From Pseudomonadota bacterium (lineage in GTDB: Bacteria > Pseudomonadota > Gammaproteobacteria > Steroidobacterales > Steroidobacteraceae), in the NCBI GenBank assembly GCA_021815925.1, contig JAKAZL010000003.1, positions 43,556 to 107,555 of the forward strand: a DNA stretch of 64,000 nt, given 5' to 3'. Positions 1-64,000 of the stretch are shown in pieces. Position numbers and translations under genes: made by a program. Within the stretch, counting starts at the first letter, position 1. Each line of letters starts with the position of its first letter. The notes beneath the pieces were generated by a model. That model made no database searches, was not told the origin of the DNA, and saw nothing but the letters and a program-made list of their open reading frames with translations.

Positions 1-144
1 GGTAAACCTGCTGAACATCGCCGCGCGCCGGCGGGGTTACCGACTGCGGCACGATAGTCAATACAGTTGGATGCCCAAGCTCGGCCTCGCGGCGTCGACG
101 CGCCTGCGCACGGCACCGAACTGTGTCCGAGAGGCACACGAGAA

Positions 145-173
145 TTGACGGACTGTAAACCATAGTTTACACT
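145..173 (+). promoter_or_regulatory. sigma70-like promoter TTGACG-17bp-TACACT with overlapping palindrome TGTAAAC-CATA-GTTTACA (154-171)
   Basis: Direct reading: TTGACG 145-150, TACACT 168-173, perfect 7-bp inverted repeat at 154-171 overlapping spacer and -10; toxin ATG at 180. Confidence 0.7.
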
Positions 174-179
174 CAGCGC

Positions 180-476
180 ATGCTCACCGTCGTGAAGTCG
201 CAGACGTTCGACGGCTGGCTTTCCAGGCTGAAGGACCGTCAGGCACGCGCGCGTATTCAAGCACGCATTGATCGGCTGACGATGGGCAACCCTGGCGATG
301 TGAAGCCAACCCAGAGCGGTATAAGCGAGCTGCGCATCGATTACGGTCCGGGCTACCGCGTGTATTACCAGCAGCGCGGCAAGACTGTAGTGTTACTCTG
401 CTGTGGTGGCGACAAGCGGACTCAGGAGAGCGATATCCGTCGTGCCGTCGAGATTGCAAAGAACTGGAAGGGCTGA
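180..476 (+). CDS. higB: RelE/HigB-like type II toxin (addiction module killer protein)
   Basis: 98 aa, motif-like LRIDYGPGYRVYYQQRGKTVVLLCCGGDKRTQ typical of HigB/Gp49-type toxins; followed directly by an HTH antitoxin. Confidence 0.85.
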   Translation: MLTVVKSQTFDGWLSRLKDRQARARIQARIDRLTMGNPGDVKPTQSGISELRIDYGPGYRVYYQQRGKTVVLLCCGGDKRTQESDIRRAVEIAKNWKG

Positions 477-479
477 ATC

Positions 480-794
480 ATGGCAACCAAGCGACCAAGA
501 CCGGTGAAGGAGACTTTCACGCGCTACGACAGCGCCGACTACCTCAAGTCCGAGGAGGATATGGCGGCCTACCTGCAGGCGTGTCTGGAGGAGGCGCCAG
601 ACGATCCGGCCTTCATTGCGCAGGCTCTTGGAACAGTGGCGCGCGCTCGCGGCATGATGCAGCTTGCGAAGGACACGGGGCTTACGCGCGAAGGGCTCTA
701 CAAGGCCCTGTCGAAGGACGGGAATCCGAGTCTTGGAACGGTGCTGAAAGTTCTGCAGGCCCTCCATCTGAGGATCTCGTTGCATCCGGCCTGA
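480..794 (+). CDS. higA: HigA-like addiction module antidote protein
   Basis: 104 aa, HTH-like segment GMMQLAKDTGLTREGLYKALSKDGNPSLGTVLKVLQAL; starts 3 nt after toxin stop. Confidence 0.85.
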   Translation: MATKRPRPVKETFTRYDSADYLKSEEDMAAYLQACLEEAPDDPAFIAQALGTVARARGMMQLAKDTGLTREGLYKALSKDGNPSLGTVLKVLQALHLRISLHPA

Positions 795-965
795 TCCGAC
801 AGCCGCTTGGAAGCGCGGCCCAAACCTAACTTTCTGTACCACTTTTGTACCACTCGCCTGAAATAGGGTGCAGGGCCATGCAGTGGATCGAAAGAGCCGA
901 GCCGCGTAAAGTCAGAGCTGTAGGCTACATTCTGCCTCATGGGCGTTCATGTCATTTCAGGCTGA

Positions 966-1015
966 ACTTCCATGGGGTGCAAGGGGTCCCGAGTTCAAAT
1001 CTCGGCGCTCCGACC
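966..1015 (+). other. 3' fragment of tRNA-Pro(GGG) (anticodon loop to acceptor end), candidate attachment site
   Basis: ATGGGGT anticodon loop, variable region AAGGGGTC, T-arm CCGAG-TTCAAAT-CTCGG (989-1005), acceptor 3' strand CGCTCCG-A; no matching 5' half (CGGAGCG...) immediately upstream. Confidence 0.7.
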
Positions 1016-1154
1016 CATAAAAACAGTTGGTTGCGAATAGCGATTCCCAGGGGCTTCACCTCACAGTGACCAGTACAGGGACCACTTTCTTCTTGTGCCC
1101 CTCCCGGTCTCCAGCGCTCGAATCTGAAACGGCGATCTCCCGGCTGAGGGGTCG

Positions 1155-1559
1155 ATGAAGATCTCGAAGAGTTCTCGTCACTCGAAGATCACCGGGGACT
1201 TTGCCGAACGGTTGGTGCTCTATTGGCTCTCGAAGCATGGGTTCGAGTGCGCTCTTGTTGATCACACTGGGCTCGACATCATCGCGCGCAACCCTGCCAA
1301 CAAGGAGCTGATGGGAATCTCTGTAAAGTCACGCTCACGGAACGCTGGTACAGAGAACACCGTGCTGAGCATTGATCGCAAGCAGGTGCCGAGTCTCGAT
1401 CTCGCGTGCCGAGCGTTTGGATGTAAGCCCTACTTCGCAATCGTGGTCGATGCGGCGGATCTCATCACCACCTGGATTGTGCCGAAGAGGCGGTTCCTAA
1501 AACTGTGCGAGTGGAAGCCGCCCCTTCATGTCTACTGGAAGATGGGCGTGAAGCGGTAA
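1155..1559 (+). CDS. Hypothetical protein, possible PD-(D/E)XK nuclease-like fold
   Basis: 134 aa; GDFAERLVLYWLSKHGF...GLDIIARNP...MGISVKSRSR resembles E...D...(V)K core of PD-(D/E)XK proteins. Confidence 0.5.
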   Translation: MKISKSSRHSKITGDFAERLVLYWLSKHGFECALVDHTGLDIIARNPANKELMGISVKSRSRNAGTENTVLSIDRKQVPSLDLACRAFGCKPYFAIVVDAADLITTWIVPKRRFLKLCEWKPPLHVYWKMGVKR

Positions 1560-2069
1560 CGTCAGTACGCGACTGATCCCGAGATCATGTCGTTTCAGTT
1601 CTCGACGAAGACGCTCAATTGGTGGGCGTGAACCATTGGGGTGTACGGGCTCTGACCCAACGAAGCGAAGACGCCGAACGCATGGAGCAGGCGCATCGGC
1701 AGGCTGATACCGACGGCTGGGGGAACCTCGCGGAGCATCGCAGTGGGGGCGCACGGGGGCTTTCCGAGATCGAGCGACGGGCTGAGATGCCGCATTCTTG
1801 CGCCTACTGGGTAGCCTGGACGCCAACTGAGATCCAGTCGCGGAGTCGATTACGCCGGCGCGCGGTCCCTGGTAGCGGACCATGCGTTCTAGGGCTAAGC
1901 AACGGTCTAGCAGTCCGGCAACCAGCTCGCCGGGCCGTTCGGGGCCGTCCGCGGCAGGCGGGGGGCGGGCCGGGCGCTTCATTGGCAATGTGGTGCAGCC
2001 GCCCGCCCCACCAGAGGGCCGCCTCGCGGTATGCTTGGCTCAGAAGAACACCAAGACGGAGGGCGGATC

Positions 2070-3683
2070 ATGGCGGATGCCTTGATGGTGCGGCGTTGGG
2101 CTCGACGCTCGGGTGCTTGGGCGCTGGTCATCGCGGCCCTGCTGGGCACGCCGGCGCATGCGGACCTGTATACGGCGCTGAGCGTATTCAAGCAAGGTAA
2201 TTACCCGTCGGCCTTTCAGGATTTTCTTGCGCTAGCCAAGCTCGGTCAGCCGCTCGCGCAAGTCGATGTCGCCTACTTGTACGCGGCCGGAGTGGGCACT
2301 CCACAGAGCAGCCGGCGCGCCTACGCCTGGGCCGTTCTCGCGGGACAGAACGCACAAGCCAAGGGAGCGAAATTGGCCGCGAAGCTGCGCCCTGTGCTGA
2401 GTCCCGCCGCCGAGCGCGCCGCGGCACGGATCGTGGCCCGCTACAGCCCGGACGCCCTGCGCAGGCGGCTGCTGCCGGTCGCGGTCGGTGCGTGCGGCGG
2501 CTCGCATTCCGGGGATGGGGCGGACTCGTGCCCCTTCGACATCCATACCTACGCGCAGTGCAACCCGGTGCACTTCGACCGGTTCGAGTATCCCATGATG
2601 CAGGGGATTACCGAGAACATGCAAAGTCAGCTCGTCGTGCGGTTCACCCTCATGCCGGACGGCACGGCGCGTCTGCCGCACGTGGTGTTCGGGCTGCCCG
2701 AGCCGGCCTTTCGCCCGGCAGTGCGCGCCACCGTGCTACGCTCGAAGTTCAAGGCGTTGCCGCCCGGCACTCAGCCCGTCCAGTGCGAGATGGAGATCAG
2801 TTTCCTCGAACGCGACGAGGAGGATCTGTCCGCCTATCCGCAGCTCGAGCTTTATTTGTTCAGGGAGCGCAGCCGCGCTCGGCGCGGCGATCCGAGAGCC
2901 GAAGCGGTTTATGGGACGTTGCTGGCGGGGCTGCCCCAGGTCGGGCGCTTTCGCGGGCGTCATTTCTTGCAGTGGTTGGTCAAAGCGGCTCAAGCCGGTG
3001 TTCCATATGCGCAATATGAAGTTGGCGAGAGCCTGATCTCGGGCTGGGGGTGTCGGCCCGACGAAGCGAAGGGCCTACGCTGGCTGAAACTGGCGGCTGC
3101 CCAGAACGAGCCACGCGCCGAGACGGCGCTCGCTGCCCGACTGCTGCGCCGCCCGCCGGATCCGGCCACCATGGCCACGGCGCGCCAATGGCTCGAGGCG
3201 GCGGTAGCGCAGCACGAGAAGAGCGCCGCGCTGTATCTTTCGGCGCTGCTCGCCGCCGCACCCGAAGCGCGCGACCGCGATCCGGCACGCGCGCTTCGCC
3301 TTGAAAAAGAGGCCTTTGCGCATCCCGCCGCAGACCCCACCGGTTACGAAATCCGCGCCGCTGCCTACGCCGCCGAAGGTCACTTCGCGCACGCGGTTGA
3401 CGCCGAGCAGGAGGCGATTGCTCAAGCGCGCCGGCTGGGTTGGTCTCTTGCGCCCCTGCAGACACGTCTGGCGCGCTATCGGGCGGGAAAGCCTTGGTTC
3501 GGCAATCTAATCAATCTTGGCACGCCGATCAGTGAGCGGCCGATACCGCCGTGCGCGGCAGGGAAATGCCTAAGTCGTGTGTCCGACGGCAAGAGGCGCG
3601 AGAGCCGCCCGGTGGCGCTTGTCGGGCATGTCGGGCAACGCCTTGAGCGACTCCAGCGCCGGGTCGACCCCGTCCTGGGCTAA
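2070..3683 (+). CDS. Sel1-like/TPR repeat protein, secreted
   Basis: Signal-peptide-like N-terminus and Sel1-type repeats (YAQYEVGESLISGWGCRPDEAKGLRWLKLAAAQNEPRAETALAARL); ATG at 2070 preferred. Confidence 0.65.
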   Translation: MADALMVRRWARRSGAWALVIAALLGTPAHADLYTALSVFKQGNYPSAFQDFLALAKLGQPLAQVDVAYLYAAGVGTPQSSRRAYAWAVLAGQNAQAKGAKLAAKLRPVLSPAAERAAARIVARYSPDALRRRLLPVAVGACGGSHSGDGADSCPFDIHTYAQCNPVHFDRFEYPMMQGITENMQSQLVVRFTLMPDGTARLPHVVFGLPEPAFRPAVRATVLRSKFKALPPGTQPVQCEMEISFLERDEEDLSAYPQLELYLFRERSRARRGDPRAEAVYGTLLAGLPQVGRFRGRHFLQWLVKAAQAGVPYAQYEVGESLISGWGCRPDEAKGLRWLKLAAAQNEPRAETALAARLLRRPPDPATMATARQWLEAAVAQHEKSAALYLSALLAAAPEARDRDPARALRLEKEAFAHPAADPTGYEIRAAAYAAEGHFAHAVDAEQEAIAQARRLGWSLAPLQTRLARYRAGKPWFGNLINLGTPISERPIPPCAAGKCLSRVSDGKRRESRPVALVGHVGQRLERLQRRVDPVLG

Positions 3684-3715
3684 ACGGGCTGCATGTCCAG
3701 CCCGCCGGTAACACA

Positions 3716-4069
3716 ATGTTAGATGCGGCTATCGAGACCATGACCGAGGACGACGAGAAGCCGATTCTGCCTTCCGATCGGGGTGGCCACTACCGCTGGT
3801 CTGGCTGGCTATCGCGGGTTGGGAACGCCAGACTGACTCAATCCATGTTGCGCAAAACCTGCTCCCCTGACAACGCAGCTCGTGAGGGATTCTTCGGAAG
3901 GCTGAAGACCGCGGTGTTCTATCCGGGCGGCTGGCGTTCGACGACCATTGCGCAATTCGTTGAGGCAATGAACCCCGACCTTCGCTGGTGCAACGAAAAG
4001 CAGATCAAGGGATCCCTTGGTTATCTCAGCTCCATCGAGTACCGTGAAAGCCTCGGGCTAACGACGTAA
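3716..4069 (+). pseudogene. IS3-family (IS150-like) transposase OrfB C-terminal remnant
   Basis: SDRGGHYRW...PDNAAREGFFGRLKT...IEYRESLGL motifs of the DDE integrase core C-terminus; catalytic N-terminal part missing. Confidence 0.8.
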
Positions 4070-4371
4070 ATCAGTCCAAGAAAATTGCCGCATCCACCTG
4101 ATCATCATTCGATGAACGTCGACATCGGAGTCTCATCACTCCCTTTGGCATTTCCCATTCGGCGGCCGCCCCTGGGCGTCGAACTCGAACCACACGGACA
4201 TTGGAGCACTCGGTCTTCCGCCGGGAGTGACTTCAGATCCGGGAGGGTGCGGAGAACGGGCCGCACCGGCGCTGCGCTTGATCAACCGTCCGTAACTCAC
4301 AGGGGGCTCCCGGGTGCTGAATTCGGCTGATAACGATCGGTTATCGGGCGAGGAGCAATGGATTGGAGGTA

Positions 4372-5043
4372 TCAGTTGACCCCGGCGGAGCCTAGCGGCA
4401 GTGTACCGAGGAGTTCTGCCGCGCCGTTCCAGAGCACTTGGATCCCAATGCAGAAAAGCAGGAACGCTGACAGCCGCACGATGATCGTCGTGCCGGTGGA
4501 ACCAATCGCCTCCGCGACGCGCGACGAATATCGATACGCCACGTAGATCAACAGCGTTAGGAGTATAACGGCAACCAGTGTTTCGATGAAGAACTCCAGA
4601 AGCGGACCGTTCAGTCCGCTTGGGCGACTCGCGCCCAGCGAAATCGCGACCGAAATTGTTCCTGGTCCGGTTGTGAGCGGCATCGTGAGTGGGTAGAACG
4701 CGAGACGACTGGGCGGGATGTCGATCGAGCGCGGTGATGGTGTCTCGCTGCGGCGATGCTCAGTCGCGTCCGGCTCGGTGAGCATGCGCCATCCCGACAT
4801 CGCGATGACGATGCCACCGGCAACGCGCAGCACCGGGATGGAAATGCCAAAGAAGCCGAGCACGTACGCGCCGATGTATAGGGATGCGCAGACGATCGCA
4901 AACGCGTAGATCGCAACCCAGCGGGACACCGCAGCGCGCTCGCGCTGGGCGAGTCCGCTGGTGGCGCCGTAGAAAATGAATGCGCCGGACAGCGGGTTCA
5001 CGATCGAGAACAAAGCGCTGAACGCAAGCAGAAAAGTCTTCAT
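4372..5043 (-). CDS. MarC family integral membrane protein
   Basis: MKTFLLAFSALFSIVNPLSGAFIFYGATSGL...YPLTMPLTTGPGTISVAISLG typical MarC; ATG at 5043. Confidence 0.85.
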   Translation of the reverse strand: MKTFLLAFSALFSIVNPLSGAFIFYGATSGLAQRERAAVSRWVAIYAFAIVCASLYIGAYVLGFFGISIPVLRVAGGIVIAMSGWRMLTEPDATEHRRSETPSPRSIDIPPSRLAFYPLTMPLTTGPGTISVAISLGASRPSGLNGPLLEFFIETLVAVILLTLLIYVAYRYSSRVAEAIGSTGTTIIVRLSAFLLFCIGIQVLWNGAAELLGTLPLGSAGVN

Positions 5044-5165
5044 TGCACTGCCGTCATTCGGAATTGCATGCGCGCATGCTGACACAGGTGTGCTGTGGGT
5101 CTCAACCAGTGCCGGTTGGCTCAACGTGCTGCGACGACCGCGCGCGGCGTGACGTACTGTGGTAG

Positions 5166-5771
5166 GTGGGCACCGTTGACCGCCAGCTGTCGGCGGCTCT
5201 GGCGGCAATCGTACCGGAGCATCGGCGGGCGCGGCAGGCGGCGGTGGAAGCGGTGTGGGACTGGGGGCGATTGCGGAGCGCCGTGGGGGCGCTGAGCGTC
5301 CGACCGACGTTACTTCTTGCTGCCGCGGCCGTGGTCCTGGCGAGTCTCTCCGGGGTGGTATCGGACGATGAGTTCGTCGTTTCCCTCATCACCAAGAGAC
5401 GGGATGCGCGGATGCTTGCGCCGTTGAGCATTGCCGACGACCTGATTGGCATTGCCCGTCCGCTGATTGCCGCAGGGCTCGCACGGTCCTTGGGTGCGAC
5501 ACGACTGCTCTCGGTGTTCGTGGCGCTCGAGGCCCTTGCGGTCACGATCCGGTTCGCCAATCACAGCGTGGAGATCGTTCTTGCACTGTAGGTCGTGCTC
5601 GCCTTCCTCGACGACATTCTGGGGCTGATTGCACCGATCCGCTTGCAGGTGCTCATGCCCTCAATCCACCGGACGACGATCAACGCGGCCGTTCACGAGT
5701 TCAGCACACTGGCACAGTTGCTGGCCCTGGGTGAGATCGTACTGATTCTTGCGTCAACGGGTGACGCTTGA
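5166..5771 (+). pseudogene. Hypothetical membrane protein interrupted by in-frame TAG at 5589-5591
   Basis: 141-aa ORF, then same-frame open reading (VVLAFLDDILGLIAPIRLQVL...) continues to TGA 5769-5771. Confidence 0.4.
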
Positions 5772-6451
5772 GACGGCCACACCCGTGTCGTTGAAGTCGT
5801 TTCAGGTCGGGCGCACCGCCTCCGCATTGTCCGGCAGTATGTCGCGGGCTTCCCGTGCCCGACCTGGCAATCGTGTCAGGCATCTTGTTCGGGCTTCGGG
5901 CGCCGCCGGGCGAGTGGGGTGCAAGTTCGTTACTACGGTGACATTTTGACTGCGGCGGGACGGCTTTGGGCTGAGACGGGACAGCCGTTCTCCTCGCCGA
6001 TCACTGAGTCTGGGCTCTCGGGGTAACTGACAGTCCGGCCATTTCTTACGCTCGCTGCGAGCCTGCGGTCGATGAGATTCGTCTGTACTCAATCGGATCG
6101 GGCGCAAGTGAGAATGCGCGCGCGCATCATGACGCTTTCGCGGAGCAATCCACCACGAGATCCCCTTGTCTCAGGGGTGAAAAGCTCAGGGCGGTAAATG
6201 GAATGTCTCTAACAGGCAACGGCGCGACCGTCTCCGTATGAGAGCAGCAGGGCTTGTTCGTTGGCGTCGCCGCAGTGCCTGAGCGCTCGGGACAACGGCC
6301 TGTCGTCATGAGTTCGCGCGCAAGCCGCCGCCGTCGGCAGCGGGTGTTCACGGGACATCCTGTGCATGACCCTTCACCGCGTCGGGGGGATATCGTACGG
6401 TGGTCTCCCCAACACGGCGCCGGATGCCGCCAAACGCCTCGAGTGTGATGG

Positions 6452-8107
6452 TCAGCGGCCGGAGCAGTAACGATTGAGAACATTCCGCGTGACCCGATCG
6501 ACCATGGGATCCTCGCGCAGTAATGCTGCGACCCATTCGCAACTCCCGGCGTGAAACACCTCGCCGGCACCACGGGAGAAATGCACGATCATTCCGGCGC
6601 CGCGCTTGATGCGATCGATCGAGGCCTCGCTCGAATCGCCGAAGCGAAGCTCCGCGACGTAGGCAGCCTCGTCATTGCCGATAAACCGATCGTCGAGGCT
6701 GCCTGGCCGCGGGGGCTCCTCGCGGAGCGTCGCCATTCCGAGTGCCAAGATCGTGATCCCGGCCGGCGCACCGCCGCTCGGCAGAGCTTCCGGCATGCAG
6801 TCCCGAATGACATACGGCAGGCCGTCTACTTCATAGCCGAAGGCATGGCCCTCGTGTCCCAGGAGGTCCCCGTAGCCGAGACCGGTTCCGGTGAATGCCC
6901 AGTGCTCGGGCCGGTAGACCGGAAAGCCGCGCACCCCTCGGGCACCGCAACCGCCCCAGCCCGCATAGAGTCCGTCGATGGCGTTGAGGCCGAAGGTTGC
7001 GGCGCCCGGACGGGTCGTCTCGGGTGCCTCCCAGCAGCCGGTGGTGCGCGTCGGGTCGCTGCTGCGGTAGACCGGATCCTCCGCGCGTGCGCGGTACTTG
7101 TAGCAGACCTGTCGGCGGCCGCCGGCTTCGAGCCGGGTCTGCCACATGAAGTTGCCAGCAAAGCGTGCAACCCGGCCGCCGTGCTCCACGTAGTCGTCGA
7201 CGGCATCGCGCATTTCCCACGACCAGTACTCATCGTGTCCGACCATGACGATGCAGTCATAGTCGTGCAGCAGCTCGGGCTCGAACTGCAGCTCGTGCTG
7301 GCTCACGAGGTCGACGGCGTATCCGGCACGCTCGGCCCAGCGCGTGAAATGCGAGTCGTAGCTCGCCCAGCCGGCCGAGGCGTACTTGTTCGAGTGTCCG
7401 GTCGCATATGCCCATTCGAGGTGCGGGTAACGCAGCGGCGCGCCAGGTGGCGGTGAAAACTCGAGTGGCACGCGCGGCGCATCGTTGGGCAGAACGATGA
7501 AACCGCGCGCCCACGGGCGCTCGAGGCTGACGGTCGGGGAGTATTGATCGCGGTTCGGTCCCGTGAGTCCCCGGTAGTGGCTCGAGCCGCCCCAGGTGTT
7601 GTACGCGGTCCAGGTCCCGGTGGCGGCCACCTGCAGGATCCGGCCGGGCTTGGCTCCAGGCCTCGGCTTGACCACGAACAGATGATGCGCCCGGATCGGC
7701 GTTCCGTCGATTCCCTCTGCCGTCAGCGTGACGCGGTATGCACCCGACGGCCAGTCTTCGCCCACCTCGAATTCGAACGACGTCGGCCATCCGCAGCCCT
7801 CGATCGAGCAATTCTCGGGAGTCGACTGCCAACGCAGGCCTGACAACGAGTGCTTCAAGACCACGCGCAAGTCCGCGCCGTCACGCGCAATTTCCATCTC
7901 GGCGCGGGCGACGCTCGAGTTGATCTGCAACCGCACGGACGAACCCGGTGCATAGGCGAGCGCATCGCTGTAGCACCAGATCTCCCCGCGTCTGCCATCC
8001 ATGCCGGGTCGCTCATAACGATGGGCGAGAACCGCGTCGCGACGCTGCGTCGCGCTCAGACCGAAATCCGGATAATCGGCGTGCATCGCTCGTGGTGCCG
8101 CGCTCAT
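6452..8107 (-). CDS. N,N-dimethylformamidase beta-subunit-like protein
   Basis: 551 aa; TGTWTAYNTWGGSSHYRGL, DYDCIVMVGHDEYWSWEMRDAVDDYVEHGGRVARFAGNFMWQTRLE typical of DMFase large-subunit C-terminal domain family. Confidence 0.8.
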   Translation of the reverse strand: MSAAPRAMHADYPDFGLSATQRRDAVLAHRYERPGMDGRRGEIWCYSDALAYAPGSSVRLQINSSVARAEMEIARDGADLRVVLKHSLSGLRWQSTPENCSIEGCGWPTSFEFEVGEDWPSGAYRVTLTAEGIDGTPIRAHHLFVVKPRPGAKPGRILQVAATGTWTAYNTWGGSSHYRGLTGPNRDQYSPTVSLERPWARGFIVLPNDAPRVPLEFSPPPGAPLRYPHLEWAYATGHSNKYASAGWASYDSHFTRWAERAGYAVDLVSQHELQFEPELLHDYDCIVMVGHDEYWSWEMRDAVDDYVEHGGRVARFAGNFMWQTRLEAGGRRQVCYKYRARAEDPVYRSSDPTRTTGCWEAPETTRPGAATFGLNAIDGLYAGWGGCGARGVRGFPVYRPEHWAFTGTGLGYGDLLGHEGHAFGYEVDGLPYVIRDCMPEALPSGGAPAGITILALGMATLREEPPRPGSLDDRFIGNDEAAYVAELRFGDSSEASIDRIKRGAGMIVHFSRGAGEVFHAGSCEWVAALLREDPMVDRVTRNVLNRYCSGR

Positions 8108-8195
8108 TCGAGGCGACCATCGTGACGCCGGTTGCTAATGGAAGGCATTTGTGCTCTCTTAGCGCGACTGCGCGAGTTGGAAATATCGCACGACC

Positions 8196-9596
8196 ATGCA
8201 AAGCCCCGCAAGCTCACACCGCTCCCGGATCGAACAACATACGATCTTCCCGATTCCGCTCGATCAGCGGCACGGCAAGGCGCGACAGCTGTTCTCATTA
8301 TGGTTCGGCGCGAATCTGAATGTGCTGACGGTTGTCACCGGCGCACTTGCGACGACCGTCTTCGGGCAATCATTTCTGTCTGGAACGGTGGCGATCCTGC
8401 TCGGCAACCTGATTGGCACGGTGTTCATGGCGCTGCATGCGGCCCAAGGACCGCGACTCGGTGTGCCGCAAATGGTGCAGAGCCGCGGACAATTCGGTTC
8501 ACGCGGGGCGGCCTTCGTGGTCACGCTGGTCATCCTGATGTATCTCGGTTACGCGGCGACCGCTCTCGTGACGGGCGGACAGTCGTTACATGCCATCGTT
8601 CCGGCGATCAGTGTGCACGGCGGCATCATCGTGATCGGTGCACTTAGCCTCGCGGCGGCGGTCTACGGTCATGACCTGATTCATGCGGGTACGCGGGCGA
8701 TTGCGTACATTTCCGGTGCGGCAGTGCTCCTGTGCTACGTCGCGCTGGTGATCGTGGGGCGGATGCCCCTCGATTACCTCACCCGCGGCGGATTTTCCGT
8801 CGCCGGCTTCCTCGGCATGCTGTCGATCGGGGTGTTCTGGCAGCTGGCGTACGCGCCGTACGTGTCGGATTACTCCCGCTACCTGCCGCCCGACACCGGC
8901 CCGCGGCAGGCCTTTTGGGCCTGCTACTGGGGCACGACCCTCGGCGCGGTGTTGCCGATGATCTTCGGCGCGCTGATCGGACCTGCGGTTGCCGACGGGG
9001 ACGTACTCAAGGCGATAGCGGCGCTGACCGGAGCCGCCAGCACGCCCATCGCGCTGCTGTTCGCGCCCGGTGTGGCGGTCGCGGGGGCGATCTGCATCTA
9101 CGGTGGAACCCTTGCGGTGATCACCCTGGTGCAGACCTTCTTTTCCGGATGGCAGGCGGACTGGCGTACGCGTGCCCCGATCGCCACCGTAATTTTCCTC
9201 GCTGCGGCAGCTCTGGGGACCGTCGGTGCAGCGCACTTCCTGCCGCTCTACAGCCGCTTCAACGAGGCACTGCTGTACCTGATGGTGCCGTGGACGGCGG
9301 TTAACTTGGTGGATTATTACTGGGTGAGATTCGGCGATTACCACGTGCCTTCGTTCTTCGCGGCCGACGGTGGCGTATACGGCCGATACAACGTAGCGGC
9401 GCTCAGCTGCTACGCGCTCGGTATCGTGGTGCAGATCCCGTTCATGGCAACCGATTTCTACGTCGGCCCGGCAGCGCGTGCGCTCGGGGGAGTGGATCTG
9501 TCGTGGCTCGTGGGCCTGGTAGTGGTCGCGGGCGTGTATTACTTCAGCGCGCCCCGGCATGCCGCCCACGCTGCCGACGTGCGTGAGACGGGATGA
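8196..9596 (+). CDS. NCS1-family purine/cytosine-type permease
   Basis: 466 aa; GPRLGVPQMVQSRGQFG, YAPYVSDYSRYLP, NLVDYYWVRFGDY motifs of NCS1 transporters. Confidence 0.85.
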   Translation: MQSPASSHRSRIEQHTIFPIPLDQRHGKARQLFSLWFGANLNVLTVVTGALATTVFGQSFLSGTVAILLGNLIGTVFMALHAAQGPRLGVPQMVQSRGQFGSRGAAFVVTLVILMYLGYAATALVTGGQSLHAIVPAISVHGGIIVIGALSLAAAVYGHDLIHAGTRAIAYISGAAVLLCYVALVIVGRMPLDYLTRGGFSVAGFLGMLSIGVFWQLAYAPYVSDYSRYLPPDTGPRQAFWACYWGTTLGAVLPMIFGALIGPAVADGDVLKAIAALTGAASTPIALLFAPGVAVAGAICIYGGTLAVITLVQTFFSGWQADWRTRAPIATVIFLAAAALGTVGAAHFLPLYSRFNEALLYLMVPWTAVNLVDYYWVRFGDYHVPSFFAADGGVYGRYNVAALSCYALGIVVQIPFMATDFYVGPAARALGGVDLSWLVGLVVVAGVYYFSAPRHAAHAADVRETG

Positions 9597-9614
9597 CGGA
9601 TTCGCGGAATTGCT

Positions 9615-9653
9615 CGATGAATCAACGGCATGAGCAATGTCATTGATTCATCG
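9615..9653. terminator. Stem-loop between convergent genes (CGATGAATCAA ... TTGATTCATCG)
   Basis: Perfect 11-bp inverted repeat, 17-nt loop, between stops of NCS1 permease and IclR gene. Confidence 0.5.
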
Positions 9654-9690
9654 GGTTCGGGTGGCTGCAGAATCCCTTGCGATGCATCGA

Positions 9691-10521
9691 TTACGGCGAT
9701 CGGACGGCGCGTGTGTGTGTCGGCCGAGCCGGCAACTGTTGCTCGATGCGTTGCGCGGCAGTGCGCAGTGCGGGAAGCACCACCTTCAGCGCCCGATTCC
9801 GCGCGCCCACCGTGAACGGCATGCCGACGTTCAGGGCGGCGATGGTCTCTCCGTTTCGGTTGTGGACCGGGACGGCCACTGAGCAGAGCCCTTCCTCCAG
9901 CTCCTGTTCCACGTATGCATACCCCTGCGTGCGCACCCGGTCGAGTTCCTTCTGCAGGCTGTTGCGATCAGTCAGTGTGAACCGTGTGCGCTCCTGGGGT
10001 CTCAGGGCGCGCACCCAGCGATCGCGTGTCTCGTCCGCGAGGTTCGCTACCATTGCCCGCCCCATCGACGTGCAATAGGCCGGCAGGCGCGCCCCGACGC
10101 CGATGGTGATCGTCATCACCTTGCGTACCGACACGCGCTGGACGTAAACGATGTCGAAGTCCTCGAGCACCGCGAGCGAGCAGGATTCGTCAATCTGGTG
10201 CGACAGCTCCTCCATGAACGGCAGGGCGAGCTGGGCGACGGTGAGCGAGGAGAGATAGCTGAAGCCGAGATCGAGCACGCGCGGCGTCAGAGAGAACCAG
10301 CGTCCGTCCCGGCTGACGTAGCCGAGATGCTCGAGCGTCATGAGCAGGCGGCGCACGACGGGCCGAGACAGGCCGACCCGCTCGGCGACCTCAGCCAGCG
10401 TCATGGCTGAGTGATCGGCATCGAACGTCCGGATGACATCGAGGCCGCGATGCAGCGACTGGATGTAGTCGGGACTGTCTTCAAATCGGCTGGAAATTGC
10501 GTGCGGTTGGTGTGTGTCCAT
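9691..10521 (-). CDS. IclR family transcriptional regulator
   Basis: 276 aa; IQSLHRGLDVIRTFDADHSAMTLAEVAERVGLSRPVVRRLLMTLEHLGYV wHTH plus IclR effector domain (LPAYCTSMGRAMVA). Confidence 0.92.
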   Translation of the reverse strand: MDTHQPHAISSRFEDSPDYIQSLHRGLDVIRTFDADHSAMTLAEVAERVGLSRPVVRRLLMTLEHLGYVSRDGRWFSLTPRVLDLGFSYLSSLTVAQLALPFMEELSHQIDESCSLAVLEDFDIVYVQRVSVRKVMTITIGVGARLPAYCTSMGRAMVANLADETRDRWVRALRPQERTRFTLTDRNSLQKELDRVRTQGYAYVEQELEEGLCSVAVPVHNRNGETIAALNVGMPFTVGARNRALKVVLPALRTAAQRIEQQLPARPTHTRAVRSP

Positions 10522-10986
10522 GGATTGGTTCAGCAGCGACAGCTTGCAGTAACTCCGATCGCCCGCGGCCGCCGAGTATGCCCGAACTCGAGGGGGGCGT
10601 CGACGGATCGGCGACGCATGCGTAAGTCAGCACTGCGGTCGGTAGAGCGGCGCGCAAGGGGATCTCGGCAGTAAGATTCACGGCAGGTCCGGACATGGGA
10701 CTGAGGCGCCGGGTTTCCGGCGGCGAGCCCGGGTGGCGGTGGATCGGAACATGCTGACGGGTCGGGTGCATGCATGGCGGGCTCGCTGGATTGGGTGGCA
10801 CCGTCGTCTGCATCTGTGCGGGAGTGATGTTGACTGGGTGCGGCGGAGCGGGTTGAAAATTGGGCTGCCCGGTATGACCGAGCGAGGGCTGCGTACCGTG
10901 TCCAGGTGAGTCAATCTGCGTGCCGCGGAGGCCACGATCGCGTCACCTTGACGCGCTAACCGCTGGCGTCTACAGTAGTCCTCAAT

Positions 10987-11014
10987 GCGTACAGAGTGTA
11001 CGCTATGCGTACGC
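10987..11014. promoter_or_regulatory. Candidate IclR operator: GCGTAC-AGAGT-GTACGC-TAT-GCGTACGC
   Basis: Two adjacent perfect palindromes sharing the GCGTAC half-site, in the divergent intergenic region between iclR and the aminotransferase operon. Confidence 0.5.
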
Positions 11015-11188
11015 GTTGCGGGGGTATATGGCGAGACGACCAGCGATGCGCTGTTGCGGCTCGTTCTGCCGGTGTCGACTGTCCGCTGCGATGGCTGCGG
11101 GGATCCCGTGCCAGGCATCACGCGCGAGTTATGACTTGACGGCGCGGGGCGTTCCCCACGCGCGCTGCCTCTCACTCGACAGGGTCGT

Positions 11189-12556
11189 ATGAATCCATCT
11201 GCTGAAGACTCCCACATGTCGAACGAGCGGGACACGGTCCTGCACACCTGGTGTGTCCAGTTGGACTGGAATGCTCCAACGATCATCGGCGGAGCCGGCG
11301 CGCGTCTGTTCACGGCCGACGGACGGAGCATTCTCGACATGAGCAGCTTGGCCGAGTGCAGCAATCTCGGTCATCAGCATCCGGCCGTGGTCCGGGCAAT
11401 TCGGGCGCAGGCGGAGAAGCTGTGCTTCGTGACCAGCGCGTGGGGCGCCGAACCGCGCGCACGTCTGGCGGAAAAGCTGCTGGAGAAGTCTGGATTTGAC
11501 GGCGGTCGGGTGTTTTTCACCCTCGGCGGAGCCGACGCCAATGAGCACGCGGTCAAGTTCGCACGTCAGGCGAGCAAAAAGGGAATCGGTCGGATCATCT
11601 CGCGGGATCGTTCGTATCACGGCGCGAGCTACGCAGCCATGGCGCTGTCCGGGGATGCCCGTACCGCATCGCAGGCGTCCCCGGCGATGTTCGGCGTCGT
11701 GCACGTTCCGCCGCCGTATGCGTATCGCTGTCCCTTCGGGACGACGACCGATGACGAGTGCGGTCGCGCCGCGGCGAGACTCGTGGGTCGGGTCATCGAC
11801 ACGCACGGTGCGGAAACGGTCGCAGCAGTGCTCATGGAGCCCAATGCGGGAACCAATGGCATCGTTGCGCCAGACACATTCTGGCCGCAATTGCGCCGGG
11901 AGACGAGCGAGCGCGGCGTGTTTCTGATCGCCGATGAGGTGATGAGCGGGTTCGGTCGGTGCGGGGAATGGTTCGCCTGGCAGCGCCATGGCCTGGAGGC
12001 CCGCCCGGACCTGATGACCTTGGCGAAGGGCCTCACGGGGGCGCACGTGCCGCTCGGGGCCGTGGTCCTTTCCGCGGAAGTGTCGCGCGCACTCGAGCCA
12101 CAGATGCTGATGACCGGCCTGACGTATTCCGGCCATCCGCTCGCCTGTGCGGCGGGGCTCGCGGCGCTGGAGAGCTACGAGAATGAAGCGCTGATCGCAC
12201 GCTCGCGTAGTCTCGGCGGGGAGATGTTTGCGCGACTCAAGGCCATGCAGGCTAAGCACGCTGCGATCGGCGATGTGCGCGGTGGTCACGGCCTGTTTGC
12301 CGTCGTGGAACTCGTTCGCGACCGTGCGTCACGGACCCCGCTCGCGCCCTGGGACTGGATGCACTCGCTCTTGCGCGAGCTGCTGGGTGAGGCGATGGAG
12401 GCGGGCGTCTCGTTCGGGGCACGCGGCAACCTGCTGCTGCTTGCGCCGCCGCTGGTGATCGATGAGGGAGAACTGGCCGACGCACTCGATCTGCTCGATC
12501 GTCTGCTTGGTCAGCTCACCGCGAAACTTGCTGCCACAGGAAGTCCCCTGCGATGA
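11189..12556 (+). CDS. Class III PLP-dependent aminotransferase
   Basis: 455 aa; FLIADEVMSGFGRCGEWFA, DLMTLAKGLTGAHVPLGAVVLS class III signature. Confidence 0.9.
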   Translation: MNPSAEDSHMSNERDTVLHTWCVQLDWNAPTIIGGAGARLFTADGRSILDMSSLAECSNLGHQHPAVVRAIRAQAEKLCFVTSAWGAEPRARLAEKLLEKSGFDGGRVFFTLGGADANEHAVKFARQASKKGIGRIISRDRSYHGASYAAMALSGDARTASQASPAMFGVVHVPPPYAYRCPFGTTTDDECGRAAARLVGRVIDTHGAETVAAVLMEPNAGTNGIVAPDTFWPQLRRETSERGVFLIADEVMSGFGRCGEWFAWQRHGLEARPDLMTLAKGLTGAHVPLGAVVLSAEVSRALEPQMLMTGLTYSGHPLACAAGLAALESYENEALIARSRSLGGEMFARLKAMQAKHAAIGDVRGGHGLFAVVELVRDRASRTPLAPWDWMHSLLRELLGEAMEAGVSFGARGNLLLLAPPLVIDEGELADALDLLDRLLGQLTAKLAATGSPLR

Positions 12557-14121
12557 GCTTCAAACTTACCTATTCGACGATGTTCAATCCCCCGGAGGAC
12601 CTGCACCTGCGCTTCGAGGCGGCGGTTGCCCGGGTCAGTGCCAAGCTCGGCGCTGCGCACCCGCTGCATATCGCAGGGGAGGATCGTCAATCCCCGCATA
12701 GGGCCGTCAAGCACAATCCGGCGAACCGAAATCAAGTTCTCGGGGAATTCGCAACCGCGACGCCAGCGGATGCGGACGCTGCGGTGCGTGCGGCGCACGA
12801 GGCGTTCACGGATTGGAGCAAGAGGCCCGCTACCCAGCGCCTGGAGGTGCTGCGCCGGGTCGGCAAGCTCATTGAAGAGCGTGTCTTCGACATAGCCGCA
12901 GCGTTGACGCTGGAAGTCGGCAAGAACCGCATGGAGGCGCTCGCCGAGGCGCAAGAGACGGCGGTGTTCTTCTACCACTATTGCGACGACTTCGAGCGCA
13001 ACCACGGCTTTGACCAATCCTTGCCGAACGATCCCATCGCCGGGTGTGTCTCACGCAATCGCAGTGTCATGAAACCCTACGGCGTGTGGGCGGTTATTAC
13101 CCCGTTCAATTTCCCGTTGGCCTTGGCCGGCGGTCCGGTCGCGGCGGCGCTGGTGACGGGCAATACGGTTGTCCTGAAGGGTGCGGCTGCGACGCCCTGG
13201 GCGGGACGGCTGCTCGCCGATTGCATGCGGGACGCGGGCGTTCCCGCCGGCGTGTTCAACTACCTGGGGGGCAGCAGCGACGAGGTCGGTGGGGCCCTCG
13301 TTGAGCATCCGCTCACGGCCGGGGTCACCTTCACCGGGTCGCACGAGGTAGGGATGCACATCGCGCGGCGCATGGCGGCCGGGGGGTATCCGCGTCCCTG
13401 CATCACGGAGATGGGCGGTAAGAATCCTTGCATTGTCACGGCGGAAGCGGATCTCGATTGCGCGGCGGCTGGTATCGTGCGGTCGGCGTTCGGTATGTGC
13501 GGCCAGAAGTGCTCCGCGCTCTCCCGCCTGTACGTGCACGATGCGGTGGCCGAGGAGTTGCTCGGCAAGCTGGTCGAGCGCACCGAGTCGCTGAGTATCG
13601 GTAATCCGCTCGAGCGACAGAACTGGCTGGGTCCCGTTGCGACGGAGTCGGGCTACGAGGCGTACGCACGCTACGTAAGCCAGCTGCGCGGCCATGGCTC
13701 GCGAGTTCTGGTTGGCGGCGACGTACTGCGCTCGGAGGAGTGTGCGCACGGCCTGTTCGTGCAGCCGACCATTGCCGAGGCCGCGACGGGGCACCCGCTG
13801 TGGCAGGAGGAGCTGTTCCTGCCCATTCTGATGGTCCATCGCGTCTCCTCGAATGATCAGGCCATGCATCTGGCCAACCATTCGGCACTCGGTTTGACCG
13901 CGGGCTTCTACGGCTCGCGCGAGCAAGTGGCTTGGTTCCACGAGCACATCCAGGCGGGAACCACGTACGCCAACCGTCCGCAGGGCGCGACGACCGGTGC
14001 CTGGCCCGGCTACCAACCGTTCGTCGGCTGGAAGGGTTCGGGAAATACCGGCAAGGCCATTGCCTCGGAGCACTACCTGCCACTGTATCTGCGCGAACAA
14101 TCACAGACCGTCGTTGAGTGA
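12553..14121 (+). CDS. Aldehyde dehydrogenase (1-pyrroline-5-carboxylate/semialdehyde dehydrogenase-like)
   Basis: 522 aa; AVITPFNFPLALAGGPVAAALVTGNTVVLKGA, ITEMGGKNPCIV, FGMCGQKCSALSR active site Cys; ATGA overlap with upstream gene. Confidence 0.88.
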   Translation: MSFKLTYSTMFNPPEDLHLRFEAAVARVSAKLGAAHPLHIAGEDRQSPHRAVKHNPANRNQVLGEFATATPADADAAVRAAHEAFTDWSKRPATQRLEVLRRVGKLIEERVFDIAAALTLEVGKNRMEALAEAQETAVFFYHYCDDFERNHGFDQSLPNDPIAGCVSRNRSVMKPYGVWAVITPFNFPLALAGGPVAAALVTGNTVVLKGAAATPWAGRLLADCMRDAGVPAGVFNYLGGSSDEVGGALVEHPLTAGVTFTGSHEVGMHIARRMAAGGYPRPCITEMGGKNPCIVTAEADLDCAAAGIVRSAFGMCGQKCSALSRLYVHDAVAEELLGKLVERTESLSIGNPLERQNWLGPVATESGYEAYARYVSQLRGHGSRVLVGGDVLRSEECAHGLFVQPTIAEAATGHPLWQEELFLPILMVHRVSSNDQAMHLANHSALGLTAGFYGSREQVAWFHEHIQAGTTYANRPQGATTGAWPGYQPFVGWKGSGNTGKAIASEHYLPLYLREQSQTVVE

Positions 14122-14125
14122 TCCC

Positions 14126-14974
14126 ATGGAGCCAATGCCGTTGCGCGAGGCGATCGCGCGTCACGTTCACGATGGACAGAGCGTAGCCCTCGAGGGCTTC
14201 ACGCACCTCATTCCGTTCGCCGCCGGCCACGAGATCATCCGTCAGCGGCGTCGCGACCTGCAGCTGCTGCGCATGACGCCCGATGTGATCTTCGATCAGA
14301 TGATTGGCATGGGGTGTGTGCGCCAACTGACGTTCTCCTGGGGCGGAAATCCCGGCGTGGGATCCCTGCACCGGCTGCGCGATGCGGTCGAGCATCAATG
14401 GCCCGCCCCGCTGGCGCTCATCGAGCATACGCACGGGGAGATGGCCGTTGCTTATCAGGCCGGGGCGAGCGGACTGCCGTGCGGGCTGATGCGCCGCGGT
14501 GCGCAGACCGATCTTGCTCAGGCCTCCGCGGCGGGCGTGAGACACGTGCCGTGTCCGTTCTCGGGGATTGCACTGACTGCCGTTCCGGCCATCAATCCGG
14601 ATGTGACGATTCTGCATGCTCAGCAGGTGGATGCGGCGGGCAACGTACTGATTCGCGGCATCGTCGGTGCGGCCAAGGAGGCTGCGATGGCAGCGCGCTG
14701 CGTGATCGTCACGGTCGAGGAGCAGGTTGAGCGGCTCGAGGCGGACATCAACTCGATCGTGCTTCCCGCCTGGATCATCGCTGCGGTGAGTATCGTGCCG
14801 GGCGGCGCCTATCCTTCCTACGCACACGGATATTACCCACGTGACAATCGGTTCTATCAGGAATGGGACGTCATCGCGAGGGATAGGCAGGGCTTCGAGA
14901 GCTGGATGCAGCGCCACGTGCTGGAGGTACCCGATCACGCGGGGCACCTCCAGTTGCTCGGGGTGAGCGCATGA
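14126..14974 (+). CDS. CoA-transferase subunit A (glutaconate/GctA-like)
   Basis: MPLREAIARHVHDGQSVALEGFTHLIPFAAGHEIIRQ...; paired with subunit B downstream. Confidence 0.82.
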   Translation: MEPMPLREAIARHVHDGQSVALEGFTHLIPFAAGHEIIRQRRRDLQLLRMTPDVIFDQMIGMGCVRQLTFSWGGNPGVGSLHRLRDAVEHQWPAPLALIEHTHGEMAVAYQAGASGLPCGLMRRGAQTDLAQASAAGVRHVPCPFSGIALTAVPAINPDVTILHAQQVDAAGNVLIRGIVGAAKEAAMAARCVIVTVEEQVERLEADINSIVLPAWIIAAVSIVPGGAYPSYAHGYYPRDNRFYQEWDVIARDRQGFESWMQRHVLEVPDHAGHLQLLGVSA

Positions 14975-15789
14975 GTGAGATAACATACACAGCCGATGAG
15001 ATGATGACGATCACCGCTGCGCGGCAGTTGCGCAATCGGGCGGTGTGCTTCGTCGGCATCGGTCTGCCCAGCGCGGCGTGTAACCTCGCCCGCCTCACTC
15101 ACGCACCCGATCTCGTTCTGATCTACGAGTCCGGTACTGTCGGAACCCGACCGGATTCACTGCCGCTGTCGATCGGCGACGGCGAGCTGGCGGAGACCGC
15201 GGTCGCCGTGGTACCGCTGCCGGAGGTGTTCTCCTATTACCTTCAGGGTGGCCGGGTCGACGTCGGCTTTCTCGGGGCAGCGCAGATCGACCGGTTTGGA
15301 AACCTCAACAGCACGGTGATCGGCGAGTACGAGCGGCCCACCGTGCGGTTGCCGGGGGCCGGCGGTGCGCCGGAAATTGCGACGCATGCGCGCGAGGTGC
15401 TGATCATCATGAAGCAGTCGCCGCGCAGCTTCGTTGCGAGCCTCGACTTCCGAACCTCGGGTGGGTATCTCGAGGGGCATGGCGCGCGCCGCGCCCAGGG
15501 GTGCCCGGGTGCCGGGCCGCGCACCGTGATTACCGATATCGGCATCCTGCGACCGCACCCCCAGACCGAGGAGCTGCGGTTGGTCGCCTTGTATCCGGGC
15601 AAGACGCTGCAGGAGGCAAAGGCTGCGACGGGATGGCCGCTGCAGGTCGACGATGACATTGAGATTCTGGCACCGCCCGAGGCCGCCGACCTTCGCGCGC
15701 TGCGCGAGCTGCATGCTCGAACGGCCGTGGCACACGCGAGCCCCGTACGGATTCCTATTCCACTGAACGCAAACGCTCGAGGTCGATGA
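14971..15789 (+). CDS. CoA-transferase subunit B (glutaconate/GctB-like)
   Basis: 272 aa; YESGTVGTRP, GRVDVGFLGAAQIDRFGNLNSTVIG; ATGA overlap with subunit A. Confidence 0.85.
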   Translation: MSEITYTADEMMTITAARQLRNRAVCFVGIGLPSAACNLARLTHAPDLVLIYESGTVGTRPDSLPLSIGDGELAETAVAVVPLPEVFSYYLQGGRVDVGFLGAAQIDRFGNLNSTVIGEYERPTVRLPGAGGAPEIATHAREVLIIMKQSPRSFVASLDFRTSGGYLEGHGARRAQGCPGAGPRTVITDIGILRPHPQTEELRLVALYPGKTLQEAKAATGWPLQVDDDIEILAPPEAADLRALRELHARTAVAHASPVRIPIPLNANARGR

Positions 15790-17114
15790 TGAGTTCTTCC
15801 CACATCAAGACGCGACTGCCAGGTCCCAAGGCGCAAGCCCTGATCGAGCGCGATCGCCTCGTCAGTACGCCCTCACTGCCACGCGATTACCCCTTTGTCA
15901 TGCACAAGGGACGGGGCGCGGAGGTATGGGACGTGGACGGCAACCGGTTTTTGGATTTCGCGGCCGGCATTGCCGTGTGCTCGACGGGTCACGCGCATCC
16001 AGCCGTGGTCGCGGCGATCAAGCAGGCGGCGGATGATTTCCTGCACATCTCGAGCGACTACTGGCACGAGCGCATGACGAGCCTGTGCGAGCGGGTCAAC
16101 GCGCTGGGGCCGGTGGGCGAGGCGGCGCAGGTGTTCATCTGCCAGAGTGGCACTGAGGCGGTGGAAGGCGCTCTGAAGCTGGCCCGCTATGTCACCGGTC
16201 GGCCGCGATTCATTGGCTTTCTGGGCGGCTTCCACGGACGCACGCTCGGGTCGCTCGCCTTCACGGCGAGTAAGTACACCCAGCAGGCCGGATTCTTCCC
16301 GCCCATGCCGGGAGTGACTCATGTTCCTTACCCCAATCCCTATCGCCCGCTTTTTGCGGGGGCGGACCAGGGGCAGGCCGTGCTCGATTACATCGAGAAC
16401 ACGCTGTTCCGGACGAACGTGCCGGCGAGCGAGGTGGCGGCGGTGCTCGTCGAGCCGATACAAGGCGAGGGCGGCTACCTCGTCCCGCCCGACGGCTTTC
16501 TGCGCGGGTTGCGCGAACTCTGTGATCGGCACGGCATTCTGCTGATATTCGACGAAGTACAGGCGGGTGTCGGCCGGTCGGGAAAGATGTTTGCGAGCCA
16601 GCACTGGGGCGTGACTCCCGACATCATGACCCTTGCCAAGGGTCTGGGATCGGGGCTGCCGATCGGGCTGACCGTTGCGCGGCGCCGATACATGGAGCGT
16701 TGGAAGCCGGGAGCCCACGGGAACACCTATGGCGGCAATCCGCTCTGTTGCGCCGCCGCGCTGGCGACGCTCGAGCTCGTTGAAAGCGAGTACGCCGCCA
16801 ATGCCGCCCAAGTCGGGGAGTACTTCATGAACCGGCTGCGGCAGCTTCAGCAGCGCTTCAACTGCATCGGTGAAGTCAGGGGCAAAGGCCTGATGATCGG
16901 CGTGGAGCTAGTGGAGGACCGCACGAGTCGTACGCCAGCGAAAGACCTGTGCCAGGCGGTACTCACGCGCGCGTTCCACAACGGATTGCTCCTGCTGTCC
17001 TGTGGCATGAGCACGGTGCGGTTCATGCCGCCGCTGATGATCGATACCTCGCACGTCGATGAGGCGATGGAGCTGCTCGAGATTGCGTTGAAGGAAGCAC
17101 TGGCGGGCACGTGA
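15786..17114 (+). CDS. Class III aminotransferase (4-aminobutyrate aminotransferase-like)
   Basis: 442 aa; ILLIFDEVQAGVGRSGKMFASQHWGVTPDIMTLAKGLGSGLPIG; ATGA overlap with GctB-like gene. Confidence 0.88.
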   Translation: MMSSSHIKTRLPGPKAQALIERDRLVSTPSLPRDYPFVMHKGRGAEVWDVDGNRFLDFAAGIAVCSTGHAHPAVVAAIKQAADDFLHISSDYWHERMTSLCERVNALGPVGEAAQVFICQSGTEAVEGALKLARYVTGRPRFIGFLGGFHGRTLGSLAFTASKYTQQAGFFPPMPGVTHVPYPNPYRPLFAGADQGQAVLDYIENTLFRTNVPASEVAAVLVEPIQGEGGYLVPPDGFLRGLRELCDRHGILLIFDEVQAGVGRSGKMFASQHWGVTPDIMTLAKGLGSGLPIGLTVARRRYMERWKPGAHGNTYGGNPLCCAAALATLELVESEYAANAAQVGEYFMNRLRQLQQRFNCIGEVRGKGLMIGVELVEDRTSRTPAKDLCQAVLTRAFHNGLLLLSCGMSTVRFMPPLMIDTSHVDEAMELLEIALKEALAGT

Positions 17115-17139
17115 GTCCGCACGACTGCCCATGAGCGGC

Positions 17140-17167
17140 ACTGGGGCTGCTGCGAGGCAGCCCCAGT
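17140..17167 (+). terminator. Strong hairpin ACTGGGGCTGC-TGCGAG-GCAGCCCCAGT
   Basis: Perfect 11-bp stem with 6-nt loop directly after operon end; no clear T-tract. Confidence 0.55.
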
Positions 17168-17316
17168 CGGGCGGGAACTTCGTCGCTCCGGTGCATAAGG
17201 ATCGAGCGCTCGATGCGCTCACGCGGCGATCGCTGAAACGCGGCGCCGCCCGGGTCTGTTCGACCGGGCATTGACTCGCAACACTACATTTTAAAACGAT
17301 TACTCAAGGGGATCCT

Positions 17317-20079
17317 ATGAAGCCGAACCACAAGCTGTCGCGCACCATTGCGGCGATTCTCAGCGCTTCAGCTATCCGTATGGTGCTCGCAGCCGACGCT
17401 CCCGCGACGGCTCCGCCGGCGCCGAGCATGGGGCAGGCCGAGGCGAGTGCTCAGGCACTGCAGGCCGTCGTCGTGACCGCGACTCGTCGTCGCGAGAACG
17501 TTCAGGACGTGCCGGTTACCGTGCAGGTGCTGACCGGTCGGATGCTGCAACAGCTGCACCTGTCGTCCTTCGAGGACTATGTCCGGATGATTCCAAATCT
17601 CACGTCCGCGGACAACGGACCGGGACAGAACGAGATCTTCATCCGCGGCATCGGCGCCGGTTCGACGTCCACTCAGGACAGTGGCGTCACCGGTCTGTGG
17701 CCCAATGTTGCGGTCTACCTCGACAACCAATCGGTCCAGCTGCCCAACCAGAACCTCGACATATATACCGCGGATCTGAATCGAATCGAGGTGCTCGAGG
17801 GGCCGCAGGGAACACTGTTCGGCGGCGGAGCGGAGGCGGGGGCGATCCGCTACATCACGAACAAGCCGAAGCTCGATAAGGTCGAGGGCAGCGTCAGCGG
17901 TGATTATGGGGTCACCGCCCACGGCGATCCGAATACCGCAGTCACCGGCGTGCTGAACCTGCCGATCGTGCCGCACCACCTGGCGGTGCGCATGGTGGCG
18001 TACAGCGACCGCCAGGGCGGATATATCAATAATGTGCCCGGGACCTTCAGTTATCACAATACGGACCTGGGCATTCACTACGCGAACTATCCGGCGGTGA
18101 ACGGGCAGTGCCCGAACGGTCAACCGAACAGCGGCTATTGTGTGCCCCCTGGCAGCCCGGTGGCGAACAATTCGAACCTGGTGCGCAATGCGATCAACCC
18201 GGTGACCTACCAGGGCGCGCGCATCGAGGCCCTGTACAGGTTCAATGACGACTGGAGTCTGCTGGTCACGCAGATGAACCAGACGCTGGACGCCGAGGGC
18301 GTGTTCTTCCAATATCCCAATGCGCCGGATGGGCAGAAGCTCAATCCCCTCGAAGTAGTGCTGTTCACGCCGTCGTTTCACAAGGACAAGTGGTCGAATA
18401 CGTCATGGACCCTCAAGGGTAAGGCCGGAGATCTCAACGTCATTTACACCGGCGGGCTGCTCACCCGTAACCTCGAAACCGAGACCGACTACACCAATTA
18501 CGCGCGCGGCTTCTACGGTGATTACTATCATTGCTATGGCCCGGGCAGCGGGGGCAATGCGAGCCTGACCTCCACGTGCTTCTCTCCGGTGGGCGCAATC
18601 TACGACTCGCAGGAGAACACGCACTGGCAGCACGAGCTGCGTGTGGAGACTCCGCACAGTTCGAGGCTGCGCGGAATATTCGGTATCTACGAGGAGGACA
18701 ACGTCGTATACGACCAGGACAACTACCAGACTCAGAGTCTGCCTTCCTGTACGTCGAACGGCGCGCCCGGAACACCGGGCAACTCGGGCTGTATGTCGAA
18801 TCTGGGCACTTTCCCGGGCACGACGGTCATGTACCCGGGCGTCAAGAGTGGTCAGACGTCCTTTTACGTCGACACCAAGCGTGAGACCCGACAGCTGGCT
18901 GAATTCGCCTCGGTCAGCTTCGATCTGACGCCGCAGCTGACCCTGACCGGTGGCGCACGGCACTTCGTCTATCAGAACAGTCTGCAGGGCAACATCATCT
19001 CGGCGTTCGGATGCTTCCAGGCGGGCGCTCCGGCTGGCGGATGCCACAATCCGGCGACATCAACCAATGACAATGCGCAGAACCTCCGAGATACGGAAAG
19101 CGGCTGGCGCGCTCAGGCGAATGTCTCCTGGCACATCGATCCGGTGCTGCTCGGACATCACCAGCACATCATGACGTATTTCACCTTCTCCCAGGGATTC
19201 CGCCCGGGTGGATTCAATTCCAACGGGGGCAGCGCACACATCATCGGTCCCGACGGTCAGGCGCAGTTCCTCATTCCGAGCGCCTACCACTCCGATACGC
19301 TCAATAATTACGAGTTCGGGTGGAAAACGGACTGGCATTTCCTGCATCGGTATTTCCAGTGGAACGCGGCGGTGTATCGCGAGGACTGGAACAATGTCCA
19401 GATCAACTTCTTTGATCCCGGCCTGCTCGGCCTCCTGAACGTCAATGAGAACGGACAGAACTTCCGCATCAATGGCGTGGAGACCTCGTTCATCGCCCAG
19501 ATCTGGCGTGGACTCACCCTGCGTGGCTCGGGCGCTTGGAACAGCAGTGAACAGACCAATTCGCCCGCGCTCATCGACAACAATCCGGCGAGCGTGAATT
19601 TTGGCAAGGCGATTACGCAGAACTGCGGTGCCGGACCGACCAGCTGCACACCGGTCGTCAATCCGTTCGGGCCGCGCGGCGCGCCGACGGCGGATTCGCC
19701 TCCGATTCGCTTCAGCCTGCTGCTGCGTGATGACTTTCCGATCGAGGCACCGGAGTTCATGTCGTATCTGAACGGTGCGACGGGGCACGTGCAGGTCGGA
19801 ATGGTGCACCAGGGGCACTCGTTCACGCAGTCCGGGTCCAATCCGCCGTTCATTCCGGGCGTCGTGGTCTCGACGCAGCGGCTGCGGTTCGAGAATCCCG
19901 CTTACACGGTGTATGACGCGTCGGCCGGAATATCGAAGGGCCACTGGTCGTTCACGGTCTACGGCGAGAACCTCACGAACTCGAATGTGGCGGTCTTTAC
20001 CAGCACCGATCAGTTCATCGTGGCGCAGACCCCGATGCGCCCGAGGGTCATCGGCGCGAAGTTCGGGTATAGTTTCTAA
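17317..20079 (+). CDS. TonB-dependent receptor
   Basis: 920 aa; VVVTATRRRENVQDVPVTV TonB-box/plug, NRIEVLEGPQGTLFGGGAEAGAIRYIT, C-terminal aromatic residue. Confidence 0.92.
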   Translation: MKPNHKLSRTIAAILSASAIRMVLAADAPATAPPAPSMGQAEASAQALQAVVVTATRRRENVQDVPVTVQVLTGRMLQQLHLSSFEDYVRMIPNLTSADNGPGQNEIFIRGIGAGSTSTQDSGVTGLWPNVAVYLDNQSVQLPNQNLDIYTADLNRIEVLEGPQGTLFGGGAEAGAIRYITNKPKLDKVEGSVSGDYGVTAHGDPNTAVTGVLNLPIVPHHLAVRMVAYSDRQGGYINNVPGTFSYHNTDLGIHYANYPAVNGQCPNGQPNSGYCVPPGSPVANNSNLVRNAINPVTYQGARIEALYRFNDDWSLLVTQMNQTLDAEGVFFQYPNAPDGQKLNPLEVVLFTPSFHKDKWSNTSWTLKGKAGDLNVIYTGGLLTRNLETETDYTNYARGFYGDYYHCYGPGSGGNASLTSTCFSPVGAIYDSQENTHWQHELRVETPHSSRLRGIFGIYEEDNVVYDQDNYQTQSLPSCTSNGAPGTPGNSGCMSNLGTFPGTTVMYPGVKSGQTSFYVDTKRETRQLAEFASVSFDLTPQLTLTGGARHFVYQNSLQGNIISAFGCFQAGAPAGGCHNPATSTNDNAQNLRDTESGWRAQANVSWHIDPVLLGHHQHIMTYFTFSQGFRPGGFNSNGGSAHIIGPDGQAQFLIPSAYHSDTLNNYEFGWKTDWHFLHRYFQWNAAVYREDWNNVQINFFDPGLLGLLNVNENGQNFRINGVETSFIAQIWRGLTLRGSGAWNSSEQTNSPALIDNNPASVNFGKAITQNCGAGPTSCTPVVNPFGPRGAPTADSPPIRFSLLLRDDFPIEAPEFMSYLNGATGHVQVGMVHQGHSFTQSGSNPPFIPGVVVSTQRLRFENPAYTVYDASAGISKGHWSFTVYGENLTNSNVAVFTSTDQFIVAQTPMRPRVIGAKFGYSF

Positions 20080-20130
20080 GGAGAAGCTGCGACCGTTGCG
20101 CAGCGGGGGTGCCGTGCCGGGCGGGACAAG

Positions 20131-22116
20131 ATGGGGAGTCCGTCGAGAGTCGAGAGTGAAGTCATCCGCGTACGCGGATTGATCGAGGCGCAGCGCTTTG
20201 CTGAGGCGCGTACGGCGGCCGAGGCGCTGCTCGTTGCGGTGCCGGAGAACAGGGACGTTCTCTACGCCTGTGCCCACGCGCAGCGTCGCCAGGGGGACAT
20301 CCGTTCGGCGCTGAGGACGCTAGCGAGACTGGAAAGCCTGCATCCGCGCTTCAGCCGCGGATTTCAGGAGCGCGGCTTCTGCCACGTCGCGTTGAAGCAG
20401 GCTCCGGAGGCGATCGAGGCCTTCCAGCGCGCCGTGAGCATCAGTCCGGCGTTGCCGGTGAGCTGGAACATGCTCGAAGGCCTGTATCGGATGACCGGGC
20501 GGCCTGATGAGGCGGCCCGGGCTGCGGCCCAGGTGGCGCGGCTGCGGGAGGTCCCGCCGGAGGTCGTTACCGGTTACACGCTGTTCTCGGACGGAGAGCT
20601 CACGCGCGCCGAGGAACTGGCCCGGGCGTTTCTTCTCAAGCATGGGCATCACGTCGAGGCGATGCGGCTGCTTGCTCGGATCGCAGTAGCGCGTGACATC
20701 CATGCCGATGCGCAGGTGCTCTTCGAGGGGATTCTGGAGCTGGCGCCGGGCGATCAGCCGGCGCGGCTCGAATATGCACAGGTGTTGCTGAAGCGCCAGC
20801 TGTATCTCGAGGCGGAGCGGCAAGCCGAGACGCTCCTGGCGGCCGAACCCGGCGATCGCAACTACCGTACGCTGCACGCGCTCACGCAGGTCGGTCTGGG
20901 CAAGCACCGGCAGGCGATCGAGCTGTATCGGGCGCTGCTCACCGATGCCCAGCAGCCCGCGGAACTGCATCTGTCGATCGCGCATTTGCTGAAGACCGTG
21001 GGAGAGACCGAGGCGGCGGTCGGCGAATATCGCGCGGCGGCGGCACAGCGACATGATTACGGGGACGCGTACTGGAGCCTCGCGAACCTCAAGACCTACC
21101 GGTTCACCGAAGAGGAGATCGGGCGGATGGTCGGGGCGGAGGCCGCGCCCGGTACCTCGACCGAGGATCGCTACCATCTGTGCTTCGCGCTCGGCAAGGG
21201 GTTCGAGGACCGCCAGGCGTATGAGCAATCCTTCGAGTACTACCTGCGGGGGAACTCGCTCAAGCGCGCCTCAATCGATTACCGTCCGGAGCTGATGGAG
21301 CGCAACACCGAGCTACAGATCGAGGTCTGCACGCCGGCGCTATTCGAGCGCCATCGGACCAGCGGTGCTCCGGCGGCCGACCCGATCTTCGTCGTCGGTC
21401 TGCCGCGTGCCGGCTCGACCCTGATCGAGCAGATCCTCGCCTCCCACAGCCTGGTCGAGGGTACCTACGAGCTGCCGGACGTCCCGCGCCTGGTGGCGGA
21501 GCTGCACGGCCGCGATGCCCAGTACCCACAGATTCTCGCAAGTCTGAGCGGGGAGGAACTGCGCGCGCTGGGGGATCGCTACCTGAGCGGAACGCGGGCG
21601 TACCGCATGACCGAGCGGCCGCGCTTCATCGACAAGATGCCGAACAACTTCCGCAACATCGGCCTCATTCACCTGATGCTGCCGAATGCCAAGATCATCG
21701 ATGTGCGGCGCGAGCCGATGGCTTGCTGCTTCGCGAACTTCAAGCAGCTGTTCGCCGAGGGGCAGCTGTTCACTTACGGCCTCGAGGACATCGCCCGCTA
21801 TTACCGCACCTACCTCGAGCTCATGACCCACTGGGAGGCCGTGCTTCCGGGGCGCGTGCTGCGCGTGCACTACGAGGACGTCGTGCAGGACCTGGAAGGA
21901 AACGTGCGGCGTGTTCTCGAGTTCTGCGGACTCGAGTTCGAGCCTGCGTGTGTCGCGTTTCACCGCACCGAGCGCAGCGTGCGCACGGCGAGCTCCGAGC
22001 AGGTGCGCCGGCCGATTTACCGCGAGGGGCTCGAGCATTGGCGCCACTACGAGCGTTGGCTGGGCCCTCTGCGCGAGGCACTCGGGGACGCGCTGGCCCG
22101 TTACCGGCAGTCCTGA
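20131..22116 (+). CDS. TPR repeat-containing sulfotransferase family protein
   Basis: 661 aa; N-terminal TPRs and DPIFVVGLPRAGSTLIEQILASH PAPS-binding-like P-loop. Confidence 0.88.
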   Translation: MGSPSRVESEVIRVRGLIEAQRFAEARTAAEALLVAVPENRDVLYACAHAQRRQGDIRSALRTLARLESLHPRFSRGFQERGFCHVALKQAPEAIEAFQRAVSISPALPVSWNMLEGLYRMTGRPDEAARAAAQVARLREVPPEVVTGYTLFSDGELTRAEELARAFLLKHGHHVEAMRLLARIAVARDIHADAQVLFEGILELAPGDQPARLEYAQVLLKRQLYLEAERQAETLLAAEPGDRNYRTLHALTQVGLGKHRQAIELYRALLTDAQQPAELHLSIAHLLKTVGETEAAVGEYRAAAAQRHDYGDAYWSLANLKTYRFTEEEIGRMVGAEAAPGTSTEDRYHLCFALGKGFEDRQAYEQSFEYYLRGNSLKRASIDYRPELMERNTELQIEVCTPALFERHRTSGAPAADPIFVVGLPRAGSTLIEQILASHSLVEGTYELPDVPRLVAELHGRDAQYPQILASLSGEELRALGDRYLSGTRAYRMTERPRFIDKMPNNFRNIGLIHLMLPNAKIIDVRREPMACCFANFKQLFAEGQLFTYGLEDIARYYRTYLELMTHWEAVLPGRVLRVHYEDVVQDLEGNVRRVLEFCGLEFEPACVAFHRTERSVRTASSEQVRRPIYREGLEHWRHYERWLGPLREALGDALARYRQS

Positions 22117-22264
22117 GATCGGCGCGCCGGAAGGCCGGACGCGCCGCTGCGCGCACGCCCGTGGGCCATTGCAGCCCACCGCGCTCCTCGACCAGCTCCC
22201 CGGGATCCGGGGGATGGCGCACCTGTATCTTGCTCCGGATGAGGCTCTGTGCTATGCATAACCA

Positions 22265-22717
22265 ATGGGGGGCCTTACCGTCGCGATCGTGGCCAACATC
22301 GGCATCGGAGCCGCGCTGCTCGCGGTGCTGCATCGCCAGCGTACGAGCGATCCACAACCCCTGACGGGGCCTGATCAGGCGCTGGCCCACTATCGTACGC
22401 TCTATCCGCTGGCCACCGGCACAGCCACCGTCGCAGCGGATGGGCGCGCGGCCTTGCTCGAGCTTACCGACGGAACGATTGGACTGGTCGAGCGACGGGG
22501 CCGGAGGTGGAACGTGCGCGCGGTGAGTTCTTCGCAGCTGCTCGGGGTCCGTCGCGAGACCGATGAGTCGATCACGCTTCGCTTCGCCGATTTCGGTTGG
22601 CCACGCTCACGCGTGCGGCTGGCCGACGCGCAGACGCTCGAACGCTGGATCGGGCGACTCGCGGCGCTGCGGTCGGCGCCAGTCGTGCCGGAGGGGTGGG
22701 GAGGGCATCGTGCCTGA
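22265..22717 (+). CDS. Hypothetical membrane-anchored protein
   Basis: 150 aa with N-terminal TM; overlaps the sterol desaturase start by 8 nt. Confidence 0.5.
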   Translation: MGGLTVAIVANIGIGAALLAVLHRQRTSDPQPLTGPDQALAHYRTLYPLATGTATVAADGRAALLELTDGTIGLVERRGRRWNVRAVSSSQLLGVRRETDESITLRFADFGWPRSRVRLADAQTLERWIGRLAALRSAPVVPEGWGGHRA

Positions 22718-23657
22718 TCCGGTCTACCTGCGGCTCGCACTGCTGGTGCAGCTGGTCCTGCTGCTGCTGATCCCGCTCGAGGCTGCGCTCGCAGTCGCCG
22801 GGCGGATCCGTGGCGAGTACGACTTGCACGACACGCTCGCCAACGTCGCAGTCAGCGTCGGCAGTATCTTCTTCTGGGGCACGCTCGGCTGGATGTACTT
22901 CGGTGGAGTGTTGTACGCCTACCATCATCGACTGTTCCACATTCCGTTCGCCGGCTGGTCGTTTGCGCTCGTGTTTGTTCTGGAGGACTGTCGTTATTAC
23001 TGGTGGCACCGGATCAGTCATCGGTCCCGGTGGTTCTGGGCTTCGCATGTCGTGCATCATTCCAGCCAGCACTTCAATCTGTCGACGAACCTGCGCCAGA
23101 GCTGGACGTCGCAGTTCAGCGGCCTGACGCTGCTCGGCATGCCCCTGGCGCTCATCGGCTTCAATCCGGCGCTCGTCGGGCTCGCCTTTACCCTGAACCT
23201 GATCTATCAATTCTGGATTCATACGGAATCTGTCGACCGCATGCCCCGATGGTTCGAGTGGCTGCTGAATACCCCTTCGCATCATCGCGTCCACCACGCC
23301 AGCAACCCGGGCTATCTGGATGCCAATTACGCCGGGGTATTCATGCTCTGGGACCGGATGTTCGGCTCATTTGTCGCCGAGCGTCGTGACGAGCCGCCGC
23401 GCTACGGCATCGTGAGCAATCTGGGCACCTTCAATCCCGTCCGGATCGCGCTGCACGAGTATTACGCGATCGCGCGCGATGTCTTTCGCCGCAATCTCAC
23501 GTGGCTGCAGCGTCTGGCGTATCTGTTCGCGCCGCCGGGTTGGAGTCACGACGGCAGCCGTGCGACCACCGCGCAATTGCGGGCGCGGGTTGCCCGTGCC
23601 GGCGCGGTGCCGGGCGGCCCGGGTGTCCTGGATCCGCTGCTGTCCGCGGGCGATTGA
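22710..23657 (+). CDS. Sterol desaturase/fatty acid hydroxylase superfamily protein
   Basis: YYWWHRISHRSRWFWASHVVHHSSQHFN and TPSHHRVHHASNP histidine boxes; GTG start at 22710 inferred. Confidence 0.9.
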   Translation: MPDPVYLRLALLVQLVLLLLIPLEAALAVAGRIRGEYDLHDTLANVAVSVGSIFFWGTLGWMYFGGVLYAYHHRLFHIPFAGWSFALVFVLEDCRYYWWHRISHRSRWFWASHVVHHSSQHFNLSTNLRQSWTSQFSGLTLLGMPLALIGFNPALVGLAFTLNLIYQFWIHTESVDRMPRWFEWLLNTPSHHRVHHASNPGYLDANYAGVFMLWDRMFGSFVAERRDEPPRYGIVSNLGTFNPVRIALHEYYAIARDVFRRNLTWLQRLAYLFAPPGWSHDGSRATTAQLRARVARAGAVPGGPGVLDPLLSAGD

Positions 23658-23867
23658 TCCACCCGGGGGAAACGACACCGCCCCGACTCGTACGCTGCGC
23701 TGGCGGCGAGTGAATCCGCTGGCTGTAGCACGGGAGATCTCTCCTTATCTAAGGTGGTAGCGCGCGAGAGCGTCTCGATTACAGGATGCGGGCCAGCGCC
23801 ATAGCGCCACCGAGCCGCGGCCGCTGAATGGACGTCGCCGCCGCGGCTCGCGCGGGCAGAACGTTGA

Positions 23868-24077
23868 TTCTTAGTAGACCGCTATGTCGGCCATGCGCGC
23901 GCGGACAATGCACTGCTGTGGTGGCCGGTTGCCCTCGGACGCTACGCCGTGTGCGTGATCGACCCGCACGGCCATAGCGCCGAGCGAGCTCTGCGCGTCA
24001 CGCTGCGGCAATTGACTGCGGAGCGCTGGTCGGCGGGCGTTTGGGCCGCTGACGGCGGCGAGCCGTTGCGCGGGTAG
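23868..24077 (+). pseudogene. Possible remnant of penicillin-binding protein 1C C-terminal domain
   Basis: Frame FLVDRYVGHARADNALLWWPVALGRYAVCVIDPHGHSAERALRVTLRQL... to TAG 24075; preceded in frame by TGA; no start codon near; resembles BiPBP_C. Confidence 0.45.
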
Positions 24078-24186
24078 CAGGCCGCCAGCCATGGCGATCC
24101 ATCTGGACGCCCGATCAGTCGACGTGAGAAGCTCCTCCGTCTACGGGGGCGCAGAGAAAGCATGCCGCGCAAGCGGCCGATGACGA

Positions 24187-25692
24187 ATGTCCTTCCGGTC
24201 GCGCAAAACGATCGAGTCGTGCACTGCCGATGTCTCCGGTGAGGCCGGCCCGCGCCTGCGCCGCTCGCTGGGCGTGGTGGGCCTGACCGCATTCGGCGTG
24301 GGCTCCACGATCGGCGCCGGCATTTTCTCCCTCACTGGCGACATCGCGGCGCACCAGGCGGGACCGGCGGTCTCGCTCGCATTCGTGCTGGCGAGCATCG
24401 CGTGCTTTTTCGCCGGTCTGTGCTATGCGGAATTCGCCGCAATGGTACCGATCTCCGGCAGCGCCTACTCGTACGCATACGTGACACTCGGCGAGGGGGT
24501 GGCCTGGATCATCGGCTGGAGTCTGGTGCTCGAGTGGCTGTTCTCGGCCTCGGTGGTCGCGATCAGCTGGTCCGGCTATACCAGCGCTGCGCTGCAGTCC
24601 ATTGGCTTGCCGCTGCCGCAATTCCTGATTCATTCCCCCTTCGCGATCGACGCGGCTGGCCACTGGAGCCTCAGCGGCGCGTGGCTCGATCTGCCGGCGG
24701 TGCTGGTTGTGCTCGCGTGCACCGCGCTCGCGCTCGCCGGAACCCGCACGTCGGCTGGAGTCAACACCGTGATCGTCGTGGCCAAGGTGATCGCACTCAT
24801 TCTCATCATGGCTGTGGGCGCGAAGTACATCCATGCGCGCAACTGGAGGCCGTTCATTCCGCACAATACCGGTGAGTTCGGTGAGTTCGGCTGGTCGGGG
24901 GTTGCGCGCGCAGCCGGAACGCTGTTCTTCGCCTACATCGGTTTCGATGGCGTCTCGACGCTCGCCGAGGAAGCCCGCAATCCGCAGCGCACGGTGCCCA
25001 TCAGCCTGTTCGCCTCGCTCCTGATCTGCACGCTGCTGTACGTCGGGGTGAGCCTCACCATCACCGGGCTTGCCAACTACCGCTCGCTCGGCGTGGACGA
25101 TCCGCTGTACTTCGCGCTCACCCAGGCGGGGGTGTCGCTCGGCTATCTGCGCGGTCTCGTCGCTATGGTGGCAATCGTCGGTCTGCTCTCCGTGGTGCTC
25201 GCAAGCATCGTCGGGCAGGTGAGGATTTTTTACGCCATGGCGCGCGATGGCCTGCTGCCACCGGCTTTTGGGCGCCTGAGCCGCTCGGCGGGCATTCCCT
25301 ACCTCGCCACGATCATCACGGGCGTCGCCGCGACGGTCATGGCGGCGGTGCTGCCGCTGGAGTTGCTCGGGGAACTGATCTCCATCGGCACACTGCTGGC
25401 ATTCTCGGTCGTGTGCGCCGGGGTGGTCGTGCTGCGCCGAATCGCTCCGCATGCCCGGCGACCGTTCCGTACGCCCTGGGTCCCGCTGGTGCCCATGCTC
25501 GGACTGCTCAGCTGCCTCGTCCTCATGCTAAGCCTGCCGGCCGGAACGTGGATCCGGCTGGTGGTGTGGACGGGACTCGGGCTGCTGGCCTACGCGGCGT
25601 ACGGGCGCCGCCATTCCCGGCTCAGCCGTGAAGCCGCGAGCAGAAGCGACGAATCCGCGCGCACGCCGAATCAATCGTCGACTCCTCCGTAG
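24187..25692 (+). CDS. APC family amino acid permease (cationic amino acid transporter-like)
   Basis: 501 aa; GLTAFGVGSTIGAGIFSLTGDIAAHQAGPAVSLAF, IGFDGVSTLAEEARNPQRTVP. Confidence 0.9.
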   Translation: MSFRSRKTIESCTADVSGEAGPRLRRSLGVVGLTAFGVGSTIGAGIFSLTGDIAAHQAGPAVSLAFVLASIACFFAGLCYAEFAAMVPISGSAYSYAYVTLGEGVAWIIGWSLVLEWLFSASVVAISWSGYTSAALQSIGLPLPQFLIHSPFAIDAAGHWSLSGAWLDLPAVLVVLACTALALAGTRTSAGVNTVIVVAKVIALILIMAVGAKYIHARNWRPFIPHNTGEFGEFGWSGVARAAGTLFFAYIGFDGVSTLAEEARNPQRTVPISLFASLLICTLLYVGVSLTITGLANYRSLGVDDPLYFALTQAGVSLGYLRGLVAMVAIVGLLSVVLASIVGQVRIFYAMARDGLLPPAFGRLSRSAGIPYLATIITGVAATVMAAVLPLELLGELISIGTLLAFSVVCAGVVVLRRIAPHARRPFRTPWVPLVPMLGLLSCLVLMLSLPAGTWIRLVVWTGLGLLAYAAYGRRHSRLSREAASRSDESARTPNQSSTPP

Positions 25693-26785
25693 CGAAGCAC
25701 ATCCGCACGTAGCGGCGCGTCTGATGGCCAAACGCCGCACCGTCCATCACCGATACGCGCTCCTGCTCGTACAGCCGGAGCATGAACTCGTGCGCCGAGA
25801 GACCGGTGTCTGACACGTCGGCGAGCATGAACATTCCGGCATCGGGCGGCACGGCGCGAATGCCAGCAATGCCCTCGAGCCCCGCCAGCATGTGAGCGCT
25901 GCGTGCCTCGCACAAATCGCGGATGCGCCGCTCCGCATCGTCGGCCACGGACAGCGCCGTGATGGCCGCCTCCTGGATGAAGCCCGGCAGTCCGAACAGC
26001 ATGCACATGGCCAGTGACTGCGCGTGCGCGGCGAACTGGCGCGGTCCGACGAGCCAGCCGGATCGCATGCCCGGCATGGCATGGGATTTCGAGAGGCTGC
26101 TGATGGTCACCACGCGCTCCGGGAGCGTGGCGGCGAGACTCGGCACCCGGCCGCCCGGGGCAAGACCCGCATAGACCTCATCGACGATCAGCCACAGGTC
26201 GTGCTGCTGCGCGATCCGGCCGATGGCCTCGAGTTCGCGCTCGTTGAGGATGACCCCGCTCGGGTTGCCCGGGCTCGCCCACAGGATGGCACGTGTCCGG
26301 GAGTTCACGCGCGACTCGAGCGCCTGCAGGTCGGGCCGCAATCCCGCACCCGTCGGCGAGCGGATCATGCGCGCGCCGGACACCTCGATCGTTGCCGGAT
26401 ACGTGGTGTACATCGGGTCGAACGTGATGATCTCGTCGCCAGAGCCTGCCAGGCACATCGAGGCGACGAACAATGCATTTTGCGCGCCGGCGACGAACAC
26501 GATGTTCTCGGGTGAGACGCTCTGCCCGCAGCGACTGCGGTGCAGTCTGGCAATCGCCTCGAGCAGCGCCGGCCGGCCGGCGGCCGGCGTGTAGTGGATG
26601 TCCCCGGCGCGCAGCTGCTCGACGGCCCGATCGATCACGGCGGGAATGGTGCCGAGGTCCGGATCGCCAATGCTGAGCAGGAGAACGTCCTCACCGCGGG
26701 CCCGCGCGGCGGCCGCGTGGTAATGCGTGACCCATGCATCGGCGCCGTCGCCGCTCACTCGCTCGACCAGGTGGGAAAATCTCAT
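25622..26785 (-). CDS. aruH: Class I/II aminotransferase, arginine:pyruvate transaminase (AruH)-like
   Basis: 387 aa; GDGADAWVTHYHAAARARGEDVLLLSIGDPDLGTI..., SLSKSHAMPGMRSGWLVGP, close in pattern to Pseudomonas AruH from recall; adjacent to AruI-like gene. Confidence 0.7.
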   Translation of the reverse strand: MRFSHLVERVSGDGADAWVTHYHAAAARARGEDVLLLSIGDPDLGTIPAVIDRAVEQLRAGDIHYTPAAGRPALLEAIARLHRSRCGQSVSPENIVFVAGAQNALFVASMCLAGSGDEIITFDPMYTTYPATIEVSGARMIRSPTGAGLRPDLQALESRVNSRTRAILWASPGNPSGVILNERELEAIGRIAQQHDLWLIVDEVYAGLAPGGRVPSLAATLPERVVTISSLSKSHAMPGMRSGWLVGPRQFAAHAQSLAMCMLFGLPGFIQEAAITALSVADDAERRIRDLCEARSAHMLAGLEGIAGIRAVPPDAGMFMLADVSDTGLSAHEFMLRLYEQERVSVMDGAAFGHQTRRYVRMCFATEESTIDSACARIRRFCSRLHG

Positions 26786-26835
26786 GATTCGCCAGCTTGC
26801 TTTTATTCCAGACGCATGTCAATTTCCGCGGCAAC

Positions 26836-28464
26836 ATGAGAGGCAATTCAACTGTCGGTTGCTATCTGGTCGAGCTGCTCGCGGCCAACGGCATCGAGAC
26901 GGTGTTCGGCATTCCGGGCGTGCACACGCTCGAGTTGTATCGTGGGCTCGCCGCTGCCGGCATGCCGCACGTTCTGGTCCGACACGAGCAGAATGCGGCC
27001 TTTGCCGCCGACGGGTATGCCCGGGCGAGCGGACGGCTTGCGGCGGCGTTCGTCATCTCCGGCCCGGGCATGACCAATGCCCTGACTGCCGTGGCGCAGG
27101 CCTATTCGGATTCGACGCCACTGATCATGGTGGCGAGCGCGCCGGTGCGCGCCTCACTGGGCAAGGGATGGGGCGTACTGCACGAGCTGCCCGATCAGCT
27201 TGCCCTGGGCGCCGGCGTCACGGCAATCGCCCGGACTGCCTTCTCGGCCGAGGACGTGCGCGACCATCTGCGTGCGATGTTCGCTGCGCTGCGCACTGGC
27301 CGGCCTCGCCCGGCATACCTGCAGGTCCCACTCGATCTGCTCGCCGAGCCTACTGCACTGAAGGCCGAACGGTTCGCCGAGCTCGGTGCGCGTCCCGAGC
27401 CGCAGCGTGAGGCGATCGCGCGGGCGGTCGCGACGCTGGCTGCAGCCGAGCGTCCGCTCGTCATCGCCGGCGGAGGCGCGCGCGAGGCGGCCGAGCCGCT
27501 GCGCCGGCTCGTCGAGCGACTCGACGGCTATTTCGTCTCGACGACCGCGGGCAAGGGATTGCTGCCGGAGGATCATCCGGCGAATCTCGGGACGTCGCTG
27601 CCGTTTCGCCAGACACAGTCGCTCATCGCCTCGGCCGATGCGATCGTTGCCGTCGGGACCGAGCTCGCCGAGACGGACTTCTATACCGGCACGCGGCTGG
27701 CGCTGAACGGGCAGTTGATCCGTATCGATATCGACCGGGCCAAGCTCGCGGATCATTACGGTGCGCAGGTCCCGGTCTGGGGCGATGCACGAGCGAGTCT
27801 CGAGGCGATCGTGGCGGATCTCGCGCAGCGGCGTGGCTGGCGCAGCGCGGCCGGCTCGGGCGCCGCTCACCGTGCCGCCATCGAGCGGTCCCTCGATGCT
27901 CCCTCGCGCGCACGGCTCAACGCCCTGCGGGCGATTCGGGCCGCCGTGCCGCCCGAGGGTGTCGTGTTCAGCGATCAGACGCAGATTGCGTATCTCGGCA
28001 ATTATGCGTACGCGGCAGACCGACCGGGGAGCTGGTTTCATCCGTGCGGCTACGGCGCGCTGGGTTTCGCGCTGCCGGCCGCCATCGGCGCGAAGATCGC
28101 TCAGCCGGAGCGTGCGGTGGTCGCGCTGGCCGGAGATTTCGGCTTGCAGTTCACCCTGCAGGAGCTGATGAGCGCGGTCGAGCTGCGGCTCACTCTGCCG
28201 ATCATCGTGTGGAACAACGACGCGTTGGGTCAGATCCGCGACGACATGCAGGCGGCGGGCATTCCGCTGCTCGGAGTGATCGCGCGCAATCCGGATTTCT
28301 GCGCGCTGGCGCGGGCATTCGGTGCAGCCGCAGTGCGTGCCGCCGGGCCGGCGGCGCTCACCGAGGCTGTTCGCGATGCGCTGCGGCGTCCGGGGCCGAC
28401 GTTGATCGAGGCGGTGGAGGCGGATTTCGCGGTGGACGGCGCAGCCGGAGCGGCGGGGCGGTAG
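26836..28464 (+). CDS. aruI: ThDP-dependent decarboxylase, AruI-like (5-guanidino-2-oxopentanoate decarboxylase)
   Basis: TVFGIPGVHTLELYRGLAAAGMPHVLVRHEQNAAFAADGYARASGRLAAAFVISGPGMTNALTA; ATG 26836 preferred; partner AruH-like divergent. Confidence 0.72.
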   Translation: MRGNSTVGCYLVELLAANGIETVFGIPGVHTLELYRGLAAAGMPHVLVRHEQNAAFAADGYARASGRLAAAFVISGPGMTNALTAVAQAYSDSTPLIMVASAPVRASLGKGWGVLHELPDQLALGAGVTAIARTAFSAEDVRDHLRAMFAALRTGRPRPAYLQVPLDLLAEPTALKAERFAELGARPEPQREAIARAVATLAAAERPLVIAGGGAREAAEPLRRLVERLDGYFVSTTAGKGLLPEDHPANLGTSLPFRQTQSLIASADAIVAVGTELAETDFYTGTRLALNGQLIRIDIDRAKLADHYGAQVPVWGDARASLEAIVADLAQRRGWRSAAGSGAAHRAAIERSLDAPSRARLNALRAIRAAVPPEGVVFSDQTQIAYLGNYAYAADRPGSWFHPCGYGALGFALPAAIGAKIAQPERAVVALAGDFGLQFTLQELMSAVELRLTLPIIVWNNDALGQIRDDMQAAGIPLLGVIARNPDFCALARAFGAAAVRAAGPAALTEAVRDALRRPGPTLIEAVEADFAVDGAAGAAGR

Positions 28465-28508
28465 GGGCCCACTCGCTGATCCTCCGCGCTCTGACTCGCG
28501 ACGGTGCC

Positions 28509-29537
28509 CTACGGATCGCTGACCCGCACGATCACCTTTCCGAGGTGTCGGCCCGCGAGCAGGTCGATCAGCCCCTGGGGCGCACTCTGCAGTCCGCTGA
28601 GGAACGTCTCGTGGACGGCGATACGGTTCTCATCGACCCAGCGGCTCATCTGCGCGACGAAGGCCTCTCGACCGGTCGCGAAGTGATCGAAGATGAGGAA
28701 ACCCTGCACCAGCAATCGGCGCGTCAGCACCTGGCGCATCAGCAGCGGCACGTGGTCGGGACCGGACGGAAGCTCGGTGTCGTTGTAATGAGCGATCAGA
28801 CCGCAAACCGGAATGCGCGCGTTCTGATTCAGCAGCGGTAGCACCGCCTGGAACACCCGGCCACCGACGTTCTCGAAATACACATCGATCCCGCTGCGGG
28901 CGGCGGCGGCGAGCTGCTCGGCGAAGTCGCTCGCGCGGTGATCGATGCAGACGTCGAAGCCGAGCGTTTCACGGGCGTAGCGGCACTTCTCGGGTCCGCC
29001 GGCGATGCCGATGACCCGCGCGCCCTGCAGTCGCCCGATCTGGCCGACCGCGGAGCCGACGGCTCCGGCCGCCGAGGCCACCACGATCGTCTCGCCGGGC
29101 TGGGGCCGGCCGATGTTGAGCAGGCCGTGGTAGGCCGTGAAGCCCGGCATGCCGAGAACCCCGAGTGCCTGTGACGGGGAGCGGATCCGCCCGTCCAGGG
29201 GACTGATGTCGCTGCCGTCCGAGAGCGCGAAGGATTGCCAGCCGCTGCCGCCGACGACCCAGTCGCCCGGGGCGTAGGCGGGATGGCGCGAGACCTCGAC
29301 GCGGCTCACGGTTCCCCCGACCATGACCTCGCCGATCCCGACCGACGGGGCGTAGGACGGGGCATCATTCATCCTGCCGCGCATGTATGGATCGAGGGAC
29401 AGGAACACCGTGCGCAGCAGCACCTGGCCCGCGGCGGGCTGCGCCAGGGGGCTTTGCTCGAGTCGGAAGTCCTCGAGCCGGGGAACGCCCTTCGGGCGCG
29501 CATTCAAAACGACCTGCGTATTCATTGACATGTTCAT
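28509..29537 (-). CDS. NADP-dependent oxidoreductase, MDR family (CurA/PTGR-like)
   Basis: SLDPYMRGRMNDAPSYAPSVGIGEVMVGGTV, VVASAAGAVGSAVGQIGRLQGARVIGIAGGPEKC. Confidence 0.9.
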   Translation of the reverse strand: MNMSMNTQVVLNARPKGVPRLEDFRLEQSPLAQPAAGQVLLRTVFLSLDPYMRGRMNDAPSYAPSVGIGEVMVGGTVSRVEVSRHPAYAPGDWVVGGSGWQSFALSDGSDISPLDGRIRSPSQALGVLGMPGFTAYHGLLNIGRPQPGETIVVASAAGAVGSAVGQIGRLQGARVIGIAGGPEKCRYARETLGFDVCIDHRASDFAEQLAAAARSGIDVYFENVGGRVFQAVLPLLNQNARIPVCGLIAHYNDTELPSGPDHVPLLMRQVLTRRLLVQGFLIFDHFATGREAFVAQMSRWVDENRIAVHETFLSGLQSAPQGLIDLLAGRHLGKVIVRVSDP

Positions 29538-29607
29538 GACGGCTCTCTCGCCGGTTCGCACATTGCGCGCGGCATGGAGTTGCGATTGGAATCAAACATC
29601 ATTCGGT

Positions 29608-30927
29608 TCACTGCGACCGGATGGCCGAGGCGCTCTCGGCCTGTCGCCACTTCTGCCAGGCGTAGACGGGCAGTCCAGCCAGCATGATCAGCGTCCCCCA
29701 GTACAGCGACTGCTCGCCGGCGCCCGCGGCGGCCCACAGCGCGAAGGCGAATGCGAATGAAGCCACCAGGACGTTGCGCACTCGGCGGGCTTGGGTGCGA
29801 CTGAAGAGCACCTCGGCCATGGCGCAGACCATGTATGGCACCAGCGTGAAGAAGGTGGCAATCAGGATGATGATGTCGAAGGTGCTGACCAGCCCGCGGT
29901 TGTAGTTCATCAGGATCAGACCCGTGGCGACCACACCGGAGAACAACAGCCCGACGGTGGGTGTGCCACGGCGGCTCTCCCGTGCGAACAGCGATGGGAA
30001 AAGGTGGTCGCGGGCAATCGCCTGGGCGAACTGACCGGACATCAGGATCCAGCCGTTCAAGGCGCCGAAGCAGGAGATCGCCGCGGCGGCCGCAATCAGA
30101 TCTGCGGCCCAGCTGCCCCAGATCGCCTGAGCGGCGGCCGCGAACGGCGCATCGGAGTGAGCGAGGATGTGCGCCGGAACGATGCCCATCACGGCGGTGG
30201 TGCAGGTGATGTAGAACACCGCAGCGATGATCGTGCCGAGAATCGTCGCCCGGGGAATGGTCTTGGCCGGATCGCGCACGTGATCGGCCGGGACCGTCGC
30301 GGACTCCAGTCCCACGAACGCCCACATGGTCAGGGCTGCGCAGGCGTTCACGGCCGCGAAGGGTGATCCGCCGACCGGGTGAGCCGTGATCAGTTTCGGA
30401 TCGAAGTAGAAGCTGCCGAACACGGCGAGCAGCAGCAGCGGGGAGAGCTTCAGAATCACGGTGATGAGCTGCAGGCGTCCCGCGGCGCGGACTCCCCAGA
30501 TGTTCACGCCGGTGAGCAGCCAGGTCGCCAGCACCGCCGCGCCGGCGCCAGCCCCTGGGTACGAGCCGAGGGCTGGAATGAGCGGCTCGAGGTAGCTGGC
30601 GAAGGCGACGGCTATCGCGGCGACCGAGGCGGCGATGCTGATCCAGTACATCCAGGCGATCAGGAATCCGGCGAAATCCCCGAAGGCCTCGCGCGAATAT
30701 GCGTATGGGCCACCGGCCTGCGGTGAGCGGCGGGACAGGCTGCTGAACATCCAGGCGAGCGCCAGGGCGCCGGCGGTGCTGAACGCCCACCCCCACAGGC
30801 TGAACACCCCGTACGCGGCCAGCGCCGCCGGCAAGAGGAAAACCCCTGAGCCGACCATGTTGCCGATGACCATGGAGGTCGTGGTCGCAAGCCCGAGGCT
30901 GCGGCGCGGTTCGGTGCCGGTGTGCAT
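29608..30927 (-). CDS. APC family amino acid permease (antiporter type)
   Basis: LGLATTTSMVIGNMVGSGVFLLPAALAAYG, AGGPYAYSREAFGDFAGF, FVGLESATVPADHVRDPAKTIPRAT; ATG at 30927 preferred. Confidence 0.88.
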   Translation of the reverse strand: MHTGTEPRRSLGLATTTSMVIGNMVGSGVFLLPAALAAYGVFSLWGWAFSTAGALALAWMFSSLSRRSPQAGGPYAYSREAFGDFAGFLIAWMYWISIAASVAAIAVAFASYLEPLIPALGSYPGAGAGAAVLATWLLTGVNIWGVRAAGRLQLITVILKLSPLLLLAVFGSFYFDPKLITAHPVGGSPFAAVNACAALTMWAFVGLESATVPADHVRDPAKTIPRATILGTIIAAVFYITCTTAVMGIVPAHILAHSDAPFAAAAQAIWGSWAADLIAAAAAISCFGALNGWILMSGQFAQAIARDHLFPSLFARESRRGTPTVGLLFSGVVATGLILMNYNRGLVSTFDIIILIATFFTLVPYMVCAMAEVLFSRTQARRVRNVLVASFAFAFALWAAAGAGEQSLYWGTLIMLAGLPVYAWQKWRQAESASAIRSQ

Positions 30928-31022
30928 GTCGAGGATTTCTCCGAGTCCGCGGCGGAGCAATTCAAAGGGGCACACAGTACCTGATATTCTCGGCCGGGAG
31001 TACAGTGCCCCGCGAGGTCCTC

Positions 31023-31808
31023 ATGTCGACGAATCAGGAGTCCACGCGGCTCGCCGTGACGCGGCCGGTCAGTGCGGCGATGGCGGCGTGCGAGCTGACG
31101 CACGTGCCACGCACCGCGATCGACATCGATCTGGCGCGTAGGCAGCACGAGGACTACGAACAGGCGCTCATCCGGCTCGGGTGTCGCATCGAGCGGCTCG
31201 CCGAGGAGCCCGCGCTCGCTGACTCGGTGTTCGTGGAGGATACGGCGATCGTGCTGGATGAGCTCGCGGTCATCACCCGGCCGGGCGCACAATCGCGGCG
31301 CGCTGAGATCACATCGATCGCCGCCGCACTGGGCAAGCATCGGCGCCTCGAGCGCATCCAGGCGCCCGGGACCCTCGATGGCGGAGACGTGCTGCGCGTC
31401 GGTCGCACGGTCTACGTCGGCCTGTCCACCCGCAGCAACGCCGCGGCGATCGGCCAGCTCGGCGCGCTGCTGGCGCGACACGGATACCGTGTGCAGGGTG
31501 TGCCGCTCGGCGGCTGTCTGCATCTGAAGAGCGCGGTGACCCAGGTTGGGCCGCAACTGCTGCTCATCAATCCCGCGTACGTCGAGCCGGCTCGCTTCGC
31601 GGATATGCAGTTCGTGCAGGTGGATCCGGGCGAGCCGCTTGCCGCCAACGCACTGCCGATCGGAGACGGGATCATTTACCCCGCCTCGAACCCGCGCACG
31701 GCCCAGCGCTTGCGACAGCGCGGCCTCGCCGTTCACACCGTCGATGTGTCCGAGCTGGAGAAGGCCGAGGGTGCGGTGACCTGCTGCAGCCTGATCCTTT
31801 CGGCGTAG
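31023..31808 (+). CDS. N(G),N(G)-dimethylarginine dimethylaminohydrolase (DDAH)-like
   Basis: ADSVFVEDTAIVLDELAVITRPG, GTLDGGDVLRVG, GGCLHLKSAVTQVG, EGAVTCCSLIL typical DDAH motifs including C-terminal Cys. Confidence 0.88.
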   Translation: MSTNQESTRLAVTRPVSAAMAACELTHVPRTAIDIDLARRQHEDYEQALIRLGCRIERLAEEPALADSVFVEDTAIVLDELAVITRPGAQSRRAEITSIAAALGKHRRLERIQAPGTLDGGDVLRVGRTVYVGLSTRSNAAAIGQLGALLARHGYRVQGVPLGGCLHLKSAVTQVGPQLLLINPAYVEPARFADMQFVQVDPGEPLAANALPIGDGIIYPASNPRTAQRLRQRGLAVHTVDVSELEKAEGAVTCCSLILSA

Positions 31809-32459
31809 GTCGTCGCGGCGGGCCCTCGCTGCCGGGCAGGTCCATCGGCCCAGCGGCGTTCGCAATTGATCTTTGTCACGTCGGGCGGACGGTCGTTCGG
31901 CCTGCGGATTGCGCTGCGAGCCTCTTCCCAGCCCGTCGGCGCCATGGCGGATCGGTTCAGGAGGCGCCGGTCTGCTCGGCGCCCGTAGCGTACCGACATG
32001 GCTGGTATTCCCGCCCCTGCTGCGGGCTGGCCGGTACGTGCGCGGCAGGGCATTTTCCGGCCTCCGCCGGTCCCGGCTGGCCATTGGCGCGCGCGGCTGT
32101 GAGGCGGCGAGCTTGCCGGCCATACGGGCGAGAAACCCGGCAGTGGATGTCCGATGCGTTCAAGCGGTGGTGGTGGTGGCGTTGCGAGCACGCTACGGGC
32201 AGGGGCCTCCGTGGGAGCGACCTTCTCTTGATTTTTTAAGTGGATGTGTGAGTATCCCGCAGAGGGGGATCTGATCGTAGAAATAGGGGCGATCCGCGCA
32301 GGAAGCGGCCATCCGTGCACTGCTCCTGCGGTCTGTCTTCATGACGTTTCAACGTGCTGCGCCATTGCGTGTGATCTTGGATATCGCGAACCCGTCTCAG
32401 ATTTGCTTCGGCGCCACAGCGATCCCCCCGCGCGTTGGCGCTGCGGCAGGAATGACCCG

Positions 32460-34484
32460 GTGAGTACCTCCCCGGAGCCGCTCGGCACGGTGCAGACCGC
32501 ACTTGATCACGCGTTCCAATTGCTGGAGACCCGCCCGGCGCTCGCGGCGGAGCAGGCGAGCGAGATCCTTAAGATCATGCCCGAGCAGCGCGACGCGACG
32601 CTGCTGCTCGGCATGGCCCGACGCAAGTCCGGGCACACGGACGGCGCGGTGCAGGTGCTGCGCGGGCTGTGCGAGCGGCATCCCCGTTGGGCGCTCGCGC
32701 AGCAGGAACTCGGCGAGACCCTTGCCGCGGCGGGGCAGCCCGAGGCCGCCGTCGAGGCGCTGCGGCGCGCCGTGGCTCTGCAGCCGGACTCGCCGTCCGC
32801 CTGCCTCGCGCTCGCGGATGTTCTGACTGCAACGAATAACGTGCAGGAAGCGGATGCCGCGTATGCGCGCTACATCAAGGCGGCTACCCGCGATCCGCAC
32901 CTGCGCAAAGCCGCTGCGGCGCTCAATGCGAACCGGGTGCCGGAAGCCGAGACGCTCTTGCGTGAGCACCTGGCGCGTCATCCGACCGACGTGGCGGCAC
33001 TGCGCATGCTTGCGGAGGCGGCCGCGCGCCTGTTGCGCTATTGGGAGGCGCGGACGCTCCTCGAGCGCTGCCTCGCGCTCGCGCCGGGGTTCGATGCGGC
33101 CCGGCACAACTACGCGACGGTGCTGAACCGCGAGGGCAGAGCGGAACAAGCGTTGCGCCAGTGTGATCAATTGCTTGCGAAGGAACCGCAGAATCCCAGC
33201 TACCGCAGCCTCCGGGCCGCCATCGCGGCCAACCTGGGTAATTACGAAGACGCCATTGCGGGGTATGAGTCGGTGCTCGCGCAGTACCCGCAGCAGCCCA
33301 AGCTGTGGATGAGCTACGGCCATGCGCTCAGAACCACCGGCAAGATGTCCGAGTGCATCAAAGCGTATCAGCGTGCTCTGTCGATGGAGCCGGCGCTCGG
33401 GGAAGCGTGGTGGAGTCTTGCGAACCTGAAGACCTTTCGCTTCAGCGATGCCGACGTGCACGCCATGCGCGAGGCGCTGGCAAACGGGCGTCTCAACGAC
33501 GACGACCGGCTGCACTTCGAGTTCGCGCTCGGCAAGGCCCTCGAAGACGCCGGCTCATACGAGGAGTCGTTTGCACACTACGCTGCGGGCAATGCACTGC
33601 GCCGCAAGGCGCACGGCTATGACCCGGAGGAAAACACCGGCTTCGTGCGCCGGTCGAAACAACTCTTCACGACCCGATTCTTCGCCGAGCGTGCTCGTGC
33701 CGGCGCTCAGGCACCGGACCCGATCTTCATCGTGGGCCTGCCGCGCGCGGGGTCTACCCTGATCGAGCAGATCCTCGCCAGTCACCCTCTGGTCGAGGGG
33801 ACGATGGAACTGCCGGAATTGCCGAAGATCGCCCGCGAGCTGGCTGGTTCCAGGGGTGATGATGAGGAGGAGGGGGCATTTCTCAAGAATGTCGCCTCGC
33901 TCGAGCCCGACGCGCTGCGCGCCCTGGGCGAGCGGTACCTGGCGGAAACCCGCGTCACGCGCAAGACCGACGCGCCGTTCTTCATCGACAAGATGCCGAA
34001 CAACTGCTTCTACGTCGGCCTCATTCAGCTCATTCTGCCCAATGCCGTGATCATCGATGCGCGGCGTCATCCGCTCGCCTGCGGCTTCTCATGCTTCAAG
34101 CAGAATTTTGCGCGCGGTCAATGGTTCACCTACGGACTCGAGGACATTGGGCGCTATTACCGCGATTACGTCGAGATCATGGATCACTACGACTCGGTTC
34201 TGCCCGGCAGGGTGTGCCGGGTGTTCTACGAGACCATGATCTCGGACACCGAGACCGAGATCCGCCGGCTCCTGGCACACTGCCGGCTGCCGTTTAACGC
34301 GGAATGTCTGCGATTCTACGAGAACGAGCGGGCAGTGCGTACCGCCAGCTCCGAGCAGGTGCGTCAGCCGATTTTCCGCGACGGCATCGACCAGTGGCGC
34401 CATTACGAGCCCTGGCTCGAGCCGCTGAAGAGCGCCCTGGGAGATGTGCTGGCGGAGTATCCACGCGTTCCGAGATTTCACTGA
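32460..34484 (+). CDS. TPR repeat-containing sulfotransferase family protein (paralog of 20131-22116)
   Basis: DPIFIVGLPRAGSTLIEQILASHPLVEGTMELPELPKIAREL, FTYGLEDIGRYYRDYVEIM; GTG start at 32460 inferred. Confidence 0.88.
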   Translation: MSTSPEPLGTVQTALDHAFQLLETRPALAAEQASEILKIMPEQRDATLLLGMARRKSGHTDGAVQVLRGLCERHPRWALAQQELGETLAAAGQPEAAVEALRRAVALQPDSPSACLALADVLTATNNVQEADAAYARYIKAATRDPHLRKAAAALNANRVPEAETLLREHLARHPTDVAALRMLAEAAARLLRYWEARTLLERCLALAPGFDAARHNYATVLNREGRAEQALRQCDQLLAKEPQNPSYRSLRAAIAANLGNYEDAIAGYESVLAQYPQQPKLWMSYGHALRTTGKMSECIKAYQRALSMEPALGEAWWSLANLKTFRFSDADVHAMREALANGRLNDDDRLHFEFALGKALEDAGSYEESFAHYAAGNALRRKAHGYDPEENTGFVRRSKQLFTTRFFAERARAGAQAPDPIFIVGLPRAGSTLIEQILASHPLVEGTMELPELPKIARELAGSRGDDEEEGAFLKNVASLEPDALRALGERYLAETRVTRKTDAPFFIDKMPNNCFYVGLIQLILPNAVIIDARRHPLACGFSCFKQNFARGQWFTYGLEDIGRYYRDYVEIMDHYDSVLPGRVCRVFYETMISDTETEIRRLLAHCRLPFNAECLRFYENERAVRTASSEQVRQPIFRDGIDQWRHYEPWLEPLKSALGDVLAEYPRVPRFH

Positions 34485-34552
34485 GGCCGCCGGCACGACG
34501 TCCGTCTGTCTCATAGCTTTACGATTCTTCAATCAAAAAACGGGAGCCAACC

Positions 34553-37192
34553 ATGACGCGCAGTCGACGCAGAAAGCTGTTACGCGAGCAGATCCAGTCG
34601 CGACGGACGACGACGCTTCGCGCGATCGTACGGGCAGCCATGCCGCTCGCGGTATTTGCGGCCGCCATGCCCATGTCCCAAGCACAGGACGCGAGCGGCG
34701 GCACGGGCCTGCAGACTGTCGTGATCACGGCACAGAAGATCCGCCAGAACCTGCAGAACGTGCCGATCAGCGTCGAGGTGTTCAACAATCGCACCATGCG
34801 ACAGCTGAACATCGCCAACATCGACGATTACGTCAAGATGTCCCCGACGATCACGTTCGTGCGCAGCCAGGGTGAGGGCGGTAATGGCGGTGCGGGCGAG
34901 GCGATCGTCTATATCCGTGACGTGGTGAGCGGCGGCGATGGCAATCACTCGGGCTCCGAGCCGAGCGTCGGTGTGTATCTCGATCAGCAGCCGGTCACGA
35001 CTATCACTGGCGTTGTGCCGCTGCACATGTACGACATCAACCGCATCGAGGTGCTGGAGGGGCCGCAGGGCACGTTGTTCGGGTCCAGCGCCGAGGCGGG
35101 CGCGGTGCGCATCATCACGAACAAGCCCAATCCGGGCCGGTTCGCGGCCGGCTACGATCTGCAGGAAAACATCATCGAAAATGGCGGGCCCGGGCATGTC
35201 TTCCAGGGCTACGTGAACATCCCGCTCTGGCACCAGGCGGCCATCCGCCTGGTCGCCTGGGACGTACACGACGGTGGCTTCATCAGTAATGTCGCCGGCA
35301 CCGATGCCAACGGTTGTATCTTCAATGGCATCAGGTCGTTCCCGAGCTGGGCGATCCAGACGAACCCGGGGTACTACAGTACCAGCAGCTACACCGCCGG
35401 CAGCGGCCAGTGCGCCCCGGTCTCCTCGGTCGGCAAAGGCGCCATCAGCGCCGGGCCATGGCTGAAGAACAACTACAACACCACCGATACCTACGGCGGC
35501 CGGATGGAGCTGCGCTTCACCCTCAACGATCCCTGGGGCAATCCCTGGACGTTCACCCCGACATTCCAGGGCCAGTCGGCCACGACGAACGGATTCTTCG
35601 GCTATGACCCGGCAGTCGGCTACCTGAAGCTGACGCACTTCGGGCCGGAGAGCACCCACGACACGTGGGAGCAGACGGCGATGACCATCGAGGGGAAGAT
35701 TCACGATTTCGACCTCGTCTATACCGGCGGCTATCTGAAGCGCAATCAGCACTCGATCGCCGATTACAGCGATTACTCGGAGTTCTACGACAAGGTGCAT
35801 GGTTCCGGCTATTACTACGCCGGCCACTTCAACCCGACGACCGGCGCGTACACGCAGCAGATCATGCCGCAGCAGATGGTCATTGGCGGCGGCGACTTCG
35901 AGATGTGGAGCCAGGAGCTGCGCCTGACCACGCCGCTCGACAAGCCCGTCCATGCGACGGTCGGTGCATACCTCGGCCGCCAGATGCACAACATCTGGCA
36001 GCTCTACACCATGCCGGGATTCGGCTGGACCAGCGTCTACGGCGGCAACCCCAACGGGCTCGCCACGAACCTCTCGGTGCCGGGATACCCCAATGCAATC
36101 TGGCTGACGGATGAGCAGCGCGTCGACCGGGATCGTGCGGTGTACGGACAGGTGACCTGGGACATCACCAAGCAATGGCACTTGACCGGTGGGCTGCGCT
36201 ATTACCATTACGATAATTCGCTGCTCGGGTTCTACGGCTTCAGCCAGAACATGTTCTATGCCGCGCAGCCTATCGAGGGTGTGTCCACCTGCTTCGAGCC
36301 GGCCCGCGTCAAGGGCTCGCCGTGCACGAACCTCGATGCCGGGACGAGCGGCAGCGGGCACGTGCCGAGGGTCAATCTGACCTATCAGATCACGCCGAAC
36401 AAGATGGTCTATGCGACCTACTCCAAGGGCTACCGTCCGGGCGGCGTCAACCGTATCGCCCAAGCCGTCCAACCGGGACAGAAGCCCAATCCAGAGCCCT
36501 ATCAGGCGGACTTCCTGACTAACTACGAGGTGGGCTGGAAGACGCAGTGGTTCCACAACACCGTGCGGTGGAACGGCGCGTTCTTCTGGGAGGAGTGGAA
36601 GAACTTCCAGTTCTCCTTCCTGGGTCCCAATAGCGTGACGATCATCGCCAACGGGGGTAACGCGCGGATCCGGGGCGTGGAGAACAGCATCGAGTGGGTG
36701 CCGGTGCACAACCTGTTCCTGAGCACGAACTTCTCGTTCACGGATCCGGTTCTGACCTCGAACTACTACGGTTGCATCCCGGGCACGCCGCCGTGCACGC
36801 CGCTGCCGGCGGTTCAGGTGCCCTCGGGAACCAATCTGCCGGTGGCACCGAAGTTCAAGGGCAATGTGGTCGTCCGGTACTCGCTGCCGATGATGGATGA
36901 CTGGAAGCCTTATGTGCAGCTTGCGGGCATGTACCAGGACCAGACCTCCTCGGCACTGCTCATCACGCAGAACAAGGTTTACGGCAATCTGCCCGCCTAC
37001 GCGCTGTTCAATCTGAAGATTGGCGCCGACGGCGGCAACGGCATGCACGCGGACCTGTTCATCTCGAATCTGATGAACCGTAACGCGCAGTACTCGCGCT
37101 TCACGGAGAGCAACCCGAGTCTGGACAGTCAGGTCTACATCCTGCCGGCACAGCCCCGGACCTTCGGGATCGAGTTCGGCCAGGACTTCTAA
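34553..37192 (+). CDS. TonB-dependent receptor
   Basis: 879 aa; VVITAQKIRQNLQNVPISVEVFN, NRIEVLEGPQGTLFGSSAEAGAVRIIT, C-terminal GQDF. Confidence 0.92.
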   Translation: MTRSRRRKLLREQIQSRRTTTLRAIVRAAMPLAVFAAAMPMSQAQDASGGTGLQTVVITAQKIRQNLQNVPISVEVFNNRTMRQLNIANIDDYVKMSPTITFVRSQGEGGNGGAGEAIVYIRDVVSGGDGNHSGSEPSVGVYLDQQPVTTITGVVPLHMYDINRIEVLEGPQGTLFGSSAEAGAVRIITNKPNPGRFAAGYDLQENIIENGGPGHVFQGYVNIPLWHQAAIRLVAWDVHDGGFISNVAGTDANGCIFNGIRSFPSWAIQTNPGYYSTSSYTAGSGQCAPVSSVGKGAISAGPWLKNNYNTTDTYGGRMELRFTLNDPWGNPWTFTPTFQGQSATTNGFFGYDPAVGYLKLTHFGPESTHDTWEQTAMTIEGKIHDFDLVYTGGYLKRNQHSIADYSDYSEFYDKVHGSGYYYAGHFNPTTGAYTQQIMPQQMVIGGGDFEMWSQELRLTTPLDKPVHATVGAYLGRQMHNIWQLYTMPGFGWTSVYGGNPNGLATNLSVPGYPNAIWLTDEQRVDRDRAVYGQVTWDITKQWHLTGGLRYYHYDNSLLGFYGFSQNMFYAAQPIEGVSTCFEPARVKGSPCTNLDAGTSGSGHVPRVNLTYQITPNKMVYATYSKGYRPGGVNRIAQAVQPGQKPNPEPYQADFLTNYEVGWKTQWFHNTVRWNGAFFWEEWKNFQFSFLGPNSVTIIANGGNARIRGVENSIEWVPVHNLFLSTNFSFTDPVLTSNYYGCIPGTPPCTPLPAVQVPSGTNLPVAPKFKGNVVVRYSLPMMDDWKPYVQLAGMYQDQTSSALLITQNKVYGNLPAYALFNLKIGADGGNGMHADLFISNLMNRNAQYSRFTESNPSLDSQVYILPAQPRTFGIEFGQDF

Positions 37193-37204
37193 GGCAAGCG
37201 GATG

Positions 37205-37233
37205 CCGCTCCTTCCCGGAACGGGAAGGGGCGG
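37205..37233 (+). terminator. Hairpin CCGCTCCTTCCCG-GAA-CGGGAAGGGGCGG
   Basis: 13-bp stem (one T-G) immediately after TonB receptor stop. Confidence 0.65.
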
Positions 37234-37286
37234 CGGACGCCGCCCGTCGTCAGTCGAGCTTTGCGAGCCGCGTTCCGGCTCCGATC

Positions 37287-37916
37287 TCAGGCGCTCGCGC
37301 TCGGACGGGATGCGGCGAGTGCATACCAGCGCCGTGTCGCGCCGGCCTCGGGCGGCAGCTCCAGGTGCAGCCGGCGGGCAAAGTCGATGCAGACGAGGGC
37401 ATCGATGTCGGCGACGCTGTACTGCTCACCACACAGGTAGGGCGCGGCGGATGCCGCCTGGGTCTCGAGCCAGTGCAGGAATTGCTCGGCTCGCTTTCGG
37501 CCGCGCTCGGCGAGCTGCGGGATCTGCGCGTAATCGCGCGGACCGGTGAGCGCGCGGTCCTTCATGCCGGGTGCGGCATTGCGGAGCCATTCCGCCACGG
37601 CCGCAAAGCCCTCGCTCTCGATCCGCCACTGCAGGTCGGCGATCCTTGCCTTCTCGAGTGCACTGCGGCCGAGCAGTGGGGGCTCGGGACAGATCTCCTC
37701 GAGATAACGCCAGATTGCCGCCGTCGAGCACAGGGCGGTCCCGTCGACCTCGAGCACCGGTACGGTGCAGTGCGGGTTCAGTTCACGAAACGGTGCCCGC
37801 AGATGCTCCCCGGCGCGCAGGTCGACCTCGACACGGGGTAGTGCGAGGCCCTTCTCGGCCAGAAAGATCCGCACCCGGCGAGGCGAGGGGGCCGTCGCGC
37901 AGTCATAAAGCTTCAT
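37287..37916 (-). CDS. Glutathione S-transferase family protein
   Basis: 209 aa; MKLYDCATAPSPRRVRIFLAEKGL..., HCTVPVLEVDGTALCSTAAIWRYLEE. Confidence 0.92.
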   Translation of the reverse strand: MKLYDCATAPSPRRVRIFLAEKGLALPRVEVDLRAGEHLRAPFRELNPHCTVPVLEVDGTALCSTAAIWRYLEEICPEPPLLGRSALEKARIADLQWRIESEGFAAVAEWLRNAAPGMKDRALTGPRDYAQIPQLAERGRKRAEQFLHWLETQAASAAPYLCGEQYSVADIDALVCIDFARRLHLELPPEAGATRRWYALAASRPSASA

Positions 37917-38172
37917 CGTCGAGCCTCCCGTCCGCGCCCGGCAGGTGATGCCGACAGATCGCGCGGTTGTTCACCGTGTTCCCGCCATGGCGCAGGCGCA
38001 TCTTAGCCCCTCGTCGCGTCCCGGTGGACGTTCGGGGTCCTGCGCCGGGCACTCACGGCCGATCGATGCCCGAGGCAGCGGCGTGCGTCGCCGCCGGCCA
38101 TTGCAGTGTGAGCGGGAACTTGAGAGGCTTGCGAGTGCGGCGCGGGGCCGCGCAGATTTGAGGTCAACGCCG

Positions 38173-38571
38173 GTGGCGGAGCGTCTGGAATTGGGGCCGC
38201 TCGAGCTCAAGGTCCTGGAGTCGCTCTGGGGCCGGGGGCGCGCAGCGACCGTGCGGCACGTCCAGCCGTCGTTTCCCGAGCTCGCCTACACGACGCTGAT
38301 GACGACCCTGGATCGGCTCTACCGCAAGGGCGTGCTGCGGCGCTGCCGGCTCGGCCGTGCCTTTGGCTACGAGCCGCGCTGCTCCCGTGACGAGCTGTTC
38401 GGAGACATGATGTCCGGGCAGGTGAGCGATCTGCTCTCGAGCTGCCACGACAGCACCGCGTTGCTCTCGACGCTGGTGCAGGCGGTCGGTCATGCCGATG
38501 CCGAGTTGCTCGATGAGCTCGAGGCGCTGGTGCGCAGCGAGCGTCTGCGGTTGAGGTCTGAAGAGAAATGA
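38173..38571 (+). CDS. BlaI/MecI/CopY family transcriptional repressor
   Basis: LGPLELKVLESLWGRGRAATVRHVQPSFPELAYTTLMTTLDRLYRKGVLRR; GTG start inferred. Confidence 0.88.
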   Translation: MAERLELGPLELKVLESLWGRGRAATVRHVQPSFPELAYTTLMTTLDRLYRKGVLRRCRLGRAFGYEPRCSRDELFGDMMSGQVSDLLSSCHDSTALLSTLVQAVGHADAELLDELEALVRSERLRLRSEEK

Positions 38572-39503
38572 GCTTCGACGTCACGCTCACCCTGGTGGTG
38601 CTGGCGAGCTTCGGCCTCGCCAACCTGCTGCTCTCGGGACTGCTCGCCCTCGGCTGGCGGCTGGGACTGATGGCGCGCATGGTGCGCGCGGACGCCATCC
38701 TCGGCGTTCGTCTTGTGCCTGCCGTCGGTTCGGCGCTTCTTGCCCTGACGATCGTGCTGCCGGCGTTCCTGCGAGACGAGCCTCCGCATGCGCACGACCG
38801 CCCGGGCGCGTTGCTGATCGTCTCGGCCACTCTGGCGGTCCTTGCGCTCGTGGATGGGCTGCGGCGCGGCTGGCGCGCCTGGCGGGCGGCGCGGCAATGG
38901 GTTGCGGCCGAAGCGCCGCTCGAGCGCTCTGCCGCCGCGCCGGCCGAGGTGAGCGTCATCAATGTGAGCGAGCCCGTGGTTGCGCTCGTTGGCGGCTGGC
39001 GGCAGCGCATCGTGGCGGCGCGCTGTGTCGAAGCCGCCTGCGACAGCGAGGAGTTCCGCCAGGTCATCGCGCACGAGGCGGCCCACCGGGACGCGCGCGA
39101 CAACCTGAAGCTGCTGGCGGTGCTGTCGATGCCGGACGTGCTGGCGTGGCTGCCCGCGGGCCGCGCACTGACGGCCCAGTGGCGGGCGGCCACCGAGCTC
39201 GAGGCGGACGAGCGCGCGAGCGGCACCGATGCTCGCAAGCGCGTGGCGCTGGCCTCGGCGCTGATCAAGGTGGCGCGCCTGACCCTCGAGCGGGGCAGGC
39301 CACCGCGACCCGCGCGCCTGTCCGGCCGGTTCGGCGGACTCGAGCACCGTATCCGGCGGCTGCTCGCCCCATCCCCGGGTGGCACCCGGGCATTCCCGGG
39401 GCGGCGCATTGCGAGCTCTGCGCTGCTCGTGCCGCTGCTCGCCATGCCGCTGTACGCCCTGGTGCACCGCGTCATCGAGGTGTTGGTCGCCTTCGGGCGT
39501 TGA
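38568..39503 (+). CDS. M56/BlaR1-type membrane metallopeptidase
   Basis: VIAHEAAHRDARDNLKLLAVL HExxH motif, TM segments; ATGA overlap with blaI-like gene. Confidence 0.8.
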   Translation: MSFDVTLTLVVLASFGLANLLLSGLLALGWRLGLMARMVRADAILGVRLVPAVGSALLALTIVLPAFLRDEPPHAHDRPGALLIVSATLAVLALVDGLRRGWRAWRAARQWVAAEAPLERSAAAPAEVSVINVSEPVVALVGGWRQRIVAARCVEAACDSEEFRQVIAHEAAHRDARDNLKLLAVLSMPDVLAWLPAGRALTAQWRAATELEADERASGTDARKRVALASALIKVARLTLERGRPPRPARLSGRFGGLEHRIRRLLAPSPGGTRAFPGRRIASSALLVPLLAMPLYALVHRVIEVLVAFGR

Positions 39504-39735
39504 GCGGCGGGGCGTGGGCTTGCTGCGCCGTCGATGGCGCTCCCCGGTACCCCGCACCGCGGCGCGAGCACTCTACTGCCCCGTGTGACCGATCCGGTCG
39601 CGCACGGCGCGCGCAGGCCATCGTTCCGTCACGTGCATGCGGTATGCTCCGAGCGCGATTCGGTGCGCCTGCGCGCGCGCCGAACGGCCCCGCTCGCCCG
39701 CGGTACGGGATGATGCGCGCAGCCTAAGGAGTGCC

Positions 39736-42645
39736 ATGATCAGATCGCAACGCCACCGCAGCGGCCCGCTTGCCGGGTGGTCGCTCGGACTCTCACTGGG
39801 AGTGTGTCTGCCGGCCCTGGCGGTGAGTCCGCCCGCCGCGCACACCGATCTTATTGTCCGGCCGGTGCAGGTCACTGCCGCGAACCGCGTGCGCTACAGC
39901 GCAACATTGCCCACGTGGCGACGCGTGAGCCCGGTGGGCACCCTCATCAGCACGGCCAATTTTCCGACCAAGGTGCTGAGCATCGCCGGGCACGTGCTCG
40001 TGCTCGCCAACGGCGCAACCGTGTTTCAGACGGTCACGTGGTATGGCCCCGACCTGCAGCGCCAGGCGCGGCTCGCGACCTTCACGGCCGTCGCACCGGC
40101 GCACGCAACCACCTCCACGTTCTCCGGCAGCTCCGCGCAGGTCACCGATCCGCGCCATGCGGGCGCCGCAGGCTCGGTGTACTCAACGGACCAGCCGGCG
40201 AAACTGCGCGCCGCCGAGGCGCAGGCGACGGAGCACGCCGAGGAGAACCCCGAGCCGATTGCGACTCAGGTCATCTCGCACAGCGATCTGTTCCAGGGTC
40301 TGGCCGCCGCTCGGGACGGGACGGTCTATGCCACCGGCGGGAACGCCGACAAGGTGTTCGCCCTGCGGATGCAGGCGGGCCGGGTGCGCATCGTGCACGT
40401 GTATGGGCTCACCTGGCAGCCCTTCCCGGCCAGCCAGTATCCATACGTGTATCAAGGCAATCACGACCAGAAGCCCTTCCGCTTCTATCCCGACTCGGTG
40501 GTCGTGGGTCCGAATGGGCGCTACCTGTACGTCACGGGTCTGCTCGCCAACAGCCTGGCGCGCATCGACCTCAGCAGCGGCGCGACGCGCTACGTGAACG
40601 TCGGGCCGTTCCCGTTCGCCGTGGTGCTCGCCGACGGCGGCCGCCGTCTTGCCGTGAGCGACTGGGCCGGCAGCGGGGTGACGGTCCTCGACCGACGGAC
40701 CCTGCGCGTGCTCGGCACCGTCGCCACCGGTCCTGCGGTCGGAGCGCACACCGTGGCCGCCGGCGTGCATCCCACCGCGATGGTGAGCGTGCCGAACGGG
40801 CCCGATGTCTGGGTGGCGGACGCCAATGCCGATGCGCTGGTGCAGGTCGACACCCGTGCGTTGAAGGCCGTGCGGGCCATCGCCGACGGGCCGTACGCGG
40901 GCGCGCCCCCGGGCAGCTATCCGGACGCGCTGGCCGTGGCACAGGGCAAGCTGTTCGTCGCCAATGCCGGCAATGACGACGTGGCGGTCTACGATCTGGC
41001 GAGCGGCAAGGCCCTGGGACTGATCCCGACGGGCTGGTACCCGAGTGACCTTGCCGTAAGGCATGACAGCCTGTACGTGGTGGCGGCCAAGGGGCTGGGG
41101 ACCGGACCGAACCTGCACTGGCAGTACATTGGCAACATGATGCACGGACTGCTGCAGCGGGTGCCGCTGCAGGATCTGGCACACGAGCTGCCACGCTGGA
41201 CGCACCAGGCACTGCAAAGCGGCGGGTTCCTGCCCGCGCAACGGCAGACGCTGGCGCGGCACAATGCCCGCACCGCGGCGTTTCTGCGCCGCCACATTCA
41301 CTACGTCGTGCTCATCCTGCACGAGAACAAGACGTTCGATGAGGATCTGGGTGAGTACCGCGCGGCGGGCGCGTGGGCCGATCCGCGCTTCTCGCTCTAT
41401 GGTCCGCGGGAGCTGCCGAACCTCTACCGCTGGGCGGCGCACGATGCGCTGTTCGCGAACTTCATGGCCGACGGCGAGGTGACCGCGCAGGGTCACCAGT
41501 GGACCGACGGCGCATCCGATTCGGACGTTGTGCAGCGCCTCTGGCCCGAGTACTACTCCGACCGAGGACTGGTGTGGAATGCCGGTCCGGGTGGAACCGG
41601 CGCGCTGCACCCGAACGACCCGGCCAGCCACGATCCGTTCGAATATGCCCACCGACATCTCGGTGCGTATGCCAACCCGTGGATCAGCTACCCGCAGCGG
41701 CTCTACCTGTTCAACGACTTGCTGGCGCATCGGGTGTCGTTCGAAGACTTCGGCGAGAACGTCACGCGCGCCCGCGACGGTGTGATCCGCAACGCTCTGA
41801 TTGCACACGTCGATCAGACCTACCCCGGCTGGGACCGGCTGATCCGCGACGACAACCGGGTCGATGCGGCCCTCGCGTGGCTCAAGGCCCACCCGGGCAA
41901 GGCGTTCCCGCATTTCATCTTCATCTGGCTGCCCGACGATCATACCGCCGGGTTGAAGGCGTGCTATTACAGCCCGGACTACTACGTGGCCGACAACGAT
42001 CACGCCACCGCGCGATTGGTGCATTACCTCGCCGGGACGCCCCAGTGGCGCCACATGGTGGTGTTCCTCGAGCAGGATGACGCGCAGAGCGGCGCCGATC
42101 ACATCAATGCGCACCGCACGCTCGCGCTCGCGCTGGGCCCCTGGGTCAAGTCCGGGGTGCTCGACACGCAGCCGCTCTCGCAGGTCAACATCGTGCGCAG
42201 CATCGAGGCGGTGTTCGGTCTGCCGGCGATGTCGCAGTGGGATGCGAATTCCGAGGTCATCTCGGGTATCTGGCGCCGGACTGCGCGCACTGCGGCCATG
42301 CCGGTGCTACCCATGCAGGTCCCGGTGCAGTTCAACCCCGGCCGCTGCAGCGACCAGCTGCTCCTGCGACGCGAGGCGGGAGCTGCGGGGCACGCGCTGA
42401 CTCCGGGGTGGCTGAAGCGGCACACCGATCCGCACGGTGCGCACGGTCCGGCGTTGACCTCCCGCCAGGCGTTCACACCGACCTCGATCCTGAAGGTGGC
42501 CGGACCGGAGCAGTTGCGTCAGGAATGGATCGCGAGCAAGGGGCAGCGCAGCTACCGCGCGTTTCAGCAATTTCTCAGCGAGTACGCCGCGGCGCACGGC
42601 AGTCCCGTGTCGGCGTACGAGGCGAACGACGGGGCGCTGCATTGA
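39736..42645 (+). CDS. YncE-like beta-propeller / phosphoesterase (alkaline phosphatase superfamily) fusion, secreted
   Basis: YVTN-type repeats (GRYLYVTGLLANSLARIDLSSG), then HYVVLILHENKTFDEDLGEY...HFIFIWLPDDHTAG. Confidence 0.82.
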   Translation: MIRSQRHRSGPLAGWSLGLSLGVCLPALAVSPPAAHTDLIVRPVQVTAANRVRYSATLPTWRRVSPVGTLISTANFPTKVLSIAGHVLVLANGATVFQTVTWYGPDLQRQARLATFTAVAPAHATTSTFSGSSAQVTDPRHAGAAGSVYSTDQPAKLRAAEAQATEHAEENPEPIATQVISHSDLFQGLAAARDGTVYATGGNADKVFALRMQAGRVRIVHVYGLTWQPFPASQYPYVYQGNHDQKPFRFYPDSVVVGPNGRYLYVTGLLANSLARIDLSSGATRYVNVGPFPFAVVLADGGRRLAVSDWAGSGVTVLDRRTLRVLGTVATGPAVGAHTVAAGVHPTAMVSVPNGPDVWVADANADALVQVDTRALKAVRAIADGPYAGAPPGSYPDALAVAQGKLFVANAGNDDVAVYDLASGKALGLIPTGWYPSDLAVRHDSLYVVAAKGLGTGPNLHWQYIGNMMHGLLQRVPLQDLAHELPRWTHQALQSGGFLPAQRQTLARHNARTAAFLRRHIHYVVLILHENKTFDEDLGEYRAAGAWADPRFSLYGPRELPNLYRWAAHDALFANFMADGEVTAQGHQWTDGASDSDVVQRLWPEYYSDRGLVWNAGPGGTGALHPNDPASHDPFEYAHRHLGAYANPWISYPQRLYLFNDLLAHRVSFEDFGENVTRARDGVIRNALIAHVDQTYPGWDRLIRDDNRVDAALAWLKAHPGKAFPHFIFIWLPDDHTAGLKACYYSPDYYVADNDHATARLVHYLAGTPQWRHMVVFLEQDDAQSGADHINAHRTLALALGPWVKSGVLDTQPLSQVNIVRSIEAVFGLPAMSQWDANSEVISGIWRRTARTAAMPVLPMQVPVQFNPGRCSDQLLLRREAGAAGHALTPGWLKRHTDPHGAHGPALTSRQAFTPTSILKVAGPEQLRQEWIASKGQRSYRAFQQFLSEYAAAHGSPVSAYEANDGALH

Positions 42646-42675
42646 GGCCGCGACGGCCGGCCGGATGAGTCGCTT

Positions 42676-42713
42676 CCCCGCCCGGGCGTGCCATCCGGCG
42701 CGCCCGGGCGGGG
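42676..42713 (+). terminator. Hairpin CCCCGCCCGGGCG-N12-CGCCCGGGCGGGG
   Basis: Perfect 13-bp inverted repeat 31 nt after the phosphoesterase stop. Confidence 0.6.
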
Positions 42714-43086
42714 GCGTTCGATCGGGCTGCCGCAGCCGATCGGACGGGAGCCGAATCGGTACTTGTGCCTATGCCGAGGGCGATCGGCTTGGGTCAAAGT
42801 CCGCGGCCGGTCCTGGCCGGGCCGGCTCGAGTGATGTCCGGCTGCGCTCATGCGCGGCGCGTTCCGGGCGTGCCGGCCCACGGTGCAATTGACCGCGACG
42901 CACCGCTGGGGGGATGATCTGTATCAAAATACGGCCGAAGATGGACTACAATCGTTTGCCGTTGATGAGCACGAACAATAAGCCGCATTGCGGGACGCGA
43001 TCAATCCACTGTCATCGATTGCCTCGAGGCGCCGCGTCGCGCTGTCGCTCGCCGAGTGACACGCGCCCCGGCAGCCCAGTGTCGCC

Positions 43087-44115
43087 ATGAGATATATCGA
43101 ATCGAAAGAGCAAAGCGCCGAGTTGCTGCGCCTCACGCTGCCGCTGATGGTGCGTCAGGCGGCCGCCTACCATCCCATCAGCTACACGATCTGGTATGAG
43201 CACGTCGCGGGCATCAACCCGCCGCTCAGCACCGCGCTCGCGGCGCGGCTCGAGACGAACGAGCCGCTGAACGACGATGAGGTGTACCGGCTCTACGCGC
43301 GGCACGTTTCGGAGCGCGATGCAGCCGTGCTCGATCATCTGCAGCAGCGCCTGCAGGACCTGCTCGACGACACCGCGCGGACCATCAACAGCGCCGGCGA
43401 GGACAGCGGTCACTTCACCCGCACGCTGCGCGAGAGCCGCTCGGATCTGGAGCAGGAGGCCACGGCGGCGAAGATCCAGCAGGTGATCTCGCGCCTGCTG
43501 AGCGAAGCGTTGCGCATGGAGACGATGACCCAGGTCCTGGCCGAGAAGCTCGATGGCAGCACCCGCGAGGTCAGGGCGCTGACCGAGCAGCTGCAGCGGG
43601 CGCAGACCGAGGCGGTCATCGATCCTCTGTGCGGCATTCATAACCGGCGCGGCTTCCTGCGCGAGGCGAAGACCCTGCTCGAATCGCGCGCCGGCCTCGA
43701 GGGCAGCGCGATCGTGCTCGCGGACGTCGATCACTTCAAGCAGGTCAACGACACCTACGGGCACCTGCTCGGCGACAAGGTGCTGCGCTCGGTCGGCGGG
43801 ATATTTCGCGACAGCGTCAAGGACGTCGGCGTCGCTGCGCGCGTCGGCGGTGAGGAGTTTGCGCTGCTGCTGCCGGGTACGACCCTGCAGGCGGCGCGCT
43901 CGCTGGCCGAGCAGATCCGCGCGGCCGTCGCACGCGGGCGGATCCAGCGCGAGAAGAGCAAGGAGGACATCGGATCGATCACCGTGTCCCTCGGAGTGGC
44001 CGTCGGGGCCGCGGGCGAGACGCTCGACATGCTGATGTTCCGCGCCGACCGGGCGCTGTATTCGGCCAAGCGCGCCGGACGCAATCAGGTGTGCGTGGAG
44101 CCCTCGAGCGCCTGA
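43087..44115 (+). CDS. GGDEF diguanylate cyclase (GGEEF)
   Basis: DPLCGIHNRRGFLREAKTLL...ADVDHFKQVNDTYGHLLGDKVL...RVGGEEFALLLPG. Confidence 0.92.
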   Translation: MRYIESKEQSAELLRLTLPLMVRQAAAYHPISYTIWYEHVAGINPPLSTALAARLETNEPLNDDEVYRLYARHVSERDAAVLDHLQQRLQDLLDDTARTINSAGEDSGHFTRTLRESRSDLEQEATAAKIQQVISRLLSEALRMETMTQVLAEKLDGSTREVRALTEQLQRAQTEAVIDPLCGIHNRRGFLREAKTLLESRAGLEGSAIVLADVDHFKQVNDTYGHLLGDKVLRSVGGIFRDSVKDVGVAARVGGEEFALLLPGTTLQAARSLAEQIRAAVARGRIQREKSKEDIGSITVSLGVAVGAAGETLDMLMFRADRALYSAKRAGRNQVCVEPSSA

Positions 44116-44192
44116 TCCGGTCATCCCGGCGATGCCGCCTCCTCGGGGCGCGCCTGCCCGTCGAGGCGTGCTCGGCGGCCGGCATGCGCCGC

Positions 44193-44888
44193 TCACAGAT
44201 GACGCAGCAGATCAAACCCCAGCTTCAGCGAATCCCAGATGATCCCGACCGCGATCCGTACCCCGGTCGAGGTGATGTCGACGACGCCGCGCAGGGCGAA
44301 GCGGCCGGCCTCGGCGAGGATTTCGTGGGGATGCCGCGAGGCGTAGCGCACCGCCCGCTGCTCGTCGCGGCGCGCAGCGTGCCGCTGCGCAGCGGAGAGG
44401 TCGGCCGCGGGAATCGCCCGCAGCTCAACGGGCGCCGTGCCCGCCAGGTAGAACCCGAGGCGGTGCGCCACGGCCGGCGTCGCATCCGCGATGCGGCCGC
44501 CGTAGAACGGACCCCGGTCATCCACCATGGCCACCGCTTCACGGCCGTTGCTCAGGTTGCGGATCATCACCCAGGTGCCGAACGGCAGCGTCTTGCTGGC
44601 GAGGCGCATGGCCTGCGGGTCGAACGGTGCACCGCTGGCGGTCGGGCGGCCGGCATCGGCGCGGCCGTACCAGGACGCCACGCCGCGCGCCTGGTAGCCG
44701 CTCGCCGAGGCGAGGACCCGGTAGCAGCCATGCCCGGCGACGCAGTAACCGTCGACCGGTGGCCGTTGCGTAGGCCCGGCCGCGCAGCCGGCGAGCAGGC
44801 AGGCCGCCGCGACGGGGCCGTACGGGGGTGCGCGGCGGCCGTGTCGCGCGATCCGCGCCCGGGGCGAGCGCCGTGGCGGCCCGTTCAA
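44193..44888 (-). CDS. RlpA-like septal ring lytic transglycosylase/lipoprotein
   Basis: Lipobox LLAGC; GVASWYGRADAGRPTASGAPFDPQAMRLASKTLPFGTWVMIRNLSNGREAVAMVDDRGPF. Confidence 0.88.
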   Translation of the reverse strand: MNGPPRRSPRARIARHGRRAPPYGPVAAACLLAGCAAGPTQRPPVDGYCVAGHGCYRVLASASGYQARGVASWYGRADAGRPTASGAPFDPQAMRLASKTLPFGTWVMIRNLSNGREAVAMVDDRGPFYGGRIADATPAVAHRLGFYLAGTAPVELRAIPAADLSAAQRHAARRDEQRAVRYASRHPHEILAEAGRFALRGVVDITSTGVRIAVGIIWDSLKLGFDLLRHL

Positions 44889-44913
44889 CTCGCTGCGCGG
44901 GTGCCCGAGTCGC

Positions 44914-45672
44914 TCAATGCACGTAGGAAGCTGCGTTGACGTCGATGGTGCTGCCGGTGGCGTGATCGGCCAGTCCGCTGGCCAGGAAGGCGACGAGCGG
45001 AGCGATATCCTCAGGCTCCGTCAGACGTCGCAGGGCGATGTCCGCGGTCGCGTAGTCCTCGCCGTAGCGGTCGATGAACTCCGCGGCCATCTCCGTACGA
45101 GTGAATCCGGGCGCAACGTTGAACGCGAGGATGCCGGCCTTTCCATAGCCGCGCGCGATGGAGCGGGTCAGGGCGACCAGGCCGGCCTTGGAGGCCGCGT
45201 AGGCCAGGTAATGCGGCTGATCGCCCCGGAAGGCCGCCCGCGAGCTGATGTTGATGATGCGTCCGCCGCCGCGGTCCGCGAAATGCGCCACGGCGAGCTT
45301 GCACAGAATGCCCGGGGCGCGCAGGTTGGTCGCGAGCGTCGCATCCCACTGGCGCACCCACGGCTCGATGTCTTCGTCCGGGGCGCTGGAGATGGCAATT
45401 CCGGCGTTGTTCACCAGGGTGTTCACCTGGCCGAAGCGTGCAACCACGGCGCTCCAGAGGTCCGCGCATTCATCGGGGGAGGCCAGGTCCGCCTGGAAGA
45501 TCTCCGCTCCGTGGCCGGCCTGTTCCGCCACCGCCTCGGCCGCGGCGCGATGGTGTCGGTAATGCACGGCGATGCGCGCCCCGGCAGCGCCCATGGTCCG
45601 GGCGATGGCCGCTCCGATGCCGCGGCTCGCGCCGGTGACCAGTACGCAGGTGTTCTTCAGGTCGATCTGCAT
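44914..45672 (-). CDS. SDR family oxidoreductase
   Basis: VLVTGASRGIGAAIARTMG, NNAGIA, YLAYAASKAGL catalytic YxxxK; ATG at 45672. Confidence 0.93.
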   Translation of the reverse strand: MQIDLKNTCVLVTGASRGIGAAIARTMGAAGARIAVHYRHHRAAAEAVAEQAGHGAEIFQADLASPDECADLWSAVVARFGQVNTLVNNAGIAISSAPDEDIEPWVRQWDATLATNLRAPGILCKLAVAHFADRGGGRIINISSRAAFRGDQPHYLAYAASKAGLVALTRSIARGYGKAGILAFNVAPGFTRTEMAAEFIDRYGEDYATADIALRRLTEPEDIAPLVAFLASGLADHATGSTIDVNAASYVH

Positions 45673-45777
45673 GAGGGGCTCTCCCGGGGGCGAGGGACCC
45701 GCAGAGTCTATCATCGCAGGCCGGGTGCGCCGCGGTGTGGCGCGGCGCCGTACCGAACGGGCTGCTAAGATTCCGCG

Positions 45778-48700
45778 ATGCGCGCATGGCAGTTCTGGAT
45801 CGACCGCGGGGGCACGTTCACGGATGTCATCGGACTGGCGCCGGACGGGCAACTGCACGTGCGCAAGGTACTCTCCCGTCAGATCGGGGCCGCGGAGAGT
45901 TCCGACGCCGGCATCGTCGGGATGCGCGGCATTCTCCAGGCGGCGCTCGGCCGGACCGATGGTTTCAGCGGCTGCATCGAGTCGGTGAAGGTGGGCACGA
46001 CGGTCGCGACCAACGCGCTGCTCGAACGGCAGGGGGCGCCGGTGCTGCTCGTCGTGACAGCCGGCTTCGCCGATGCGCTCAGAATCGGCTATCAGAACCG
46101 ACCCGACATCTTCGCCCGGCACATCGTGCTGCCCGAGCCGCTCTACACGCGGGTGATCGAGGCCGAGGAGCGCATCGATGCGCGCGGGGCGGTCCTCGCG
46201 CCGCTCGCGGCGGCCTCTCTGGAGGCCAACCTCGCCGCCGCTCGCCGCGATGGGCTGCGCTCGGTCGCCATCGTGTTCCTGCATGGCTGGCGGCATCCGC
46301 AGCATGAGCGGCAGGCCGCCGAGATCGCCCGCCGGCTGGGCTTCGAGGAGGTTTCCGTCTCGCACGAGCTCTCGCCGCTCGTGCGCTTCGTTGCGCGCGG
46401 GGACACCACCGTACTCAACGCCTATCTGGCGCCACCGCTCGGGGCGTATCTGCAGGGGCTGCGCGCGCAACTCGCGCGGCTCGATCCGCACGCCCGCCTC
46501 GAGCTGATGCAGAGCAACGGTGGCCTCGCGGCGCTCGAGCGGTTCCGGGCGCTCTCGAGCGTGCTGTCGGGGCCCGCCGGCGGACTCATTGGGATGGCCT
46601 GGATCGGCGCGCGCAGCGGCATCGAGCAACTCATCGGCTTTGACATGGGCGGGACGTCCACCGACGTGTCGCTCTTCGATGGTGAGTTGCCACGGCGTTT
46701 CGAACATCTGATCGCCGGGGTCCGCCTGCAGCAGACCATGCTCGACGTGCACACCATTGCCGCCGGCGGCGGCTCCATTCTCGCGGTGCGCGACGGACGT
46801 CTCGCGGTCGGACCGGCCTCGGCAGGCTCCTCACCCGGGCCGGCCTGTTATGGACGCGGGGGACCGCCGACGCTCACGGACGTGCAGGTGCTGCTCGGGC
46901 GGCTGCGCCCGGATACGCTGCCGGCGGTCTTCGGCGCGGACGGGCAGTCCCGCATCGATGCGGCGCGAGTTGCCGAGGCGTTCGCGGCGCTGAGCACCGC
47001 TGTGCAGGCCGGCACGCCGACTGCGCCAGAGGCGCTCGCGGCCGCCTTTCTCGATGTGGCGGTGGAGTCGATGGCCAACGCCATCCGGCAGGTCTCCACC
47101 CGCCAGGGACTCGACGCCGACGCCTTCACGTTGTTCTGTTTCGGCGGCGCCGCAGGCCAGCATGCCTGCCGCGTCGCGGCGGCGGCCGGGATGCATCGGG
47201 TGCTGGTGCATCCGCTCTCGAGCGTGCTGTCGGCCTTCGGCATCGGCGTGGCCGACCGGCTGGCCGTGCACCGGGCGAGCCTGCGGGCCACGCTCGGCGA
47301 GGCGGCGCTCGAGTCCGCGCGGGCACGTCTCGTGGAGCTCGAGCGCGCTGCGCGGCGCGAGCTCGAGCCCTTCGGCGCCGATCCCGGCGCGCTCGAGGTG
47401 GCGCAGCTGCTCGAGGTGCGCGCCGGCGACAGCGAAACCACCGTGTCGGTGCCGCCCGGGGATCCGGACGCGGTGCGCAGCGCGTTCCAGGGCGCGCACC
47501 GGCGGCGCTTCGGCTTCGAGACCCACTCGCTCGAGATCGTGATCGAGGCCGTGCGGGTCGAGGTGCGCATGCCGTCGCTGGCGCGCGCGGCATTGCGCAT
47601 GCCGCCCGAGCGGCTCGAGGCGGACCTTCCCGCGCGGGCACGCGCCTGGTTCGACGGGCGCTGGCAGGAGGTGCCGCTGGTGCCGGCCGGGACGCTGCAG
47701 GGGCCGATCGTCGGACCGGCCCTGATCGTCGCGGCGCACTCGACGCTCGTGCTCGAGTCCGGCTGGCAGGCCCGCCGCCTCGAGGATGGCGAGTGGCTGC
47801 TCGAGCGCACCCGCAGCGAAGCGCCGCATCCACAGCTCCAGGCGAGCGCCTCCTATGAGCGGGCCGACCCGGCGCGCGTCGAGATCTTCAACAATCTCTA
47901 CATGCACATCGCCGAGCAGATGGGCGAGGTGCTCAGGGCCACCGCGCAGTCGGTGAACATCAAGGAGCGGCTGGATTACTCGTGCGCGCTGTTCGATGCT
48001 GCGGGCGGACTCGTCGCCAACGCGCCACACATGCCGGTGCACCTCGGTTCGATGGGCGCGAGCGTGCGGGCGGTGATCCAGGCGCGCGCCGGCCGGCTGC
48101 GCCCCGGCGAGGCGTGGCTGCTCAACAGTCCCTATCACGGCGGTACGCACCTGCCGGACATGACGGTGGTGACGCCGGTGTTTCTCTCGGGCGCTGGTGA
48201 GCCGGACTGCTTCGTCGCCTCGCGCGCCCATCACGCCGATATCGGCGGCAGCACGCCCGGGTCGATGCCGCCCTTCAGCCGCACGATCGAGGAGGAGGGT
48301 GTGCTCCTCGAGTGCTTCGCACTGCTCGAGGGCGGACGGCTGCGCGAGTCGGCGCTGCGCACGGCGCTCGCCGCCGCCCGCTTCCCGGCGCGCCGTCCGG
48401 ATCAGAACCTCGCCGATCTGCGCGCGCAGCTTGCGGCCAATGCCCGCGGCATCGGCGAGATCGAGCGGGCCGTCTCCCGCCACGGGCTTGCGGCAGTGCG
48501 CGCGTACATGCGTCATGTACAGGTCAATGCGGCCGAGTGCATGCGCGAGGCGATCGCGCAGCTGCGCTCGGGCGAGTTCCGCTACGAGCTCGACGACGGC
48601 CAGGTGATCGCCGTTCGCATCAGCATCGAGGCCGGTCGAGCGCACATCGACTTCACCGGCACCTCGGGCATGCATGGCGGTAACTTCAACGCCCCGCGTG

Positions 48701-49389
48701 CGGTGTGCATCGCCGCGGTGGTGTACGTCTTTCGTACGCTCATCGCGCGGCCGATCCCGCTCAACGAGGGCTGCCTCGAGCCGCTCACCATCCACATCCC
48801 GCCGGGCTCGCTGCTCGATCCGCTGCCACCGGCGGCCGTGGCCGCCGGCAACGTCGAGACTTCGCAGTGCATCGTCGATGCGCTCTACGGGGCGCTCGGG
48901 GTCCTCGCGGCCTCGCAGGGCACGATGAACAATCTCACCTTCGGCAACGCCGAGCTGCAGTACTACGAGACCATCGCCGGCGGGGCGGGGGCCGGAGCGG
49001 ACTTCGAGGGATGCGACGCGGTGCAGACACACATGACCAACTCGCGGCTCACCGACCCAGAGATCCTCGAGGGGCGCTTTCCGGTGCTGCTGCGCGAGTT
49101 CTCGATCCGGCGCGGCTCCGGCGGTGCGGGCCGCCACCGGGGAGGCGACGGGGTGGTGCGGCGGCTCGAGTTCCGCGCGCCGCTTGCCGGGGCGCTGCTG
49201 GCCAATCACCGGCGAGTACGCCCCTTCGGGCTTGCAGGTGGGCAGAGCGCGGCGGGCGGTGCCGGGCACATCCGCCGCGCCGACGGGACGCTCGAGCCGA
49301 TCGGGGCGACCGCGAGTTTCGCGCTCGGCGCGGGCGATGAGCTCACGATCCTGACGCCCGGCGGCGGCGGCTTCGGCGCGCCGCCATGA
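45778..49389 (+). CDS. 5-oxoprolinase (fused hydantoinase A/B, OPLAH-like)
   Basis: 1203 aa; [15 protein letters not shown]-terminus, [50 protein letters not shown] near C-terminus; HyuA and HyuB in one ORF. Confidence 0.9.
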
Positions 49390-50069
49390 ATCTCTGGCCG
49401 CTGCTCGCGATCCTCGTGCTGGTGCTCGGCTTTGCCGCCGGCCTGAACCCGCTCCTCGTCATTCTGGTCACGGCCTTCACGGCGGGGGTTGCCGCCGGCA
49501 TTGCGCCGCTGCATCTGCTCGCCTCGCTCGGTCGTGCCTACAACGGGACGCGCTACGTCACGCTCATCTGGCTGATCCTGCCGGTCATCGGTCTGCTCGA
49601 GCACGAGGGGCTGCGCGAGCGGGCCCGCACCGTGATCGGTCGGATGCGCGCGGCGACCGCCGGGCGGATCATTCTCACTTACCTCGCGCTGCGCCAGATC
49701 ACCGCCGCGCTCGGTCTGACTTCCCTCGGTGGGCCGGCGCAGATGGTGCGCCCCATTGTGGCGCCGATGGCCGAGGGGGCCGCCGAGAGCCGCCTCGGGG
49801 CCCTCTCCGAGCGCATGCGCCACCTGGTGCGCGCCTACGCGGCGAGCGCCGACAACGTCGGGGCGTTCTTTGGCGAGGACATCTTTATCGCCATCGCCTC
49901 GATTCTGCTGATCAAGGGCTTTCTCGCCCAAAGCGGCTATGACATCGCGCCGTTTCGCCTCTCGATGTGGGCCATTCCGACGGCCCTGCTGGCCTTCGCG
50001 ATCCACGGGGCGCGGCTGTGGCGACTCGATGCGAAGTTGCGGCGCATGGCGCGCGAGGAGCGATCCTGA
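49386..50069 (+). CDS. DUF969 family membrane protein
   Basis: 227 aa multi-[39 protein letters not shown] overlap with 5-oxoprolinase. Confidence 0.8.
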
Positions 50070-50074
50070 TCGGC

Positions 50075-51022
50075 TTGCAGGACGTGTACGCGCTCGCCGG
50101 CGTCATGTTCGCCGGCTTCGCGCTGTACAGCGTGCGCGACCGCAGCAATGCGCGGCGTTTCGGCAACGGGGCGTTCTGGGCGCTGGTGGCCGTGAGCTTC
50201 CTGCTCGGTTCGCGGATCGGAGCAGTGGCCAACGGCGTGCTCGTCGTGGCGCTGATCCTGATCGGCGGCACGGGCGCCATGGGGCGCGGCTCGAAGGAGC
50301 GCTCGACGGGCGCGGAGCGTGCCCGCCGCGCCGCGCAGCGTGGCAACGCGCTGTTCGTGCCGGCGCTGCTCATCCCCCTCATCGCCGTGCTGGGGACTCT
50401 CACGCTGGGGCGCATCCGCATCGCCGGGGCCCCACTCGCCGACCCCCGGGACGTGACGCTCATCGCGCTCGCGCTCGGCATCGTCGTGGCCCTCATCGTG
50501 GCGCTGTGGCAGGCCCAGGCGCCGCCGCACGCCGCGCTCGACGAAGGGCGCCGGCTCGCGGACATGATGGGGTGGGCGCTCATCCTGCCGCAGCTGCTCG
50601 CCTCGCTCGGCGCCGTGTTCGCCCTGGCCGGCGTCGGTACGGCCGTCGGGCACATCGCCACGACCTGGCTGCCGCTCGGCCAACCGTTCGTCGCGGTGTT
50701 CGTCTACTGCGTGGGGATGGCGCTGTTCACCACGGTGATGGGCAATGCCTTCGCCGCCTTCCCGGTCATGACCGCGGCCATCGGAGTGCCGTTGATCGTG
50801 CAGCGCTTTGGCGGCGACCCGGCGGTAATGGGCGCGATCGGGATGCTCTCGGGGTTCTGCGGCACGCTGGTGACGCCGATGGCGGCCAACTTCAACATCG
50901 TGCCGGCGGTGCTGCTCGAGCTCCCCGACCGCAACGCGGTGATCAAAGTGCAGATTCCGACCGCGATCGCGCTGCTCGCCTGCAACGTCGCGCTGATGTA
51001 TGTGCTCGTGTTCCGCTTCTGA
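50075..51022 (+). CDS. DUF979 family membrane protein
   Basis: LQDVYALAGVMFAGFALYSVRDR...FCGTLVTPMAANFNIVPAVLLEL; non-ATG start inferred, paired with DUF969 gene. Confidence 0.8.
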   Translation: MQDVYALAGVMFAGFALYSVRDRSNARRFGNGAFWALVAVSFLLGSRIGAVANGVLVVALILIGGTGAMGRGSKERSTGAERARRAAQRGNALFVPALLIPLIAVLGTLTLGRIRIAGAPLADPRDVTLIALALGIVVALIVALWQAQAPPHAALDEGRRLADMMGWALILPQLLASLGAVFALAGVGTAVGHIATTWLPLGQPFVAVFVYCVGMALFTTVMGNAFAAFPVMTAAIGVPLIVQRFGGDPAVMGAIGMLSGFCGTLVTPMAANFNIVPAVLLELPDRNAVIKVQIPTAIALLACNVALMYVLVFRF

Positions 51023-51035
51023 CCCAGGACCTGGC

Positions 51036-52055
51036 ATGACCCCGACCCTCACGATCGAACTCGCCGAGCGCTTTGCACGCATCGCACTCGGCCATGCAAC
51101 GCGCGAATACCCCAACAAGCTCGATCACGTGCTCACGGGACCTTCGGACGTGCGTTCCCCGCGCGAGCTGCACCCGATCTTCTTCGGCAGCTTCGACTGG
51201 CACTCCTGCGTGCACGCGCACTGGCTGCTCGCGCGGCTGTACCGGCGCTTCCCGCAGCTCGAGGTCGCAGGCCAGATCCGTGCGCTGCTCGATGCGCAGT
51301 TCACCGCAGCGAAGGTCGCCGGGGAGCTCGCCTACCTGGAGCCCGCCGCCGCGCGCGGGTTCGAGCGGCCCTACGGCTGGGCATGGCTGTTGATGCTCGC
51401 AGGCGAGCTGCACCGCCACGACAGCACCGAGGGTCGAGTGTGGGCCGCTCGCCTCGCGCCGCTCGCCGCGGCGTTCGTACGCCGCTTCGAGGCGTTTCTG
51501 CCGCTCGCCACCTATCCGATCCGCGCCGGCGTGCATTCGAATACCGCCTTCGCGCTGCTCCTGGCGCGCGATTACGCCGCCGCCACCGGGCATGCGGCGT
51601 TCGCGGAGCTGTGTGCCGTCACGGCACGGCGCTGGTACGGCGCGGACCGTGTGAGTCCCGCGTGGGAGCCGTCCCAGGATGAATTCCTCTCCCCGACGCT
51701 CATCGAGGCGGCCTTGATGTCCGAGGTGCTCGCAGCGGGGGAGTTCGCCGCGTGGTTTGCCGGATTCCTGCCCGAGGCGGCGCAGGGTCTGCCGGCGACG
51801 CTGTTCACGCCCGCCGCCGTCAGCGACCGGACCGACGGGAAGATCGCCCACCTCGATGGCCTGAATCTCTCCCGTGCGTGGTGCTGGCGGCGGATCGGAG
51901 CGGCGCTGGCGCCGGACGATCCGCTGCGTGGGACGCTCGGGCCGGCGATCGGGAGGCATCTGGCGAGCGCTCTGGAGCACGTCGCGGGTGACTACATGGG
52001 GGAGCATTGGCTCTCGAGTTTCGCGCTGCTGGCGCTGGACCCGGTGAGTGCCTGA
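51036..52055 (+). CDS. DUF2891 family protein
   Basis: YPNKLDHVLTGPSDVRSPRELHPIFFGSFDWHSCVHAHWLLARL...; ATG at 51036. Confidence 0.82.
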   Translation: MTPTLTIELAERFARIALGHATREYPNKLDHVLTGPSDVRSPRELHPIFFGSFDWHSCVHAHWLLARLYRRFPQLEVAGQIRALLDAQFTAAKVAGELAYLEPAAARGFERPYGWAWLLMLAGELHRHDSTEGRVWAARLAPLAAAFVRRFEAFLPLATYPIRAGVHSNTAFALLLARDYAAATGHAAFAELCAVTARRWYGADRVSPAWEPSQDEFLSPTLIEAALMSEVLAAGEFAAWFAGFLPEAAQGLPATLFTPAAVSDRTDGKIAHLDGLNLSRAWCWRRIGAALAPDDPLRGTLGPAIGRHLASALEHVAGDYMGEHWLSSFALLALDPVSA

Positions 52056-52179
52056 GGCTCACGCGCGCGAGCGTTCCGTTTGCCGGGGCGCAGGCGTATA
52101 AGGGGTTAGGCCCGTGCGGCGGCGCGCCGCCGATATCGACTCGCAACCCTCCGTGGGCCCGGGAGCAGGAGACACGCCC

Positions 52180-52533
52180 ATGGCTCGAGGAATCCCACTG
52201 GCCTGTACCGCGTTCGGTCTGCTGTGTGCCGCCGGCTCGCTCGCACGGGCGGACACGCTGCGCTGCGGCAATCGGCTGATCGACACCGGGGAGTCCATGG
52301 CGGCCGTCCAGGCGCTGTGCGGCCGGCCGGCGCTGGTGCAGCGAGGGGCCAAGTTCCACGCCAGCACCGTCGGGCCCGGCGCCGGCAACCCCGGCCCGTC
52401 CGAGACAACCGGCGCGGCGGTGCCGGTAGAGACCTGGACCTACAACCGCGGTCCGCACAAGCTCATGGTGAGCGTGCGCTTCGTCAACGGCACCGTGGTT
52501 GCGATCAAGACACTGCAGGAGTGGGGTTACTAG
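52180..52533 (+). CDS. DUF2845 domain-containing secreted protein
   Basis: ADTLRCGNRLIDTGESMAAVQALCGRPALVQ ... ETWTYNRGPHKLMVSVRFVNGTVV. Confidence 0.78.
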   Translation: MARGIPLACTAFGLLCAAGSLARADTLRCGNRLIDTGESMAAVQALCGRPALVQRGAKFHASTVGPGAGNPGPSETTGAAVPVETWTYNRGPHKLMVSVRFVNGTVVAIKTLQEWGY

Positions 52534-52615
52534 CCCCCGGGCAGGCCGCACCCAGGCGACTGCCTGCGTGCACCGGTGCAGCACCGGCACTTCAATCGCG
52601 CCCGGGATCCGCTGA

Positions 52616-52652
52616 GCGTTGGCGCAGCCGGCGAGCCCGGCTGCGCCAACGC
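52616..52652. terminator. Bidirectional terminator-like hairpin GCGTTGGCGCAGCCGG-CGAGC-CCGGCTGCGCCAACGC
   Basis: Perfect 16-bp stem between convergent gene ends (52533 + and 52658 -). Confidence 0.7.
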
Positions 52653-52657
52653 ACCGA

Positions 52658-55600
52658 TCAGGACCCGGAGGCCGGCAGGGCCGGGGGATTGTTCATCGTC
52701 ACCGCCATTCCCGTCGGCAGCGTGCTGACCCCGGCGGCGTAGGCCGCACCGTTCCACGCCTTGACGGCGCTGACCACCGAGCCGTTGTAGCGCGTGAGCA
52801 GCTGCTCGATCTCGGTGCGATCGGCGCGGATCAGGGCGAGCACCTGGGCGCGCGGCTGCTCGCCCCAGGGGCCGGCGCTCATGCCGTAGAGCGTCTCGAC
52901 GTGCTGGTGCAGGTGCGAGAAGTGGCGCAGGAAGTCCTCCTCGGCGTTGTGCTGCGTGTGCGGGTTCCACAGCACGTCCTGATAGGCGCTCAGCGTCTTC
53001 TGGAGCTTCTTCGCCTGTGCCAGCAGGGCGGCGTTGCGCTTCGCCCAGTCGGCGTCCGTGCGGCCGCGCGCCAGCACTCCAGCCAGCGTCGTGCGCATGG
53101 CCGAGACGTGGTTCAGCAGGCGATTGACCGCCGAGAGCTCCTCGCGCGCCGCCAAGCCGGCCTGGGTCGCCGCGCGGGCGCTGGCCACGCTCACCGTGTA
53201 ACGCGGGTCAGACGCCACGCTCAGCGTCACGTGCTGCGTGTACGTCCCGGCATGCAGCGTGGCGGTGTACTGACCCGGCAGCGCGCCCGGACCGAACCCG
53301 CCGTGCCCGGGCGAGCCGAGCGGCGGGTTGAGTTTGACCGGGGCCTTGTAGCGCAGATTCCAGACGATCGCGTTGAAGCCGGCCTTGCCCGGTCCGTGCA
53401 GTGTCGTCACCAGGGTGCCGGCGGCATCGCGGATCGTGATGCGCACCGGGCCGTGATGCGCGGCCTTCTCGGCCGGCGTCGGCTTCAAGGCCTTGGCGAG
53501 GTGATAGCTGATGACCGCGCCGCTGGGCGCGTTCGGGGCGACGAAGGCACTCGGTCCCACGCCGTTGGTGCGCGAGGCCTGCAGCTCGATGCCGGGCGAT
53601 GCGCTGAACGCATGGAACGGCGCCTTGGCCACCGCGCTGTCGTATTGCTCCAGGGGCCTGAGGTTGTCGAGCACCCAGATGCCGCGGCCATGCGTGGCGA
53701 GCAGCAGTCCGCGGTGATCCGGCGCGAAGCTCACGTCCCACACCGACAGGCCGTGCGGCAGGTTGGCGTGCAGCGGTTGCCAATGGCCGCCGTCATCGAA
53801 CGACACGTACAGCCCCGCGGAGATCGTGCCGGCAAACAGCAGCCCGGCATGGTTCGGGTCTTCGCTCACCACCTCGACGCTGCTTTGCGGCAGTCCGGTG
53901 GTGATGCGCGTCCAATGCTTACCGTAGTCCGTGGTGCGATAGACGAAGGGCGCATCGTTGCCGATCTCGTGACCGTCGAAGGCCGCATAGGCGGTGCCCG
54001 CCGCGAACGGCGAGGGCTCGACGTGATAGACGCGGGCCCACTGCGGCGCGCCGGGCGGAGTCACCTTGCTCCAGTGCGCCCCGTCGTCCCGGCTCACCCA
54101 GACCCAGCCGTCATCGGTGCCGACCCAGATGACCTTCGGGTCGCTCGGCGCGAGGGCGAGGGACTGGATGGTGTCGTAGGTCTCCGCCCCGCTCATGTCG
54201 AGTGTGACCGGTCCGCCGCTCGGCTTCTGCTTCGCTTTGATGTTGCGCGTCAGATCCGGACTGATGACCTGCCAGTGTTTGCCGCCGTCGGTGCTGTGGA
54301 ACACCACGTCCGCGGCGAGATACACGTTCTTCGGGTCGCTTGGGGAGACCGCCACCGGCGTGGTCCAGTCGAAGCGGTACTTCTGCGCGCCGGGGTGTTT
54401 GCCCGAGAGCAGCAGACCGCCGAGCACGTCGCGCAGGTAGGGGTTGATCTCACGCTTGCGGCCGGTGGTCCGATCGAGCACCGTCGCGAAGCCGTCATCG
54501 GTCGTGGAGTAGATGATCGAGGCATTGTTCGGGGACGGCACGACGTACTGGCCGTCGCCACCGGCGACATCGAACCAGTCCTGCGCACCGGTCACCCCGC
54601 CGCGGTCATAGTCGCTGCCCGCGCCGCACCAGGCGTCGTTGTCCTGCAGGCCGCCGCAGACCAGGTACGGCCAGGGGTGGTTCGTGGCGCTCGCGGCCAC
54701 CTGGTAGAACTGCTCGATCGGCAGGTTGTCGAGGTGGCGCCAGTGCTTGCCGGTATCGAGCGACAGGTATACCCCGCCGTCGTTGCCCTGGATGATGCGC
54801 TTGGGGTTGTGTGGATCGATCCAGATTGCATGGTGATCGACGTGCACGCCGGCATCGGCATAGAACACGTGCGCACCGCCGTCCTTGCTCTCCATCATCT
54901 TCATCGACAGCAGGAACAGCCGCTGCGGGTCGTTCGGCATCACCGCGAGCTGCGTGAAGTAAAACGGCCGCACGTCGCTGTTGTGGTTGTCGCTCACCTG
55001 GCTCCAGTGGCTGCCGAGGTCGTGCGAGACCCACAGGACGCCGCCCTTGGCCTGCAGCACCGCGTACACGGTGCTCGGCTGGCTCGGCGCGAAGGCGACG
55101 GCGCTGCGGCCGATCTTGCCGGCGGGCAACCCGTGGGTGAGCTTCTTCCAGTGCACACCGCCGTCGGTGGACCGATACAGTCCGCCGCTCTTGCCGCCGC
55201 TGGTGAGCATCCAGGCGCGCCGCTGCAACGGCCACATGCCGGCGATCAGCACCTTGGGGTTACCCGGCTCGAAGGCGAGGGTGCTGCAGCCGGTGTGATC
55301 GTTCAGGTAGAGCACGCGCTGCCAGTGCGCACCGTTGTCGGTGCTCATGAAGACCCCGCGCCGGGGGCCGCGCTTCCACAGATCACCGGTCGTGCAGGCG
55401 AACACCACGTTGGTGTTCTGCGGGTCGACGGCGATGGCTGCGATCTGCCCGGCGCTGTGCAGGCCCTTGTCCTCCCAGGTCGAGCCGCCATCGGGACTGA
55501 AGAAGATTCCCGCGCCATTGAGCACGTCATTGCGCGGATTGGCCTCGCCCGTGCCCACCCAGAGCCAGTTCGGGTTGCCGCCGGCGAGCGTCATCGAGCC

Positions 55601-55882
55601 GATCGACTGGGTCGGCTCGTGCGTGAAGATCGCCTTCCAGCTCGTACCGCCGTCCTCGGTCTTCCAGACTCCGCCGCCGGCGGAACCGACGTAGTACAGA
55701 GAGGAGTCGCCCGGCACGCCGAGCACGCTGGTGACGCGACCGCCGGCGACTGCCGGGCCGAGGTCGCGGAACTTCAGCCCGTGAAACGGGGCCGGGTGCT
55801 TCGGCGCGGCGCTCGGGGCTGCGGTGGCCACGAGGCTGGTGCCCAGGAGTGCCGCGGTTGCCAATGCCAGGATCGGGCGCAT
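52658..55882 (-). CDS. Sortilin/VPS10-like, BNR/WD40/YVTN repeat secreted protein (glycosyl hydrolase-like beta-propeller)
   Basis: 1074 aa with signal peptide; repeated VWKTEDGGTSWKAIF, FFSPDGGSTWEDKG, MSTDNGAHWQRV Asp-box motifs. Confidence 0.85.
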   Translation of the reverse strand: MRPILALATAALLGTSLVATAAPSAAPKHPAPFHGLKFRDLGPAVAGGRVTSVLGVPGDSSLYYVGSAGGGVWKTEDGGTSWKAIFTHEPTQSIGSMTLAGGNPNWLWVGTGEANPRNDVLNGAGIFFSPDGGSTWEDKGLHSAGQIAAIAVDPQNTNVVFACTTGDLWKRGPRRGVFMSTDNGAHWQRVLYLNDHTGCSTLAFEPGNPKVLIAGMWPLQRRAWMLTSGGKSGGLYRSTDGGVHWKKLTHGLPAGKIGRSAVAFAPSQPSTVYAVLQAKGGVLWVSHDLGSHWSQVSDNHNSDVRPFYFTQLAVMPNDPQRLFLLSMKMMESKDGGAHVFYADAGVHVDHHAIWIDPHNPKRIIQGNDGGVYLSLDTGKHWRHLDNLPIEQFYQVAASATNHPWPYLVCGGLQDNDAWCGAGSDYDRGGVTGAQDWFDVAGGDGQYVVPSPNNASIIYSTTDDGFATVLDRTTGRKREINPYLRDVLGGLLLSGKHPGAQKYRFDWTTPVAVSPSDPKNVYLAADVVFHSTDGGKHWQVISPDLTRNIKAKQKPSGGPVTLDMSGAETYDTIQSLALAPSDPKVIWVGTDDGWVWVSRDDGAHWSKVTPPGAPQWARVYHVEPSPFAAGTAYAAFDGHEIGNDAPFVYRTTDYGKHWTRITTGLPQSSVEVVSEDPNHAGLLFAGTISAGLYVSFDDGGHWQPLHANLPHGLSVWDVSFAPDHRGLLLATHGRGIWVLDNLRPLEQYDSAVAKAPFHAFSASPGIELQASRTNGVGPSAFVAPNAPSGAVISYHLAKALKPTPAEKAAHHGPVRITIRDAAGTLVTTLHGPGKAGFNAIVWNLRYKAPVKLNPPLGSPGHGGFGPGALPGQYTATLHAGTYTQHVTLSVASDPRYTVSVASARAATQAGLAAREELSAVNRLLNHVSAMRTTLAGVLARGRTDADWAKRNAALLAQAKKLQKTLSAYQDVLWNPHTQHNAEEDFLRHFSHLHQHVETLYGMSAGPWGEQPRAQVLALIRADRTEIEQLLTRYNGSVVSAVKAWNGAAYAAGVSTLPTGMAVTMNNPPALPASGS

Positions 55883-56141
55883 GTGGGGGTCTCCCATCGG
55901 ACGGATCGGTTTGGGGCCGCCAAGGTACCCTTTTGCCTGTGCGGCCGGGCCGCCTTTTGCCACGGCCCGTCGCCTCAATCCGGCCATTGCCCGCAAAAGC
56001 GCCCGCCGGTGCCGCTGTCCGGCCCGGTCTGCCCGCCCGCGGCGGTCCACCGGCGGTCGGCGCGGGGGCGTTCCGGCGGGTGACGGACGGCGCCGCAGGT
56101 GCTAAGTTTCGGGCCCACGATTCATAAAGTCAGGGCCAGTC

Positions 56142-56555
56142 ATGAACACGGTTCTCAAGCGGCTCGGGGTGGTGGCGCTGATCACCGGTTCCATGGGGTG
56201 TGCGCTCGCGTCGACGATTCACGTGACGCTCAGCGGTCGCCAGGAGGTGCCCGCGGTCAAGAGCACCGCGCGGGGCGAGGGGACCGTCACGGTGCTCGCC
56301 GATCACAGTCTGCGCGCCGAGGTCATCGTCCACGGGGTGAAGCCCACCATGGTGCACATCCACGAGGGGGCCACTGGGGCCAACGGACCGCCCGTAATCT
56401 GGTTGAAGCACGCCGGTGGGAATGTCTGGCGCGTTGCGCCCGGCACGAAGCTTACGCCGGCCGAGTACAAGGCCTTTCGGGCCGGTGAGCTCTATTTCAA
56501 CGTGCACAGCAAGCGCGATCCGGCCGGCGAGTTGCGCGGACAGATCAAGCCTTAG
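56142..56555 (+). CDS. CHRD domain-containing secreted protein
   Basis: VTLSGRQEVPAVKSTARGEGTVTV...GELYFNVHSKRDPAGELRGQIKP. Confidence 0.85.
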   Translation: MNTVLKRLGVVALITGSMGCALASTIHVTLSGRQEVPAVKSTARGEGTVTVLADHSLRAEVIVHGVKPTMVHIHEGATGANGPPVIWLKHAGGNVWRVAPGTKLTPAEYKAFRAGELYFNVHSKRDPAGELRGQIKP

Positions 56556-56673
56556 GGGACGGATTTCCGTTGAGTCCAAAACGGCCCGGGGCGTCTCGCG
56601 GGCGAGCCGACTGCGGGCGGCTGTCGCGGCTGGCCCGGCGGGCACTGAGCGTCACCGAGTGGATTGAGCATCG

Positions 56674-57912
56674 ATGAGCGTGCGGCTGAATCTGGAGACG
56701 CTTCCAGACTCGATTTACGCGGTTGAGCTGCAAAAGGATCCGCCGGCAGCGCGCTTCCCCGAGCCGCTCGAGGCCCAGTTCGCGCGCGCCACGTTGCGCA
56801 ACAGCCGCACCGTGGTGCGCTTCGCGTGCACATTGACGGTGCTGTTGGTTGCCCTGCGCGTCGCGGAGCTGCTCGTGACGCGACACGCACTGCCGGTGAG
56901 CCTGGTCAATGCCGGCGTGGTGCTCAGCAGCCTCGTGCTGGTGTGGCTCGCCTGGAGCCGCAGCTTCGAGCGGCTGTTCCTGCCGATCGCCTGGACTTTG
57001 GTACCGCTGCGCAACGTGCTGATCGCCGTGCAGGTGGTGCGGGCGGTCGCAGGCACAGGGGCGGTGGCCGAGCTGATGGTCCTGCCGCTGCTGATCATCG
57101 GACCGCTGTATTTCATCGGCTTGCCGTTTCGGGCCGGGCTGCTCTCCGCGGCGCTGGCCTGTGCCGGGGAGCTGTTCGCGGCGTACCTGTTTCACCTGCC
57201 TGCCTCCGTGGCCGTCCCCACCGCCGGGATCCTGCTGACGACCCTGGCAGCCTGTGCCGTTGCGGCGCGCTCGGTCGAGAAGCACTCGCGCCGCGCCTTC
57301 CTCGAGAGTCAGCTGATCGGCGAGCTCGCGCAGCAGGACGCACTCACCTGGACCAAGAACCGGCGCATGTTCGATGAGAGTCTCGCGCGACTGTGGCGTC
57401 AGGCGGCGAGCGAGACCCGTCCGCTGTCGATCCTGCTGATCGACATCGATTACTTCAAGGCGTTCAATGACCGCTACGGCCATCAGGCCGGAGATGTGGC
57501 GCTGCGCCAGGCCGCGCAGGCGATCCAGTGCTGCGCACGCCGGCCGCTCGATGTGGTGGCGCGCTACGGCGGGGAGGAGTTCGGGGCGATCCTCTTCGGC
57601 ACTGACCGGTCGGGGGCGCAGAGCACGGCCGAGGCGATGCGCCGCGCGGTGCAGGACCTGGCGATCGAGCACGACGGCTCGCGCTGCGGCAGCGTACTCA
57701 CCATCAGTGTCGGGGTCGCCGTCGTCGAGCCGACTGCGTGGCGCAATCCCTACGGGGCGCTGCAGCTGGCGGACGAGGCGCTCTACCAGGCGAAGTCCAA
57801 GGGACGCAACCGCGTGGTGATGATGGACGACGCGGCGCACCGGCTGCTGGTCACCGGTGAGTTCTCCAAGGACATCATCACGCAGCTGCGGCGGGACGCG
57901 CCGGCTAGCTGA
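56674..57912 (+). CDS. Membrane GGDEF diguanylate cyclase (GGEEF)
   Basis: Six-TM-like N-terminus; LIDIDYFKAFNDRYGHQAGD...RRPLDVVARYGGEEFGAILFG. Confidence 0.92.
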   Translation: MSVRLNLETLPDSIYAVELQKDPPAARFPEPLEAQFARATLRNSRTVVRFACTLTVLLVALRVAELLVTRHALPVSLVNAGVVLSSLVLVWLAWSRSFERLFLPIAWTLVPLRNVLIAVQVVRAVAGTGAVAELMVLPLLIIGPLYFIGLPFRAGLLSAALACAGELFAAYLFHLPASVAVPTAGILLTTLAACAVAARSVEKHSRRAFLESQLIGELAQQDALTWTKNRRMFDESLARLWRQAASETRPLSILLIDIDYFKAFNDRYGHQAGDVALRQAAQAIQCCARRPLDVVARYGGEEFGAILFGTDRSGAQSTAEAMRRAVQDLAIEHDGSRCGSVLTISVGVAVVEPTAWRNPYGALQLADEALYQAKSKGRNRVVMMDDAAHRLLVTGEFSKDIITQLRRDAPAS

Positions 57913-58132
57913 GCGCCGAGCGGGCGCCGTCGACATACTCAAGCTTGATCTTGGGCATATTCGCGCATTCCCCCCCCCAAGCTAGAGCTCCGGCCAGCTA
58001 CACGCGTCATCCTCCCGGCCGAAGCGTGACATATCGCACGCGGACCGGGGCGCTGTGCTGAGGGCCTGCCACGCGGCGCACGGTGGGGCGCGCTAAAATT
58101 GGCGTAGCAGATGCTGTGCGGGCGAACTCGGC

Positions 58133-59302
58133 ATGAGCGCATTTCAGCCGGAGACCGACCAAGCGGGGGCCGACCTCGAGCGGCTACAGCTGGTCTACGG
58201 CAATTTCCCCTTCATGCTGGCCGGGGCCACGCTCGCCGCGTGCGTGCTGGTCTGGGTGCTGTATGGGCAGATTCCGCGGCAGATTCTGTGGGGATGGCTC
58301 GGGCTGGTGCTGATCGTCTCGCTGGTGCGTCACCTGGAGAGCCGCGCGTTCCTGCGCGGACCGGGCAAGCGCTCGGCGCGTGAGTGGATCCATCGTCTTG
58401 AGATCGGCACGCTGTTCTCGGGCGTGGTGTGGGGCTTGGCCGCGTCGGCGTTTCTGGCGCGTGGCGACGAGGCGCACGAATTTCTCACCGTGCTGGTGTT
58501 CACCGGGGTCATTGCCGGCGCCATGACCTCGTACGGGGCGATGTGGCGCTGCTACATGATCTTCCTCGCACCGGTGGCCGGGCTGATGGAGTGGCGGCTG
58601 CTCACCGATCAGCTGCCCCTGCATTACGTGCTCGCGTTCGTCAACGTCGTCTACGTGACCGTCGTGGCGTACTCGGCCTACAAGACGGATCGGACCATCG
58701 GCAAGGTGCTCACCGTCACGGCCGAGAACGCCAAGCTAACCCGCGCGCTGCACTACGAGGCGACCCACGATGCGCTGGTCGATCTGATCAACCACCGGGA
58801 ATTCAATGCCCGACTGCGCGCCGTGACCGGCGGGGCACCGGAGCCGTGCGCGCTGGTGTTCATCGATCTGGACCGGTTCAAGGACGTCAATGACCGCGGC
58901 GGACATGCGGCGGGTGATGAGGCCCTGCGGCGGGTGAGCGAGATCCTCAAGCGACACGTGCGCGCCAGTGATACCGCCGCGCGGCTCGGCGGGGACGAGT
59001 TCGCGCTGCTGCTGCCGGGCTGTCCGCGCGAGCGGGCCGAACAGGTGGCCACGACCGTGCTGCGGGCCATCGAGGAGTTCGTGTTGCACTGGGAGGGCGG
59101 ACATTACTTCCGGGTCGGGGCGAGCATGGGAGTGGCCTATGCCGGGGCCGGCGAGGCCGATGCCGCGGCATTGCTGCGCGTGGCGGACTCGGCCTGTTAC
59201 GCGGCGAAGAACGCCGGTCGCGGGCGGATCGAGGTGCGCTGCGCCGTCCCGCTGCGCGAACCGAGCCATTTTGAGCTCGAGGCGCTGCGACCCTCGAGTT
59301 GA
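58133..59302 (+). CDS. Membrane GGDEF diguanylate cyclase
   Basis: TM N-terminus; FIDLDRFKDVNDRGGHAAGDEAL...VRASDTAARLGGDEFALLLPG. Confidence 0.92.
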   Translation: MSAFQPETDQAGADLERLQLVYGNFPFMLAGATLAACVLVWVLYGQIPRQILWGWLGLVLIVSLVRHLESRAFLRGPGKRSAREWIHRLEIGTLFSGVVWGLAASAFLARGDEAHEFLTVLVFTGVIAGAMTSYGAMWRCYMIFLAPVAGLMEWRLLTDQLPLHYVLAFVNVVYVTVVAYSAYKTDRTIGKVLTVTAENAKLTRALHYEATHDALVDLINHREFNARLRAVTGGAPEPCALVFIDLDRFKDVNDRGGHAAGDEALRRVSEILKRHVRASDTAARLGGDEFALLLPGCPRERAEQVATTVLRAIEEFVLHWEGGHYFRVGASMGVAYAGAGEADAAALLRVADSACYAAKNAGRGRIEVRCAVPLREPSHFELEALRPSS

Positions 59303-59381
59303 GCGGTGCGAGTCTGCGTCGAGGCCCGGATATTCCCCCGGGCGCTTGCGGCCCCGGGCCGGTACACTCCTCGCTCGCGGC

Positions 59382-59457
59382 GCCCCCGTAGCTCAGTGGA
59401 TAGAGCGACCGCCTCCTAAGCGGTAGGTCGTCGGTTCAACTCCGGCCGGGGGCGCCA
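59382..59457 (+). tRNA. tRNA-Arg(CCT)
   Basis: Cloverleaf: GCCCCCG/CGGGGGC acceptor, TAGCTCAGTGGATAGAGC D-arm, ACCGC-CTCCTAA-GCGGT anticodon arm, GTCGG-TTCAACT-CCGGC T-arm, encoded CCA. Confidence 0.96.
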
Positions 59458-59780
59458 TTGTGCGTCGAGCCAGCGGGCGGGACCGCTGCTGGGCCCTCCT
59501 CGGGCATGTCCGTATTCGGGCTCTGCCGGGTGCGCTCGTGCGCCGCGAACGCGGCCCACAGCACGCACACCACCCAGAGCGGAAAATAGATGACCGCATT
59601 GATGTGCAGGCCGAGCAGAATCGGCACCAGCACCACGACGCTCACCGTCAGCATGACCATCGCCCCGGTGACGCTCGAGTAGAACAGTCCCACCGGCCCG
59701 AGGAAGAACGCGAGCGCGACGGCGATGCCGAGCGATTTCCCGGGTCTCTCTCGAACGGAGTTGGCGGCGGTCTGACTCAT
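59436..59780 (-). CDS. Hypothetical small membrane protein
   Basis: LGIAVALAFFLGPVGLFYSSVTGAMVMLTVSVVVLVPILLG two TM; 3' end runs antisense into tRNA-Arg. Confidence 0.6.
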   Translation of the reverse strand: MSQTAANSVRERPGKSLGIAVALAFFLGPVGLFYSSVTGAMVMLTVSVVVLVPILLGLHINAVIYFPLWVVCVLWAAFAAHERTRQSPNTDMPEEGPAAVPPAGSTHNGAPGRS

Positions 59781-60083
59781 GAGAGGGCTCGCGCAAGGGG
59801 ACCGGTCACGGCCACTATACTCCCTGCACCGTGTACGCCCCAGGGACCCGCTGCGCATGTGCCTCGTTACCGCCCGGCGGGCCGGGCGGCGCTGCGGCTG
59901 CGATGGGCATCACAGTTCGGGGCGGCGCGGGCGGCGCGCGGGCGCCAGCCCCCTACAATCTCCCCCGACCCACCCTCTCACCCGGTTACCGTGTCCAGAT
60001 CGCCTTCCGGTCGTGCCCGTCGTGCCCGCGCTGCGACCTCCGAGCCCGAGCGGCGCAACGCGTCCGACCGCCGCGTCGAGGTG

Positions 60084-60482
60084 ATGCGCGCACTCGTTTA
60101 CGGCAGCCTGCGTCCGCGCCGTCAGGGTCCGCGCCGCCGGGGCGAGCACCGGCTCGCCGGGGTCGACTGGCACCATCCCTGGTGGCTCGCCGTCGGGGTG
60201 CTGATCGTGGCGCTCACCTGCGCCGATGCAGCCCTGACGCTGCTGCTGATCGCCCACGGCGCCTACGAGGTCAATCCGCTGCTCGCGCCCCTGGTGAGCC
60301 GCTCGCCGGCGTTATTCGTTCTGCTCAAAGTGGCGCTCACCGGCGCAGCGATCGTCTGCCTGACGGTGCTCGCACGGCTGCGGGTGTTCGGGCGGCTGCC
60401 TGTGCAGGCCATCCTCTACGGCGCGCTGCTCGGATACGTCGTACTTATTGTCTATGAGCTGTCGCTGCTCGGCATGCTGTGA
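60084..60482 (+). CDS. DUF5658-like small membrane protein
   Basis: LTCADAALTLLLIAHGAYEVNPLLAPLVSRSPALFVLLKVALTGAAIVCL. Confidence 0.65.
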   Translation: MRALVYGSLRPRRQGPRRRGEHRLAGVDWHHPWWLAVGVLIVALTCADAALTLLLIAHGAYEVNPLLAPLVSRSPALFVLLKVALTGAAIVCLTVLARLRVFGRLPVQAILYGALLGYVVLIVYELSLLGML

Positions 60483-60604
60483 GGACCGTGGCGCCGGTGC
60501 CGACAACTCCACGCGCGGCGCGAGGCGCCGGAGGAGGCGAGATTTCATATTCCTCGCCTGTGTCGTTTCCGTTACACTAGCGGTCTGCGGTCGCATCATT
60601 CAGC

Positions 60605-63484
60605 ATGCTTGAACCTACACCCCTTTTCGGCGGCAACGCCGACTTCCTGGACACTCTCTACGAGCAGTTTCTACGCGACCCGGCGAGCGTAGAGGAGCGC
60701 TGGCGTCGTTATTTCGAGAGTCTGCCGGGAGGCTCCGGCGCGGAGCAGTCGCGCGGCCCGATCGAGGCGCAGATCGCCGCGCGGGCCAAAGTCCCGCGCG
60801 CAGCGGCGGCCGTTCCGGCCCGCGGCGCCGATGCACGCCAGGCGGCCGTCTCGCGCCTGATCCAGATCTGGATGAACCGCGGGCACCTCATCGCCCGGCT
60901 CGATCCGCTCGGCCTGATGCAGCGACCGCGGCCACACGTGCTGGATCTGGATTACTTCAAGCTCTCGAACGACGATCTCGACAGCGAGTTCTACACCGGT
61001 AGCCGCACCGAGGCGGTGCCCAAGCGGATGAAGCTGCGCGAGATTCTGCGTGAGCTCGAGATCATCTACGGCGGCACCGTCGGTGCGGAGTTCGCGCACA
61101 TCTCCGATTCGGACGAGCGCCTGTGGTTGCAGGACCGCTTCCAGAGCGGCCGGCTGCAGCAGCGCTTCGGTGCCGAGGAGAAGCGCAACATCCTCTGGCA
61201 GCTCACCGCCGCGGAAGGCCTCGAGCGCTATCTGCACACCAAGTTCGTCGGCCAGAAGCGCTTCTCGCTCGAGGGCGGCGAGACCCTGATTCCGATGCTC
61301 GATGATCTCATCCAGCACTGCGGCCGCGCCGCGGTGGAGGAGGTTGTCATCGGCATGGCGCACCGCGGGCGCCTGAATGTGCTGGTGAACCTGCTCGGCA
61401 AGCCCCCCTCGATGCTGTTCTCGGAGTTCGAGGGCAACTACGACCTGAGCCACCTCAAGGGCTCGGGGGACGTGAAGTACCACAAGGGCTTCTCGGCCGA
61501 TCTGCGCACCCCGGCAGGCAACGTGCACGCCGTGCTCGCCTTCAATCCCTCGCACCTGGAGATCGTCAATCCGGTGGTGGAGGGCTCGGTGCGCGCCCGG
61601 CAGGAGCGGCGCGAAGATCTCAACGGCGAGCGGGTCCTGCCGGTGCTGATCCACGGCGATGCCGCCTTTGCCGGCCAGGGTGTGGTGATGGAGACGCTGC
61701 AGCTCTCGCAGGTGCGTGGCTATCGCACCGGCGGCACGCTGCACGTGGTCATCAACAACCAGGTGGGGTTCACCACCTCCGACCCGCAGGATGCGCGCTC
61801 GACGCTCTATTGCAGCGACGTTGCCAAGATGCTCGAGGCACCGATCTTCCACGTCAACGGAGACGATCCGGAGGCGGCGGTGTTCGTCACGCGCCTCGCA
61901 CTGGAATACCGCCGGCGCTATCACAAAGACGTGGTGATCGATCTGGTCTGCTATCGACGCCTCGGCCACAACGAGGCCGACGAGCCGGCGGCCACCCAGC
62001 CGACGATGTACCAGGCCATCCGCAAGCATCCCACGACCCGCCAGCTCTACGCCGAGCGTCTGATCGCCGAGCAGGCCCTGAACGCGGCGGACGCCGAGGC
62101 GCTGGTGAGTCAGTATCGCGACGGACTCGATCAGGGCAAGCCGCTGGCGCGCGCCGCGCTCGGCATGATCGGCAACCAGTTCACGGTGGACTGGACGCGC
62201 TACGCCGAGTCGGATTGGAGCGAGCGGGTGGGCACGGGCGTCGAGATGGCGCGCCTGAAGTCCCTCGGCGAGCGGCTGCTGCGAGTGCCGCAGGGCTTGA
62301 CGATGCACCCGCGCGTCGCCCAGCTGATGAAGAACCGGGCCCAGATGTACGCCGGTGAGCAGTCGCTCGACTGGGGTGCTGCCGAGATGCTCGGTTACGC
62401 CTCGCTGGTCGAGGATGGCTACTCGGTGCGCCTGAGCGGGCAGGACTGCGGACGCGGCACGTTCTTCCACCGCCACGCGGTGCTGCACGATCAGGGCAGC
62501 AGCGAGGTGTACATCCCGCTGCAGCACCTGGCCGATCGTCAGCCGCGCGTGCAGATCATCGACTCGGTGCTCTCCGAGGAAGCCGTCATGGGCTTCGAGT
62601 ACGGCTACTCGACCACCGAGCCGGGATGCCTGACCATCTGGGAGGGGCAGTTCGGCGACTTCGCCAACGGCGCCCAGGTCGTCATCGATCAGTTCATCAG
62701 CTCCGGGGAGTCGAAGTGGCAGCGCTTCTGCGGCCTGACGCTGTTCCTGCCGCACGGCTACGAGGGTCAGGGCCCCGAGCACTCCTCGGCGCGCTTGGAG
62801 CGGTTCCTGCAGCTGTGTGCCGAGTCGAACATGCAGGTGTGCGTGCCCTCGACGCCGGCGCAGATGTTCCACATGCTGCGCCGGCAGATGCTGCAGTCGT
62901 TCCGCAAGCCACTGATCGTCATGACGCCGAAGAGCCTGCTGCGTCACGAGCTGTCGGTCTCGGCGCTGGAGGATCTGACGCGGGGCGGTTTCGCGCGCGT
63001 GATCGATGAGATCGAGCCGCTCGAGCCCGACTCGGTCAAGCGCGTGGTGTTCTGCGGCGGCAAAGTGTATTTCGACCTGCTCAAGGCGCGCCGCACGGCG
63101 GGCATCCGCGACGTGGCACTGGTGCGCATCGAGCAGCTCTACCCGTTCCCGAGCGAGGAATACGAGGCGGTGCTTGGGCGCTACCGGAATCTGCGCGAGG
63201 TGGTCTGGTGTCAGGAGGAGCCGCAGAACCAGGGCGCCTGGTACCAGATCCGCCACCGCCTGGAGTCGGCATTCGGCAAGGACCTCGAGGTGCTCTATGC
63301 CGGACGCGCGCCGGCGGCTGCCCCGGCCACCGGCATCGGCAAGGTGCACGAGCGTGAGCAGCAGATGCTGGTCGATGCGGCGCTGCGTGCGACGACCACC
63401 GAGGACTCGGGCCGCAAGACGGCCCGCCTGACGCACGCCCGCGGACGCAAGAGCGCCGCGGCCCCGATGAGAAAGAGCTCATGA
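60605..63484 (+). CDS. sucA: 2-oxoglutarate dehydrogenase E1 component
   Basis: 959 aa; FGGNADFLDTLYEQFLRDP, VVIGMAHRGRLNVLVNLLGK, GDAAFAGQGVVMETLQLSQVRGYRTGGTLHVVINNQVGFTT. Confidence 0.97.
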   Translation: MLEPTPLFGGNADFLDTLYEQFLRDPASVEERWRRYFESLPGGSGAEQSRGPIEAQIAARAKVPRAAAAVPARGADARQAAVSRLIQIWMNRGHLIARLDPLGLMQRPRPHVLDLDYFKLSNDDLDSEFYTGSRTEAVPKRMKLREILRELEIIYGGTVGAEFAHISDSDERLWLQDRFQSGRLQQRFGAEEKRNILWQLTAAEGLERYLHTKFVGQKRFSLEGGETLIPMLDDLIQHCGRAAVEEVVIGMAHRGRLNVLVNLLGKPPSMLFSEFEGNYDLSHLKGSGDVKYHKGFSADLRTPAGNVHAVLAFNPSHLEIVNPVVEGSVRARQERREDLNGERVLPVLIHGDAAFAGQGVVMETLQLSQVRGYRTGGTLHVVINNQVGFTTSDPQDARSTLYCSDVAKMLEAPIFHVNGDDPEAAVFVTRLALEYRRRYHKDVVIDLVCYRRLGHNEADEPAATQPTMYQAIRKHPTTRQLYAERLIAEQALNAADAEALVSQYRDGLDQGKPLARAALGMIGNQFTVDWTRYAESDWSERVGTGVEMARLKSLGERLLRVPQGLTMHPRVAQLMKNRAQMYAGEQSLDWGAAEMLGYASLVEDGYSVRLSGQDCGRGTFFHRHAVLHDQGSSEVYIPLQHLADRQPRVQIIDSVLSEEAVMGFEYGYSTTEPGCLTIWEGQFGDFANGAQVVIDQFISSGESKWQRFCGLTLFLPHGYEGQGPEHSSARLERFLQLCAESNMQVCVPSTPAQMFHMLRRQMLQSFRKPLIVMTPKSLLRHELSVSALEDLTRGGFARVIDEIEPLEPDSVKRVVFCGGKVYFDLLKARRTAGIRDVALVRIEQLYPFPSEEYEAVLGRYRNLREVVWCQEEPQNQGAWYQIRHRLESAFGKDLEVLYAGRAPAAAPATGIGKVHEREQQMLVDAALRATTTEDSGRKTARLTHARGRKSAAAPMRKSS

Positions 63485-64000
63485 CGACCGAAATCAAAGT
63501 CCCGCAGCTTCCCGAGTCCGTTTCCGACGCCACGCTGGTGGCCTGGCACAAGCAGCCGGGCGATGCCGTGCGGCGCGACGAGAACCTCGCCGATCTGGAG
63601 ACCGACAAAGTCGTGCTCGAGGTGCCGGCGCCGGTCGACGGCGTGCTGCGCGAGCTGAAGGTCGCCGGCGGCACCGTCGTCACCAGTGGCCAGGTGCTTG
63701 CGGTGATCGAGGAGGGGGCCGCGCCGCGCGCCGCCGCAGCCGAGGCGAAACCCGCAGCCGCTGCCGCGCCGGGGAGTCCGCGCAAGGCCGATTCGGGCAC
63801 CGATGCCGGCGCCGAGAAGCTCAGTCCCTCGGTGCGCCGGCTGGTGGAGGAAAACCGCCTCGACCCCGGAGCAATTCCCGCGAGCGGGCGCGACGGTCGC
63901 CTGACGAAGTCGGACGTGGTTGGATTTCTCGGCAAGCAGCAGGCCCCGGCCCCGACGGCTGCACCGCCCGCGGCAGCGGCCGCCGGCCGCGCCGAGCAGC
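63481..64000 (+). CDS. sucB: Dihydrolipoamide succinyltransferase E2 (partial, runs off window)
   Basis: MTTEIKVPQLPESVSDATLVAWHKQPGDAVRRDENLADLETDKVVLEV lipoyl domain; ATGA overlap with sucA. Confidence 0.95.
   Translation, partial: MTTEIKVPQLPESVSDATLVAWHKQPGDAVRRDENLADLETDKVVLEVPAPVDGVLRELKVAGGTVVTSGQVLAVIEEGAAPRAAAAEAKPAAAAAPGSPRKADSGTDAGAEKLSPSVRRLVEENRLDPGAIPASGRDGRLTKSDVVGFLGKQQAPAPTAAPPAAAAAGRAEQ

Follow-up and report, generated by a model that had tools for sequence, protein, structure and literature searches.

Organization of the locus

Within the window, by which we mean the whole 64-kb stretch of DNA analysed here, positions 45778-52055 of the plus strand hold a tight operon of four genes encoding a HyuA-HyuB fusion and proteins of the DUF969, DUF979 and DUF2891 families. 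The order and strand of the genes are those given in a preliminary description of this DNA, and Pfam domains were found for all four products. The first gene (45778..49389) is predicted to encode a fused ATP-dependent 5-oxoprolinase of 1203 aa, a name that follows from its Pfam matches, catalytic residues and clade. The next two genes would encode the two halves of a proposed 5-oxoproline transporter, DUF969 (49386..50069; PF06149, 3e-82) and DUF979 (50066..51022; PF06166, 4e-117), and the last the cytosolic form of DUF2891 (51036..52055; PF11199, 7e-132). As already described, the fusion gene and the DUF969 gene share an ATGA, located at 49386-49389. The DUF979 gene probably starts with the CTG at 50066, overlapping the DUF969 stop codon as CTGA, because three congeners have GTG, GTG and TTG there with the identical 4-base overlap; 13 nt then separate DUF979 from DUF2891. 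Upstream of the operon, on the same strand, lies a predicted promoter (45763..45777) consisting of an extended -10 element, TGC TAAGAT (45763-45771), and a 6-nt spacer leading up to the ATG, an arrangement that would imply a leaderless operon mRNA. The pattern TGnTAAGAT-N6-ATG is kept in 4/4 congeneric loci, and it has a single match in the 64 kb, with 0 expected from shuffles.

The whole four-gene block is present in three congeners with protein identities of 76-92%, and dN is clearly below dS for each of the four genes in the two congener pairs computed, indicating purifying selection. The block also occurs in 6 genomes of a 299-genome phylum sample, the window's genome included, and at 12 of 80 named DUF2891 loci. 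The neighbourhood is therefore not due to chance.

The predicted fused 5-oxoprolinase

In a single chain, the fusion contains the HyuA N-terminal domain (Hydant_A_N, 4e-52; residues 6-187), the HyuA domain (Hydantoinase_A, 4e-89; 207-494) and the HyuB domain (Hydantoinase_B, 4e-186; 697-1202). It retains the ATP-site aspartates (D9, D289), the GxxPGP motif (GSSPGP at 350) and the D-H-D-H metal site (D733, H791, D794, H818), and these aspartates and metal-site residues are the counterparts of catalytic residues mutated in caprolactamase. The protein also carries the DRGGTFTD motif and falls in the fused DRGGTFTD clade with support of 100/100. This oxoprolinase-like clade is split at 100/100 from N-methylhydantoinase and caprolactamase, the two reference enzymes of the tree. 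In NCBIfam the fusion came closest to equivalogs of caprolactamase and acetophenone carboxylase, but every score was far under cut-off, so these matches played no part in naming it. Searches of the window's genome, an assembly 93.8% complete, returned no match to PxpA (the LamB/YcsF subunit) and no pyroglutamyl peptidase (Pcp). The family, the clade and the conservation of catalytic residues lead us to infer that the window enzyme is an ATP-dependent 5-oxoprolinase of the fused (OPLAH) type.

DUF969 and DUF979 as a proposed transporter

The expectation that these genes co-occur with 5-oxoproline genes was borne out: in the 299-genome sample, 25 of 26 DUF979 genomes encode a PxpA-type or fused 5-oxoprolinase, against 179/299 overall (Fisher 1.6e-5, a value inflated by phylogenetic relatedness), and in 16 of the 26 the two adjoin, the neighbour of DUF979 being PxpA in 10 genomes and the fused enzyme in 6. 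Both types are found together in only one DUF979 genome. Since PxpA and the fused enzyme alternate beside DUF979, two unrelated 5-oxoprolinases exchange next to one transporter, and this exchange offers strong comparative support for the proposal that DUF969/DUF979 carry 5-oxoproline.

The view of the two proteins as transporter halves agrees with the published analysis, in which an AF2 complex supports an ion-transporter superfamily fold, and weakly with our own fold comparison: the AF2 model of DUF979 (pLDDT 88) has as its best matches the AbgT transporters 4r0c and 4r1i, with E 2e-3 and TM 0.36-0.40. Profile-profile comparison detected no sequence homology between DUF969 and DUF979, so their shared ancestry rests on the published structure models, and profile searches of both families against PDB sequences gave no matches. 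The earlier statement that neither membrane DUF has an established function is outdated. Niehaus 2017 put the pair forward as a 5-oxoproline transporter, and genetic support came in 2026 from Campylobacter jejuni, where a mutant of cj0552-cj0553-cj0554 (DUF969-DUF979-DUF2891) was unable to use 5-oxoproline as a nitrogen source (PMC12795558); that mutant lacks all three genes and the growth test is preliminary, so the effects of DUF2891 and of the transporter are inseparable (PMC12795558).

DUF2891 and its exchange with Pcp

The DUF2891 protein matches PF11199 alone and has no Peptidase_C15 domain. Its AF2 model (pLDDT 92) superposes with a TM of 0.93 on CJ0554 of C. jejuni, a solved DUF2891 structure, and fold comparison otherwise places it nearest to glycoside hydrolases and lyases with an (alpha/alpha)-barrel (GH88 3vxd, TM 0.55; GH105). 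Despite the crystal structure, our literature search found no published function for the family. Among 24 homologues, H56, H60, H167, H272, H324, D54, E97, E110, R111, E211, D267 and R280 are invariant. DUF2891 also exists as an exported clade, and the invariant residues of the cytosolic and exported forms are identical, which argues against a cytosolic cofactor. The gene is often solitary, 44 of 80 loci having no DUF969/979 inside the retrieved flanks, and neighbour clustering at these 44 loci yielded lineage-specific synteny only and no functional lead. In Burkholderia-type genomes, for example, a gene whose translation resembles acyl-CoA dehydrogenase lies near the lone DUF2891.

The position directly after DUF979 is occupied by Pcp in 12 genomes and by DUF2891 in 13, together 25 of 26. 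One or the other is encoded somewhere in 26/26 DUF979 genomes and both in only 2, an exclusion with Fisher values of 2e-5 overall and 0.002 within the window's class, both inflated by phylogenetic relatedness. A larger sample of that class added only one further genome with DUF979, in which Pcp and DUF2891 are both absent from the nearest 1.5 kb. The pattern of Pcp or DUF2891 with DUF979 is repeated on plasmids of Pseudomonadota, Actinomycetota, Gemmatimonadota and Bacillota. In Klebsiella, conjugative plasmids carry DUF969-979-DUF2891 and a chromosome-like segment carries DUF969-979-Pcp. Streptomyces SGAir0924 and one sample genome (G170) keep both genes, so Pcp and DUF2891 are not simply redundant. 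Other arrangements are PxpB-PxpC-PxpA-DUF969-DUF979-DUF2891-Pcp (L175), fused enzyme-DUF2891 (L174) and DUF2891-NRAMP-PxpA-PxpB-PxpC (L177), the last with an exported form at its head.

Because DUF2891 sits at the Pcp position, its likeliest substrate would be a 5-oxoprolyl conjugate such as a pyroglutamyl peptide or amide. That it supplies 5-oxoproline in place of Pcp is a tentative reading of the gene neighbourhoods. The more specific proposal, that DUF2891 is a new, non-homologous (alpha/alpha)-barrel pyroglutamyl peptidase or 5-oxoprolyl-conjugate hydrolase, cytosolic and exported, replacing Pcp in 5-oxoproline operons, we put forward as doubtful. The suggestion that DUF2891 might be an enzyme or a chaperone survives in its first half; a chaperone is unlikely given the fold neighbours and a position swapped with a peptidase.

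A model for 5-oxoproline utilisation

5-Oxoproline, or pyroglutamate, is cyclised glutamate or glutamine and arises unavoidably wherever these occur, and to our knowledge its uptake by bacteria is poorly understood. We consider it very probable that the four genes form one 5-oxoproline utilisation operon for import and conversion to glutamate. DUF969 and DUF979 would act together as a secondary carrier with an ion-transporter fold, taking 5-oxoproline over the inner membrane, a step with genetic support elsewhere. The HyuA half of the fused enzyme would then phosphorylate the lactam at the expense of ATP, and the HyuB half would hydrolyse the product at its metal site to give L-glutamate. In the weakest step, DUF2891, as a cofactor-free (alpha/alpha)-barrel enzyme and probably a hydrolase, would feed 5-oxoproline into the pathway. 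Overall, this combination of transporter, fused oxoprolinase and DUF2891 as 5-oxoproline supplier is the best explanation of the locus, with a probability of roughly 0.78. Most of the operon reading, including DUF969/DUF979 as a 5-oxoproline transporter, is already published; new here are the clade of the fused enzyme, the exchange of oxoprolinase types beside DUF979 and, in the position that follows it, that of Pcp and DUF2891. This last exchange points to a specific, testable role for the DUF2891 family, and if that role is true, many "unknown" annotations in several phyla, those on Klebsiella conjugative plasmids included, become readable.

We also weighed readings in which one component acts differently. 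(Alpha/alpha)-barrel epimerases employ paired histidines, and the five invariant histidines of DUF2891 would suit an isomerase such as a 5-oxoproline racemase, converting D-5-oxoproline into the L form accepted by the oxoprolinase; such an enzyme would need no cytosolic cofactor, in keeping with the equal invariant residues of the two forms, and would be compatible with any transporter or oxoprolinase partner. We nevertheless consider a racemase improbable, as the closest fold matches are to glycoside hydrolases and lyases, the top 50 include no epimerase, and the exchange with Pcp would be left unexplained.

The direction of transport might likewise be reversed, with DUF969/DUF979 serving mainly as a 5-oxoproline exporter or osmolyte carrier and the oxoprolinase clearing what remains inside. 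One genome (G011) has DUF969-979-Pcp but lacks PxpA and any HyuB-type enzyme genome-wide, which would suit export; several plasmid-borne DUF969-979-Pcp sets have no adjoining oxoprolinase, and in Pontixanthobacter a DUF969/979 cluster is among the genes co-occurring with halotolerance. Against this, the C. jejuni mutant fails on external 5-oxoproline (PMC12795558) and nearly all DUF979 carriers have an oxoprolinase, making a primary role in export quite improbable. Finally, the operon might act on a hydantoin or similar lactam, which the preliminary description had allowed for beside 5-oxoproline. The HyuA/HyuB superfamily contains hydantoinases and caprolactamase, the best full-length solved-structure match of the fusion is an N-methylhydantoinase, and the study of caprolactamase cautions that oplAB annotation is wrong in many cases. 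Yet the fused clade stands apart from both references, the vicinal cysteine pair of caprolactamase (CapB) is absent from the window fusion, the transporter also pairs with PxpABC (5-oxoproline) and Pcp (pyroglutamyl peptides), and the C. jejuni genetics point the same way (PMC12795558). Another lactam is thus very unlikely, and a hydantoin or caprolactam pathway was rejected on the tree, the DRGGTFTD motif and the exchange with PxpABC; 5-oxoproline remains the proposed substrate.

Relation to known systems

Caprolactamase CapAB (6YRA) and N-methylhydantoinase (7HK5) share superfamily and catalytic residues with the window enzyme but lie outside the fused clade, and the CapB vicinal disulfide has no equivalent in the window protein. 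The eukaryotic-type, fused OPLAH has in common with it the single-chain HyuA and HyuB, the ATP and metal residues and DRGGTFTD. The pathway proposed here is like that of PxpABC with the NRAMP-type PxpT/YcsG, of which PxpT is required for Corynebacterium glutamicum growth on 5-oxoproline; a pxpT deletion of C. glutamicum ATCC 13032 and a ycsG deletion of Bacillus subtilis 168 reportedly cannot use this compound. Enzyme and transporter are both unrelated to those of the window, whose genome lacks PxpA. In 10 genomes of the sample, PxpABC is the partner of DUF969/979. Pyroglutamyl peptidase I (Pcp, Peptidase_C15) holds the post-DUF979 position that DUF2891 takes in the window, but the two differ in fold type, with no sequence relationship found, and DUF2891 is thus a proposed analogue, not a member. 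The C. jejuni unit cj0552-cj0553-cj0554 has three proteins and their order in common with the window, where the operon is headed by the fused oxoprolinase gene, whereas the C. jejuni report gives the three-gene unit only (PMC12795558).

Organization and conservation of the operon

A HyuA-HyuB fusion, DUF969, DUF979 and DUF2891 form a single run by domain matches (45778-52055, + strand), which bears out the same-strand four-gene unit with an ATGA overlap of the preliminary description. The first gene, whose 1203-aa product joins the two halves known from the hydantoinase/oxoprolinase superfamily (HyuA and HyuB) in one chain, overlaps DUF969 by that ATGA (49386-49389); the DUF969 stop and DUF979 start overlap in CTGA (50066-50069), and 13 nt separate the DUF979 stop from the DUF2891 start. 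The CTG at 50066 is probably the DUF979 start, the likeliest choice because the homologous gene begins with GTG, GTG and TTG at exactly this spot in three congeneric genomes. Six bases before the first ATG stands an extended -10 element, TGCTAAGAT (TGnTAAGAT; 45763-45780), the sole match in the window with 0 expected, and kept in 4/4 congeneric loci. A conserved extended -10 so near the ATG probably indicates a leaderless operon mRNA. Two large neighbours lie outside the operon: a 1002-aa phosphoesterase-domain protein (39637-42645), whose N-terminal half resembles a propeller by eye, and a sortilin/BNR-repeat protein of 1130 aa (52658-56050, - strand). Many of the long antisense ORFs around them are GC artefacts.

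Among 40 relatives, DUF979 occurs in four genomes of the genus, and the full unit in 4/4. The window proteins are 76-92% identical to those of the other three congeners, with dN/dS of ~0.1 to 0.22 for all four genes in the two pairs computed. In one congener (L191) the SDR and RlpA-like genes that flank the unit in L190 and L192 were not found beside it; either the unit was relocated or the DNA beside it was rearranged, and the lack of these neighbours sets the four genes apart as the unit.

Proposed ring opening and transport

All six counterparts of the caprolactamase ATP-site and metal-site residues are present in the fused enzyme (D9, D289, D733, H791, D794, H818). A tree built from 48 HyuA-type domains places the window protein inside a clade of fused enzymes (support 100/100); the split enzymes group with N-methylhydantoinase 7HK5 and caprolactamase 6YRA. 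The motif DRGGTFTD is near-uniform in the fused group, the split group having D-V/I/T-GGTFTD; human OPLAH shares the motif of the fused group, which we regard as a lead only.

Of the genomes in our 299-genome phylum sample, 26 carry DUF979 and 25 have strong matches to DUF2891; PxpA is present in 91, and HyuB-type enzymes are present in 121 once two weak matches are removed. The DUF969/DUF979 pair adjoins PxpABC in 10/26 genomes and the fused enzyme in 6/26, and these are evolutionarily unrelated 5-oxoprolinases. At least one of the two types is present in 25/26 DUF979 genomes, versus 179/299 overall, and both in only one DUF979 genome, so the co-occurrence anticipated in the preliminary description is found. 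Two unrelated 5-oxoprolinases beside one pair suggest, as a genomic pattern, that the transporter substrate is 5-oxoproline. The first fold matches of our DUF979 model (pLDDT 88) are the AbgT transporters YdaH and MtrF, with weak scores.

One sampled genome (G011), rated 100% complete, carries DUF969-DUF979-Pcp (L176, 6219-8483) and has no PxpA and no HyuB-type enzyme genome-wide. Intracellular 5-oxoproline would have no onward route in such a cell, and the gene set points to export or to an undescribed enzyme that opens the ring.

Exchange of Pcp and DUF2891

Of the 26 DUF979 loci, 12 have Pcp as the next gene and 13 have DUF2891, while one has neither; in G170, DUF979 is followed by DUF2891, then Pcp. 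All 26 DUF979 genomes encode a strong Pcp or DUF2891 match somewhere, and only two encode both (Fisher 2e-5; 0.002 inside the window's class). Pcp was not detected in the window genome (assembly 93.8% complete), which carries DUF2891. The exchange is more than a between-class split, because both alternatives occur, in separate genera, inside each of two families (f9 and f19). Nor is it a mere shadow of oxoprolinase type, since PxpA occurs with DUF2891 and without Pcp (G199, G279), the fused enzyme with Pcp (G294), and PxpBCA joined with DUF969-979-2891 (L100).

Plasmids in several phyla show the same exchange. Pcp follows DUF979 on plasmids of Enterococcus, Melissococcus, Secundilactobacillus, Vibrio, Comamonadaceae and Embleya, and on a Klebsiella segment; DUF2891 does so on Klebsiella conjugative plasmids, in Gemmatirosa and, from adjacent match coordinates, on Burkholderia, Sphingomonas, Niveispirillum and Kosakonia plasmids. 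A Streptomyces plasmid has both. The Klebsiella DUF969-DUF979-DUF2891 set (L212, 3773-6483, and about 30 more plasmids, at least one a conjugative IncF) lies near an IS3 transposase and an Xre/RES toxin-antitoxin-like pair.

The window DUF2891 model (pLDDT 92) matches the solved structures of CJ0554 (8IEU/8IEV), encoded by the third gene of the C. jejuni DUF969-DUF979-DUF2891 unit, with TM 0.93; the next closest folds are (alpha/alpha)-barrel enzymes, among them an unsaturated glucuronyl hydrolase of GH88 (TM 0.55) and GH105. Residues invariant across 24 homologues (D54, H56, H60, E97, E110, R111, H167, E211, D267, H272, R280, H324) look like an enzyme pocket. Six homologues (L003, L007, L008, L009, L015, L020) have signal peptides by eye, one with a lipobox; they form a single clade (99/98), and none (0/6) adjoins DUF979. 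A reaction using a nucleotide cofactor appears unlikely, because these exported forms keep the same invariant residues. In G075 (L177), an operon that begins with the gene of an exported DUF2891 lipoprotein continues with those of an NRAMP-type transporter and PxpABC, so DUF2891 is associated with 5-oxoproline itself rather than with DUF969/979. In the literature searched, we found no earlier description of the Pcp/DUF2891 exchange or of the exported clade.

Discussion

Overall, operon, domains, catalytic residues, clade and linkage statistics support, at the sequence level, the import and ATP-dependent ring opening first suggested for this locus. 5-Oxoproline would be taken up via DUF969/979 and opened by the fused enzyme to glutamate, and DUF2891 may free 5-oxoproline, as Pcp does elsewhere, with pyroglutamyl peptides or some other 5-oxoprolyl conjugate as its substrate. 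This release is the least certain step, since two lineages keep both Pcp and DUF2891, and DUF2891 is often alone (44/80 loci without DUF969/979 within the fetched flanks).

The transporter assignment agrees with an existing proposal for DUF969/DUF979 (Niehaus 2017, as cited in PMC12795558, PMC11467057 and PMC6904757) and with published AF2 work, in which DUF979 is assigned to the ion-transporter superfamily and is predicted to form a complex with DUF969. In C. jejuni, a cj0552-4 mutant has lost 5-oxoproline use (PMC12795558).
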